DNA from: Polytrichum commune
Taxonomy: Eukaryota > Streptophyta > Polytrichopsida > Polytrichales > Polytrichaceae
Length of the DNA stretch: 64,000 nt
Direction: 5' to 3'
NCBI GenBank assembly: GCA_950295325.1
Contig: OX485804.1
Location: 3,472,001-3,536,000 of the forward strand
Shown: in pieces, positions 1-64,000 of the stretch
Position numbering within the stretch: the stretch's first letter is position 1
Layout: every line of letters starts with the position of its first letter
Made by a program: the position numbers and the translations under genes
The notes under the pieces: generated by a model
The model's database searches: none
What the model saw: the letters and a program-made list of their open reading frames with translations, nothing else
Told to the model about the DNA's origin: nothing

Positions 1-1
1 T

Positions 2-319
2 ATCCTCGACTACGAAGGCAGAGCTACGCTTGCACAAGCGTTTGCCGTGGTTGAGAGATGTGATCGGGCTCTCTGTCAACACGATGCCACAGACATAGTA
101 TCTTGGATGACAGAGAGTACGAAATCAAGAAGAATTGTCACAGCTACTAGTAGTTTAGCTGAGACTCAACCCGTTAAGGAGCAAAGGATTTTGCATTGTT
201 GGGGTTGTGGAGAAGCTGGTCATTCGAAAAATTATCCCAATTGTCCTAAGAAGAAGAAAACAGCCTTTGGGAAAATTAAAACAAAAGATAGAATTAGTAA
301 AGGCAGGGGACAATTCTAA
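2..319 (+). pseudogene. Gag C-terminal fragment with a first zinc knuckle
   Basis: This frame is open from the window edge to TAA at 317-319. It carries a knuckle-like C-x2-C-x4-H with the last Cys six residues on rather than the usual four (about 194-250), followed by a run of lysines typical of nucleocapsid. The reading then has to move by +1 to reach the frame holding the second knuckle and the protease. This could be an inserted base or programmed +1 frameshifting of the Ty3 kind. With the element otherwise broken, a mutation is the simpler reading. The N-terminal capsid part lies outside the window. Confidence 0.7.
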
Positions 320-1856
320 GAAGAGACAATTGAAATGTAACCATTGTGGTGGCACTAATCACGATGTGGATCATTGTTTCCAACTTCATCCTAAGATGCG
401 GCCTGCCAGTTATGTCACTGGCAGATCTCCACGGGAGCAGAGTCTGGAGGCTAAGGTTGCAGAACTTGAGCAAAAACTCAAATCTTCTGCGTCTTTTGCT
501 CAGATTTCTGAGCCGCATGTGGGTGGTGGCACCTCGGGTTCGGACATGTATATGTTTGGAGCAGCTGGAGAGGTGGTGGCGGCGGCTTCTACTCGCTCAC
601 AAACATTGGCAGATTCGATGGCTTCCACGAGTGGTGGTAGCAACGAGGTGCTACATCCTCGCCATGCTGGACCAGCTGATCAAATTGGTCAAGCACGTTT
701 ACCTCTTTCATTTGGATTGGTAGACATCACTGTTGTTGGGGCTAAAAACCCTGTACCTTTGAGAGATGGGGATTCCATCTCGAAGGATGTTACGCAGGCA
801 TTGGCAAATAAAATTCTCCATATGCCAATTTTCTCGGGTTCGGAGTTTATGGCTTCGGATTTCAAGCCTGCTGCAACTTTTCATTTAGCTAGGAGAATGT
901 TAGGAGGTAAGGCGGATTTGCCATCCCTTCAAGTATCCCAAGCTGTGGTTGACGTACCTGTGGCTGAGGAGGTGGAGGACTTAGCCAATTTGCGAGCGAG
1001 TCTGGTGGATGCGGCGATCATTGCTTTTGGTAAGCAAACTGATATTCTTCCATCATCAATTTCAGCAGTGGATACGTCATTTTCGAATTTTGCGGCGGGA
1101 GCGGCATATCTTGCAGACATTTCTGCAAGGCCTGCTCGCGAACGGCATAATTTGCAACCTGGAGTTGTACGGCTGGTGAACGACAAATCTTTGTTTGTCG
1201 TTTCATGCACGGATGTGCCTACTATCCGTGCTACACCACTGAGAGTTATGATGGATTCCGGTGCTCAACCGGTTATGATTGGCAAAAGATTTGCTGACAG
1301 TCTTGGATTGACGCCAGCAAGCTTGGATCTTTGTCCATTCACTATTGTGACTTCAGTAGGGGGCATTGAACGTGCAACAGGTTACACCAAGGCACCTCTA
1401 CGTTTGATTTTTCATGTGGGGACAGGGCCTACTTACACTTATTTGTCAATGAAGTGTGTTGTTACTAATGCTACCAACTATGATATACTTGTTGGTCAGC
1501 AAGCTCTTTACCCACTTGGCTTTGGTTTGGATAATTGGACGGAAGAGGCATGGATTAGACCGGGATGGTCCACTGGAGATGGCAGGAAGGTATTTATTCC
1601 CGTCACATTTACAGCCACTGCTATGACTATGGTTGCGGAGGCAATGTTTGGTTGCAGCGGTTCAGTTGCAGATTTGCCTTGTGCTCTAGTTTTATTGGAG
1701 GAAACAATGGACTACACTTGTAATGCGGCAGAACAACAATTTTTACCATCTTTTCAAATTCATACTCGACATTTCAAGGATCCACCTCCACCATGGCGAA
1801 CTCCTAAGGAGTTATCCGACCATTGTCGACACATTGTAGCGGATTTGGAGCTTTGA
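300..1856 (+). pseudogene. Gag second zinc knuckle and aspartic protease segment
   Basis: The frame is open from about 207, but only the part after about 300 looks like element protein. It starts with a canonical C-x2-C-x4-H-x4-C knuckle (about 336-380), followed by a heptad-like stretch (SLEAKVAELEQKL) that could form a short coiled coil. A long low-similarity linker comes next. The retropepsin fold is marked by the DSGA active site (codons 1254-1265) and a downstream hydrophobic DILVGQQAL motif typical of the second half of the protease. The frame ends at TGA 1854-1856, directly before the methyltransferase, which continues in the same frame. Its last residues (V-A-D-L-E-L) resemble those at the end of the methyltransferase module (V-A-E-E-L). 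Confidence 0.8.
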
Positions 1857-3032
1857 GAGGCACCTCCAACTTCATCCTCATTTTCTTTTGCTCAACCCAT
1901 TCGTTGGCAACCATCACCTGAAGGTATTGTCCTTGTAGAGATCTTTGGAGGCATTGGCACAGGTTTGGCGGCAGTGTTGGAAGCTGGAATTACAGTTTGG
2001 CGATATATTCATATGGACAATGGGTATGCAGCCAACAGAGCCGTCCGACACCACATCCAACAATTGTTGTTGAGATACCCCGCACAATTATCAGCCTCTG
2101 CCATTCATGGATGTTGTGATCAACTTCCTCAAAATGTCACTATAATTAGTGACGAGGATTTGAGAAGGTTGGGCCACGTGGATTTGATTATTGCAGGATG
2201 GCCTTGTCAAGGCCATTCGCGGGCAGGAACTGGCCAGGGATTGGATGATCCTAGGTTTAGTTTGTTTGCGGATTTGATGCGATTGACGCAATGGTGGTTT
2301 ACCCACCAATCAACTCCGCCAGGGTACATTTTTGAAAATGTACCATTATTGGGTGATACCCGGCACAAAGTGGTGAAGGATGGTGAGTACATTAACCAAA
2401 TTCTGGGTACTCCAACATTTCTGGATGCTGCATCTTTGGGATCCTTTGTTCATCGGCCTCGTTGGTTTTGGACCAACTTGGTACCACCTCGGGTGCTTTC
2501 AGTGGCGATTGCCCGCATTCCCCGCCTTAAGGATCGCAATGTGGATGACATTTTAGATGATCATCGTGTTTTCTTGGCAGTTACCAAGGATGACACCTTG
2601 CCATTTGCATTAATTAACAAGGTGGAAATTCCGAGAGGTGCACTACCTACTTTTGTGACATATTCACAGTCTTTTGCATTTCGATCTCGTGGACCTGACA
2701 TGATTTGGGATTCAAAATCCCAAACTTATGAGGAGCCTACGGCAGATGAGCGGGAACGCGCCATAGGTTTTCTTACAGGTACTACGGCTGCTCACGGGCT
2801 TCAGGAAGGTCAGAGACGTTTCCTATTGGGGCAAGCTATGGATCTTAATAGCATTGTGTGGATAATTGCAATTTATCTTGCTGCTCAACAACGTATGGAT
2901 GACCAATTGCTTACTCTGAGGGCAGAGAACAATGGTCAGGGGGCAATGGAGCCGCAATCCAAGGATCACATTGAGGTCAATGACACCGAGGGATTATTTC
3001 CTTTGAAACTTCAGGTTGCGGAAGAGCTTTGA
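1857..3032 (+). CDS. Retrotransposon-borne cytosine-5 DNA methyltransferase, DNMT3-like
   Basis: The 391 codons between TGA 1854 and TGA 3030 are open and in frame with the protease before and RT after. Motifs run in the non-permuted order I to X: motif I VEIFGGIGTG (1935-1964, SAM binding); motif IV GWPCQGHS with the catalytic Cys codon at 2205-2207; motif VI FENVP (ENV at 2334-2342); motif VIII HRPRWFWTN (from 2451); and a motif IX/X-like C-terminus ending in GQAMDLNS (about 2829-2852). The spacing and wording of I, IV, VI and VIII (for example DLIIAGWPCQ and the PRWFWTNL block) follow animal-type DNMT3 more than plant DRM, which is permuted, or CMT/MET1, which carry extra domains. No chromodomain, BAH or UBA domain is present. 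The predicted role is 5-methylcytosine formation with SAM. The key residues look intact, but activity is unproven. There is no ATG near the start, so translation would need readthrough of TGA 1854 or an internal start; the first AUG-like options lie inside motif I or later. Confidence 0.9.
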   Translation, partial: EAPPTSSSFSFAQPIRWQPSPEGIVLVEIFGGIGTGLAAVLEAGITVWRYIHMDNGYAANRAVRHHIQQLLLRYPAQLSASAIHGCCDQLPQNVTIISDEDLRRLGHVDLIIAGWPCQGHSRAGTGQGLDDPRFSLFADLMRLTQWWFTHQSTPPGYIFENVPLLGDTRHKVVKDGEYINQILGTPTFLDAASLGSFVHRPRWFWTNLVPPRVLSVAIARIPRLKDRNVDDILDDHRVFLAVTKDDTLPFALINKVEIPRGALPTFVTYSQSFAFRSRGPDMIWDSKSQTYEEPTADERERAIGFLTGTTAAHGLQEGQRRFLLGQAMDLNSIVWIIAIYLAAQQRMDDQLLTLRAENNGQGAMEPQSKDHIEVNDTEGLFPLKLQVAEEL

Positions 3033-3980
3033 GCCCAACGTGTTTTTTCGGCTTTGGCCCAAGAGTTTGGGAAGTTGGAGGCCCATAAAATGTTTTCACT
3101 TCTATTTCTTGGTGATACTTCATATGTGGGTAGTTATTTAGCTACACAAACTGATTGTAGTGGAGAGGATACGCATTTGGATTCAAGTACAGATGATGGG
3201 GGCAAAGGTGTTGCCCTCTCCACGGACTAGCAATCACAAGCTGTGCTGGCACCAAGTGGAAATCCTTCTATGAAGAAGGAAACCACGGAGTTTGACGATT
3301 GGCCAATTGAAGTGGGGCCAAAGCTTACTGGTGCCGAAGCACGAAAGGTACGGGCATTTATTCCCTCTTACCATAATTGTTTTGCCTTTAGTCTTCATGA
3401 TCTTGAAGGATATAAAGGTAAACCTGTTCATATTCAACTCGAGGACGACCACCCTATTTTCAGACGGCCGTACAGACTTAGTACCTCTGAAAGGTTGGGT
3501 GTTCAAACTCGATGTCAAGAGTTATTGGCAGCGGAATTGATTGAACTCTCCAATGGAGAGTATGCTTGTGCCACGGTTATGCCGTCAAAGAAGGATATCT
3601 TTGGCAACTGGACGGAAAAACGGATGTGTGGTGATTATCATCCAGTCAACCGCAAGACCAAGTCGGATCGATATCCAATGCCGATGCCGGAGGAGTTGTT
3701 TGATGCACTGGGATTTTCTAGAATCTTCAGCACCCTGGATTTGAGGTCTGGTTATCACCAATTACCTTTGTTGTTGGGTGATCGGGTGAAGACCGCATTT
3801 TGGGAAATTGATAAAAATGGCAATGATCAACTTTATCATTGGAAATTTCTGCCATTTGGTCTCAATAATGCACCAGCTGAATTTCAGCGGGTGATGAACA
3901 ATTATTGGTTGATTTGCCGTTTGCTAGATGTTACATTGATGATGTTATCATCTTTAGTAATAGTCCACAGGATCATGTGA
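3033..3980 (+). pseudogene. Reverse transcriptase, N-terminal half
   Basis: This is in frame with the methyltransferase. A linker (3033-3227, ending in TAG 3228-3230) leads into the RT connection region and fingers/palm. Visible RT motifs are the block FGNWTEKRMCGDYHPVNRKT (the usual VDYR region reads GDYH), the palm motif A STLDLRSGYHQ with its catalytic Asp, and motif B FLPFGLNNAPAEFQRVMN. The frame then runs into unrelated residues and stops at 3980. The YIDD catalytic motif follows one frame away, so a single-base loss near 3897-3911 splits the RT. RT copies the element RNA into cDNA in cytoplasmic particles. As it stands this copy cannot make a whole RT without a -1 shift. Confidence 0.88.
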
Positions 3981-6373
3981 GACATTTGCAAGCGGTATTT
4001 GAACAACTTCAACGGTGGGGACTCCGTTTATATCATGGAAAATGTAAGTTTTTCCATGATCAATTGCCCTATTTAGGCCACATGATTGTTCCTGGCGGTC
4101 TTGGTGTGCAACAGGCGAAGGTGGATGCTTTGCACAAAATTCCCGCACCTAGTGATGTACCACGGCTTCGTGCATTTCTAGGATTGGCAAATTATTATAA
4201 GAGGTTTGTCAAAAACTTTAGTTTGATTGCCAAACCTCTTACCATTCTCACGGGGAAAGACCAACCATGGATTTGGAGTCGGGAACAACAACAGGCATTT
4301 GATACATTGAAGCAGAGGCTCGGTTCAGCGCCAGTGCTTCGACGCCCGGATGTGTCTAGAGCTTTTCAATTGCACACGGATTGGAGTGCAGCGGGATTGG
4401 GAGTGGTATTGACACAGAAAGATGAAAAGGGAAAGGAAGATGTGGTGGCTTATGCATCTGGAAACAATAATAGTGTTGAATCTAATTATTCTTCTTATGA
4501 AGGCGAGGCCTTGGCGGCCGTTTGGGCCATTGCACATTTTCGACCTTATTTGTATGGGCAAAAGTTTACTTTGGTGACTGATCATCAGCCTTTAAAATGG
4601 CTTATGGAATCAGATAAGCTCACCGGGAAACTTGCTAGGTGGGCATTGTTACTTCAGGAATATGATTTTGAAGTTGTTCACCGAGCAGGAATTGCCAACT
4701 TGGATGCAGACGGATTGTCTTGCAATCCAAGTCCTTCAGATGAGGATTTAATTGGAGCCAGGTGGCATGGAGATTGTGATCGTGAGGCAATGCCGGGTTG
4801 GCATGCTGCCACATATCTCACAATGATGTCAGAATTGGCTGCTGAGATCCTTGTGGAAGAACAAGATGAGGAGGTTGATAAATCTCTTGTTGTTAGTGAT
4901 GTGTGGGAAGACCAGGCGGTCTTGCACAAACTTCAACAAGGGATATTTCCTCTTGGACTATCTGCTATGGAGCGAGATAGAGTTAGTCATCGAATAACAA
5001 GGTTTCGTTGGGCAAACAGCTTGTTATTTTGTGTGTGGCCAAACGGAACGAGGCGTATCGTTCCAAGGCCAGATCAAAGAGCTTCTTTAGTGCGGCAAGT
5101 GCACGAGGAGCTTGGACATTTTGGAGTGCGAAGGACACACTCTATGTTGCGCAATCAATATTGGTGGACTGGTATATATCAACAGGTTGCCACTTATGTT
5201 TCTCGGTGTGAAGTATGTGACCGGGTTAGGTCAAGTTTTAATACTTTATCACCTCAACTTCAACCTTTACCTATTATGGGCTTGGGATATCGTTGGTCTT
5301 TGGATTTTGCCGGACCGCTTACTATCACTCCACGTGGCTCCAAGTATGTGCTTGTGATGGTGGAGCATTTTAGTAAGTGGATTGAACTCGTGGCTCTTCC
5401 CCAAAATTCCTCAGAATTGGCGGCTATGGCATTTCTTGATCGAGTTTTGGCACGGTTTGGAGCACCTGCAGAGGTGTTGACGGATCAAGGGAGAGAATTT
5501 CTTGGATCTTTCGAGGCTTTGTGTACCAAGGCTTTGATTGATCATCGAACAACTTCCAGAGATCACCCTGAGGCAGATGGCTTAGCTGAACGAGTTGTTC
5601 AGACGGTTAAGCGCGGTTTGCAGAAGTATGAATTGCTTCATGGCAACCATCGCGATTGGGACTTGATGTTACCATGGATAGCAATGGGTTATCGTTTCAG
5701 CAGGCAAGCATCTTTGGCATCCTATAGTCCTTACCAACTCTTGTATGGACGGGAACCAATTTTACCTAGCTCGGTGCGAGAGAAATTGGCTCCCGTGGTA
5801 AATTTGGATGATCCAAATGTTTGGGCTCAATGTCTTCATGACCGAACAGCGTTCTTCCAAAAGGCCATGCCTATGGCTATGGAGAACTTAAATATTGCTC
5901 AACATCGTGATACATTACGGTATGTCTGGATCCGCAGTGGAGTTTATCGACCTCAGGTTCGTAGATTTTCCAAGGGGGATTATGTTTACTTGCAACGGGA
6001 GGCGCCTACGACATTGGATGTCAAGGCTGGGCGCACTATTTTTCGAGTAAAAGATGTTTTGCCAAATGGTATATTATTGCTTGAAGGCAATGATGGATGG
6101 GAATGTCGTGAGCATTCAAAGAATTGTGCTCCATGTCACCTTCCCATCGACGGCTCTCTGCATCCCGAATTGGCGGTTGTACCACAGGGTCTGCCTTGTT
6201 ATGTTTGTGGAGAGAAGAAAAGAGCTGCAACAATGTTATTGTGCAACCAATGTCAACGTGGATGGCACATGGCATGTTTGACACCTCCCCTTTTTACTCT
6301 TCCTTCTGGCAATTGGGTTTGTCCTCGTTGTCGGAAAGCCTCTCATTCCGTGGCCGTTAATGGTCATGATTGA
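3905..6373 (+). CDS. Pol C-terminal half: RT motif C, RNase H, integrase, PHD finger
   Basis: This is a long intact frame of about 822 codons whose Met is only a conventional start; it is really the continuation of pol. RT motif C YIDDVIIFS is at residues 10-18, with RT thumb to about 120. RNase H covers about 155-275, with the acidic residues in LHTDWS, YEGEALA and VTDHQP. The integrase H2C2 site starts at His 400 (HEELGH) and ends with CEVC at 435-438. The catalytic triad is Asp 467 (LDFAG), Asp 527 (TDQG) and Glu 562 (LAERV), with 34 residues between the last two. A basic/aromatic C-terminal integrase region follows, and then a C4HC3 PHD finger at 765-809. No chromodomain is seen. The stop is TGA 6371-6373. 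Confidence 0.92.
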   Translation: MVDLPFARCYIDDVIIFSNSPQDHVRHLQAVFEQLQRWGLRLYHGKCKFFHDQLPYLGHMIVPGGLGVQQAKVDALHKIPAPSDVPRLRAFLGLANYYKRFVKNFSLIAKPLTILTGKDQPWIWSREQQQAFDTLKQRLGSAPVLRRPDVSRAFQLHTDWSAAGLGVVLTQKDEKGKEDVVAYASGNNNSVESNYSSYEGEALAAVWAIAHFRPYLYGQKFTLVTDHQPLKWLMESDKLTGKLARWALLLQEYDFEVVHRAGIANLDADGLSCNPSPSDEDLIGARWHGDCDREAMPGWHAATYLTMMSELAAEILVEEQDEEVDKSLVVSDVWEDQAVLHKLQQGIFPLGLSAMERDRVSHRITRFRWANSLLFCVWPNGTRRIVPRPDQRASLVRQVHEELGHFGVRRTHSMLRNQYWWTGIYQQVATYVSRCEVCDRVRSSFNTLSPQLQPLPIMGLGYRWSLDFAGPLTITPRGSKYVLVMVEHFSKWIELVALPQNSSELAAMAFLDRVLARFGAPAEVLTDQGREFLGSFEALCTKALIDHRTTSRDHPEADGLAERVVQTVKRGLQKYELLHGNHRDWDLMLPWIAMGYRFSRQASLASYSPYQLLYGREPILPSSVREKLAPVVNLDDPNVWAQCLHDRTAFFQKAMPMAMENLNIAQHRDTLRYVWIRSGVYRPQVRRFSKGDYVYLQREAPTTLDVKAGRTIFRVKDVLPNGILLLEGNDGWECREHSKNCAPCHLPIDGSLHPELAVVPQGLPCYVCGEKKRAATMLLCNQCQRGWHMACLTPPLFTLPSGNWVCPRCRKASHSVAVNGHD
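6197..6331 (+). other. PHD finger domain at the integrase C-terminus
   Basis: Zinc ligands are spaced C-x2-C-x11-C-x2-C-x4-H-x2-C-x14-C-x2-C, a textbook PHD pattern. It has the conserved Trp two residues before the seventh ligand (NWVC). PHD fingers commonly read histone H3 tails (K4 methylated or unmethylated). At this position other gypsy chromoviruses carry a chromodomain that steers integration. I infer a similar targeting job, which the sequence alone cannot show. Confidence 0.88.
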
Positions 6374-6697
6374 GAATTTTGTGGATGTATACCACATGTT
6401 TTAGTGGTGAAGTTGTTATTTAGTTGGTTGGAAATTTTATGGAATTAAGATCACATTGAAAGAGTTATCTAAGAATTCAACATTAATTGTTGAAGGCGAT
6501 TAAGGATGGGGCTCACATTGCACTCAGCCTACAGTTCTTGGATTACTTTGTCAATTACGAGTTTAATTCCTTCGATTACTACTACCCAATTAAATATGTA
6601 TAGATGTAGCAACAACTTCATCATGTTCAACAACTCTACCGATGAGTGTGTTTGTTCCTAGCCGATTGGAGGGGCTCCTTATCTGCTAGTGGAGGCA
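6374..6697 (+). other. Element 3' untranslated stretch
   Basis: This lies between the end of pol and the first 107-bp repeat copy. It has no open frame of note, no convincing polypurine tract and no domain signal. Confidence 0.5.
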
Positions 6698-6804
6698 CTT
6701 GAAGAGGTGGTTGTTTAGCATTTTAGTTTGCTATTTTATTTTGCTAATTGATGTTGACAACGACACTCGATCTGTTGTGTTTAACGATCTTAGTTTACAC
6801 GACA
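6698..6804 (+). repeat. 107-bp direct repeat, copy 1 (truncated LTR end?)
   Basis: This is identical to 7242-7348 except for one base (T versus C in the CACTCGAtCTG part). It ends in ACGACA, as copy 2 does. Upstream sequence is unrelated between the copies. It may be the 3' end of another LTR lying head to tail, two bases (AC) before the candidate LTR that starts with TGTCAC at 6807. Confidence 0.85.
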
Positions 6805-6806
6805 AC

Positions 6807-7348
6807 TGTCACGTGAGGTGACATCGGGGGCTAAGTTACGTCAATTTAGGAGTAAATGGATTTCATTAGGAGTCCATGTGTGTTGGGATGAGTAACGGAC
6901 TCCATTGGGAGTCCTAGTTAGTTGTTCATCCACTCCATGGATGAACTCCACATAGGATTGGGGTTGTATGGAGAGGAAGGCCTCTTGACTTGCCATTGTT
7001 GTCAAGTCAAGTCTTGTGAATGTGTTTTGAGAGAGAGAGAGAGAGCTTGTTGTTGCTTTCTCATGGCTATGGTGTAGTAGATTATGAGTAAAGCCTTTGC
7101 ATTCTTTCTCCACCACTTGCACTCTTGGATTCTCCCTTCGTGGAGTGAGAGATAGCTTGACTCTTGTGTATGAATTTTAGAGTTTCTTAAGCTTTGTAAG
7201 GAGACATTTTAGTTTCTTAAGCTTGGAGAGAGAAACCACGTCTTGAAGAGGTGGTTGTTTAGCATTTTAGTTTGCTATTTTATTTTGCTAATTGATGTTG
7301 ACAACGACACTCGACCTGTTGTGTTTAACGATCTTAGTTTACACGACA
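6807..7348 (+). repeat. Candidate 3' LTR (542 bp, TGT...ACA)
   Basis: It starts TGTCACGTGAGGTGACA and ends ACACGACA, giving the expected TG...CA termini, and it follows pol. It contains a GA-rich tract (7030-7045) and two strong hairpins (6897-6914 and 6924-6946). Its last 107 bp are repeated at 6698-6804. No polypurine tract directly precedes 6807, and the 5' LTR is outside the window, so the borders are inferred. Confidence 0.5.
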
Positions 7349-7600
7349 TTGGAATAAATAACTAGGATCTAAGTCAATATGGACAAAAGACTTGTCTAGT
7401 AATAAGAATGCATCTGAGATTTTTTTTGCACAAGTTAAAATATATACATAATAAACCAGTTTATTTGGAGGAAGAAACTAGAAGAATATGATGAAATTCT
7501 TAATACTACATACTTTGATAAGCAATATGGTCAAACATTTTCTCTAGATGTGTAATTTTTCATAAAATAGCACAATATACATGCAATTAAGAATGCTACA
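7349..7600. other. AT-rich spacer
   Basis: Nothing recognisable was seen between the retrotransposon end and the older gypsy remnant. Confidence 0.4.
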
Positions 7601-7629
7601 ACAAGACATGCAATCCACATATAGAATTA

Positions 7630-8895
7630 CATTATGTCATCTCTATCATAGGGATTCTCATCCCTTCCAATCTGTGAAAGTACAGCTCCCAAAGCAAAAT
7701 CCGAGGCATCAGTCTCCACTTTCATTTGTCTCCATTCTTGATTTGTACGAGATTATAAGCACCACGTAGGTCAATCTTGGTAAAAACCTTCGCACTCCCG
7801 AGTTGTTCCAAAAGTCCAGAGATCAAGGGGATAAATAACGATTCTTCTTTGTCACCTTGTTGAAACCTCGATAATCCACGTACATTCATAATGAGCCATC
7901 ATTCTTCTTCATAATAGAATAGGCGCTCTAGCTGGTGACTTAGAGTAGCGAATGAAGTTTTTGGCCAGATTCTCGTCAATATATTTCCATAATTTTGCCA
8001 ACTCTATTTGTGATAGGTTGTAAATCGAGCTTAAAGGCGGTTGTGTTCCTTCTTCCAAATCATTTGCACAATCATATGGACGGTGCTCTAGAAGTATGTT
8101 GGCATTCTTCTTCAAAATCACATCTTTAAAATCCTTATATTGCTCCAGAATACTGGTTGTTGAGGTCTTCTCTTCACTAGTTGGAGCCACATAGATGGAA
8201 AATGGTGTGCCTTCCTTAGACGATCTTACAAACGCCTCTGCTTCAATGAAGAGGGGTTTCTTTATTCGCGGTTTTCTAATATGTTTGATAGATTTTCTAA
8301 CATTGTTACTGTCTGGATGGTCCAAGGGGAAGGGGATAGTCATCTTCCACAACTTTCAGTCTACAGATGGATGGTATTTTTTTAACCAAAAGATACCAAG
8401 AATAATAGGATTTGATGGGGTTCTAATAACATTGAAGATAATGTGGCTACCATGGCCTTTAAATATCACCTGCAAAGGCATTGTTTCATGTGTATCATTG
8501 CCTGAGGACAAAGGTCGTCCATCTATCACTTCTACATGGATGGGTTGAGATTTTTGAATTAAAGGGAATTTGTGACTCTTGACAAATTCTTCATCTAGAA
8601 AATAAGCATATGCTCCAAAATCTAACAAAACAATGGTTTTAAGTTTCTGAGGACCAAAATACAAGGGAATTATAAAACAAGGTGCAGGTTGACTGGAAAG
8701 AGAGGAACTTAAATGTTGTTGTGAAACTGAGTTGTCCAACCGCACGGTTCCTATTCTGGCTAGGCATCTTCGTTTTCCTAGACTATGATAATGTTGGTCT
8801 TGATAATACGTTGATTTGGCTATTTTGGGCAGTTAGGGATTTTGTGACCTCCTCTGCAGCAATACAAACATAGTCCTTCTTCCATCCGACGTTAC
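7630..8895 (-). pseudogene. Second Ty3/gypsy remnant (Gag knuckle, protease, partial RT, RNase H scrap)
   Basis: Read on the minus strand from 8890 downward. A perfect C-x2-C-x4-H-x4-C knuckle lies at 8870-8829. An aspartic protease frame follows (8745-8356) with LLDFGA where DSGA/DTGA is expected, and GIFWLKKYHPSVD at its end. The RT N-terminal frame (8352-7909) contains EHRPYDCANDLEEGTQPP and YIDENLAKNFIRYSKSPA. RT text continues in other frames to [17 protein letters not shown] near 7740. It then jumps to RNase H text (ETDASDFALGAVLSQ, about 7720-7675), so motif B, YxDD and the thumb are deleted. The wording is that of fungal-like chromoviruses also reported from mosses. No intact polyprotein remains. 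Confidence 0.88.
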
Positions 8896-9877
8896 TTCTC
8901 TTCCGGAATAAGATGTTTGACATGTATTGTGTCAATTTGCATATTTGTAACCTCCGAATGAGAACTCGGGTTGCGTGCTGACATAGATGAGGTTTGTCGG
9001 GTCGTCTGCTCCCTTGAAGGAGTCTATGATCTCTGGTCCTAGGGACGTTGGAAGAGTTGGTTGCAGCAATTGACCGCTTCATTAATAATATATGATTATT
9101 TTTAGTCACAATACAACTAATAGTCATCGTTAATGGACAAATGTATTTGTCATATAATTACAAGTAGTGAAGATCATGTAGTCATGTAAATACATAACAT
9201 GATTAATTCTAGTAAAAAAATAAAACTACACATAACTAAATATAGTCACATAAGTATGACTACAAATAATAAGAAATGACAAAAGGTCGAGGGACAACCC
9301 AAAACGAGGTATCAAAACCCCATGGGAAACGAAAATTGTTTGATATGACCGTAATCATTATTTTGTCTAAAGCGACTGGTCCGACATAACCAAGTTGAGG
9401 ACCAAAAATGATGCTAGTCATCTATACACTTTCTTACTTATATTAGTCATAAACTCTAGTCAATTTGTTTGTTTTCCTTGTAGTATACATTTAATTTCAA
9501 ATTGACTAAAACAAGGTCTATAAAATAACGTTATTTTTTATAGAACTTTAAGGCTAGGCTAAGTGACCATAGATAATTAAGTTTTTTACCCATTTTTGAC
9601 ACTCTTAATCTAACACACATGCTACCAACTTAAGTTGAGCCCTCTTTGCTTGCATTCACATTCTCATTTTTGTTGTTACAACAAGCCAATCAATCAATTT
9701 GACCACGTTCCTTCTCTTATCCACCCAGTTCTATCTCATGTTGTAGGAGCCTTGTCACGTACCTCAATACAAGAACAATTACTTTTTAGCTTTTTGTAAT
9801 CACTTTTTAGCTTCTTATGCATCGAGGGATTAAGGACTTGCACAAATTGCAAAAGAAAAGTAAGGAATAGAAAAAGA
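8896..9877. other. AT-rich intergenic stretch
   Basis: Scattered short frames only. The 9080-9128 part may continue the gypsy remnant. Nothing else is recognisable. Confidence 0.4.
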
Positions 9878-10075
9878 GGAATGTTTGAGGAACATGGGAT
9901 TGGGAAGAAGGCCAAGCGAGAAAGAAGAAACAAAGCAAGAGAGAAAGAGAGCACACAAGATGGATGTGGTGTTGATGTAAATGTAAGTCTTGCAAATTGT
10001 CGCCTCTATCACCGATTGTTTTGTAGCTCCTTCACCCGCTCAAACTCCCTCCCATATTGCTATGTGCTAGATATT
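9878..10075 (+). repeat. Decayed copy of the ASF1 copy A upstream region
   Basis: It aligns by eye with about 10845-11060. Shared landmarks are GGGAAGAAGGCC, GCACACAAGATGGATG, the GATGTAAATGT segment and TTTTGTAGCTCCTTCACC versus CTTTGTAGCTCCTCCACC. Many differences are C-to-T in this copy. It carries no coding region. Confidence 0.65.
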
Positions 10076-10080
10076 ATACA

Positions 10081-11014
10081 TGAGGTGCCTTGCTATAGCC
10101 CGTAACAAGACGACACACATACGATATTATTGAACATAACATTCACCACATTGTGAGGGTCACTTGCTACATTTTATATTCGTCATGTTCATGTCCAATA
10201 AAAATAAGACATGTCAACAAGATTTGAGATGGCGAGCACTACTAGATTGTCCCATACATATAAGATAGAGTCTTAAAAGGGTATCTTTTCCAACTAGCCC
10301 ACTTCTCCTAGGATTAGCAACATGCAATTAGAATGAGATGGTTAGCATTACCAATTCCAAGATGAGATTATAGCCACTTTCTTCATAAAAGTCGGAGCTC
10401 ATATGAAAATCTTATCCATTATCAAAGTGAAGATTTTTGTGTTTGTTACATGGTCGTATAGGTCCACACCCCCCCCCCCCAAATTATGACACATGTCTAA
10501 ACACATGTCTTTTTAACATCAATGTTGGAGCCACACCTGACCACACACCATTCAAATACACGTGTCTATTTTAAATGAGAAAGTCAGGGGAACTATCAAG
10601 AAACATGGGGAACGTAGGTCGACGTGGCTGTCTCAGAGGGCGACATTTCTAGACGGCACTTCAAGCTTCCTCCTCGATAAGTAATTGACTTGGAGACTTC
10701 TACCTTAGGGATAAGGGCTTAACTTACAAAAACTGCACCCAAATAAAATAAAAGTAAAAAAAACGGAAAACAGAGGGAACGTGTAGGGAACGTGGGAACA
10801 TACAGGGAGCACGGGAACGTCCATTGAACATGGGAACATTCGGGGAACACGGGATTCCCAGCCCACGGAAGACCAACGGGAAGAAGGCCCAGAGAGAGAA
10901 GAAATAGAGTAAGCGAGCGCACAAGATGGATGCGGTGATGGTGTAAATGTTCTCGGCTTCTCGGAAACCCTTGCCTCCATCGCCGATCGCTTTGTAGCTC
11001 CTCCACCTGCCTCT
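10081..11014. other. Upstream flank of ASF1 copy A
   Basis: No gene seen. It contains a C homopolymer (10469-10480) and a run of GGGAACGTGGGAACA-like short repeats (about 10770-10860). The GC content rises towards 11000, as expected of a promoter region. Confidence 0.4.
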
Positions 11015-11263
11015 GCTCATCTCCCGGAAGCGCCGCCCACTGCTACATTGCTACGAATTTGTCCCGCGCATTTTGGCCCTGCCAAAGGTTTTTCTCAAGG
11101 TTCGTCTGCCTTTGAGGAGGATAGGGTTACAACTCCAGTGTTTAGGGTGGGGAGCTTTCGTTGGATTGCATCACTCCCCGGTCTTCTGTTTCGTGTCTCC
11201 TGTGATTCTCTCGCCCTGCTTGCTGCCACATTGCCGCCAATTTTGTCCCGCGCTTTTTGCCAG

Positions 11264-11271
11264 TTTCCCGC
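11264..11271 (+). promoter_or_regulatory. E2F-type site TTTCCCGC upstream of ASF1 copy A
   Basis: TTTCCCGC matches the plant E2F consensus (TTTSSCGS), about 1.2 kb before the ATG and within the GC-rich upstream region. Arabidopsis ASF1 genes are known E2F targets. The matching place in copy B reads TTTCTCC and lacks the site. Confidence 0.5.
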
Positions 11272-12458
11272 GCTTTCTCGTGCTTTGGGGGAGGGGGCGG
11301 GGCAAGGTCTGTTGGATTGCGTCATTTTATTGTGATGTTCTGTTTCGCAGCTCCAGATGCGCTATTTCTGCATTGTTAGTTTGTGGAATTTTGTGCCATT
11401 GGCGTGGATCGCTTTGGACCTTGTGTAAGGGGCAGGGTAAGAGCACGGACCCTGAATTAGGGTTTGTGAAAAGTGTTATAATTGTTTGACATGATCTTTG
11501 GTAGAAACGATAAGCGTTGGAAGTGTGTTCAAAATGCATCCTCCTCCCAAATCAGAGTTCATTCACGGGTTTTCTTGGTGCATATCGAGCAGTCTAGATA
11601 CTGTTTTGGGAAATGCACTAACACTTCTAAGTAGGATCGAGGTCATTGCTACACCGATAACCACTTAGTAGATGCGGTTTGCGGTTTGCGGTTTGGAATT
11701 GTCTGGCAATTTGTTTTAGAGTCTGACAATGCTTTCGTCTTAGTCTCTCAAGAGGACTGATTCAGCAGCCTTGTCTACTTCAAAATAAGCCATGATGGAT
11801 TGTTTGAAATCTTTTGGAATTGTGTTTAGGAAGCTTCATTTTCCTCTGATTTGCTCTTGAGTTCATTCATATGTGGTCTTCTTGGTGCACATCGACCAAG
11901 GTGGACGTTGTTTTGGAAATGCATCAATCTGTGAACTCTTTCAGGTAGTATCGAGTTCATTGCTACATCAATTACATCCACTCTGTGGATGGGTTTGGGA
12001 TTGTCATTTTGATCCATCTTTTGTTAAAATGATGAGTTTGAGGGTCTGAAAGTCCTTTCATCTTCTTAATGCCTCAAGAGTGCAGATGATTCAGCAGCCT
12101 AGTCTACCTCTCAGGCCCGCTTATTCTGACTCCTTGTTCTTGTCTCCAGGATTTCACCATTGGTACAGAAATACCAATGAGCAGCATTTGGCATCACCCT
12201 GGCAGCAGCGTGTTGCGGAAGCTTAGCAAGCATTGACGTTTTGGCCTTGGTTTCTATGAGTTTTCAGATCCATTTCAGATCATGGCGTTATTGGTCTGCG
12301 TAATCGGAGGATGGAACTAGATAAGCAGCTTCCAAAGGTGGACATGTTAGAAGCGTGTGCGTTACGCGAGGCTTAGACTGTTTTCCGGAAGACTCGTGGC
12401 TGTGCAGTGCCAGTATTTTTGGGTAGGAGTAAAGAAAGCTCGACAAGCAGAGGAGACA

Positions 12459-13496
12459 ATGAGTGCAGTTAATGTGACCAATGTAACGGTGCTCGACAAT
12501 CCGTCGATGTTCCTGAATCCTTTCCAATTTGAGATCTCATACGAATGCCTCGTACCTTTGAATGACGGTCAGTGTTCCTTTTCTACCTCGGTGTAGATGT
12601 CAGCTCTTTATTTGCTAAATGGGTAGTCTGTGTTAGATTTATTATGAGTCGCAACTATATTTTGATCTGAAGTTTGCAGAATTGCAAGTGATAGGCAGCT
12701 GCATAAGAATGTATTGTACGTAGCCCTATTTCTGATGGACACTCTGGCGCTGCAGATCTTGAATGGAAGTTGATATACGTGGGATCTGCCGAGGATGAGA
12801 AGTACGATCAAGTGTTGGAAAGTGTGATGGTTGGTCCTGTAAATATTGGCAACTATAGGTTTGTTTTTCAGGTAAGTCTGGTTCTTGTCAATTTTTCTCC
12901 TGTCAATTGTCGTGCATCGCATTGTGTATGATGAGTGAATTGGAGAAGCAAATTCGTCTCTTTCGAAGAGTACAGGTAGATGGGTCGTGGTTCATCAGTG
13001 TAGGTCTCCTGGAAATAACCTGGCTGCTACGACCTGGTCGTCGTCAGATCCCGTGTGTATTCTTGATATTTAGTGTGTTTGAGGCGGGCTCCTGAAGATT
13101 TGCAATGATGTACAGGCTGATCCGCCCGAACCAGCTAACATTCCGGAGGAGGACATAATTGGAGTGACCGTGCTGTTGTTGACATGCTCATACATGGGGC
13201 AGGAGTTCATAAGGGTTGGTTACTATGTGAGCAATGAGTATGTGGATGAGCACCTGCGTGAGGAACCACCTGCGAAACTCCTCATCAACAGGGTGCAGCG
13301 AAACATCCTTGCCGACAAACCACGGGTCACCAAGTTTCCTATCGTGTTTAGTGCACCGGCTCCTCAAACGACAGAGCAAGTGGCTGGCGGTACACCTGTG
13401 GACAATTTTCCTGTTGTCTACAATGCTCCACCTTCTCTCAGTAATCCCATAGTAGATGAGGAACTTGAGGAGGGTGTGACAGCAATGGAACTTTAA
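12459..13496 (+). CDS. ASF1: Histone chaperone ASF1, copy A
   Basis: Three exons: 12459-12567, 12756-12871 and 13116-13496, joined by GT-AG introns, encoding 201 aa. ASF1 binds the H3-H4 dimer in the nucleus and hands it to CAF-1 or HIRA during replication-coupled and -independent nucleosome assembly. The immunoglobulin-like core (1-155) keeps the family numbering: D37 and E39 in NDDLEW, D54, D88, V94 in the H3-binding strand TVLLL, and R108 in EFIRVGYYV. The acidic C-terminal tail (DEELEEG) is short and ends at TAA 13494, where copy B reads through for four more residues. The ATG is the first in the region and matches the MSAVNVTNVTVL start of plant ASF1. A 62-codon frame at 12907-13095 is intron 2 sequence. 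The upstream 5' region probably holds untranslated exons (CAG acceptors near 12150), but these are not proven. Confidence 0.96.
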
Positions 13497-14457
13497 GCAG
13501 GTTATACACTTCGAACGGGTCTCCCACATCGCAGATCAGTATTCTTCACATGACTTCAGAAACGAGGGAAACTGAATTTTGTCTATTTCATGACGGAAGT
13601 CCTTGTGAAGAACATTTCAGCTTGAATGCCACCTGTACTTTGAAGGTGTAGGAGTAGTGTGAGAGAATAGGAAGTAGGGCATTTCGATGATGTGGGGTTC
13701 CTGTAGATTAGCTTAGCACACAAATGTAGACAACTGTAAATTTTGGTTGTACTCTTTAAAATCGACCAAATATGATTTGGTAGCCTCAGCATCACCAAAA
13801 CATGCAACCACACTAAGATTGTCTTTTTTGTCCCTCGGTAGGAAGATAGGAGTTTCTCTAGGATAGTAGTATCTTGTTGATTATCAGTGTGATCTTTGAT
13901 GACCTGATGCTTTGGTTGAATCTTCGCATCTCCTGACGGACAATATTCTTAACTCATGTTTGTGAACGTTTCCACAGGTGCAAGTCATTATTGTCGTATC
14001 AGTAATGTGATTTTCGCTAATGCATATTCTTCATGCAATTTTCAAGGTTCGAAGAAAATATTGTCTCTAAATTAAGTCCTGTTGTATGAAACAACCAGGA
14101 GGTGGTCATGCAAGGAAAATCCTATTAGTGAGAGTGGTACTCACTCACCTACTCTGACATGCACAGTACACTATTTATTATCGATAACCAGTTCCATCGT
14201 CCATAAAGATTGCAATGAATGTGGATTTGAATGATCTCTTGCATCAAGACCTGTAAGACTTTCGTTTGGGCATCAAAGCAGTGACATTCTTGGGAGAATT
14301 AGCATAGAGAATTTGAGGGAACCGAAGGTCTCAAAATTTGAGGTCCCCTAGGAGAACATATGTATACACTTCTCTAAGGTAGGCGTTGATACTTTCCATG
14401 GGAAGTGTCATTCATCATATTTGAAGATCCTTTGAATGATGTTGATAGTCCATGAAG

Positions 14458-14863
14458 CTAGGAAACCTCTTTAGCCTTTTTGATTTGTTCACATAGGTCA
14501 TTTGAGGCCCATTTTAGAAGCTCATGTTTTAACCCATGGATAGCCATGGCTAGGTCTTTCATATGGGCCCATGCTTCCCCTTTTATAAAAACATCATGAA
14601 GTTGAATGGTCGGAACAAAATGATCATGGACACTTTGTCCTAAGGTGTTGTTTTTGTGCAATAATCTACTGCTTGTGGTGTACATGGAAGGGTCGAATCA
14701 TCTTTTTCTTCAAAGCTCTTAATTTTGGATCACTTTTGAGTAGGAGATGTAGATCTTTTTGTTTGTGCTCCAAGTAAGATAGTTTCTTATGCATAATCAT
14801 CATGCGGTACTTTTTTGAAGCCATTCTGTAAGTATTGTTTGAATGACTAGAATTTAACACCAT
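14458..14863 (-). pseudogene. Unrecognised decayed frame pair
   Basis: Two overlapping minus-strand frames (14863-14666 and 14685-14458) give charged, helix-prone text (KKYRMMIMHKKLSYLEHKQK; GLKHELLKWASNDLCEQI). They look like one frame broken by a shift. No family is recognised, and this may be transposon-derived. Confidence 0.25.
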
Positions 14864-15879
14864 ATAGAAGTTTCACCCAGCCCCTCAACAATCGCTATTA
14901 AACCATGTGTTGGACAATCTACCACATTGTTTGCCACCTAGTTTTCTAAAGAAGATGGGTTGAGTTTAAACTAGTATCAAGTGTAACCAAACTTGAGCGT
15001 GGTTGTTTAATGAGGTGTAGGTCTCGCCATGCACATAGGTGAGTTCATGTTTATATTGAGTACACATTGGTTTGCCTCCTTAGGATTGGGACAGTGGACT
15101 TGACCTTGACTAGACGGGTCGGAGGCCTTGAACCTACACTATTCCCTATTTTGAATATGAAAAGGCAATGGTCTGAGCTGGGGTTGTTTATTACCTAAGG
15201 AGAAATCGGAGATAGAATTGCGAAGGGAGTTGGAATCACCTATGAGGTGATTAACTACACTAGCCCCACCCATACTAGAGAAACAAGTGAAGTTTTGATG
15301 TCATCATTTATCTACTCCACAAAGAATCACATAACTAGTGGACAAATTTTCTATTAGAAATCAACCGAATGCATTGTAATGATCAATGTCATCATACTCT
15401 TTATCAACCAATGGGGTCTAGGAACCATACAAGGTGATGACATCAATCCAATTTTAGGATCCGTATTTGACATTTGTAGCTTTTGGCATCATAAAGTGGA
15501 AAAGGCATACCCCTATCTATATATAGATTTATGGACATACCTATACCCTTGTGGATCCTTATCCATATATGTGTGTCCGCGTGAGAAGAAGGGAGATGTG
15601 AGACCCATGTGCATATAGGCGTCTTAATAAATACAACAATACCCCCATGTCCTCAAATAATGGTTCATGAATTTATGTTGCCAAATCCGTTTCGTGCAGT
15701 GGAAAATGACTATAACCAAGAATTTTTGCTATACCTATTTCATCTTCTCCCACATTTCTACTTAATACATTAGATCTATAATAGGAAAAAGACTTCCTAT
15801 TAGAACATTGTCGTGCATAGAAAAACCTCCATAGTTCCAAGAAACATATGAAATGGGGCACAAATTGTGAGGTTGAGGT
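14864..15879. other. Gene-free stretch
   Basis: Only short chance frames were seen, with no repeat or domain recognised. Confidence 0.35.
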
Positions 15880-15949
15880 TTGTCCTTTGAGATTGCTTCA
15901 ATTAATTTGGCTTGTGTGTCATGTTGCGTTACCAATTTTTTGACCCCTC

Positions 15950-17135
15950 CTCAAATACTACAATTTCTCCATGTATAATGTTGGCTATTTTCCCCCGACT
16001 TCTAAAGCTCTTTCATTTTTTCTCATTTTCCGGCAAATAATTTATGTTGAGTTGGTGTTCTATCCTCATCAATTCCGATTTGTGTACCTATGAGTTTCTT
16101 GCGGTCTCTCAAGTAGTTTTTTTGTGTCTCCCAAATGATGCATTTAAAAATAATTGGGCGGGGTCTAGCTAGATTGAATTTTCCGACCCTCTAGGCTTCT
16201 GAAATACGTGAAGTCCCTCCAAACGTGTGTTGTAAGAATCCTTGGTGAGTTGGAGAGTGTTTTCGTGCTCACTTTCTTCCATATTAGTCGATATAAAATG
16301 TAGAGCTTAGTTTTTTCCTTTCCAATCTCTCATATGTGTTGAATAGTTTGATCATGAAAAGAATATGCTTGGCCATCATCTTTGAAATTGGATGCACATG
16401 TAGTAGCCTCTTTTTCATGGGTTTTTGAATGGTCTTGTAATACGGCTATGTCCCTTTCTAGGTTGGAAATGTGAGAGGTGTCAAGATACTTTGATATTGT
16501 CATTGATATTGTCATTGATATCTCAAAGTTAGAGATGTTGAGTTGAATTCCTTTAGATGAGCACAAGTTGTATTGATAATGTGCATTGTTTCTGGGGTAA
16601 ATGTGTTTTTTTGAATCTTTTGCCTTTGTTCCATCAATTTTAGGCATTATTGTCGGATTTGTACAATGCCTTGTAGACTGTTGACTTCACTAGAAAGCAA
16701 GACAGTGAGCTCAATTAATTTATCCTCTTTGGTTGTGTTCCCCTTTTTGTATCCAAGATTTCCAAAGTAGGTGAGTTTTGCAAGAGTCTAGTGTTTTGAA
16801 AAGCTTTGCTTAAAGCTATGTATGTGACTTGCATGAAGAGACTTAAGATCTAACCAAATTTTCCCAAGTTATGTGTTGTGTGTGAAATATCCACCTATTG
16901 CATTAATGTTTACAAGTGCTACACATTTTCCTTCAAGCTCATCAATGATTGTTTGAAAATCCTTGAATTTATGGAGAGATTATTCAAGCATATTGTGCTC
17001 AAGTTGGTTTTTCTCATAAAGTTGTTTTAAAATAGCCCATCAAATCCAATCCAATTGTTGCATACTTATGCCCAAAGTGGAAGCCAAACCCTTAAGCATA
17101 TCTTTGTCCATTTCCATAATAGTATAAAAAATAAA
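15950..17135 (-). pseudogene. Decayed coiled-coil-like coding sequence
   Basis: Reading minus from ATG near 17130 gives MEMDKDMLKGLASTLGISMQ, followed by segments such as LYEKNQLEHNML, FKDFQTIIDELEGKCVALVN and DKLIELTVLLSSEVNSLQGI, broken by several stops. It continues into an open frame 16647-16330 (SNLERDIAVLQDHSKTHEKE) and further charged text near 16120-16030. Heptad-like hydrophobic spacing suggests a coiled coil. No family is recognised. A dead gene or a structural protein of a transposon are both possible. Confidence 0.35.
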
Positions 17136-17926
17136 TAAAACGTTGTGAATGATTTGTTATCCAATGAAACCCCAATTTTGAAATCCACATTTTTTATGTG
17201 TGAAGATGAGTCATATAACCGTGTTCTAATTCTTTCCAAGATTCTTTTCACCGAATCCTTGATTGTTGCCCAATGGCAACCAATAATTATGTGGCTTCTT
17301 TGTCTTCTCCGCGTGGAATTATGCAAGACATATTCTTAAGAAATGAAAGTTGTTCTTGGGAGCTGAGGTCTTGCATTTAACTTTTGATATCATGAATATT
17401 AGAGCCATTTGTGATGTGCCAAGAGCATACTTGGTCATATTCTCTAGATGTTGGACCTCCCGCAAGCATGATTAGGTACAAAATACCAATAAAATTTGTG
17501 TAGCTCGTATGGTAAGCTTGGGGGGTCTTCATGGGTCTTGGATGCCATTGTTAAAGAAGGAAATGTTTGTGAAAAATCTTAGTGCAAATGAAATATCATA
17601 ATTGCAGTTTGATACCGACGCACCCAAAAACATAAAATTCTATGGAATTGGAGCCCACCCTGTAACAAGAATGCACTATTCAAAAGTTGCTTCATGAGGT
17701 GATTTGTTGCAAAGCCAATCATGTTGGCTATATTAGAAATGTAGGCATTTTTCAAAACATCAATCAAGGTTAGTGGATTAACTATTAACTCTTCCAATTT
17801 TGGGAATGACATTGAAGGTTAGTCCAGAGAATCACAAGATAAACACACAAGTGCGCATGAGTAGGACCAAGAAAGCTATATAAAAAACTGCCAAACAGTA
17901 CAATCGTAGTGAAAAAAATTCATAAG

Positions 17927-19140
17927 TTGAAATCTAGCTGCCTTGATAGCACATACCTTGTCTCACTACAAATAATGAACGGGGAGAACCAGCCCTTAGC
18001 TACAGATGACTCGGTTAAGTTTGAGAAATAATCATTTGAGGTTGAAGACTTCAACAAGGTTACCATCGTCCTAGAGGAATCCATATATCTCAATTTAATA
18101 TAAAAATTTGAGGTGACCATGAACCGAACCATTCAGATTGACATCACCCTTTGTAAGTTTACCCACATATCCACGTTCTTCACCGAGGTAAGCATAAACC
18201 GAGCCATTCAAATTGGTCTGAAACCTTGTGGCTTAACCCACATATCCACATTCCTCACGGAGGTAAACATGAACCGATCCTTACAGGTTGACATCAAACT
18301 TTGTGGCCTAACCCACATATCTCCATATCCACAATCCTCACCGAGGGAAGTCTGAAGTGAACCATGAAGATTATCACAAGACTCTGTGGCTTAACCCACA
18401 TATCCACACTCCTCCCCAAAGGCTGAATCTTGGAAACCGGAGCTCATTTGTGCCATTTCAAGCCCTATCCATCATGCCTATACTCAAATCTTGAAATCTA
18501 GCTACCTTAATAGCATAAACCTTGTCTCACTACAGACAATGACCAGGGAGACCTGGCCCGCTAGCTACAGATAATCCGGCTAAGTTTGAGAAATAACCAT
18601 TCGAGGTTCAAGACTTCAGGAAGATTACCAATCGTCCTAGAGGAACCCAAATACCTCAATTTAATAAGAAAACCGAGGTGAGCATGAACCGAACCATTCA
18701 GATTGACATCACACTTTGTGAGGTAAACCACATATCCACATACCTCACTGAGGTGAACATGAACCGAACCATATAGATTGACATCCAACTTTGTGACCCA
18801 TGTATCCCCATATCCGCATTCCTCATTGAGGTAGGTCTGAACTGAACCATAAAGATTATCATGACTCTTTGTGAGTTAACCGACGAACCCACATTCCTCA
18901 TTGTGGTAAGGCTGAATCTTGGTATCCAGAGCACATTCATGTCATTCTAAACCCTGTTCATCATGCCTATACTCAACTGTGGAAATATAGTTGCCTTGAT
19001 AGCAGACACATTGTCTCACTACCAACACTGAATGGGTAGAACCGTCTGCTAGCTACACATGATCCGGTTTAGTTTGAGAAATAACCATTTGAGGTTCAGG
19101 ACTTCGGGAAGAATACCAATCATCCTAGAGGATTCCTAGA
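17927..19140 (+). repeat. Nested tandem repeat, about 0.5-kb units with 75-bp sub-repeats
   Basis: Large units start at about 17927, 18491 and 18979 (the last truncated), each with a GAAAT(A/C)TAG(C/T)TGCCTT-like start and a GGGAGAACC...TAGCTACAGAT...GGTT(A/T)AGTTTGAGAAATAA core. Inside units 1 and 2 a 75-bp sub-repeat recurs from 18110, 18185, 18260 and 18343, and from 18675, 18750 and 18828. Each begins GAGGT(G/A)... and contains ATGAACCGA and CCACATATCCAC. The core also occurs singly at 41243-41487 and 57328-57566. No coding capacity. Confidence 0.85.
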
Positions 19141-19186
19141 TCATCCTGCCGGAATAGTATTAGTCCAGAGGTCAGTACACTAAAAA

Positions 19187-19305
19187 GGATATTTAGTGTT
19201 TGATTATATCCAATGTTGTTACCACCCTACCCTGCTCAACACTAATTTTCAATTCCTTGACTGTTGTCTTCCCGTCGCCCCACCTTCCTGCTCGCTTACA
19301 GCTTC
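19187..19305 (+). repeat. 120-bp direct repeat, copy 1
   Basis: It matches 20571-20693. Both read GGAT(A/G)TTTAGTGTTTGATTA, then a segment with ACCACCCTACC, CTCAACACTAATTTTC and CGTCGCCCCACC. Copy 2 has about 11 extra bases (AATCAAGGTTG). Possibly duplicated 5' flank of a lost gene or a transposon end. Confidence 0.7.
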
Positions 19306-20570
19306 GCCGGCATCACTAATGAATCTCTTCAATCTGTACAATTACTAATCCGACATTGGATTATAACAGATGCAGACAACAAAGTCGATGTAGAAGTTAG
19401 GTATGTCCAAATATCTTTGAACTTCAATCTGTTGGCAAGTCTGTCATCTTACTCGGCCAGTATCGTGTTGTGGTGTGCTGTATTTTGCAGTGTGTGATTG
19501 AGTGAGTGAGTGAACTCGTTATGTTAGTGTGAGTTTGAGGGGGCGTTGTTTTATACTTGGTTCTGTTGAGTTTCTGCAAATTCAAATCTTTGTGGTGGGA
19601 GAGTATTTCCCGGTTTGGGTTTTTGAGTAATCTCGGTGTTTCTGCAGCTTATCGTGTTGATGTCGCAATGGGCCTGCATTTAGAGCGAGGGAGTTGTATA
19701 TGTTAGTCTGAGCTTGAGGGGCATTGTTTGGTGCAATTGTTGTCTGTCGGGTGTAATTTCCATGAATTCAAAATTTATGTAGCCTAAGGAGTACTCTCCA
19801 TTTTGGGATGTGATCGAAATACGGTCGAGTAGGTTTGCAGGGGTGGTGCATGGCATTGTTGTTTGCAGCTTCCATGTAATGACAAACAATCCTTATAAGA
19901 AGTGTGCTTTCTTGAGCTCGCAACTCCCAAAGTTGTGTTGAAAAGTAATGAATGGATTAGGTTTACGTTCATCCAGTCATTTAACATTGATGAAATCCGT
20001 AGGTTCATTCAAAACATTCTAGAGTAGAAAGTTTCAGAAAGAAGTAGTTAACACGTAGTAATATTACTGTGAGTAGTTTTAGTTAGATCTTATCTTGTAA
20101 TTGTGCGTATCAGAAGTAGGAGCTGAAGCTTTGATAGATACGGCATCACATACAAATCAGCGTACATACTAGGCATAGGAATGACAAAGTATAGTATTCC
20201 GTAGGGTGTGAATACAGTATGGAAATAAAATAAAATAAACTCTTTAACAAGCATAGTTAATTGTACACAGATACTTGTGTAAATCTTTCCAAAAGCATCA
20301 AAAAGAATTAATGGAGAATTTTTGGTTTAAGGTTGTTTGCAGTTGAGCCAGTAAACGAGGCGGCCGGAGTGGATGTTAATGTTGGGTGATACAGTCAAGC
20401 ACAAGCAAGTAAGTTGCCACAAAATCTAGCTTGGACTTTGACATAGTTTTGTGGATGGTGGGTTTTGGGTTGTTATGGAGTTCAAGCTTGTGTTCTCTGG
20501 CTTATGTAGATTTTGTCATTGCAGCTCGGATGGTTTTTATGCTTTTGTGTCCTTCCCTACTTCCAATTTT
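19306..20570. other. Gene-poor stretch between the 120-bp repeats
   Basis: Only short frames were seen. A few GT(A/T)TGT and CAG-like splice signals are present, but no protein family can be recognised. Confidence 0.3.
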
Positions 20571-20693
20571 AGGATGTTTAGTGTTTGATTATATTTAATG
20601 TTGTTACCACCCTACCTTGCTCAACACTAATTTTCAATTCCTTGACAATCAAGGTTGTTGTCTTTCCGTCGCCCCACCTACCTGCTCGCTTAA
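20571..20693 (+). repeat. 120-bp direct repeat, copy 2
   Basis: See 19187-19305 for the shared text. The sequence right after it (20694-20810) is richer in GC and CG dinucleotides and resembles an untranslated leader, but no coding exon follows. Confidence 0.7.
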
Positions 20694-22153
20694 AACTTCT
20701 CTGCTGGGAATTAGACTAGCGCTCGAGAGGCACGCAATTCTCGTGAGCGATTGCGCTTCAAGGTGATATTTCCATACGAGCTCTTACAGGTGTTGATTGT
20801 TGCTGCAGAATTGAGCACAAAATTTAGTGTTTTGCTTTTTCTTGGGTGGTTGAGGCTATTGGGATTTGTGTGAAGGATTTTGGTTCACTACGTTTGGTAC
20901 TGGATTGCTTGAAATTTTTTTGGAGTTGTTCTAATATTTTCTACGATGCCTTCATTGTTTCCCTCCTATACAAGGTTGCATCGTTTTTGGTGATGGTGGT
21001 TTTGTTCTGAAAAAGCTTCAAATGCTTTCCGCACCAATTTGTCTTCCAGTTGATACCGCTCGTTAGCGTCGTGCAAAACCTTCATAATGTGACTTTAGGG
21101 TCTCACTTCTTATGGGTAGCTGGAAATTCTTCAAGATCATAGTTGCTTGTTGGTGAGAGCGCTTGAAATGCTTTGTTTTGTAAGTTAAATGGATCGTCCC
21201 ATCTAGCACGTATCCTTTGTTTTCTACTCTATTTTGGCAGTACTCATATGAAACTGTGTGCTCTCGTTTCGCAGTGGGTGTATTGATATGAAAGTGTTTG
21301 CATTTTTCATGAGACCTTCAGAAAATCTGTTAGAGTTGTCATTGCCTTCATTTGAGCATGTGCTTTGTTTCCCCTTACATAAATCTACTTTGAATTTTGC
21401 ATATTCGACTCATTTATTCTATTTTGCCCAAGTAGCAACTCTCACCCCTTCCTTTATTCACTCTTTTTTGCATCGAACTTTCAGGATGTTACTTGACACT
21501 TCCTTCATGGAATACTCTCGTTACATATCGATGAACTTTGTAGATGGGGAAGATCTCCATACCAATTTGGTGCTACTTTCAAGAAACTTGTCTACAATTT
21601 ACTTTTCGAGCAACAAGTGGAACACACCAACCACATGCTGAAATGTCAGGGTTTCTATAGTGATGATGATAAACAAATGATCATCATCTTTGTAATCTAG
21701 AATATTTTTTATTGCTCCCCTATTGCCGTATAAACAAAGAACTGAATCTTTGGTAGACTCTTGGAATTCCGAACACATTGGGGTTTATATGTTTGCAAAT
21801 TTCTGTCTTCTTCCTCCTTTCTCCACTCAGACTATAGATTTATTTGTTGAGGTTGGTATAATGAACTTAGTTTTTTCTTTTATTTTCTTTTTCTTTTTCT
21901 TTTTTGTCAATCATTTCAAATTATGATTCAAGCAAATTCTCCCACTTTACATCCCAACTGTCCCTTGGAACTTTGCGATGGTAGGAGACATTTGAGGATT
22001 GTGGTTGGAAGGCACGTAAATGGACTGTATGGGACTAAGTGGGACGTTATCTTCTACCACAGGATCCCTATCGAATCTTACGACCTTCATTCTCAACAAA
22101 GTGGGACATCTCTTTGTTCTGATTATTGTGGAACTCATATGCACAAAGGTTTT
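20694..22153. other. Gene-free stretch
   Basis: The longest frame (21258-21641) has no family features and lies in T-rich DNA. I see no supported gene. Confidence 0.3.
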
Positions 22154-22196
22154 CATCATGCAATTCAAATGAGTGCTTTTGGTTTGGAGTAACAAT
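22154..22196 (+). repeat. 43-bp direct repeat flanking the SINE, left copy
   Basis: It is identical to 22571-22613 except for one base. It is much longer than a usual SINE target-site duplication (about 5-20 bp). Confidence 0.85.
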
Positions 22197-22564
22197 TCTA
22201 GATAGATAGATAGAAACTCCAACCCCTTTCAAGCAAGGGGCCGGCGTGAATAAAGTGTCCGTTCGTAATGCCAATGACCCGATGCCCACTGGACAAGGGG
22301 ACATTGGGACAAATACTACTCTCCCCTTTCGAGGATGGACACTATAGTGACACACTATACAAGTCCCTAGCTAGCCACTAGTGCCTTGAAGATACCGGAC
22401 ATGATATCCCTCCAAAGGGCTTTGAGGTACCCATACAACAAGGTCCAAGGACCCCCCATCATAGTTGGGTGGACTAAGGTGGTGAGCACCACACCGGCAT
22501 GGGGAATAGAACCCACAACCTCCTCATTGGGGGCCATGAGCCTAACCACCAAGCCAAGGCCCGT
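22197..22564 (-). mobile_element. tRNA-derived SINE
   Basis: On the minus strand the 5' end has a pol III A box TGGCTTGGTGG (22556-22546) and a B box GGTTCTATTCC (22513-22503), 32 bases apart as in tRNA-like promoters. The body runs to a simple-repeat tail, (CTAT)n on this strand, at about 22212-22198. It is flanked by a 43-bp direct repeat (22154-22196 and 22571-22613, one mismatch). It has no coding capacity and would depend on LINE enzymes. The tRNA source cannot be named by eye. Confidence 0.8.
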
Positions 22565-22570
22565 GGTTTA

Positions 22571-22613
22571 CATCATGCAATTCAAATGAGTGCTTTTGAT
22601 TTGGAGTAACAAT
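22571..22613 (+). repeat. 43-bp direct repeat flanking the SINE, right copy
   Basis: Partner of 22154-22196. It starts CATCATGCAATTC. Confidence 0.85.
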
Positions 22614-23640
22614 CCCATGTATGATACGGGGCATATTTCAAGTTTCAATTTTTGATATACTTTGTACCATTTGCTTTGTACTTCAAATCAAGGAGTTATC
22701 TTTCAATGACAATTTGGGAGGTTCTTTACTAGCTGAACTTGGACAATTGGTTGCACTCTAAATTTTATAAGCTCCCTGTGGTGTCTATTTTTTAGTCTAT
22801 TTCGCTCAAATAAAAGTTAGATGTGAATGGAACACTTTTTGAGTCAAAATAGCTTAAAACAGATGGTAGGAATGAGGCTATTGACTTGAGGTGACGAAAA
22901 AACAGTTGGAAAGGACCATAGTCTAATTTTAGAGGATATCAGCTTCGAGGCTGGAAGGGAGAGAGTAGTTATAGAAGAGGAGGCAAACTTGAGAAAGCAC
23001 ATCCATTCAGTTATAGAAGTTTTTTTTCCAAAAGCTACCCTTGAAAGCTATCGAGAGATTCGCTTAGGCCGGAGAGGAGAGATTCCTCCTGAGCCAGACC
23101 ATAGTCTATGAGTGTTTTTGTGTTTTCTTTATCGAGCAGTAAAGGATTGAATTGTCGCAAGAATTACTACTGAATCACAAAATTGTGTCGAATACGAACC
23201 TCGGAACTTTGCTGTGGACTATCATGTGTTTCTTCTTCTCTGTAAATGAATGCAGTATATAAGTGTTTATTTTTCTCCTGGAACTGCAACCAATTTGTAT
23301 GACATTATTGTTTCCATTCCATTTCAAGACATGGTCTAATTTCAATATTTTATTCATTTGTTTCTTGGACAGAAATGTAGGTCATGACAATGGTCTGTAT
23401 TATGTTGGTGATAATTGAATAGTGTTTAAGCGTATAACTGAGTGGCATCGTCCACGAAAAAAACCTCCTTGCCCCGGGTAAGTGCTAATCTCGGTGTCCA
23501 CACCCTGTTCAGTGCGTTGTGGCTTAGGCTATGTTTGAGTTCCAAATATGAATTTTTATTAATATCATAGGTGCGCGAATGCATGTATTAATAAAAAATT
23601 AAATGTAGCATATTTAAATGAGCAATCAAATTCCCTGATG
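22614..23640. other. Gene-free stretch
   Basis: AT-rich with a few purine-rich segments (22940-23100). No gene or repeat recognised. Confidence 0.35.
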
Positions 23641-23659
23641 TGCGATCATGGCACGTGCA

Positions 23660-24082
23660 GTGGGACTTCACAACTGATCCAAAATAGTTGTACCCCCAGT
23701 ATCCTCCCTACGGCTATGCCCCCCCCCCTACATGCATCCATTCCACACCTATCCGCCGCCGCCCACCTCTTCATATGCACCACCTCCGCCATCATGGGAT
23801 GCCACCCCCCCTATGCTGCAATCGTATCCGCACACCGGATATGAACGCCCGTACGGAAGACATTCCAGTCGCACATGACATACGCGATCTGGCAGTCCAC
23901 CTATAGGCTCCAGCGACTCTGGAAGAAGCAAAGAACATGAAGGGATGGGTGAGAAGCATCGCGACAGGACGGTTCGAGGGAATGCCAGTGAGACCCCTAT
24001 GGGCACCACGTCTATGCCCACGACAGCCAAGGACGACAATGACTGTTGCTGGAGTGACTCCTACAACATCTCCTACGCCATC
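23660..24082 (+). pseudogene. Decayed Pro/Tyr-rich gene, upstream part
   Basis: After a CAG acceptor-like site near 23660 one can read WDFTTDPK, then TAG (23685), then a Pro/Tyr-rich stretch (LYPQYPPYGYAPPP). The 10-base C run at 23719-23728 shifts the frame. The text resumes as YMHPFHTYPPPPTSSYAPPP and then an Arg/Ser-rich part with a TGA (about 23877). It continues with hydrophilic text to TAA near 24085, next to a GT donor-like site. No family is recognised. It may be one gene with 24871-25645. Confidence 0.35.
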
Positions 24083-24870
24083 GCTTAAGGTAACACCCCA
24101 GCGAATGTTTGGAGTTTTAAGTTTCCCTGAATAGTTAGATTGACCGCAAGTTAAAAAAATTTGAATTGAACAACCCAATTTTTTTTTCCTAGGCTCTGGG
24201 CATCAACTATGTATATGGTAAAATTAAATGAAGCAACAGAAGTTGACGAACATAGAAAAAAAATCCATGTAGTTGAGAATTGATAGACTACTTGGAATGA
24301 GGTAGTGATATTTCAGAGGTCGGGCAAGTGTGACTATATATGTGTGAAGAGTGAAACAAAATTACAGGACATCCAGATTGGAAATAACACGTATTGAAAA
24401 TAAAGTAAACAAGACCCAATAGTAAATAATTTTGTGTAGAGGTTAAATGCACTTATGTTGCGGACCTAGAGGGCTTAAGGAGCGTAGCAGTTAAGTGACT
24501 TGCAGGTGTCCAGCCTGCGTGCAATATTTGAATTTACAGAACGTCTTGTAACTAATTTTTGGTCGTAAGGATGTTCGTGGTACGTGACATATTGGTATGG
24601 AATGCGTACAAATTTGTAAAATATCAGCTTTCCATGTGAATGTGGCTATCCGTATTCGGGCTACTTTCCATACCTCCTACCATGATGGTTGCAATGCTAT
24701 TTATCCCGTTTTTTGCCATTGCTTTTTGCAATGGTATGTACCTCGTTTCGTCACTAATAGCTAAATTGGAGAATGTGACATAGTGAACACATCCAGAAAC
24801 AATTGGGACCCATAATGTTTCTTTATGTATTGTACTTCTTGGGGCAACATGGTTGTTCAATTTCTTGTAC
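24083..24870. other. Spacer between two decayed coding parts
   Basis: AT-rich. It could be an intron of the decayed gene. Nothing else is recognised. Confidence 0.3.
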
Positions 24871-25645
24871 AGTCGCGTTCACACAACTCGAAGATGATGA
24901 TGTGCCGCTCTCCCAGATTTTCCGACATGGTGGTCCTCTTGTGGAGGGAGCCGATGATGAACATGACAAATAGGTAGACCAATGCGTCAGAAGTTCGCAA
25001 CCGCATGTCGAAAAACTTCTCGGTACTCTGCAAGGAAGGATAGCCGCTGTGGAGGCAGCACTGGCTAGTGCGATGCGTGGAATATCTAACATTTTAAGTT
25101 CTATATCTGACATAAAAAACCATTTAGTCCGGGAGGCCAGTGCCGAAACGACCGATGAGGTGGACGGTATGGAGCCCAAACATGCGGAAGTGGCCACGGC
25201 AAGCCCCTCGCAACAGCCGATGCATGTTAAGATAGATGATGTGGCACATGCAAGCGTGGATATGGGGACCCCGTGCAACACAGCGAAACAGTCACTGCCA
25301 CATAGGCACGTCATACGTGGGGCATCATTTTCTAACCCTGTTGTGTTGCAGGGGGACGTGTCCAACAAAAGCGAAGAGAACAACAAAGTACGTGCTCGAG
25401 TTAGCCCACCACAGGACAGCCCAGCGAAAATGGTGCTTACCAATCCTCATAAACGTTTAGTTCCAGTTGAGGGTAGAATGGCCGTGTGTAGATCCTCTAA
25501 TTCAAAGGGCACGGCAGTTGCGAACCCCACTGCTGGATCCTCATGTCGAACGCAAAAGTATAAAGACCCGCCTGGGAACGAGGATGCTGTAGACTTTAGA
25601 CGCACTACCGAAACCCACATCAAAGTCCCGGTATTGCAGCCCTGA
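24871..25645 (+). pseudogene. Unrecognised coding remnant, downstream part
   Basis: One frame runs from about 24871 to TGA at 25643, broken by TAG at about 24972. It reads FTQLEDDDVPLSQIFRHGG, then after the stop VEKLLGTLQGRIAAVEAALA, a likely amphipathic helix or coiled coil. This is followed by an acidic, Ser/Pro-rich region. The longest open part is 25049-25645 (198 codons). The GC content is higher than in the surroundings, as in genuine coding DNA. No family recognised; a host gene relic or a transposon accessory protein are options. Confidence 0.4.
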
Positions 25646-28600
25646 AATAATACAGTGAGTGCCTCGATTCCATTCTGCACTTGTTATTTGAAAAAATAAT
25701 TTTCCCGTACCCCGAACTAAGCGGCCATATGGTGGGTGTAGACTCCGCTTAGGCATGGCACACACTGTTGGGTGTTGCACCCCGGATTTCCCAACAAAGT
25801 CGTTGGTGAGGCAAGGGCGGGGATCAACAACAAATCTCGCAGTCATCATCTAAAAATGGTATCGCATTGCAAGGACGGCCAATAATACATATTTTTTAAG
25901 AAAATATATCGCTATGATATTCCTTTTTTTCCCGGATGATACAAATATTGGACCCCTCAAAATGTGCGATAAGGTATTGTGGGCTTCCGGGAAACCTGGA
26001 TAGTGGGTGAGGCGGCCATCCAAGCACCTTTGGGAGAAATGTTTGCCGAGACCCACGGAGGTAGCATAGTTAGGTTGGGCTAATTGGATGTTTAGGACGC
26101 TAACTATAACATTTACACTCATAAGACTTTCGAACCTTAGAAAATGTTAATTGTGAACTAAAAATAAACACAATTCAATCATTTCGCTTGGAAACCAAGG
26201 AGGTGCCTACTTTACCTCATGCATGGCACCGGTCTTGAGGGCTCAATGGATGAAATCTTAATAAATCATATTATATTTATATATTATTTTGTTAAACCTT
26301 GAATATTCTAATCTAATGTTCATGATCGTCTTCAGATAATTAAGGTGGATAATTACACGGGTTATAATGTGATTACGAAACTTATAGATGTTTTAGAATG
26401 AAAACAAGTGATCTTAAAATATTTGTTGTAATGTTCCATACATTTATGTTAGCTGGCCCATTCTTTTATATTTTTCTAAAATCAATGATGCATGAATAAA
26501 AAAATGGAGGCCAAGAAAATTAATCTCATTGTAGCAAACACTTGACAAAATATAACTCAGAATGACGATTATAAGTCCAGAAAATTCACCAACTATAGTA
26601 AAAGATTTTTTTGTAATTGGTTGCATATTGAGTTGAAAATGTGAATCGGAAGATATGTTGTGATAATTTATCATATGCTAGAAAATTCAATTTGTTGGTA
26701 GTTATGATTAAATCATATATATCTTTGGTTATTAATGGCATTTAAAGTGTTCATTAATTTCTTCAACATCTTCAGAAGATTATATGAAAATATCAATACA
26801 CTTTTTAATATTGTATTGTATCACCTTCAATTTAAAAATTATAATTTTTTTATTAATGTGGATGTAATTATTTTTATGTTAAAAACATATTTTTCATTGC
26901 TCATGGCTCTTACATGATATTAATTATTTTCAAAATGATTATTTTAGATTTTCTACTCAAATGCTATTATGTTGAATTTTACATGTTGAGTATCTAAAAT
27001 ATTAGATGACTTTCATATATTGAATGGATATCATTTTAATATTATTAGATTCATATGAATGGTTGGAATTTACATGCTCAAATAGAATGTTGAATTTAAT
27101 CCAATGCTATAATATTGAATTATATTTACCCTCCTAATTGTATTTGTTTTCATGTTGGAATGCTGAAATATTGGAAGATTAAAATGCTATAAGACATGTT
27201 GGATTCTTTTTATCTTTTTTCATATTCTTGCTAACACTAAATTCAAACATGTAACTTGTACATACTACCATAGTTGATATGTAGTGTTTGAGTTTATATT
27301 TCATGTTTTTTTTATAGGGTTATTGATATTTAGTGTAAACATTTGTATTTAGTGTATCAAACACTAAATATCCTATTTAGTATAGTGGTCTCACTTGTTG
27401 GTGTAGTGCATGTACATTTGTGTCAATTGGTGGGGACTCATCTTCCATTCCAATTCTACAAATAAGTGCAACATTTTTCTCCGCCTCCGGTTTTTTGACA
27501 TCTTCATAGTTGTCTAAGTTCACCTAGAGATCTTTGTCCATATGATTTCCAAGGTTTGCTTCAAAGGTACCTTCTTCCATGTGAGCCTAGACACCCTCCA
27601 TATCATCATCCTGATCTAGTGGTTGTTGAACATCATCCGCTTCCATGTTTTCTTCTCTTATTTCAATATGCCCTTCTACGCCAAATGCTTTGTCACTCTC
27701 ATTGGTGTTTTGCTATTGAGTCTTCAGACAATGGCATTGTGTTTCACTACGCTTGCCCTACAATGGTCCTCATGTTCGTTGTGACATATGGGACCCACCA
27801 ACCCCGTCATTTTTTCTGCATTCATAGGCTTGGCCACCGTTCTTCATTTTGAGAGCCTCCTTTCTTCATGTAGATGCAACTTTTGGAATTGTCTTATCAC
27901 CCCATCATTTTCCACTCTATTTTTTTTTGTCTAGGGTTTAGAATTTTTCCCGTCTGCTTATTTACACACTTTCTAATGATTTGGGGCTATTTATAACTTT
28001 TTCTAAGCTTTTGAACTTGAATGCCTTTTTTTAGGATTGTCTTCTCCCTAATGATGATCAATGGCCATCTTGACAAAACACACAATGCCACACAATTGGA
28101 CAAAGGTTCTCTGGTGTCCATTATAAAGATATCCTCCTCGTGTCTTGGGTTAAATTCACAGTTTTACTCGGTTTCTAGCATGTTTTGACATATAAGTACT
28201 TGTTGTAGTTACTTGGCTCCCCCTACTCTAGTGGCATTTGACAATGCAATTATGTGTCCTATTTATTTAGTGAAGTCGTTGTCATATGGGTATCACCATC
28301 ATTCCCATGCTCTAGCATGCCACCATGCCCATTCATTTCATTAATGTAGCATTAATTAATTAAATGACCAACTACATATTTCTCCAAAAAGGTTGTCGAT
28401 TGTTAGGGATGTGTTGTGAGTTATTATTGTTATTGGTCGTATGTGGTTAGATTCCATTGGTGTTACGTTGGGCCTCTAGTCGCATCCAATGTTGATTTTA
28501 AAAAGATGGTTTTCAAGCTATTGTACATCACTTCCGTTTGCCCACCTTACTTAACCTATGCCTGCACCATTTTTTATTCCTTCAAATCTTTGAACTTATC

Positions 28601-29771
28601 TCATTCAATCATTCCAACACCTCTGATGATAGACATGGGATTCTAAACAACTTGAGCTTCAATGTCTATTACTTTACAAAGTAATTGCATTGCCATTTGC
28701 ACCTTCACCTCCACATGGATATATTTTCCTTCCCTACAACTTTTTTTTTTTTTTTCTTCACTGGTTCAATTTCTACTCTTTGATAGGTTGCACGTCCCAA
28801 AATGGCCCACCATGAGAATGTGCAAGATAAACTCCTCTTCTCTCAAATGCTTAGTATGCCAACACACTCGCACTCTCGTGGGACCATCCCATTATGTGCC
28901 TCTTTTGCAGATGTGTATGAGGATTTGAGCCTTCCCAACCCCAACATGGACGATGCACAAGTACATATACCTTTGGAATTCCTTGACAAATGCGTTTGTT
29001 TGCTTCATGTGGATGTAGTTCCTTGCTTCATACCTTTTGGGAAGTCGTGCAAGTGAAGGTTAGTGAATACTTTATGGTTGGGTCTTTTCATCTAAAATTA
29101 CATATAATTGTTGTCTCCAGGGACACTATGGGTTATTTGGAGTCCATTACTAGTTTCATTATGTATCCGTTATTAGGAGTGGTTTTCTCCTTCCAACCTC
29201 ATTTTGGAGCCTCATTGAGGTTGCCACGTAGGGGTTACGAGGTTTCATCTTTCTACATAGGCCTTTCAATGTTTTCCTCAAGCATGGACTATTATAACAT
29301 GGAGGTTCACTCAATCGAGATTTGAAAATGGCCCATGGCCAAGAACCAAGGCCGCATGTAATTATCTGAATGGACAAGCAAAGACCAGCCAACGAACCAA
29401 GCCGAAACAATAGGAGTGTTGACCTTTTGTAAAAACGTTGCGCTCGGGTGATGGGGGTCACCAATGATTATAACAAAGGCACTACTGCTCAAAGGGCTCG
29501 AGGCTTACTTGACAACAATACTGTATTTGAATTATGATTGCTCTTATGTAACCAAGAGGGACCACCCTCTAAGCATTAAAACCAAAAACCCAATGCATCG
29601 TCCGAAAAAAGTTGGGTTTTTCCCACCCTTGCTCTGCCCTTGGTGCGGGCCCTTACGCACACAATGACCCCTCCTTGGGCATTATTTTCTGGCGGGCCCC
29701 GCCACTGGCACAGCTGGCGGAAACGGGTTGGTCCTTCCCCTTTCACAAACCTTGGCTCATGTAACGTGAGG
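25646..29771. other. Long gene-free, AT-rich stretch
   Basis: Contains a perfect 10-bp-stem hairpin (27346-27370, TATTTAGTGT/ACACTAAATA) and a poly-T run (about 28741-28756). Many short frames are present (for example 28802-29056), but none has family features. GC content rises after 29640 into the ASF1 copy B promoter. Confidence 0.35.
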
Positions 29772-29846
29772 GCTCTGCCCTTCTCCCGCCCCCGCGCGCT
29801 GCCAAGTTGCTACGAAATTCTCCCGCGCGTTTTGGCCTTACGAAAA

Positions 29847-29854
29847 TTTCCCGC
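29847..29854 (+). promoter_or_regulatory. E2F-type site TTTCCCGC upstream of ASF1 copy B
   Basis: It lies in a segment (ACGAAAATTTCCCGCGCTCG) that copy A lacks. Copy A has its own TTTCCCGC at a different place (11264). Confidence 0.5.
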
Positions 29855-31021
29855 GCTCGTTGGCCCTCGCCAGAGGTTTTTGTCAAGGTTCGTCTGCCTG
29901 TGAGGAGGATAGGGTCACAACTCCAGTCTTTAGGGTGGGAGCCTCTCGTTGGATTGCATCATTCCGCGGGCTTCAGTTTCGTGTCTCCCTGTGATTCTCT
30001 CCCTCTGCTTGCTGCCACATTGCCGCCAATTCCGTCCCGCGCTTTTTGCCCAGTTTCTCCTCAGCTTCTCTTGTTAGTGAGGTCGGGGGAAGTCTGTTCG
30101 ATTGTGTCATTTTCATTGTGATGTTCTGTTTCGCGGCTCCAGACGCGCTGTTTCTGCATTGCTAGTTTGTGGAGGTTTGTGCCAGTGGCGTGGATCGCTT
30201 GGGACGTTGTGTGAGGGGCAGGGTAAGAGCACGCACCCTGATTTAGGGTTTGTGAAAAGTGCTATGATTGTTTGACATAAGCTTTGGTAGAATGGTTGAA
30301 ACGGTAAGCGTTGGAAGTGTGTTCAGAAAGCATCCTTCTTACTTCGAAATAAGATATGGTAGATTGCTTGAAATCTTTGGAATTGTGTTTAGGAAGCTTC
30401 GTTTTCCTCTGATTTGCTCTTGAGTTCATTCATATGTGGTCTTCTTGGTGCACATCGACCAATGTGGACGTTGTTTCGAAAATGCACCAATCTGTGAACT
30501 CTTCCAAGTAGTATCGAATTCATTGCTACATCAATTACATCCACTCTGGATGGGTTTGGGATTGTCATTTTGATCCACCTTTTGTTTAAATGATGAGTTT
30601 GAGGGTCTGAAAGCCCTTACGTCTTCTTAATGCTTCAAGATTGCAGATGATTCAGCAGCCTAGTCTATTTCTGAGGCCCGCTTATTCTGAGTCTTTGTTC
30701 TTGTCTCCAGGATTTCACCATTGGTACAGAAATACCAATGAACAGCATTTTGCATCACCCTGGCAGCAGCGTGTTGCGGAAGCTTCGCAAGCATTGACGT
30801 GTTGGCCTTGGTCTCTATGAGGAGTTTTCAGATCCATTTCAGATCATGGCGTTATTGGTCTGTGTAATCGGAGGATGGAACTAGATAAGCAGCTTCCAAA
30901 GGTGGACATGTTAGAAGCGTGTGCGTTACGCGAGGCTTAGACTGCTTTACGGAAGACTCGTGGGTGTGCAGTGCCAGTATTTTGGGTAGGAGTAAAGACA
31001 GCTCGATAAGCAGAGGAGACA

Positions 31022-32067
31022 ATGAGTGCAGTTAATGTGACCAATGTAACGGTGCTCGACAATCCGTCGATGTTCCTGAATCCTTTCCAATTTGAGATCT
31101 CATACGAATGCCTCGTCCCTTTGAATGACGGTCAGTGTTCCTTTTCTACCTCGTTGGAGATGTCAGCGCTTTATTTGCTATATGGGTAGTCTGTGTTAGA
31201 TTTATTCTGAGTCGCAACTATATTTGATCTGAAGTTTGCAGAATTGCAAGTGATAGGCAGCTGCATAAGAATGTATTATACGTAGCCCTATTTCTGATGG
31301 AGACTCTGGCGCTGCAGATCTTGAATGGAAGTTGATATACGTGGGATCTGCCGAGGATGAGAAGTACGATCAAGTGTTGGAAAGTGTGATGGTTGGTCCT
31401 GTAAATATTGGCAACTATAGGTTTGTTTTTCAGGTAAGTCTGGTTCTTGTCAATTTTTCTCCTGTCAATTGTCGTGCATCGCATTGTGTATGATGAGTGA
31501 ATTGGAGAAGCAAATTCGTCTCTTTCGAAGAGTACAGGTAGATGGGTCGTGGTTCATCAGTGTAGGTCTCCTGGAAATAACCTGGCTGCTACGACCTGGT
31601 CGTCGTCAGATCCCGTGTGTATTCTTGATATTTAGTGTGTTTGAGGCGGGCTCCTGAAGATTTGCAATGATGTACAGGCTGATCCGCCCGAACCAGCTAA
31701 CATTCCGGAGGAGGACATAATTGGAGTGACCGTGCTGTTGTTGACATGCTCATACATGGGGCAGGAGTTCATAAGGGTTGGTTACTATGTGAGCAATGAG
31801 TATGTGGATGAGCACCTGCGTGAGGAACCACCTGCGAAACTCCTCATCAACAGGGTGCAGCGAAACATCCTTGCCGACAAACCACGGGTCACAAAGTTTC
31901 CTATCGTGTTTAGTGCACCGGCTCCTCAAACGACAGACCAAGTGACACCTGTGGACAATTTTCCTGTTGTCTACAATGCTCCACCTCCTCTCACTGATAT
32001 CATAGTAGATGAGGAACTTGAGGAGGGTGTGATAGTAAAGGAACTTGAAGCAGGTTATGCACTTTGA
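31022..32067 (+). CDS. ASF1: Histone chaperone ASF1, copy B
   Basis: Three exons: 31022-31130, 31318-31433 and 31678-32067, with exon 1 and 2 lengths equal to copy A, encoding 204 aa. The core is the same protein as copy A; I find only two silent base changes across residues 1-155. The same H3-H4-binding residues are present (D54, D88, V94, R108). Intron 2 is identical to that of copy A by eye. The tail differs: four residues missing after QTTDQV, several substitutions (PPPLTDI versus PPSLSNP), and a C-terminal extension EAGYAL because copy A's stop codon reads GAA here. The gene looks intact and likely functional. The tail and the promoter are where the two copies could differ in partner choice or timing. 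Confidence 0.96.
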
Positions 32068-32770
32068 GAATGGGTCTCTTGCATCGCAGACCAGTATTCT
32101 TTATATCTTCAGAAAGGAGGGAACCGAAGTCTGTCTGTTTTATGACGAAGTCCTTGTGAAGAACATTTTAGCTTTAATGCCACCTGTATTTTGAAGGTGT
32201 AGGAGTAGTGTGAGAGAATAGGAAGTAGGGCATTTCGACGATGTGGGGTCCTGTAGATTAGCTTAGCACACAACTGTAGACAACTGTAAATTTTTGGTTG
32301 TACTCTTTAAAATTGACCAAATATAATTTGGTAGCCTCAGCATCAGCAAACATGCAACCACACTAAGATTGCCTTTTTGTCCCTCGGTAGGAGTAGACGA
32401 GTTTCTCTAGAATAATTGTTGATTATTAGAGTCTTTGGTGACCTGATGCTTTGGTTGATTCCTCGCATCTCCTGCAGGGCAATATTCTTAACTCATGTTT
32501 GTGTAAGTTTCCACAGGTGCAAGTCATTATTGTCGTATCAGCAATGTGATTTGTGCTTATGCATTAGTGAGGGTGGTACTCAGTTACCCACTCTAACATG
32601 CACAATTCACTATTTAGTATCGATACTAATTAGTATGAATGTGGATATGAATTATCTCTTGCATCGATTATGCACCTAGAATTGTGAGACTTTCGTTTGT
32701 ACATCATAGCAGTGACATTCTTAGGAGAATTAGCATAGAATACTTGAGGAAACCGAAGGTACAAAACTTT

Positions 32771-33505
32771 GAACAGGAGATGGACATGAACAGAAATGAA
32801 AGTTGATGGTTGCTTTTGGTCTCTAGAGCAATTTGGAGGGGGAGTATGTCCGAAGGACTATTCAAATGTAAACGAAGGTTTTGTGGATCCATCTAAGTAA
32901 TGTTCAAATGTTGGCTTAGATTCCATGAACTCAGTAACCCTTCATCCTGGATGTCTCCTTCAGTTTTCAACTCTTAGAAATACTGTAATCACTGTTTCAT
33001 TTGACACCCAAGTTAGAATGTGTTCCTCTTTGCCAGAAAATGAATTCCCCATTAATCACTTGTGAACAGATACAAACTCTTATTTGATCGGTTATAGATG
33101 CCTCAACCTGAAGTTAACACACGAAGATATTATGCATAACATGATTTCACATCTGTTGATCTGTTTAAAAGCTGACAAGAGTTCAGCCCAGCTGGCGCCA
33201 AGGGACAGAGGAAGTTAAGTATAATGACAAGTGGCGAAGTGCAGAGTCAGATGTGCTGCGCTTTTTGTCCGAGTTGAAATTTTGATCTTTTATCAGGTTC
33301 AGGTGATCCACAGCATATTGGAGGTCAGTATCCGGGAACTATTTAGGGCATAATCTGTTGAGTTCCTGGTGTTTCCAAATCCCAGCCGGTGACATGTTGA
33401 AATCTTTTGGTTTTTATTTATCAATTTAAGGTGTATTCCATACGTTCTTCTAAAACGATCGACTTTCCCAGAAGCCTTGACCTTCAACCGGTTCATCTGT
33501 AACTG
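32771..33505. other. 3' flank of ASF1 copy B
   Basis: No gene seen; short frames only. Confidence 0.35.
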
Positions 33506-33723
33506 CACTAAATATGATATTTAATGTCACTTACTATTTGGAATTACGCAATGTTATCTCTATTTATTGTATATCTCGTATTCTACCAAAAAAATGTTAA
33601 ATTGGTTGTTTGGATACTATAGAACATTAACAACTTTACTTGTTAAAAAATTACATTGAAGGTCAGAAGATATAGCACTGCGTAAATCCAAATAGTAAAT
33701 GACACTACATATCATATTTAGTG
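33506..33723. mobile_element. MITE with 54-bp terminal inverted repeats
   Basis: The left TIR 33506-33559 and right TIR 33670-33723 match in 47 of 54 positions by eye and start CACTAAATATGATAT. The total is 218 bp with an AT-rich core and no coding frame. No clear target-site duplication was seen, so the superfamily is open. ATTTAGTGTCACTTA-like text recurs near 40650 and 42370. Confidence 0.75.
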
Positions 33724-34702
33724 TAGCGATCGGTTCTTCCTGTAAATTTCCAGCCCATATTTCAGGAAATTCCGACCGCCTCGCCTGGCCGAACCTTAAA
33801 AGGTCCTTTCAACATTGAAGCAAACAGCACGTGGGCGGTGGGACCATGCTCATACAGTCCAAAATTCAAATGAAGATTCCGTGCATCCAAGGCCCTCATC
33901 GAAATACACTTGCCACTGAGTGAGCATTCTACGTCTGTTTCTTGTCCAGACACTAGTTCCCTTCTCATTTGTCAGCCAATCCGGCTTCAGAATCTATGGA
34001 AAAATCCCTGCCTCGAATTTCTAAATTCTTTCTCATGTACAGTACTTGTCTGCATGTGAACTGATAGTTAGCTTAAAAACATTGGAGTGGATGTCGGGAC
34101 TTTTCTGTTTAGAGTCGAGTGAATAATCTCTACTGACGACAATGAGTGTTCACAGCACAGTAGACGTTTCTTTCAGTTGCACTGGTGCTTTCAGAATGCC
34201 TAAAAGAGTTGTGACAGAGTGAATTTTACGGTCGACTTCAAAAGTCACGTTCACAAGAGATTCTGAAATCGTAAAATCTTATGCAACCATGGGTTGCTTC
34301 AAATTCATCGCGAATCTCATGTCTTCCTGTTTCAATTGAATGTATGCTACACATGTGGCGCAGATATGATGTGAGTCTCTAGACACCACATTCTTGCACA
34401 TGGTGCCTGCTGGATTTCTCAGAAACAAAAAAAGAAGAGGGAAACAACAAAGCTGCTAAGTGTACATCTCTTCCCAGCTTCAACTGCATTGAGCTCGATT
34501 GCACTAGCGTGGCGCTGCCGCTGTGACGAGAAACCTAAACTTGAACTATCCACTCACTCAATCACTTTACAGGAAGTCAAAACTCCCGAATCAAATGGTA
34601 CATGTACTACCAAAATCAGATCCTTGGTAGATCAGGAAAAGCAGGAAAGATATTGCTACCAAAATTACAATGCTCGAGGTGCAGCTCCGATTGTGACCAG
34701 AA
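33724..34702. other. Spacer downstream of the STP gene
   Basis: It holds the 3' flank of the convergent STP gene and unassigned sequence. No gene seen. Confidence 0.35.
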
Positions 34703-37468
34703 TTAAGCAACATGGCCATTTGTAGCCCCATTTACGCCATGGCCATTCGCAGTGCCATTTACACCATAGCCGTTCTCGAGCTTGCTGGCCTTCATGTCGG
34801 TCATGGGGACGCCTCCAGCACCGCGGGTGATAGTATCAGGGACCGGGACGTAGCGTTTCCACCACCAATGCTTGTTCCAGACCAGGTCCATTTCTTCAAT
34901 GGGGACGCCCTTCGTCTCGGGCACGAAGAAGAAGACGAACGTCTGCATGATGACCACCCAGGCGGCGAAGAAGAGGAAGATGCCCCACTTGAAGGTGCAC
35001 AGCATCGACAGGAACACCTGGGCGATGAGAAACGTGAAAAACAGGTTGGTGCACACTGTGATACTTTGCCCCGCCGACCTCGTCTCAAGCGGGAAAATCT
35101 CACTAGGAATGAGCCACCCGAGTGGCCCCCACGACCATGCGAACGATGACACGTACACGCAGATCAACACCACCGCGATGATTCCCAGCAACGACGACAT
35201 TGTGTTCCCCTTCATCCCTGTTGCCAGGATGATGGCGATCGCCGTCTGGACACATTGCACAATTCCCCATCAGCCTACCAATTTTCATTCCACGAAAGAT
35301 CATGAAGCTCGCTAGCAAAATTCCTTTTGCTAAATCTTTCTGGCATGGGAGAGGTGTACTAGGTACTATGGGAGCCATTAAACAATAACCTTGATTAGGT
35401 AATCTTCAAGCACAAAGAAACAGGATCGTTGTGGTGGATTCGTTAGTTTTTTTCCTTACCTGGGCGATGAACATTTGGATGCCGGCTTCCAAGAGCAGGG
35501 CACGCCGGCCGACACGGTCGACAACGATGATGGCGATGACGGTGGAGATCACATTGACAGCACCGATGATGACAGCGGAGTAGAGCGCCGCGGAGCTTTG
35601 AAAGCCCAGGGTCTGGAAGAGCACGGGAGCATAGAACATGATGGCATTGATCCCCGTGAACTGCTGGAAAAATTGGAGCAGCATGGAGATGATGAGCTGC
35701 GGCCGGCTGCGGCGACGCAGGATGTTGCGGAACGGGTCCTTCACTTGCGCAGCCTCGTTGCTGGCAATTAAAATGTCGTCGAACTCAACATCCACATTCT
35801 GGATGCCTCGAATCTTCTGCAAGACGTGCCTGCCCCGCTCCAGCTTCCCTCGCTGCACCAGGCTGTTGGGTGTGTCGGGCAGGACGAGACCGCCCACAGT
35901 GATGAGGATGGCAGGGATCCCTGCAATGCCCAATGACACTCGCCACCCATTGTGCGTCATCTTCTCCGTCCCGTAATTCACGAGATTCGCGAACAAGATG
36001 CCGATAGTCACGGCCAGCTGGAACAGGATGTTGAGACCGCCTCGCCATTTCGACGGTGCCATCTCCGACAAGTAGAGCGGCACAGCCTGCTCAGAGTCAG
36101 AAGAAGAGTGAGAATTTAGTTTTTCCTTACAAAACAACCCCGAAATTGAAGTTTGCAATGACTATCAAGCACAGGACTGATTCTTTCAAATGGGCCGCGC
36201 TTGAGCGGAGACTCACAATTTCTCTGGCAAGGGCTAATTCTTGAGTATGCTAGGATTGCTTGGGCCAAACCCTTGAAGTTTGAAGCATTTCAACATCAGC
36301 TATGAAACAAAAACTCGACGTTCTTCGGGTTGGAGTCAATTGTAATTTGCTCTATTGATTCCAGTGCAACTCCAAGATGTCGTGGAATATCAAGAGGCCA
36401 AGCCGCCACCTATTGTTGGCTTAGTTCATCATACTTAGCCGTCTTGATGGTACCCTTCTTGGAGCAGTTTTGTAATTCCACGCACGATGAAAATAAAATT
36501 ATTAAAAGAAGAATGGAGAGACCGACCTGATTTGCGAAGCCAACCCCGACACCGAGCATGATTCGGCCGAGGATGAGCATGATGATCTCCTGAGCGGCAG
36601 CATTCAAGACAACTCCCACGCAGAAGGAGATGCCGGCACAGAGCATGGTGGCTTTGCGACCATAGTTCCTTGTCACGTAGGAGGCGAAGAACGTGGCCAC
36701 CAGGCCCGCAATGTAGAGCGACGAAGTGAACGCTTGCAGCTTCTGGTCGTTGTATTTACAATATGCGTTCTCGGTGGCCGCAGCCGCTCTCTTCTTCGCC
36801 AACACGACGGGGAAGAATTTGGCCAGAAACTCGTCCATCGATGTCACTCCACCTGCACAAATTTCAGATGAATTTTTTGAGGTTGAGAGCCTCCTCGATT
36901 CATAATTCTTGCCCAACTGAAACAAACCTCAATTCCTGCGCAGAAAGCTTCAACTCTGCATACCTAGTCCTTCATGGTCCTAAAATGCGGATGGGAAGAG
37001 AATCCACTGCAAGAGTGTAAGAACAAACTGACATCAAAGGGATAAATTACCACATTTCTTAACTATCTTGTAATCGATTTGAGCATATTGAGTACTTCTA
37101 AATTCAGAGCAATTCTTCTGTTCAAAGTGCAGAATCACATCCCTGGTTTCTTGGGCGTGGGATGATTAGCACGCAAACATGAGAGCAATGACAAGCTAAA
37201 TTTCCAGGTTTTGTAACCAGAACCGTATACACCCATCCTTTTGTTGAAAATCCTGGGATTTTTTTTCCTTTTCTCGCGGGTGTAAATTCTGTGACCAGAC
37301 AAAAAAACAGAGACGGATGTGAGGAGATTTGTTACCAGAGATTCCGACATCGTAGCCAAACATGAGTCCTCCAGACGCTGCGAGAACGCAGACCATACAG
37401 ACAAAGAATGTCGTTCTTCCCTCATAGTGCTTGATCTCCCCCGCCGTCACCACCCCTCCTCCCGCCAT
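34703..37468 (-). CDS. STP: STP-family monosaccharide/H+ symporter
   Basis: Four exons on the minus strand: 37468-37336, 36852-36527, 36086-35460 and 35245-34703 (1629 nt, 542 aa). All borders are GT-AG and the phases fit. It is a 12-helix major facilitator of the plasma membrane that imports hexoses with protons. Visible signatures are [20 protein letters not shown] in TM1, NYGRKATM between TM2 and TM3, and [14 protein letters not shown] joined across intron 2 to [11 protein letters not shown]. Further on are [15 protein letters not shown] in TM7, [30 protein letters not shown] in TM10 and [11 protein letters not shown] after TM12. The two Cys of the STP lid disulfide are present (NAYCKYND and LSMLCTF). 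The C-terminus carries a short Gly/Asn-rich repeat ([16 protein letters not shown]). Plus-strand frames inside the exons are shadows. The ATG starts the usual MAGGGVV N-terminus. Confidence 0.96.
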
Positions 37469-38575
37469 CGTGTCAGATCACTCCTCTCAACTTATCACTC
37501 ACCCCTCGTGATGATTCCCTACTCCACCAAACTGAACAAGCTACACTCTTATGACTCAGCTGCTTCCCGAACTGCTGCAGACCTCCAGATAACCCACTGG
37601 TGCAAAATCTTGGACCTGAGCTCTTTGAGCCACACAGGGAATTCAAACAGCTCCCCGGATACGGAGCTCCCCGAACTACCTCCAATCAATCTCAAACCAA
37701 TTACAATCAGCTACTACTACTCAGACTTCCTCAAATTCTTCGGTATTGTTCCTGCAAGTTCGCCCTACCAAAAATTGACCCAAAATCCTAGTGGTTCTAC
37801 TCTTCTGATTCGCTGAGTCCACCGCCGTGCATGCAGACTGCAGAGTGATCAAAGTACAGTAGTAGCCAGCTCTTGGCCGATTTGAAGGGGCTTGAAGGTA
37901 GGCTGCTGTGCACCGGAATCCACACACCACAACGACAAAGTCTATCTTGATGAATCTCGAGTACGTACTAGAACTGGCAGGAGCCCTATCAGATCACAAG
38001 CAGCGAAACCATAATGACAATTATGATGAACTCCTCCAAAAAGCGGTACTGCGGACTGATAAGGGACTGCAGACTACAGGTTGCGGAACAAGAATGGATT
38101 GAATGCTCTCTCTCATACTCCGGCTACGCTTATTATAAAGCACCCCAACACTCTGATGGCAGATAGACCCCACCACCGCCCACGCTTCTACTTCCCATGA
38201 GTAACAATGAGTACACGGAATAACATACAAACGATCATACAACTTCTGAGTGTGTCAAGGAGTTTTACAACCTTTTGTATTTGAATCATAAACTAACTCT
38301 AAAATCTTTGTAGATTCTATGAAGTTAAGAGCAATGACTTGTGCAATTCTAGGCTTTTTTGCCTCATGTATCTCAAGCTCAACCATGAATCTCTGCAATA
38401 AAATGAATGGTTATAGACTAATAGAATGTAAGGTAGTAGAATGTGAGGCACTAAATACTTTGAATATATTTTAATAAATAAAAAATCCTCATTATATAGT
38501 TACTTGTAAAAGCTTTTACTTTACTTTTCAATTTAAAAGTATTAAAAGTAAATGTAAAAGTGTGTATTTAAAAGT
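37469..38575. other. STP promoter side and spacer
   Basis: Upstream of the STP start codon. It probably contains the promoter and 5' UTR, but I could not fix a TATA box or start site. No other gene seen. Confidence 0.35.
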
Positions 38576-38673
38576 GTGACCCTAAATGTAAACACTAAAA
38601 GTAGTGACCCTAAATGTAAACACTAAAAGTAGTGACCCTAATGTAAACACTAAAAGTAGTGACCCTAAAAGTA
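38576..38673 (+). repeat. 28-bp tandem repeat, about 3.5 copies
   Basis: Units are 38576-38603, 38604-38631, 38632-38658 (one base shorter) and a partial unit 38659-38673. Each begins GTGACCCTAA and ends CACTAAAAGTA. The CCCTAAA inside each unit matches a plant telomere unit, but it is isolated and not a telomere array. Confidence 0.9.
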
Positions 38674-40264
38674 GGGTTAAACAATTTACTTTCTACTTAA
38701 TTTAATACACACTTTAAAACCCTTAAAATTTTGTTTGCATTGTTATTGATTTGTGGTGATGCTTGTTCATGCTAGTTCTCATTGCATGTCAAATGAATTT
38801 TGTAATGAACATAGGCAATCCTTAAACACAAAATAGGGTGAGCTAATCTTTTATAATGAACATAGGGTTGAAAAAAAAAATCTTATGTGAGTTATAACTA
38901 TAGTAAGACATCATAATAATACACCATATTAGGGAATTATATAATTAAACGGTGTGTTCAAATCTAACATCTAGACATAATACCCCTACATTATATACTT
39001 CTTCCTCCTCTAGGCAGAAGTTCCTCCTCTAGGCAGAAGTTCTTTGTCCTCCCACCCGTTGCAGCCACATCTTCTCCCCTTGCTGACATATTAGAATAAA
39101 TCCAAAGAAAGGAAATATGGGCGATGGCGTTGGTGTGGGAAGCTCGGTACGTAACCGAGGCGAAAATACCTAGCGAACTCCTCTTAAATGCCCGCCCCGG
39201 GACCCTTTTACCAGATAGCGGTGACTGATAGATGTTGGGACTTGGCGGCCCCGGCAGCGATATACCCGGAGTGCCGTTCACCTGCCAGGTACCCAGCCTG
39301 GTGGGGACGCTCTAATAGGCATCATCGTCATAGCCTCTGAAGAAGACGACGAAGAGGATGAAACTGATTACATTAAGTTCAGTTGAGTTAAACCCGGGCT
39401 GATGATTTTTAAAGACAGTAATGTCGTTGCTTTGTTCAGATTCATCAACATCATGACCAGAACTTGGTGACCGGTGATTCATCGGTCCAAACATTGGTGT
39501 GGGTTTTGACTCCTCCTCTGGGTCAACGCTGGGGGACAGATCATCAGTCAGTGAGCAGTCCCAAACCTCTTTTTCCTTTTTCACTTTTTGAAAAAAGCTT
39601 TTGAAGGTTAGAGGCATCTGTAATAGCAGGGTATCATTTTGCTTGTGAAGAGAAATAGATTCTAAGGAGACTGCAAAATAAGAAATAAAAATTCAGGAAT
39701 ACGGAAATTGCAATAAAATGGCCTTATCAACTAAAATGAGTCAATTGGGCCATTACGAGACAATCCTTTTGTCACGATTGATGAGATCTTCCATATTACA
39801 ATTGAGTATTTGCATGGTTTTATAAACATGTGTGGGTGTCTTGGAATGGTTGAGTTGTATTTTAAGAACCCTCAACGGGTATTCTCTATACCAACTAGCA
39901 ATCATTACGTTCCCATCACGTTCCCTACATTAAATTGAGCGGACCAATTGGCTCATTTTAGTTGATAAGGCGAAATTTTTGAAGTAGTAAAGTTAGGGTA
40001 ACACATAGTTGAACTGTAGGTTAATTCATAACCGCTCATGGAAATTCTAATGTTGGGTTGCAACAGTTGTCAAAACTCTTATGAGGGTAATCAACCACAA
40101 GTTGCTATCACATAAATCTTAACTCCGTTCGCCTAAAAATTATCATGGATCTCATCCATATCACCATTATGTGGTCCTAGTGAGTGGTTAAATGGACATG
40201 GTTGACTATGGAAGCCTTGACCTTAATTAATAAAAGACCTTCTAAAGATGCACTAAAATATACT
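38674..40264. other. Spacer with a GC-rich island
   Basis: A 19-bp sequence (TTCCTCCTCTAGGCAGAAG) is repeated in tandem near 39001-39040. A GC-rich patch spans about 39050-39310. A minus frame 39617-39312 starts at ATG and encodes an acidic 101-residue protein (MPLTFKSFFQKVKKEKE...) with a hydrophobic end; it is unrecognised and I do not call it a gene. Confidence 0.35.
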
Positions 40265-40486
40265 GATTATCCCAATTAGTGTGTGTTACAAAATGCTATA
40301 ACTATTTAATGAGAATGTATTATATTACTAAGTAAAGTTGTTTATGTTCTAACTTATCGTGTCCGAACAACTATGGTGTAATACTATAATTTGTTTCAAT
40401 ATGAAATTTCATTAGTAGAAATTAAACTCCCGAGTAAGATTGCACTACGTAACTCCGAATCATATCACACACTAATTGGGATAATC
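40265..40486. mobile_element. MITE-like element with 21-bp inverted ends
   Basis: 40265-40285 and 40466-40486 are perfect inverted repeats (GATTATCCCAATTAGTG...). The span is 222 bp, AT-rich and non-coding. A similar ACACACTGATTGGGATGATC occurs once near 63567. Target-site duplication is not clear. Confidence 0.6.
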
Positions 40487-40639
40487 AATGTAGTATGTAG
40501 TAGAGAAGGTGGTTTTTTTTTAACACCTTGTTTAGATACGGTTTTTCCCATGTGAAGTGGACATGGTCCTTTTCATAGACATGGGAAGCCTTTCTGTCTT
40601 TTGGGCCATTACTATAAACAAATTATAGTATTACACCAT
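40373..40639. repeat. Perfect 24-bp inverted repeat overlapping the MITE-like element
   Basis: 40373-40396 and 40616-40639 are exact inverted copies (ATGGTGTAATACTATAATTT...). The left arm lies inside the 40265-40486 element and the right arm outside it. This suggests two nested or overlapping inverted-repeat elements. Confidence 0.75.
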
Positions 40640-41242
40640 TTATGGTATTTAGTGTCACTTACAATCCAGAGCTCTGAAATGCCATCAGTAATGTCATTAT
40701 TGACACTAATGATGGCATGCGATGTGCAACTCCTATGCAACCCCAATACTTAGTATACAACACAAAAGAGGTTCTTGTTGAATTTAGATTTGACTACTAT
40801 AAATACATATATTTAGAGGCAGAGTGTGCCATCATAACATCTTCTGAAAGGAGTTTTGCACAATACGTTGAACTTCGGTGCGCAATGTAAATATACTTCA
40901 ATGTAGAGCTACATTTAGCATCATTAATCCTCTAGGGGTTAAAACACGTTCAATTTAGGTGCTAGGGACTTTGAAGGTGGTTGTGTGCACACAGATTAGG
41001 GGAAAAAATTGAACTATTTCTTCAACTTTAAGGACTACTCTCCTTTGCTTTATGAAGTGCAATTGCAAGTTTGGATAATACTACGCTACGCTAAATGTCA
41101 TAATATAAATAAAATTTCACTTTAAATAGTGATTTATTTGTAGTATTAGTAGACATAACACTTGACACCTCTAGGAATCTAGTTTAGATAGTTCGCCCAT
41201 AGCGTGCATGACTCTAAATACCATAAACAATGCACTCAATGA

Positions 41243-41487
41243 AGAGGGAGAACCGACAACGAGTTACAGATGAACTGGTTGAGTTTGAGAAATAAAGGGT
41301 TCAAATTCAAGACTTCAGAAAAAATTACCAACAGATTTAGAAGAATTTCAATTAATTCCTCAATTTTCTAAAGAAAAACCGAAAGATGTCAACATGTAGC
41401 CGACTTTATTATATTGGAAACAATAGGATCTCAACCAATTATGCCCAAAAATCTCCCCGGACACTGAGTGTACTTATGAACTTTGGT
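41243..41487 (+). repeat. Dispersed repeat family 1, single copy
   Basis: It aligns with 57328-57566 and shares its first part with the 17927-19140 tandem units. Landmarks are GGGAGAACCGAC, GTTACAGATG, GGTTGAGTTTGAGAA, ACCGAAAGAT and AGGATCTCAACC(A/G)ATTATG. Confidence 0.8.
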
Positions 41488-41870
41488 GACAACTTTATAT
41501 TCGTGAGGTGGTCTCGGAGTCGGAAAGCAAAAGAGGACCATGGCCAATGAAATCACACATCTCAAGCCTTATTATAATACCACCTACATACCATTTCATG
41601 GAGCTATCACTGGAAGCTTTTATGGGGAGGAGGAAAACTAAAGCCAAATTTCAACTTAAAAAGTCCACTCCACAAGAGACTTATTTAAAACTAAGTTAGA
41701 CTTCGAGCACTGATAACAAGAGAATTCTAGCATTCCCAGGTCCCTCTCGGGATGATATATATATATATGGCTTTGCAATGTCGGCTTTGAATGAGATGGA
41801 ATGTCACTAGCCGTTTTTAAACCGCACACATAGGTCTCCTAGGCCAATTCCATGGGAGTTTTTTTTTTTT
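41488..41870. other. Spacer
   Basis: Contains an (AT)n run near 41754-41768. The frame at 41508-41699 has no family features. Confidence 0.35.
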
Positions 41871-42240
41871 GGAATAAGGTAGATGTGCCTCATATGGTTT
41901 TTGATCTTGATTTGAGTGTTGTATGGTCGGGTGTGAATCTAGGAACAATCATCAAAAAGTCATTGATGAAAAGAGATTGGACTATGTGCTCAAAATTTGT
42001 TGATTATCCCAGGTGCAATAGTCGATACAATTGGGCATTGGGGTGAGGTTGGGGGGGGGGGAACGTTATATAATCAATCAAAAACTCAAAGAGACTCCCT
42101 TTGACAATGAATAGAAGATTCATATGAATTCTGGAAATTATGAGGAAAGTAATTGCAAGCACAATTTGGATTTGCTAACCATCTTGCACTAATTGCGTGT
42201 TTCATATCCTACAAGAAGTGGGTGGAGAGGGAAATGTGTT
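41871..42240 (+). repeat. Dispersed repeat family 2, copy near 42 kb
   Basis: It shares GTGTGAATCTAGGAACAATCA-like, AAAGAGATTGGA(T)TA(C/T)(A/G)TGCTCAAAAT and AATAGTC text with 58265-58480. Its end (CACTAATTG(C)GTGTTTCATATC, AAGAAGTGGGTG) matches 48819-48860 and, inverted, about 47866-47905. It includes a G run (about 42051-42060). Confidence 0.6.
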
Positions 42241-45228
42241 TGTTTAAGACCAACATACCTTAAGTCAAAAAATTTAAGATTAAAAATTTGGGCTAGTTTA
42301 AATTGAAGTCTTTAAGAATACGATTTCCAACCGGTTACCTTGTAACTAGCTACGACACTGTCTATAGTATTTAGTGTCATGCACACTATTTGTGAAGGGC
42401 CTAAACTAGATATCTAGAGGTCTCAAAGTGTCATGTTTGCTAATTACCAAATTTATGATACTACTTGTTAACATAAGCACCTTTTTAAAGTGAACATTTA
42501 TTTATAGTATGACATTCAATGTAGCACATTGGGATACTTGAGATGATAATTTTTCATTTTAGTATCCAAGGGGAAGATACTCTTCAACATACATAACAAT
42601 CAACAAAGGATGGCCTTTATACCTAATACTTAGGTCAAAGAAATGTAAGTCTATGAGTTATTAGGTGATTTATTAAATAAATTATATGTAACATACGTGA
42701 TCATATATTTTCATTGCTAATTATGTTTTAACCTTCCACCATTCATATGTTTTTTGTGCATTGGAATTTCAAAAATTGCCTTTAATACTTCTAGTCCTAC
42801 TTTCAAAGTTTTAAATTTCTTAAGATGAATATATAGTTATGAAGTTAAACACTCTAAAATATTACAGTTAAGATACCATCTTATCAAAAGGCTTGAATTC
42901 CAATGTTATGTAATTATAGCGTCCTCAAAATGTATGTCAAAAAAAGTACCCCAAAGTATGTTGGTTATCGCACATACCATAGTTTTCCTAGCAGGTTGGG
43001 TAAAAATAATACAAATAGAAGGGTGCTTAAATTTCTAGGAAATTATTAATATGGTTTACCTCATTTTTATTATTTAAAACATCAAATTAATGCCTATATC
43101 ATAGAAACTCATCTCGCATGTGTTGTCATTCAATAAATTATCTTTTAGGTATCAATAGGTTTAACATACATCGCAAAGTCTTTTGTGAGTCTTTTGTCTT
43201 GTCATTCTAACACTTCTAACCCACAATCTTTCACAAATGCAACATATCTTTCACACATAACAAACCATGCCACATAAGGGATTAGGGTAACTAATGAGAG
43301 CTACAGATGTGAAGGTAAGGGTTTAGGCTAAATCAACCACCTTAAATGAAATTAGCAATAGCCATCCAAAAATTATAAGAAAAACTTGGAGGAATGCCTA
43401 ACTTATTTTGATTATATTTTGAAATTGCTCAATTATGATGTATTATTTTCTAGGTTGCTTAATTGTTTTGGTCACTTTAATTAATTATTAAGCAAAGACC
43501 TACCCAAGTTGCTATGAAACTACGGTATATGCAACATTCAACACTAGGTGAGCCCCTAAGTCAAATGCCTACTAGACAATGGCTATCATGTGTTAATAAT
43601 CACACCAAAGCATATCTTAATGTTTTCTAACAACAAATGTGTCAATATTATTCTCCAATTCTTGTTGCGGCCAGAAAAATAAGACAACCTTATATTCATT
43701 CCCTTGGAAATGTGCTATGACACCTATGAATTGTCTCCAAGCTCCAAGCATTGTATCAAATTGAAACTAAGTAGATTATAGATTATAAAATCCCAACTTG
43801 GTGAGGAACACAATTACACTACTTAAGAATCTTACGTTTACTAAGAAGTCATGCTAATTCTATATTATGCCCATGTGATATCTTTTGAAGATTAGATATA
43901 TTCATTAAGCTACAGTTTGTTCCTCTTAATCTCAACTTTTATAACACAATAAGCCAAACGGTGCTGAAATCAACACTAAACCCAAAACCAACACCCTACA
44001 TTCTCACATTATGCTGAGAATGTCCACCTTGACATTGATTCATGCTCAAATGTCGTATTTGCATCATAATGCCACCAATAAAACTTCTACAGGCGGATCT
44101 CAAATTAGGCATATATAGTTTGCTGTGCTGGAATCCCCTTCAGATTTATCACCAAGAAACATGCAAAACGTTACGAGTCCAAGAATAGCACATACACTCA
44201 GTGCTTAAAACCGAAACTGAGGGTCACTTCACACACGAGACTGACAGCCCGTGACCATCACAATTCAAGCACTCTCATTGGTGGAAAAGGTGGAGCCGGT
44301 CCAAGTTCGCTTCACACTACACTTGAGGGACCAACGGAGTATGTGAATGCAAGATGGATGTAAAGGCTACATGGATTCCTACGTGGAATCAAATGGATCA
44401 TGTTTCATGGTCACTTGGACTATTCTCAAAAACTACCTCTTGGTGGTATGCCTAACACAAAACTGGGAGACCATGGCACTCCGAATGCTCACAACCGTTG
44501 GTATAACTTATTTTATCATGCGTGATGATGACCCCGCATGAATGGAATGCCATTGAAATAGCATTTTGGTTGAGGGCCCTGTCAAATATGACTTCACACT
44601 TCACTTGAGGGTCCGTGACCACACTACATGATTTTGGAGGTGTGTTGGGACGGCCTTTGGACACTTTCTTTTGGGCTCTCACAATTTCATGGTCACGGCT
44701 CTTGGCTCATATGTGAAGTGGCCCTGAGGTTTTGAAACGTCAATACGAAAGAAAGAAAAAAGGGTTTCCTAGAGTTTCAGCACATGGGTTTGGTAATCTC
44801 CATTTTGAAACATTTTTGACTGCTCAGTTGTTAAACTTGACAGCAAAGGCCACATAATCTAGTCTATATCATACGTGTCATCCATTTGTACGGCTGGATT
44901 TGGGTCATGGGTGTGGTGCACCACGTGGCGACACATGGACGTAGACTTGGGAGGAGGGGATTGGTCGAAAAGCCCATGTGCATGCACAGTGTCCTTGCTT
45001 GTACTTTAGCACTGACACTGGATCCACCGAAAAATGGCTCACACGCTAGTCAACGAAGTTAAAAAAACAAGTAGCCAATCGGGTTCGAACAAGTGTTGTA
45101 TGTTGGGTTCCCATATACGAGTATCAATTGTCATGAGTCATGCGTCACTTGGCCACGCTAGCTAGACGCCACCTCTTTGAGCTGGGCCCCTACCACTACT
45201 ATAACCCACGTGCAATTCTATTATAGTG
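42241..45228. other. Gene-free, AT-rich stretch
   Basis: No supported gene. TTTAGTGTCA-type motifs near 42370 and several short inverted segments suggest old MITE debris. The frame at 44347-44541 is not supported. Confidence 0.35.
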
Positions 45229-45250
45229 TATGTGTGTGTGTGTGTGTGTT
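45229..45250 (+). repeat. (GT)n microsatellite
   Basis: A simple alternating TG tract of about 20 bases. Confidence 0.8.
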
Positions 45251-45725
45251 TTGTAATTTTGAGTCCAAGATTAGTATCAGCTGTCTTGGATTAGTGTAGA
45301 GAATTCCACCTAGGATAATCAAATGATAAACTTATGGGGGTCATGTTTTTATTTAGACCCCCTTCACCTTGGTGATAATGGTGGGGGCCATGTCAAAGAG
45401 GTTGGCCTCTAACCCTGGTCATGGGTCATTGTATCTGGGTCGAGGTAAAGGTGAGATGTCACATAGGCCGCTTGCCTATTAGATTCTAGTTATTAGTAGA
45501 TTGGAGGTGTTTGGATATAGTTAAGCACAAGCCGCCATCCAACGACATTCTAGTGGTCTGCTAGAATGTTGAGAGCCGGGGACACAAGCTGCTAGACTTC
45601 CATGCGCCCACTAAAGAATCTTCAACCTACAAGTGTTGGTCATCAAAGGATTGAAGACCAATTTTAGGAGTAGGAGTAGGAGGAGGAGGTTAGTAGGTGG
45701 GCCCAGATTTGAGAAGATGGGAGTA

Positions 45726-46502
45726 CCAATTCTCCCTCTTTAGTATGACACATTTGGGAAACACAAAAAATGTCGTATTATCGAGGTGTCGTCTTCTCGT
45801 TAATATGACAAATAGCATTAAATTGTCGTACTATTGAAGGGAATACAAAATCTTAAGTAATGTGAGCTTATATATATATATATAAACAAGTTTAAGCAAT
45901 ATGGATGGTATGAAATAATAACTTATATCTCCAAACGAATAAAAATATTCTCAAGACCTCTTGAAATAGGAGTCCAAAGATCTCTGGTGTTGCCTACCCA
46001 AGTTAGCAATTGTCATCTTATCTAAATTTCCTACCAACTTTTGAAAACTAATAATTTCATTAACACCAAAATATAAAGAGTTGTCTAATAAGAAATTAGA
46101 CAACAATGATGCATGACGTTCAACATCACTAAGCTTTACTGTGGGTAGAGCAACATCATGAGTACAAGGCAACATACTAGGCAGGAGGCCACTCTAACCC
46201 TAACCATGTTCATTCTACACTAGTAACTCTAATTATCATTAAGTTCCCAATGATAAGTAAAGTTCCCAAGTAGTTCCCAAGTGAAAATGGATGTATCTTA
46301 GATGTACATAGCATAGATGAAAGGAATTTTAGCATCAACTACCTCTTTAATTTGACAAAATGGGGATTTTAAATGTCGTATCATCGAGTGTTGTAGTCGT
46401 AAAAAAGAGGGAGTTTTGAACTAAAAAGTTTGGTCGTGCAAAACTGTGTTGTAATATTGAGGTTGTCATATAAACAAGTGTCGTATTAACAAGGTTAGAC
46501 TG
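45726..46502. mobile_element. pogo/Tigger-like (Tc1/mariner) transposon remnant
   Basis: The right end reads, inward on the minus strand, CAGTCTAACCTTGTTAATAC, followed by alternating ATATGACAA / ATACGACA words typical of pogo-like termini, with TA directly outside (46503-46504). The left end after TA (45724-45725) is similar but degenerate (CTCTTTAGTATGACAC...). Several TCGTATTA/GACA words recur inside both ends. The 777-bp body holds one C-terminal transposase scrap. It is too short for an autonomous element. Confidence 0.6.
45951..46175 (-). pseudogene. C-terminal scrap of a pogo-like transposase with a PIP-box-like end
   Basis: The 74-residue minus frame ends ...RQHQRSLDSYFKRS at TGA/TAA 45951. 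The Q-x-x-L-x-x-Y-F pattern fits a PCNA-interacting (PIP) box, and pogo transposase is known to bind PCNA. The preceding helix-like part (SFQKLVGNL) resembles the tail of Tigger/jerky-type proteins. The DDE domain and the DNA-binding domains are missing. Confidence 0.5.
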
Positions 46503-48220
46503 TAGCTAATTGGCACATATGAAGAGTATTGAGTTAGGTAATTTTAGGGGTCACCCGGTGTGTTGCTTGGTTTCCCACCTACCTGGTTCCTTTTGGTAGG
46601 TAGGTAGTAGGAAACTACTAGACACTAGGCTAATGATTAACTATGCTAAACTAATACGCATTGGAACAATCTATGTGTCATAGAAATCATCAGCTCCAAG
46701 CCATGGTTGGGAGGCAGTGGTCCCACAGGAGTGGGAGGATAGCAATGTTGGCTCTCATTGGCCTTTGGGTTTCCCAGACTTTATGATCCATCTCATTTCA
46801 TTGGAGAAAGTGTAGTCAGACCCATTTAGGTTTACACCCTAGCACCTAAAAGCAACCTAACTATACAATCACCCGGCTAGGCAATGACCCAAGCCAACTA
46901 ATGTTCAGCATGGCATGGCTAAGTAGGTAGTGAATTATATAAATATGGTTCGATGGCGGTGGCCGTGCCTTGGCCCCGACTCAAATCTAGTTTGAGAATA
47001 TTCAGATGCCGGCAATTGACTTGATTATTCCTTAATATTTTAACCATGTCCAAGGGTCCCACGGAAAAATTGAGGCCACCTAAGTAATGTTATGGACCAT
47101 GATGTGGCCTTGGATTCCATGAAGCTACTTTGAAAAATGAAGGAAATTGCCCAATATGTAACATGTGGGTAAGTGGATATGACGTGTCATCATGAATATT
47201 TTATTTTATTTTATTAAAAAAATCCATTTCACACATTTGTAAACTTGAACACATTTTTTAAATGCTAAAAATGCTGAAAATTTTAATTATAAATGATTTT
47301 ATATAAATATACATTGTAGGTAATAATTTATTTCCAGAATAATTCTATGTATTATGCATCAAATTAATTGAGTAATATGTGAATTATGTCATCAAGATAA
47401 AAATGTCACAATAGTTAGGATAGGCTAAACGCTAAATGTACAAAAGTTTGACTATACCTTATCTAACTTTGATCATCCGAAATATGTTTTCCAATTCAAT
47501 CGTCATTTTATTTTATCCCTCCTTTTTTTCATATAATGAAAAAATAAAGTTATACCTTAATTTATAATTATGTTTGACATCTTATGTCATGTCAACATGT
47601 CATCATGCTCACCATATCATCATAAATCACAATGTAATTATTCAATAGAAAATTCAACACAACATGTCAAGTATCTAGACCATAAGTAGTTTTTGTTTTT
47701 GCTAAAAATGGATTCTTACTAAATGACGTACATTATGTGAAGATTGGATTTTTTTTCTAAAATATATTCACCGGTTTTACATTTAGCCATTGTATAATTA
47801 GATCTCTTATTCAATCACTTGAAGAAAAATTAAAATTAGAAAGAAATTGATCAATTAGCTACTTCTTCTAGAATGTGAAACGCGCAATTAGTGCAAGTCT
47901 ATGATAGATTTTCCAAATTGTGACCATAATCATTTTCTTCATAATCATTTTGGAACGCAAATGAATATTTTATTCTTTGGTGTCCATTCTTGAGTGCACA
48001 CTAAACTATACATTAGTCAAATATAGATTTGTTCGATTAAAATAGGTCCACTTGAGGTTTTTTTCTTCGAAACTCTAATGAGATGAGATGAATCCATAGC
48101 CAATACAACATAAAAATGGATTGTGTAGTTAAAAGTGCTGACAATAGGGCCACATAAGGTATGTTGACATCATTCAATTACTTCTCTTAATTGGTTACCT
48201 ATATCTGACCAGAGTGTGGC
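46503..48220. other. Gene-free, AT-rich stretch
   Basis: Short frames only. An inverted piece of repeat family 2 lies near 47866-47905. Otherwise nothing is recognised. Confidence 0.35.
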
Positions 48221-48380
48221 TAGGTATGGGTCTAAGAATCAACCAAAAAAGACATGTGTTTCAAAGAGAGTTGTGGTCATAATTTGATAAATAGTGTAGG
48301 CTAAATAATCAATAGAGTTTGAGGACCTTTATGATCATTTGATGAGAAAGATAACCTTCATTAATGAGATATTCATACAA
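48221..48380 (+). repeat. Dispersed repeat family 2, copy near 48.3 kb
   Basis: It shares GTGTGGCTAGGTATGGGTCTAAGAATCA-like text (read in short pieces) and TGATGAGAAAGATAACCTTCAT / GATATTCATA with the 58.3-kb copy. Confidence 0.45.
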
Positions 48381-48393
48381 GTGTTAAGAAAAA

Positions 48394-48822
48394 GGGGTCG
48401 GTCACGTTTTGGATTTGCAGATCATCTCACCCCGCATGCTGGTTCACATGAGGTCCCAAGTCCCACACATGTTAGCAAGTCCCAACATAAAGGCAAAGTC
48501 CCAACTTTTGAGCCTGAAGAAATAAATAAAATACAATCTATACAATAATCATTAAAGTTGGATCTTGATTAGTGTATGCAAAAAGAAACTCATGGGACTT
48601 GTGTTGAAAGTTCGGGCTAACTTTTAGCTCGACCCAACTCTCAACACAAGTCCCAAGCCTCACCTCCCAAAAATGTGCCATGTAGGCATTCATGTCATAC
48701 TTGGGACTTAGGACTTGGGACCAGTGGTAAGTCCCAACTTCATTGCTCTCAACAGTTGAGATTGCACAGATTGACCTCAAGTGACTTGGGACTTGGGACT
48801 TGAGACCCGCGCACCCCTAATT
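48394..48822. mobile_element. Possible hAT-like remnant with AAGTCCCAA sub-terminal repeats
   Basis: About nine AAGTCCCAA / TTGGGACTT words lie within 48445-48805, mostly in plus orientation on the left and minus on the right. The right end reads inward TAGGGGTGCGCGGGTC, which resembles hAT termini. The left end (AGGGGTCGG near 48394) is only vaguely similar, and no 8-bp duplication is seen. Confidence 0.35.
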
Positions 48823-50924
48823 GTGTGTTTCATATCTCACAAGAAGTGGGTGCATGTTTAAAAGTGTATGTTTTAATGGCCATAGCCTTACCTCACTCAT
48901 GTTGTGATCTATGAGATTTTCCAGATTGCCATGCAAGGGACGAATTGTGAAGGATTCTGGAATGTCATTCATGATCATTTAAAAGGGAAGATGCTTCATT
49001 CAAATTGTGTACAATTTTGAATGATGGAATATTCTTCTATCATCTACTTGTTTTATTGATGGGGGTTTTGTGGTGTGTAATTTCCAAGCTTCAGGTGATT
49101 GGAAAATGTGGTTGGGGATAATGGTGTGTGGTTTTATAATATACAAATGAATGCAACTTCAGTCCTCAATGAATGAGTATTATTATACTCGCCATTGCTG
49201 TTACTTGAAACTTCTTTGAACTCTTCACTTCTACAACAAACTCTTGAACTCTTGTCTTTTGCCCCTGGTTCAAACTCGGGACGACCAAAAAAATGGAGCT
49301 TTGTTACCTCAGATTCCTCTTACAGTCCTACCAAACATAACCAACTCAAATAGTTTGCTTCCTCACCACAAATATTACGAAGCAAAATTCCCAAGAATCG
49401 AGAATGGGAAGAAAAGAAAAAAAGGAATAAATAAATAAATGGGGCAGCTAAGCAAACTCCGAATTTCAGCAACTAAGCAAACTCCTCCAACCTTGAATAC
49501 TAGATTCAAGCCAAAATCTTATGATGGTCAAGCCAAGTGTCTTTTGAAGTCCAACCGAAACCCTTGAATACTAAATTGGAAACTTAAAATATGAAAGAAA
49601 TGAAAACTTTGCATTCAATACTTGAGGTGGCCATGTTAGATTGAAAGAACCCTAACCATTTCCGATCGAATCAAAATATTATGAGGTGGTACCACCTTCA
49701 TACTTGGAATTCCAAGTATAAACATAAATAACCCACCTAACTTCTTGAGAGCTCAGAGTTGGACATCCACGTCACCATTGTCAACACCCTAGTTCAAGCT
49801 GTGATTCATTTTGGTGATTTACTCACCAAAATCTTGTATTATCAGCCACATCGAGACAAGAATCCATCTGCGCCAGTGCTAAAGTGGTTGATCTCATCCG
49901 TGGAGATGAACTCATTAATGAGAATATGAGTGCAACAAATCTCCTCGGTCGTCACTGACCTATAGATACAATACAGAGAATTCACTCTCGAATATACACC
50001 ACAATAAACTCTTCAATCTCCTACAACATGATCTAGCATACAATAGATGAATACAATTATACAACATGTATTGTGAGCCGTACAAATCGTACCAACCCCA
50101 TCGGAGTATGATAATGACCTACTTGTGACATTTGTGGCAGCACTTTTATACACAATACTCAAAACCCATTGATGTGATTGAAGCTCAATATCCTGGCCGT
50201 CGGAAAACTAACCCACTCACTAAGTGACATCTGTTACTTCTTATGAGCTACCCAGTTGTGATGAGTGCAATGAAGTGAGTCCCATTTCTTAAACAGTATA
50301 TTCAAAGCCTCTTCAAAGCGGTTTAGGAAATCCATCTAATATAACTACATGTTCGAGGGAGGAAATCTGCATACATACCAATTGAACAAGATGAAAGTGA
50401 TGACCGTCTAGTGCAGATCCAAAACACAGCCAAGGCAGAAGAGGAAAGCATGCATATTGTCAGCGAAGTGATGCATTATAGACTGAAGGAATTGGTAAAT
50501 AATGAGAAGAGCAACATCCTACAAGCTCCCCAGATGCCTGCCACATACTCCCGACAATAACCAGCTCATGTGCAGCATGCTACACAAGCAGCAAACTACA
50601 CTTTCCTGAGCACTACCTATTCACAAGACAAATATTGTGCAAAAAGGGCCCTACTTAAGAAGTATTATGGTGAATTAAGGCAATGGAGCTGTGCTTAGCT
50701 ATCCAAACCCAAAGGTGACAGCTACTTGCTTAAATCTTTGCAGAAACATACTTGCAAGCAATGAGTAAGACCCTCATAGATTGCGTGAGACTAGAGAGAG
50801 AGAATTCAATAAGTTGAGAAAGGTGATGCGTCAAATACGCAACTGATGAGACTCTGCAGAAAGATGAAAGGGCAAGTCAAATCAGCCCCAAAGTGTTGTT
50901 GCTGCAAAAAGTGGCTTCTAAGCC
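48823..50924. other. Spacer downstream of the TMN gene
   Basis: It begins with family 2 text (48823-48870). The rest is AT-rich without a supported gene. The part after about 50400 may include the 3' UTR of the TMN gene. Confidence 0.35.
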
Positions 50925-53900
50925 TTAGTCGCACTTGATATTCCTGTAGATTCGACGTACAAACATCGATGAACCTAGGTAGCCCACAGCTCCTGCAAAA
51001 AAACAAGATCACCATAAATCTTTTTGACCTGTCTTTCTGCCATCTGGGATAGAACCACCACTAAGTAATTCCTCTAGAACTACAAATTAATTAGATGATG
51101 CAAAGCTTGATGCTGATGGTTTCACCTAAAGCATACAATATAAATGTGAAAAAATAAGTTCTTAATAAAGGTATGAACTGACAGGACATGGATGGAGATA
51201 CATAGGTGATGAATAACCACTTACCACAAAAGATACCCAGACCAAGGCAGAACATGAGAGTGTAGCCGAAGTAGAAACTTATTTGAAAGAAGCCTGACAT
51301 CTTTGTCTTCATGAAGTAATAATAAACAGAATAGAGATATACATAACCAGCTGTGGATGCAGCAGAGAAGAATGATGTCCATTGCCAGTTATAGTTCTCA
51401 GCATTTAGCAAGAAGTATGTCCCGACAATCGTCACACACACTGTTACAATGGTGAGGATCAAAAAGACCAGAAGCATGAACCCATAAACATAGTAGACCT
51501 GCAACAAATGACCTCTCAACTGTGTTAGAAACCACTTCAATAAGCAAATCATATTGTGCTAAAATCTCAGTAAAAAAAGACACTGAGATTTGAAGCCATA
51601 ATGTTATTTAGTTTTGAAATTATAAAAAAGCTAAACATTGAAGCACTCCAAGCAGAACATTAGGTGACCTATTATCCTATTAGAATGACATGGCAAAGAT
51701 CACAACACCAAGTGCAAATTGGTCTGTGATAAATACCTTGTACTGCCAGAAGGAGGTGAAGACAAAGTACATCTCGATGAAGATGCTTCCAAAAGGTAGC
51801 AAACCGCCCAATAATGCAACTATTGTGGGCGTCAAGTACCACTTCTTCTCAGGAATAGGTCGAGGGATGGTCTTTACTCTACAAGGGTTATCAGGGAGTC
51901 CACTCCAATTCCGTCCCACCACTGTTCCAAGAAGAGCCAATGGAAACGAAATAAAAGCCCAGATGACCAGCACAACCACCTGCCACGTCCCAGTGCAGAA
52001 ATCAAGGGTCAATTCCATGGGCATCCATTGGCAGCAATGGGACAATAACCCAGAAAACATCAGAAATAACTTCATGGAATGACTGTTGAAATCCCTATGC
52101 TAGACTAAACATGAATACTTGGCTAGTTTCATTCTAAGATTAGCCTACACTTCAAGACATCAAAATGTACTCATCTAATGATAAATTCAAGAACTAAAAA
52201 GGATAAATTGACACATCTCTGAAGGTCCTGGTCAACCAAAAATCTCCCTGAATTTGGATGGCTTACCATCGTGCCAAAGGGAATAGCTGCCAAGGAGTGG
52301 TAGTAGATAGCAATGAAATTCAGGAAAAAGCCAATTCCAAAGCAGAGGAATGGGAACAAAGATGCAGTGAGTAGCATTGACTTGATCCAGTGCTTGCCTG
52401 CAGGTCGACCACAAACATGTAGGATATTAAACAATAAGTTTGAAATCCCTCTCCTCACTCGTACAGATTCCAAACACCCTGACTTTCACATAATGATCTG
52501 TGATGTTGGAACTTCAAGAAAAGTGAAGCTCAAATGTCCAGCACCAGATACAGAGATTCCTGTTAATTGCATCCTTATGCACTATGACATATCCAGACAT
52601 TTTTGAAGATAATTACAATGCCAAAAAAACGTATAAGGTATATCTTTTTATGATGCAATTCCAGACTACAAAAATAAAGCAGCAAGAGATTCTAGTAACT
52701 TAATAATGAGGCATAGAAGCTAAGGTACAGAGAGGGGTAACAGGACATTTACCATCATTACGAGAGTAGAATCCTCCACTCACATATCCTGAAATGAAGG
52801 AAGTCAGAGCATAGCAAACAATAAAAGTAGTGACAATAGCCCCTCGCCTGCAAAAAACACAAATTCAACTCATCAAAACCTCAATCACCCTCTGCCAACT
52901 TCAAATAGCGATAACCTTAAGGTACACTACATTGTTTGCACATATCCTCCAAGGGAAGTCAAGGTCATATCCATACACATTCAAGTATTTTCAAGAGAAT
53001 AAACCTTGCTTCAATTGTAACTGATCTGTAGGGATCTAACTATCACAATTAGAAGAAAAAAAATTCACACTGACACGTCTAGAACCACGTGCATTGAGTT
53101 TCTAGGGCTAGCATACTTACCCAACATAGAGCATCCCAACAATTGCAAGCAAGATTACAAGTAACACGAGCATTGCAAGCTGGGCACCAGTGCCAACCAA
53201 TGCTGACAAAAGAACAAGGTTGCGGGGTGCACGGAAGACATCTCCATGGACCAATTTCCATCCTGATTCTTCACTTACATCTCTCTCCTGCAGAACAGGT
53301 CATGTTCACAGAATTCTAAGGATGACAATCATAATCATTGCAAAAAACCAGCATCCCCTCTAATCAAGAGGATATCCAGGCCAACCAGCAATCAATGACT
53401 ATAAATAAGAAATCACACCAATAATAACATTCTCTTCAGTAAAGAAATGCCAGAATAAGAACTTTACTGCTTACCAATGTCTCCAAATCATCCTCCTCAC
53501 GAGCATATTTGGCATAATCGTTGCGGAGAGTACGCATCAGAATCATTGAGACTAGGCCAGTGAGAAAAATGACCATCATAAACGAGTTGAAGATGGAGAA
53601 CCAATGGATCTACAAGAAAGACAAAACAGGCCCCAACCATTACAAATATAGACCAACCATGGAAAACCTCTTTGAGCTCATATATAGTAATGAACAAATA
53701 TAGTCATGCCACAACCCTAGTGGCCAATGCAACCAAATGAAGTCTTAATTGAAAATCAATGGCAGATACACGCTGAAGGACAATAATATGAGATATGCGT
53801 TTAGCAGCAGCCAACACTCCATGAAAGAAATATTCTGACAAGTACAATGACGAGATTGACAGACCTGATGTTCAAAGAAAGGATAGTCCAGATAAGCATC

Positions 53901-56269
53901 AAATCTCCTGATAAATGAAGTGTTGGTTGGCTCCCAATGCACAGCATACGTCAGGTCGATTTTCTTTCCAGCCTTAATGGGCTGAAGATCTTCTTGAGTA
54001 AGATTCACTTGAATAATCTGTTGACAAAACCAGAAGATACACAGCTTACATACTGCTATAAACTTTAAGCCAAAAATACAAAACAAGACGAAGATATAGT
54101 AATCAAGGTAGAATTTACTCTATCCAAGACTACACTGCATGTTGTATGCCATACCTGATCCTGGTTGTACTTAATGATCAGGTCTTTGTGTGTATACATC
54201 ATATACTTGGAATCATCATCCTTTTTGTCTGTGTGCTGCTCTCCCACAAACCCTGCAATCTCAATTCCCGTTGATAGTAAGTACTAGAATACTACCCTAA
54301 GCCACAATCAATCATATAGAGTAAAGGGTGTCCATGAGAAACTAATGCATTCCAAGTGACGAACTGAGTTTTATAAAGTTAACAGAGAAATGAAATGCAT
54401 AAACAACACAAGATTGTCAGAAATCTATTGCAATTTTATCAAGACCAAATAAAGCAAGACCATCGTAGAACTAATATCAAAAGGTTCAGAGGAAACATAC
54501 CCCACAGAGGTAGGTCATCTGATATTCCATTCCCGCCACACAAACCAAGGGGCAGACGTCCACATTCAAATGGTTTAATCAGAAAACCATGCAATCTCGC
54601 TAAAATGTAATTAATGCTTTAAAAATATCACAGAAATGATTGAAAAGAATGGGAACCAAACAGGAGAATTTCCATTTCTAAAAACTCTCATGCTTCACTT
54701 ATGGAGGATTTAAGATTCACATCAGAAGACTCATTGTTATTGACCTGTAAAGAGATGGATGGACTTCAGGCCTGACCAAGTGCTTATACACTATTCACCA
54801 AACAAGAAGTCACTAATTCACAACAAAGCTACCTTAAGCATCCTGCTCTAAACATTCCTTTAAAGACACAAAAACAAAAAGTAACTCACCCATGAAAAAC
54901 TCAAACCAGTATATATTTGCAACAGCATCCCTGAAGGTCGCAGCTGTCTGCTCGGTTAGCTCAATACTGCAGATAGTCTTCTTCTCCACCGGTGCTGCAT
55001 TAAAGAGTTGAACCCGGCTTGATAAGTGATATTTAGGTCAACATCTACAAAGGTATAGCTACAACGGCATTGTGTGCAGCTATTTATATAAATGCCCAAG
55101 GTCTAAAGTTCTATCAGACAACCATCATCACACAAGGATACAACAAATCCCAACAGTCATTGTACCTCTCAGCACCTGAATGAAAAGTTTAGTCTAGCTA
55201 CACCAATGAAAGGAAAACGCATAAACAATACCTCAAAGTAACCCTAGTGAGAGAGCAAAGGGAAAATACGTGAGATGACGCCATCTATTCCATGGGCAAC
55301 CTACATGCATGCCACATTTTAGCAATCAAGAGACGACTTCAGAGACCACTTACTGTTAAACTTGATGACAATCTCGCTGTCAATGAGTTCATTTCCTTCC
55401 AAAACTTCTCCAAGACCTCCCCATTTATGCCGGGAGTTTCCAGGCACTGGGTTGCAGAACGGCAAACTGTAGTAGTTATAGGTTTCCTGTGGGTTATTGT
55501 AGGGTCCCACTTTGTTTACCCACAGCATTACCTGGTCCCCTTTCTGATACTGCATATTCACAAGGTGCAATAATTAGAAGAAAAAAATTAATTACATGAA
55601 ACACAACAGGAGAGAAGAGATAATCCACTTACAAAGCCAAGAAACATCTACAGGTAATTGCAGACCAAGCAAGTACCACACTATCAAAATCTGGAGTCAC
55701 ACATCATCTTACAAAGTCAGCAATCACAAAATGGAACTCGTGCAGCTGTGAACTTCATTGTGACGGGCAAGCCGGAGGAAAAATATAATGTAGAACAGTT
55801 TAACAGGTTCACAGTAGATCCACTTAAATTTGCTTTCATAACCAACTATCTACACCACTGACACACGTGAAATGCCCCATTTAATAGAGTTAACAATATT
55901 CTCGAGCTCCAATCCACTTCCTATTTCTTATATTGAGCATGGGGATCGACCTAGAAGACAGCAACGGAATGTCAACAGCCCAAGCAGGTGTCACATCGTA
56001 GACATATAAAATAGATCTTAAAAATGTTCTCCAACCTCTGCTTCATGGGAAGCCATCACAATTGCAATGCTGCAAATTGGTTCAAGACTGCAGATCTCGA
56101 CTCAGAACGTGATGAAGAATGAGTGGAATAGAGCAGCACATGACACAAGATCGTGGAAGAAAGTTACATAACATACCCTATGATCATACTCGGTGGCACT
56201 GCAGAGCTGCGATACACAAAGTAGACAAACCGCCCCCAACAGCAGCAGCGCCCTATTGAGGGCCACCAT
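50925..56269 (-). CDS. TMN1: Transmembrane nine (TM9SF/TMN, EMP70) family protein, TMN1/EMP12-like
   Basis: Thirteen exons on the minus strand: 56269-56177, 55549-55354, 54994-54890, 54518-54501 (18 nt), 54252-54155, 54017-53865, 53609-53475, 53287-53121, 52847-52753, 52397-52267, 51979-51737, 51498-51225 and 50992-50925. They give 1776 nt, 591 aa, with GT-AG borders and consistent phase. The protein has a signal peptide (about 1-25) and a lumenal domain starting [19 protein letters not shown] and including DDLPLWGFVGE. TM1 is near 222-246 ([15 protein letters not shown]). The [19 protein letters not shown] block and eight more membrane spans follow. It ends with [10 protein letters not shown]; the K-x-D end fits the Golgi-retention signal of plant TMN proteins. 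The short lumenal domain places it with the TM9SF1/TMN1 type. It likely acts in Golgi/endosome membrane protein sorting. Confidence 0.95.
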
Positions 56270-56932
56270 TTTCAGGACTCCTTTAGTCAGGTCACGGCTC
56301 GGCGTCGTAGAAAACAAACTCAACTAACTCCTTACTCCCGCTAAGTTCCAGTCTTCGTCGTGCTAAGATAACCCTCACTTGTGACCTCAACAAACTCGCA
56401 CTTCTTGCGCACTTCAGCAAAGATCGCTACTCGCACGGGTCTAGAGCTTCCATGAAACTAACTGGCCGAGGCTGCGGTAACTCCAAGATCCTCCAATCCA
56501 AGATCCCCTCCCAGATCCCTACTTCCGTCACACCCTCGAACCATCCGTGAGGCGGCCGGAATACAGTCCCTGGCTCGAAACAAAAACACAGATCCTCAAA
56601 TTAGAAACCCCCCGACGACGATTTGTCGCTCTCCGTCAACAAAACCCTTGCTCTGCAACCCTACCCTGCCGCCAGATCTCCTCACCTGGAACACCGCCAA
56701 CCACATCACCTGCTAAAATCCGCTACAATGGCACTCCTCCACCAAACGGCCACCACACACAATATAAGTTATGACTCCCGCTGCCACGATCCGAGTCCAC
56801 AACGATACGAAAGAACCGAACCGAACCGAACCGAAACCCTGACCTAGACTAAGTTACGAGAAACGAAACCCTATGATGCGCGTCTGAGCTGCTCTGATCG
56901 CCTGATCTTGCCGTAATGCTCCTGCTGCCACT
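56270..56932. promoter_or_regulatory. GC-rich region upstream of the TMN gene
   Basis: Probable promoter and 5' UTR of the TMN gene. It may be shared with a plus-strand frame at 56933. A (GAACC)n run lies at about 56811-56833. No TATA box is assigned. Confidence 0.4.
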
Positions 56933-57199
56933 GTGAATGGCGTGGCCGCTGCGGGTCTGCGCGCTCTGCCGACGACGGAGCTGACTCTAGACCTTCGGTC
57001 GGTACTCCAACAGCTTCCCTGTGCGGCTATGGCGGATGTCGAACGCCATGCAATCCCCTGTTGGGATGATGAAGACGGCATGGCAAGGTCGCCCAGCCAG
57101 CCGGTCTCCCAGTCACCCTCCACCTCTTTCTCAGCGCTGACGTCCTCCCGTATCCAGTCGTTAATGAACGAAGACCTGGGACTTCCGGTCTGCACCTGA
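56933..57199 (+). CDS. Unrecognised small ORF in a GC-rich patch
   Basis: A frame of 88 codons, with conventional start and stop, in DNA richer in GC than its surroundings. It reads MNGVAAAGLRALPTTELTLD near the start and ends SLMNEDLGLPVCT. The middle (ADVERHAIPCWDDEDG) looks like real protein, but I recognise no family. A minus frame (57195-56854) competes with it. It could be a first exon or a truncated gene cut by the repeat at 57328. Confidence 0.25.
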   Translation: MNGVAAAGLRALPTTELTLDLRSVLQQLPCAAMADVERHAIPCWDDEDGMARSPSQPVSQSPSTSFSALTSSRIQSLMNEDLGLPVCT

Positions 57200-57257
57200 A
57201 AAGCGACGAGGCTGCCTCGTTGGAACGAACGAGTTCGGGTGAGGACAACGAAAGCAG

Positions 57258-57297
57258 GACGATCAGCCGATCGGCCGATCAGCCGGTCAGCCGGTCA
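57258..57297 (+). repeat. Short GATCAGCCG-type tandem/palindromic repeat
   Basis: Successive GATCAGCC, GATCGGCC, GATCAGCC, GGTCAGCC and GGTCA words make a small self-complementary cluster just before a family 1 repeat. Confidence 0.8.
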
Positions 57298-57327
57298 TCC
57301 TCCCCCTTCATTCGTGGCCTATGGACG

Positions 57328-57566
57328 GGGGAGAACCGACCCGCTAGTTACAGATGCACCGGTTGAGTTTGAGAATTAACCGGTTGAAGTTCATGACTGC
57401 AGGAAAATTACCCATCATTTTAGAGAAATTTATGGAATATACATTAAATTAATAAAGAAATACCGAAAGATCATACCATGTAACTGATTGGACTTGGAAA
57501 TACTAGGATCTCAACCGATTATGCTCGAAAATATCTCCGGTGCTCACATGAATTGAAACTTGTTCA
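57328..57566 (+). repeat. Dispersed repeat family 1, single copy
   Basis: Aligns with 41243-41487 over its whole length, and its first 120 bp align with the tandem units at 17927-19140. Confidence 0.8.
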
Positions 57567-58264
57567 AGATTAGTCGGTCGTGATAGGAGACCTCCTTGAT
57601 GGATCCGGTCATCAAGAAAAAAGTGACGCACTAGTTGTAGGCATGTCAGATTCTCCTCTTGGAGTTAACCCTAAGTTTTAGCTTGATTTGATTTATTTAT
57701 TGACTTTATCTCATATCACAGGATAGAGGCATTGTGGATACTACCTTTGAGTGGTAATAAGGTCCGGGTAATGCAGGGTAGAACTTAATGGACAAGGTTT
57801 GGTGAAGCTTGGTGGAAGCTTGATGGAAGCTCAATGAAATTTTTAGTTTAAAATGAAAGAGCTAGTAATTGAAAATAAGTATTTTCAAAATATCATTTTA
57901 GGACAAAGCCTCTCATGGCAAAATCATATGTTCCCTTGTTTTCTATTTGCTAAGGCATATATGCCCTCAATTATACAATATGATGTTGTATATAGGATAA
58001 ATCAACCAAAGCGTTGGTTTAATCAGCCCCTCTTTTAGTATCGCAAAGCGAATAAGGGCAAGATGGTAGTACATTTTGTCAAAATTTACACTAATGCAAA
58101 TTACAACATGAGGAAGAAAACAACTATATTGATTGGCAAAATACTTGGTGTGACATGGGAGTGAGAAAACCTCATAACATACACCTGGAAGAAAAGCAAG
58201 TATCAACTCTAAGGTTGACATGCTTAAGTCCAACATAGCAATAAATCTAACCACCTATATTTGA
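57567..58264. other. Gene-free stretch
   Basis: A GCTTGATGGAAGCT-type short repeat lies near 57805-57835. No gene recognised. Confidence 0.35.
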
Positions 58265-58480
58265 GTGGTATGTGGTTAGGATGGATCTAAGAATGGCCAT
58301 CAAATAGGCATGTGATTAAAAAGAGATTGGATTACATGCTCAAAATATGCTAACCATTCTACGCACAATAGTCAACATGTTTAAAGGACTTATATGGCCA
58401 CTTAATGAGCACAAGAATCTTCATCACATAATGAGCAAGGTATTCATATGAACTTTGCAAAAGTATGAGGCAAATGCCTC
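58265..58480 (+). repeat. Dispersed repeat family 2, copy near 58.3 kb
   Basis: It matches parts of 41871-42240 and 48221-48380 (GGATCTAAGAATGGCCATCA, AAAGAGATTGGATTACATGC, GTATTCATATGAA). Confidence 0.55.
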
Positions 58481-61400
58481 TGGGCTTGATTTGGATATGT
58501 TAATTACCTAGATCTCACACTAATTGTAGGGGATGTGTAACTACATGTCTTGCGGTGGAGAATAGTGCCGGACCATAAGCACATATGCTTGAATTTGATG
58601 GTGGGGTTGGAAAACATGGTGGTAGTAATAATGCAGAGCTTACCGCAAAAATCCTACAAACGTTGTTTGGGGTGTTGGGAAGGAAGACTTAGAAGAGCAA
58701 GTTGAGCGACATCTTAAAATGAGTGCAACATAGAGAGACCGAGGATGGTGCAGGAACAATGCTCATGCAACAAGACAAGCATCCAATTTCTTGAACTCCC
58801 AAATCAAGAAAGGAATGAGAGTTGCTAAGGCAAAGAAGATGATAAGCAAGTGTACCAATAACAATTAAATTGTTGGTGAAGGTATAAAGCACAAACAAGT
58901 GATCATGTCACCTTGTAATGCAATAATGAGTGGTATAGCAAGAATACAAGGAGCAACATCAACAATGAACAAATAATGCAAGGGTGAGGATGTGCATGAC
59001 ATATTGGATATTATGACAACTCCTCAATTGAGGGCGTATGATGTTGAACATGTTTTATTGAAAGGGCACGGACATCTAGGTGGTGCAGTCTAGAATGAAA
59101 TGACAAGGTGGTAGTTTGATGTGGGAGTAAGGTTGTTCCCATGGCAACTCACTTGGAGACAATGACCTACACACCTTAGATAGAGTTACAAAAAAAATGC
59201 AAAGCGAACTATCCTCATGCTTGGAGTGAGAAAATGGGTGGGCACACATGTAAGAGTTCAATGACTTGCACCTATTACTCTTGTATGTACAAGAATTAAG
59301 ATACTGAACGTAGACAAGAGGGTGCGACTCACATGTAGTAACCATGGGAAATGTATACATGAAATGAAGCTAGGTAACAATAGCACAAAACTATGGAATT
59401 TCAAGAGATGTGCATTTGGTGATGATTTTGAGAAGGGCATGGTAGAAGGCAAGGCGTAGATCTAGAGCAAAGGGTTTGAAAGTAACACATGCCTTACAAA
59501 TGTAGAAGGTTATGTTGGAACGGTTTCATTGCTCAAGAGTAATATGATCTAGTAACTTAAGCATGGTCAGAGCAAGGAAAATGTGGAATATCCTATCATA
59601 CCCAACACCATCGACTAGGGAGGGGGGGGTCCCAACCATCGTAAGGAATTTTGCCTAGTATCATGATCCCCAACTTGTTCATTTAGGTTGATTGTATACA
59701 AAAAAAATGTTGATGTGTTGATGTGTTGATGATGAGACCATGGTGCAGACATAGTGATGTTCATGTTTATTGGTCATGTATACTAGCAAAAACATGACAG
59801 GAGTGGCCAATTTGTGGAGGTACGGGATGTAGATGGACCCAACAAAGTGTGTTAAACCAATTGCATGAACTTTAGCCCACGTTTAGTGACAATGCTCTTG
59901 TTTGCATATGAAATGTATAGTGGTAGTCATGTCAAGCAACCTCAAATGAAGTTAGAATATGGCATGTAGCTTGTCATGGCACTAAGTCATGAGTTTGCAA
60001 AATGCAGTGATCACTAGCATGCATTGCAACAATTATAACTATTACACAATTGGGTTCATCATGTGTGGTTGGCAAATTACAATTGCAATTAAACAAAGTT
60101 TGAATTTAACACATGCAATTATGAAACGTGGATTGTGATGGTGTTGTTAATTAAGTGAGCAAATCATGGTAGAAGAAAACGTGATGGTGCAAAAGCATCT
60201 AGCGATGGTTCAGTGGCATTGAGTATTCTAGGAGGTGTTCAATTAGGATGCGGGTGACAATATACATGCCATGCCCTTGAGAACCTTTGGACATGGGATG
60301 GTGCATGTATCAATGAGAACATGTTGTGATACATGAATGAATTTAAATTAGATGTATTTATCAATAACATTGTCGATATGAATGTTAGCAAAGAACATGG
60401 TGGCCCTTAGATGCAATAGTCAATCCATTGTTGAGCTCTTCCTTGATTGATTGTGCCACACCCCTCACCAAAAATTCCTTAAATGTTTTGTTGTTTGCCC
60501 ATTGTTTTGTCTACTTGGTTCACACTTCCAATTGAGGTGCACAAAATTTGGCTATGCGTTCGTCCTATCACAAGTGTTGTCGATAGAAGCGTCATCCAAT
60601 CGGGCTTGCACAAATGTGCGCATATTTTCACATTGTCTCTATCCACATGAACTATTACATGTATATGTATCTAATATGCATAGTCTATGATGTGTCGACC
60701 AAATTGCTAGAATCAAGTATTGTGAGTCCATGTTATATGTTGCAAGGCCGACATACAATATTTGCATGTTAAAGAATATTTCACTACATTTTCACCTCTT
60801 GGAGGAATACACCCAATCACCAATAAACCTTGGACGAGCACATCTACTAGACATACTTTAGATAATGTCATATGAAGTAAATGTGAGTATGACCAACAAT
60901 ATGGGAGATTCTGACGCACCCAAACAATCAAGGTATTGCATATGATGTACATAAAGTATTTATCACCAATACTACGGATACACATAACACACTAAATCAT
61001 AGTCCATGAAATGTGCTCTAAGCATGGATTCAAGACAACCACACATGCAAATTTAAGAATAAAATTGTGAACAACATTAGTGAATGTTCATAAATGCATA
61101 TAATTTATATACACTACAAACATTGCATTTATGAATGGACATTGCATTATACATATATGTGCATTTTGAATTGTAGAAAAATCATACATGGTGAGTTGAA
61201 AAGGAAAATCACGATGAATGCAAAGAAGCCTACAATGTTGAATACAACCACCTTGTACATGTGCGACTATGCACTTCAAGACGTTATCTCATGTAGCGTT
61301 GCACTAGCTCACATGTACTCCCAATTCTAAACCTGATATGATAAAATGGGTTTAGTATTTCAAATTGGTCAACATTGGAATGACATACAATAAATGTGAA

Positions 61401-61837
61401 AGTTTCTATCAACCGCAAATGTTAGAATTTCCTACCTGTGGTAATTATGGGTTTGTTGGCTTCTAGCACATACAAGAGAAGAACACATGCATGTGGACCA
61501 ATGAAAACAAATGTCTCAGGCTCAATGAAACAAACCTCTCACAAGTTTGTCACCAACTTTCACACTAACACTCATCAATCAAAACGATGAGTTGAAGAAC
61601 TCCGTTTGTTTTCCTTGTAATGTCAAATTATAATCGTAGACCATAGGAGAGATACAAAAAATATCCTCTCTCCTCCCCCGAGGTTCCTCTTATGCCAAAG
61701 GCATTACTTTTACTTTATATTTTCACATATAATAAAAGTGTTATATTCATAGCTCTATCTCTTAGTTCTACTATGAATCTTCTATCTTTGGTTCTTCTAG
61801 AACCTTCTTCCATCTTTGAACTCAATCTCATTCTTCT
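58481..61837. other. Gene-free, AT-rich stretch
   Basis: Many short frames but none with family features or sensible splice structure. I see no repeat of note by eye. Confidence 0.35.
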
Positions 61838-62247
61838 AGTTGGAACTGTTTAATTCCAACTTGATTCATCCATCATTTATTCTAGTTGAAACTGTCTAAT
61901 TCTAACTTGATTCATCCATCATTTATTCTAGTTGAAACTGTCTAATTCTAACTTGGTTCATCCAACCATTCTTCTAGTTGGAATTGTCTAATTCCAACTA
62001 GATCTATCTATTCATTGAGAGTTGTCTAACTCCAATGAATAGCATTCATCTTTCCAAATTTGGAGTGGTCTAACTCTACTGCGCCTCATCGAGAGTTGTC
62101 TAACTCATGTGCACATGTTCTCACTATGGAATGGTCTAATTCCAATGCACTAAACGCGGAGCTGTCTAACTCTAGTGCACATGTTGTCAATTTGGAGTTG
62201 TCTAACTCCAATCCATCCATCTTCAACTGGGAGGTGTCTAGCTCCCA
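61838..62247 (+). repeat. Array of about 11 imperfect palindromes with GTCT loops
   Basis: Every 25-55 bp a left arm, the loop GTCT (GTTT in the first) and a complementary right arm recur. The best are 61976-61999 (10-bp perfect stem AGTTGGAATT/AATTCCAACT), 62010-62040 (13-bp stem with one bulged A), 62192-62211 (8-bp perfect stem) and 62228-62247 (6-bp stem plus inner pair). Weaker ones start near 61838, 61884, 61929, 62060, 62093, 62127 and 62157. Arm sequences differ between units, yet both sides change together in the good ones. A chance frame (62060-62311) reads ELSNSN-like repeats from the same DNA. Confidence 0.85.
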
Positions 62248-62672
62248 TCATCCTCTACTTACACACTATCAATTATGGTTAGAATATTTAATCATCCATC
62301 AATATTTCTAGTTACCTTACACTCAACCAAGGAAAAACTTTAGCAACACCAAATATGACACTATTATTTAGCATCGCTACTTAGCAACACAAAACCCACA
62401 CAACCATGTAGTTCACCAAGAGCATCACGACGACGGCAGGGAGGCAAGCCACATCGGCATAGTAGAAGAGAGCAGGGGAAAGTTGTAAGCTCAAGAATAG
62501 CACGGTCCAATTTACGTTGCTTTCACAAGCATAGGCAAAGTGACATGAGAAACATGGTAATCATGAAGGAAAGGGGAATAAGCTTAAGTGGGGTGATAAA
62601 TGTAGGCATGGATGTGAGATATGTGACTGATTCGGGAGCTAGGTTGTGTTAGACACCTAACACATGCATTCC
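62248..62672. other. Spacer
   Basis: Nothing recognised between the hairpin array and the MITE. Confidence 0.35.
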
Positions 62673-62675
62673 TTA

Positions 62676-63114
62676 GGGCCGCTTTACACCTAGAGGTCGG
62701 GCTGATTTGGTGGTATGAATTTTTAAATTAAAACATGCATGGTATGACATGGTCCGAGCTCATTGAATCGGGTGCACTCAAAATGGAAGGTCAATTCTTG
62801 ACCTTAGGGTGCATGTCAAATTTCAATAAAAAAACTTTCTTAAAAAAAGATTTTTTTAGCGAACCATATCCATTGGATTATGTGGAAATATGAACGGCTC
62901 TATGCTAGATTATGCTAGATCCGTTGGATTATGCTAGATTTATTGAATCAACCTAGCTTCTTGGCCCTAAGGCCTTTACATATGGGAAAATTGGCCCCCA
63001 TTATAATCTTATTATAATGTGTAGTTGAGGCCGGTCTCCAACCCAAAAGGGGCTGAAATTTCATGCAATCAACCTCAAAGGGAATTGGCATGGGCTCTAG
63101 GTGTAAAGTGGCCC
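62676..63114. mobile_element. PIF/Harbinger-type (Tourist-like) MITE with TTA duplication
   Basis: The TIRs 62676-62695 and 63095-63114 match in 19 of 20 bases (GGGCC(G/A)CTTTACACCTAG). They are flanked by TTA on both sides (62673-62675 and 63115-63117), the target-site duplication of this superfamily. The element is 439 bp and non-coding. Confidence 0.88.
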
Positions 63115-64000
63115 TTAGGAGACCAATGGGTATTCACCATGGCACGGTGTCACTACACAATGGTCTTCCAAGATGCCACAAGTTATGCAACCTCTCGGCA
63201 ATAAGGTGTCACTAGAATTCAATCTTCTACTACATTGATTATTATCCCAATCATAGAGGGACAACTACTAGTGAGTGTGGGAAATTCGTGAAGGTGATAA
63301 TAAATTTTGATAAGCTATGAAATTCGTGCCACAAAAAGATCTAGGAAGCATTGTCCATCCCAATACTATTTATTACTCACTTTTGTATGTAAATTTTTTT
63401 ACCACTCTACAAACACTTTAGAGATTTGTTTATTTATTTTTATTTATTTTTGGTTGAAACGTATGGTAAATGAACATGTATTCATGAATTTAGTTTCACT
63501 CGGTAAAAAGTTCAACCCCTCACTAATTTGAAAATTTGGAAAATAATGTTTTGGGAATAGAAACCACACACACTGATTGGGATGATCACGGTGGTATGAG
63601 TTATCCGCACCAATTAGTGTTGAAACATGTGGAGCTAAGTGGTGTCGTTTCCTCTAGTGTCTCACACTAAGGGCCTGTTTAGACTTGGGGCCAAGGCCAA
63701 TAAGAACGAAGGCCAATATGTCCCATGTGGCATGCAAATGGGCCCCCAACGCCATTAATAAGAAAGTAACCTAACTCCATTCATTGCTTTCATGTGTAAA
63801 CCTATTTAGGTGGGGTTGGGGCCATTTGGAAGCTGCAATTATGAGAGGTTTATCCACGTACCAATGTACTCATGAATTATTCTATGGATAATGATTAAAG
63901 TATAATAAATTTATAATTTCTCCCCTCCTATTCAATGCTCAAAGAATAAACTACTACAAGCAAATAAAAGCTCTGACAATAGCCTCAACTAGAGGGAAAT
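63115..64000. other. Spacer with one possible further MITE end
   Basis: TAA followed by GGGCCTGTTTAGACTTGG at 63668-63688 looks like the left end of another PIF-type MITE whose other end would lie beyond the window. No gene seen. Confidence 0.35.

Follow-up and report, generated by a model that had tools for sequence, protein, structure and literature searches.

The stretch of DNA analysed here (the window) comprises 64,000 nucleotides of the genome of the moss Polytrichum commune and corresponds to G000:C2:3472001-3536000 in the host assembly. Its first part is occupied by a Ty3/gypsy-type retrotransposon whose 5' end precedes the window; the entire insertion spans G000:C2:3469509-3479348 (9,840 bp). 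The element has the Ty3/gypsy domain order PR, RT, RNase H and IN with a DDE integrase, as found with Pfam (PR under the cut-off score), and it also encodes a DNA methyltransferase (MTase) domain and a PHD finger. The features are listed in Table 1.

Table 1. Features of the retrotransposon in the window, with the evidence for each.
Feature	Position	Strand	Evidence or remark
3' three quarters of gypsy-type element	1..7348	+	A repeat upstream in L054; TTGG duplication on both sides
gag, C-terminal part	1..500	+	Two zinc-knuckle-like stretches, read by eye from translations
Aspartic protease (PR) of ORF1	1224..1505	+	PF13650/PF13975, residues 356-449 of frame 159-1853; DSGAQP string
Stop TGA of the window copy, between PR and MTase	1854..1856	+	ORF list
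MTase domain (~1926-2861) and variable tail	1857..3032	+	PF00145, DNMT3A profile match, motifs; early TGA 3030-3032
ORF1 stop, TAG CAA TCA (UAG-CAR-YYA)	3228..3236	+	Readthrough-type context; consensus from PMC3542737
ORF2 start and first part of RT	3231..3980	+	PF00078, 7.9e-11; frame broken afterwards
Remaining ORF2: RT end, RNase H, IN, PHD	3881..6373	+	Pfam
RNase H	~4274-4663	+	PF17917, 2.2e-36
Integrase zinc-binding domain and DDE core	~5069-5569	+	PF17921, 6.9e-17; PF00665, 7.1e-14
PHD finger	~6197-6331	+	PF00628, 1.1e-9
Purine-rich stretch directly before B1	6690..6698	+	Candidate polypurine tract; other copies have GGGGG
Repeat B1, 107 nt, ends GACA	6698..6804	+	Repeat comparison
B/A junction, GACA-AC-TGTC in the window	6801..6810	+	Repeat junction
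Repeat A2, ~435 nt, starts TGTC	6807..7241	+	Its partner, A1, lies outside the window, at the start of the element
Repeat B2, element end	7242..7348	+	Repeat comparison
3' copy of the 4-bp target-site duplication TTGG	7349..7352	+	Flank comparison

Positions 1857-3032 form an open frame of 391 codons in the ORF list, and this frame matches the Pfam family DNA_methylase (PF00145; E value 3.9e-11, score 43.4 bits, cut-off 22). The window copy contains the strings FGGIGTG, GWPCQ, IFENV, HRPR and GQAMD, which correspond to motifs I, IV, VI, VIII and X, respectively. Motif I lies ahead of IV, VI, VIII and X, which is the non-permuted order; the permuted DRM-type order is not found in the window MTase. 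A profile built from the window domain and 25 of its 71 relatives was searched against the PDB and matched human DNMT3A (1.3e-24), a tobacco-type DRM (4onj, 2.7e-10), HaeIII (3.4e-7) and HhaI (1.2e-6). By profile, DNMT3 is the nearest among the solved C5-methyltransferases, and DNMT1 and CMT chains are absent among the 55 PDB matches at E ≤ 0.1. As judged from its sequence, 1857-3032 encodes a non-permuted DNMT3-like cytosine-5 methyltransferase domain with its catalytic motifs present, in agreement with the first-pass annotation of this DNA.

The MTase shares its frame with the protease ORF (159-1856) and with the start of RT (3231-3980). The earlier description of an MTase between PR and RT, in frame with both, thus holds for order and frame; continuity is broken by stops at 1854-1856, 3030-3032 and 3228-3230. 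The first two are defects of the window copy, one ahead of the MTase and the other in its C-terminal tail, and a frame break lies within RT, so that the element is indeed broken elsewhere, as had been noted, in both its ORF1 and its ORF2 frame. At the site of the TGA at 1854-1856 the frame is open into the MTase in the 20 copies fetched from the genome, which were chosen for long frames. The further TAG at 3228-3230 keeps the MTase apart from RT, is conserved across the family and looks functional from its sequence context.

The zinc-knuckle-like stretches of gag comprise one CX2CX4HX4C and one variant. They span the frames 2-319 and 159-1856, different frames since the frame is broken in the window copy, and Pfam gave no match for them. 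The protease matches have E values of 1.8e-4 (PF13650) and 8.7e-4 (PF13975), both below the Pfam cut-off score. A PHD finger after the integrase is present in the window element, in L017 (3492-6632), which comes from an independent assembly, in 10 of 11 aligned moss ORF2s (it was missed in L053), and in the metagenomic relatives P0101-P0103. By analogy, it may fill the role of the chromovirus chromodomain. The mention of PHD in the relevant passage of PMC3286476 concerns a neighbouring host gene.

The repeats of the element follow a split plan, A-coding-B-A-B, and B1 and B2 of the window differ by one base. In the window copy (L054) and 12 further members of its subfamily, the 5' end consists of A alone after unlike flanks; subfamily 2 (L035, L036, L040, L050) shares the A-coding-B-A-B plan. 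Two copies, L038 and L041, are A-coding-B only. A canonical LTR element, with two identical flanking LTRs, was rejected, the 5' side having A only and the 3' side B-A-B. Both ends were compared for 14 insertions (12 long and 2 short, from 21 copies in total), and in each of them TGTC...GACA is flanked by an exact 4-bp duplication: TTGG in the window, CCAC in L035, ACTT in L038, GTAA in L039, GATG in L040, AACG in L041, GAAG in L042, TTAT in L043, TCTT in L044, GAAG in L045, TAGC in L046, CATC in L047, ATTG in L048 and ACTT in L052. The G-rich tract that precedes B1 and the leader that adjoins A1 are placed as a polypurine tract and a primer site would be. No tRNA primer site was recognised near the A end; the initiator-Met tRNA sequence had a single match, at 2410 in L036. 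In the 5' A repeat of L043 (G000:C5, 64-619), the final 127 bases are present twice in tandem.

The B/A junction is found at 262 places in the genome (up to 2 mismatches), against 2 for a reversed control pattern, and most of the 100 places listed read GACAGCTGTC, a 10-base palindrome. It lies 3' of the ORF2 region in 16 of 20 loci (none in L034, L038, L041 and L049). DIRS elements restore the ends lost from their RNA through an internal junction. By analogy, we read the B/A junction as holding both integrase ends, so that the internal B1/A2 junction could restore the ends missing from the RNA. A circular intermediate was not accepted as the sole explanation of the short copies L038 and L041, because a deletion between B1 and B2 in a long insertion yields the same product with its target duplication. 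The A-B-A form at the 5' side, expected if two-repeat circles are cut at either B/A junction, occurs in none of 20 loci.

The host genome (a 407.8-Mb assembly of 64 contigs, seven of them of 42 to 78 Mb) contains many further copies. If the seven large contigs stand for chromosomes, their number would suit Polytrichaceae. A six-frame search scored at least 123 PF00145 places, out of 352 candidates, all above the cut-off; at least one of these, at C2:4.7036 Mb, is a host DRM gene, with permuted order. A DNMT3A query gave at least 134 matches, including this DRM and a multi-exon host DNMT3 at C7:33.955-33.958 Mb. Twenty copies were read, selected for open frames of at least 1195 aa around the MTase; they are not a random sample and therefore overstate the intactness of the family. 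In all 20, which come from all seven large contigs, the MTase is followed by RT, so that the search for other copies set as a test in the first-pass annotation had a positive outcome; the same order is present in L017. The protease string DSGAQP occurs in 19 copies (L040 is without it) and the integrase string in 17 (not in L034, L037 and L046). A second subfamily (L035, L040, L049, L050, L051, L053) coexists with that of the window, subfamily 1. The two are ~63% identical in the MTase and ~90% in RT and IN, and by this comparison ORF1 evolves much faster than ORF2. A1 and A2 differ by zero substitutions in six of the 14 copies compared (one of the six with two gap positions), and both ORFs are open in all six. 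The A1/A2 divergence (K2P) is 0.012 in the window and 0.021 in the oldest pair compared. By these sequence comparisons the moss elements are a multi-copy family of retrotransposons with their own DNMT3-like enzyme; several insertions look recent, and the family has probably been active recently.

ORF1 encodes gag, PR and MTase, with the MTase as its last domain, and RT, RNase H, IN and PHD go on in the same frame after its stop. The MTase is thus part of a gypsy polyprotein, as had been annotated, but belongs to the Gag-side ORF, as its C-terminal domain, and not to Pol. ORF1 reaches its natural end in 17 of 20 copies (1203-1386 aa) and has an early stop in L034, L036 and L037. ORF2 follows directly, in the same frame, in 15 of these 17, its start being broken in L041 and L048. 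All 17 ORF1 stops are TAG followed by CAATCA, CAATTA or CAACCA. The remaining three copies carry the same nine bases at the junction, in the RT frame, and ORF1 is frame-shifted ahead of this junction in L034 and L037. The form in L017, as in the window, is TAG CAATCA. Among the 7,533 further stops of these loci, taken as a control, UAG-CAR-YYA occurs three times, namely at the junctions of L034, L036 and L037.

UAG-CAR-YYA is the type I readthrough consensus of tobamoviruses (PMC3542737). The moss element has the same nine-base context, which in subfamily 2 is exactly UAG-CAA-UUA; in tobamoviruses the readthrough stop splits the parts of the replicase, whereas in the moss element it splits gag-PR-MTase from RT. 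The conservation of this context suggests ribosomal readthrough at the ORF1 stop. With a leaky stop, the MTase would be a Gag-side domain, present in excess over RT and IN, and a Gag-side MTase predicts a stoichiometry. Candidate readthrough in rice gypsy elements is mentioned in PMC2754532, citing RIRE2.

Retrotransposon-encoded cytosine methyltransferases are on record from dinoflagellates and a charophyte alga (PMC5890265), as the annotation had stated. The closest published system is KnitGypsy-Dnmt3 of the charophyte Klebsormidium nitens, which has a Dnmt3-type domain in its Pol ORF, a Ka/Ks below 0.2 and DIRS-like repeats (PMC5890265, de Mendoza et al. 2018). The moss family resembles its published description in the gypsy domains, in a Dnmt3-type domain that is divergent, non-permuted and free of introns and evolves under purifying selection, and in the A-coding-B-A-B repeats, as PMC5890265 defines them for DIRS. 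The hosts differ (a moss here, a charophyte alga there), and the DNMT of KnitGypsy-Dnmt3 lies inside the Pol ORF, whereas the moss MTase is the last domain of the Gag-side ORF, ahead of a readthrough-type stop. The moss family sets itself apart by this Gag-side MTase and the conserved stop. Further features are its PHD finger and the defined structure of its insertions; by term counts, the main text of PMC5890265 is without PHD, readthrough or target site for KnitGypsy-Dnmt3. SymbioDIRS-Dnmt3 and SymbioLINE-Dnmt of dinoflagellates likewise encode a cytosine methyltransferase but are DIRS (tyrosine recombinase) and LINE elements, whereas the moss element is a gypsy element with a DDE integrase (PMC5890265). 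DIRS and PAT elements share the split direct repeats A-coding-B-A-B; the moss element differs from them in its DDE (rve) integrase and 4-bp target duplications, and a tyrosine recombinase is absent among its Pfam matches.

According to a 2019 opinion (PMC6338049), such elements are absent from land plants, such as tracheophytes, and a 2025 paper (PMC12344493) places them in streptophytes and dinoflagellates. In one library of open-access papers, searched by title and start of abstract, neither a bryophyte case of a methyltransferase retrotransposon nor a gypsy element with such split direct repeats was found, and the passages of PMC9033089, PMC12477816 and PMC6453930 that bear on the subject contain no bryophyte case either. 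The moss family is a counter-example to the absence from land plants, if bryophytes are counted as land plants.

These features could be joined in one model, which we favour with somewhat more confidence than doubt and of which the gene order is given by the sequence. Most ribosomes would stop at the UAG, so that Gag and MTase, in excess, would enter the virus-like particle, and a minority would read through to produce RT and integrase. The substrate of the DNMT3-like MTase would be cDNA of the element itself, either within the particle or en route to the chromosome. Methylation may shield this cDNA when it enters, or may cause it to integrate in a silenced state, so that the host suffers less damage. 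A role in the choice of chromatin may fall to the PHD finger of the integrase, and the DDE integrase would join the TGTC and GACA ends set by the B/A junction. De novo CG methylation by retrotransposon DNMTs has been reported (PMC5890265). Since cytosine methylation is a main transposon brake in plants, an element with its own methyltransferase reverses the usual picture of an arms race. The published gypsy case is from one alga, and the moss family brings into a land plant the question of whether the MTase marks the element's own cDNA and whether element or host benefits; well over a hundred genome places and several apparently young copies make this question testable.

The main target of the MTase might instead be the host genome or competing elements, reached through a trans effect on host chromatin or by competing with host de novo methylation. 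This would suit an element found at over a hundred places in the genome, whose PHD finger suggests contact with chromatin, and host-wide effects have been suggested for some cases of retrotransposon DNMTs; against it, the Klebsormidium methylome is similar to those of land plants despite KnitGypsy-Dnmt3 (PMC5890265), and a benefit in cis is a simpler way to keep the domain under selection. We consider action chiefly in trans unlikely.

Mutations in the copies were compared for traces of methylation. Singleton changes in ORF1 of subfamily 1 include 125 C>T against 69 others, with C>T rates of 0.083 in CG, 0.073 in CHG and 0.067 in CHH. In ORF2 of subfamily 1 the C>T rate in CHG (0.079) exceeds that in CG (0.025), and in ORF1 of subfamily 2 CG and CHG are ~2x CHH. 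The ORF1 and ORF2 singletons bear no consistent CG signature. C>T is not concentrated in CG, and there is therefore no sign of CG-specific self-methylation; the spectrum fits ordinary, host-style plant methylation in several contexts.

dN/dS was calculated by the method of Nei and Gojobori for 17 ORF1s and 11 ORF2s from the 20 copies. The value for the MTase is 0.13 between subfamilies, which is approximate because dS (2.2) is near saturation, 0.24 within subfamily 2 (dS 0.14) and 0.60 within subfamily 1 (dS 0.024). The value is 0.30 for the linker that precedes the MTase and 0.68 for the tail that follows it. Between subfamilies, gag (0.14) and PR (0.11) are comparable to the MTase, and RT, RNase H and IN (0.03-0.04) are more constrained. 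The MTase is, on these values, under purifying selection, and the low dN/dS across copies proposed earlier as a check is seen both between subfamilies and within subfamily 2.

DNMT3L is a known non-catalytic relative of DNMT3. On this precedent, and given its Gag-side position, the MTase domain might be kept for DNA binding or as a structural part of Gag, without methylation; motif X is substituted in 2 of 17 copies (GQSMD, GQTMD) and motif I in 1 of 17 (FGGISTG), which would agree with such a role. We regard it as improbable, since each of the 17 full-length ORF1s, like L017, retains PCQ of motif IV, ENV and HRxR, and the dN/dS of 0.13 applies across the whole MTase domain.

Searches of 5.8 billion proteins yielded relatives of the MTase in sets of 71 and 35, 105 in all. 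Those named as plants or algae are six from Marchantia polymorpha and one from Calypogeia fissa, both liverworts, and two from the zygnematophyte Closterium. L017 (CADCWO010000201.1) shares 62% identity with the window across residues 11-391; its record is titled as a cyanobacterium from a metagenome, and 127 identical bases lie at both ends of the contig. The plant-type retrotransposon sequence in L017 (a cyanobacterial bin) and in P0002 (a Candidatus Obscuribacterales bin) is most likely eukaryotic contamination. The domain orders of the relatives are diverse: the MTase ends ORF1 in the moss and L017, precedes RT within a single ORF in P0095 and P0098, and is placed between RNase H and IN in P0101 and P0103, which also have PHD (the MTase of P0103 by phmmer, not Pfam). 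In the more distant relatives P0069, P0095 and P0098, motif IV reads GWECQG, not GWPCQG, with the cysteine retained.

Phylogenetic reconstruction of 41 rows, 28 of them element rows picked from the 105 proteins, the window and the fetched loci, places the element enzymes in one group (96/96). In a second tree, to which the host DNMT3 and DRM fragment were added and from which L010 and P0069 were left out as long branches, the element group (27 rows) holds together (92/94), outside the clade (96/84) that unites the host DNMT3 (from its exons) and the host DRM fragment with human DNMT3A. This separation from host DNMT3 and DRM, the opposite of the placement inside a host gene clade that the first-pass annotation had named as refuting, makes a recent capture of the moss's own DNMT3 or DRM gene very improbable, even though the MTase is DNMT3-like by profile: capture from the present genes of the host is disfavoured by the grouping of those genes with DNMT3A. 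Four phage enzymes are nearer to DNMT3/DRM than the element group is (98/96, second tree); 445 phage records match the MTase at E ≤ 0.01, a Pelagibacter phage enzyme has 76 bits with the window (tblastn), and DNMT3A has 55 bits with the L017 MTase (BLASTP). A single clade of element and DNMT3/DRM rows is not rejected (AU p 0.074), which leaves room for an old origin from a DNMT3-type gene; the element enzyme may be of host or of viral origin.

The differing domain orders within one enzyme group fit a single uptake followed by relocation. As a tentative history, this uptake may predate the origin of land plants or lie close to it, the MTase having since been kept as a particle component at Gag level through the leaky, plant-virus-type stop and methylating every new cDNA in the particle ahead of integration, with the palindromic B/A junction as the integrase end signal; we offer this combination as a possibility rather than as the probable course of events.

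An assembly chimera or a chance MTase insertion in one decayed element, which the broken ORF1 and ORF2 of the window copy might suggest, is refuted by copy number and target duplications: the MTase precedes RT at 20 of 20 loci across seven large contigs, the duplications are perfect in 14 of 14 insertions, and the independently assembled L017 has the same order.

Directly downstream of the element, on the - strand (7909-9157), are frames that by eye resemble remnants of a gypsy-like polyprotein (protease- and RT-like). Diverged direct repeats are clustered at 17926-19132, with units of 85 to 140 nt and spacings of 75 to 1053. A multi-exon hexose transporter gene (STP/MST4-type) lies at 34703-36928 on the - strand and places the host most probably among the mosses. 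Among named mosses, its product is 83% identical to that of Ceratodon purpureus, 80% to that of Physcomitrium patens and 73-75% to that of Sphagnum jensenii; two longer Brassica models top the matches by score at 58-60% identity, and another protein matches at 84%.
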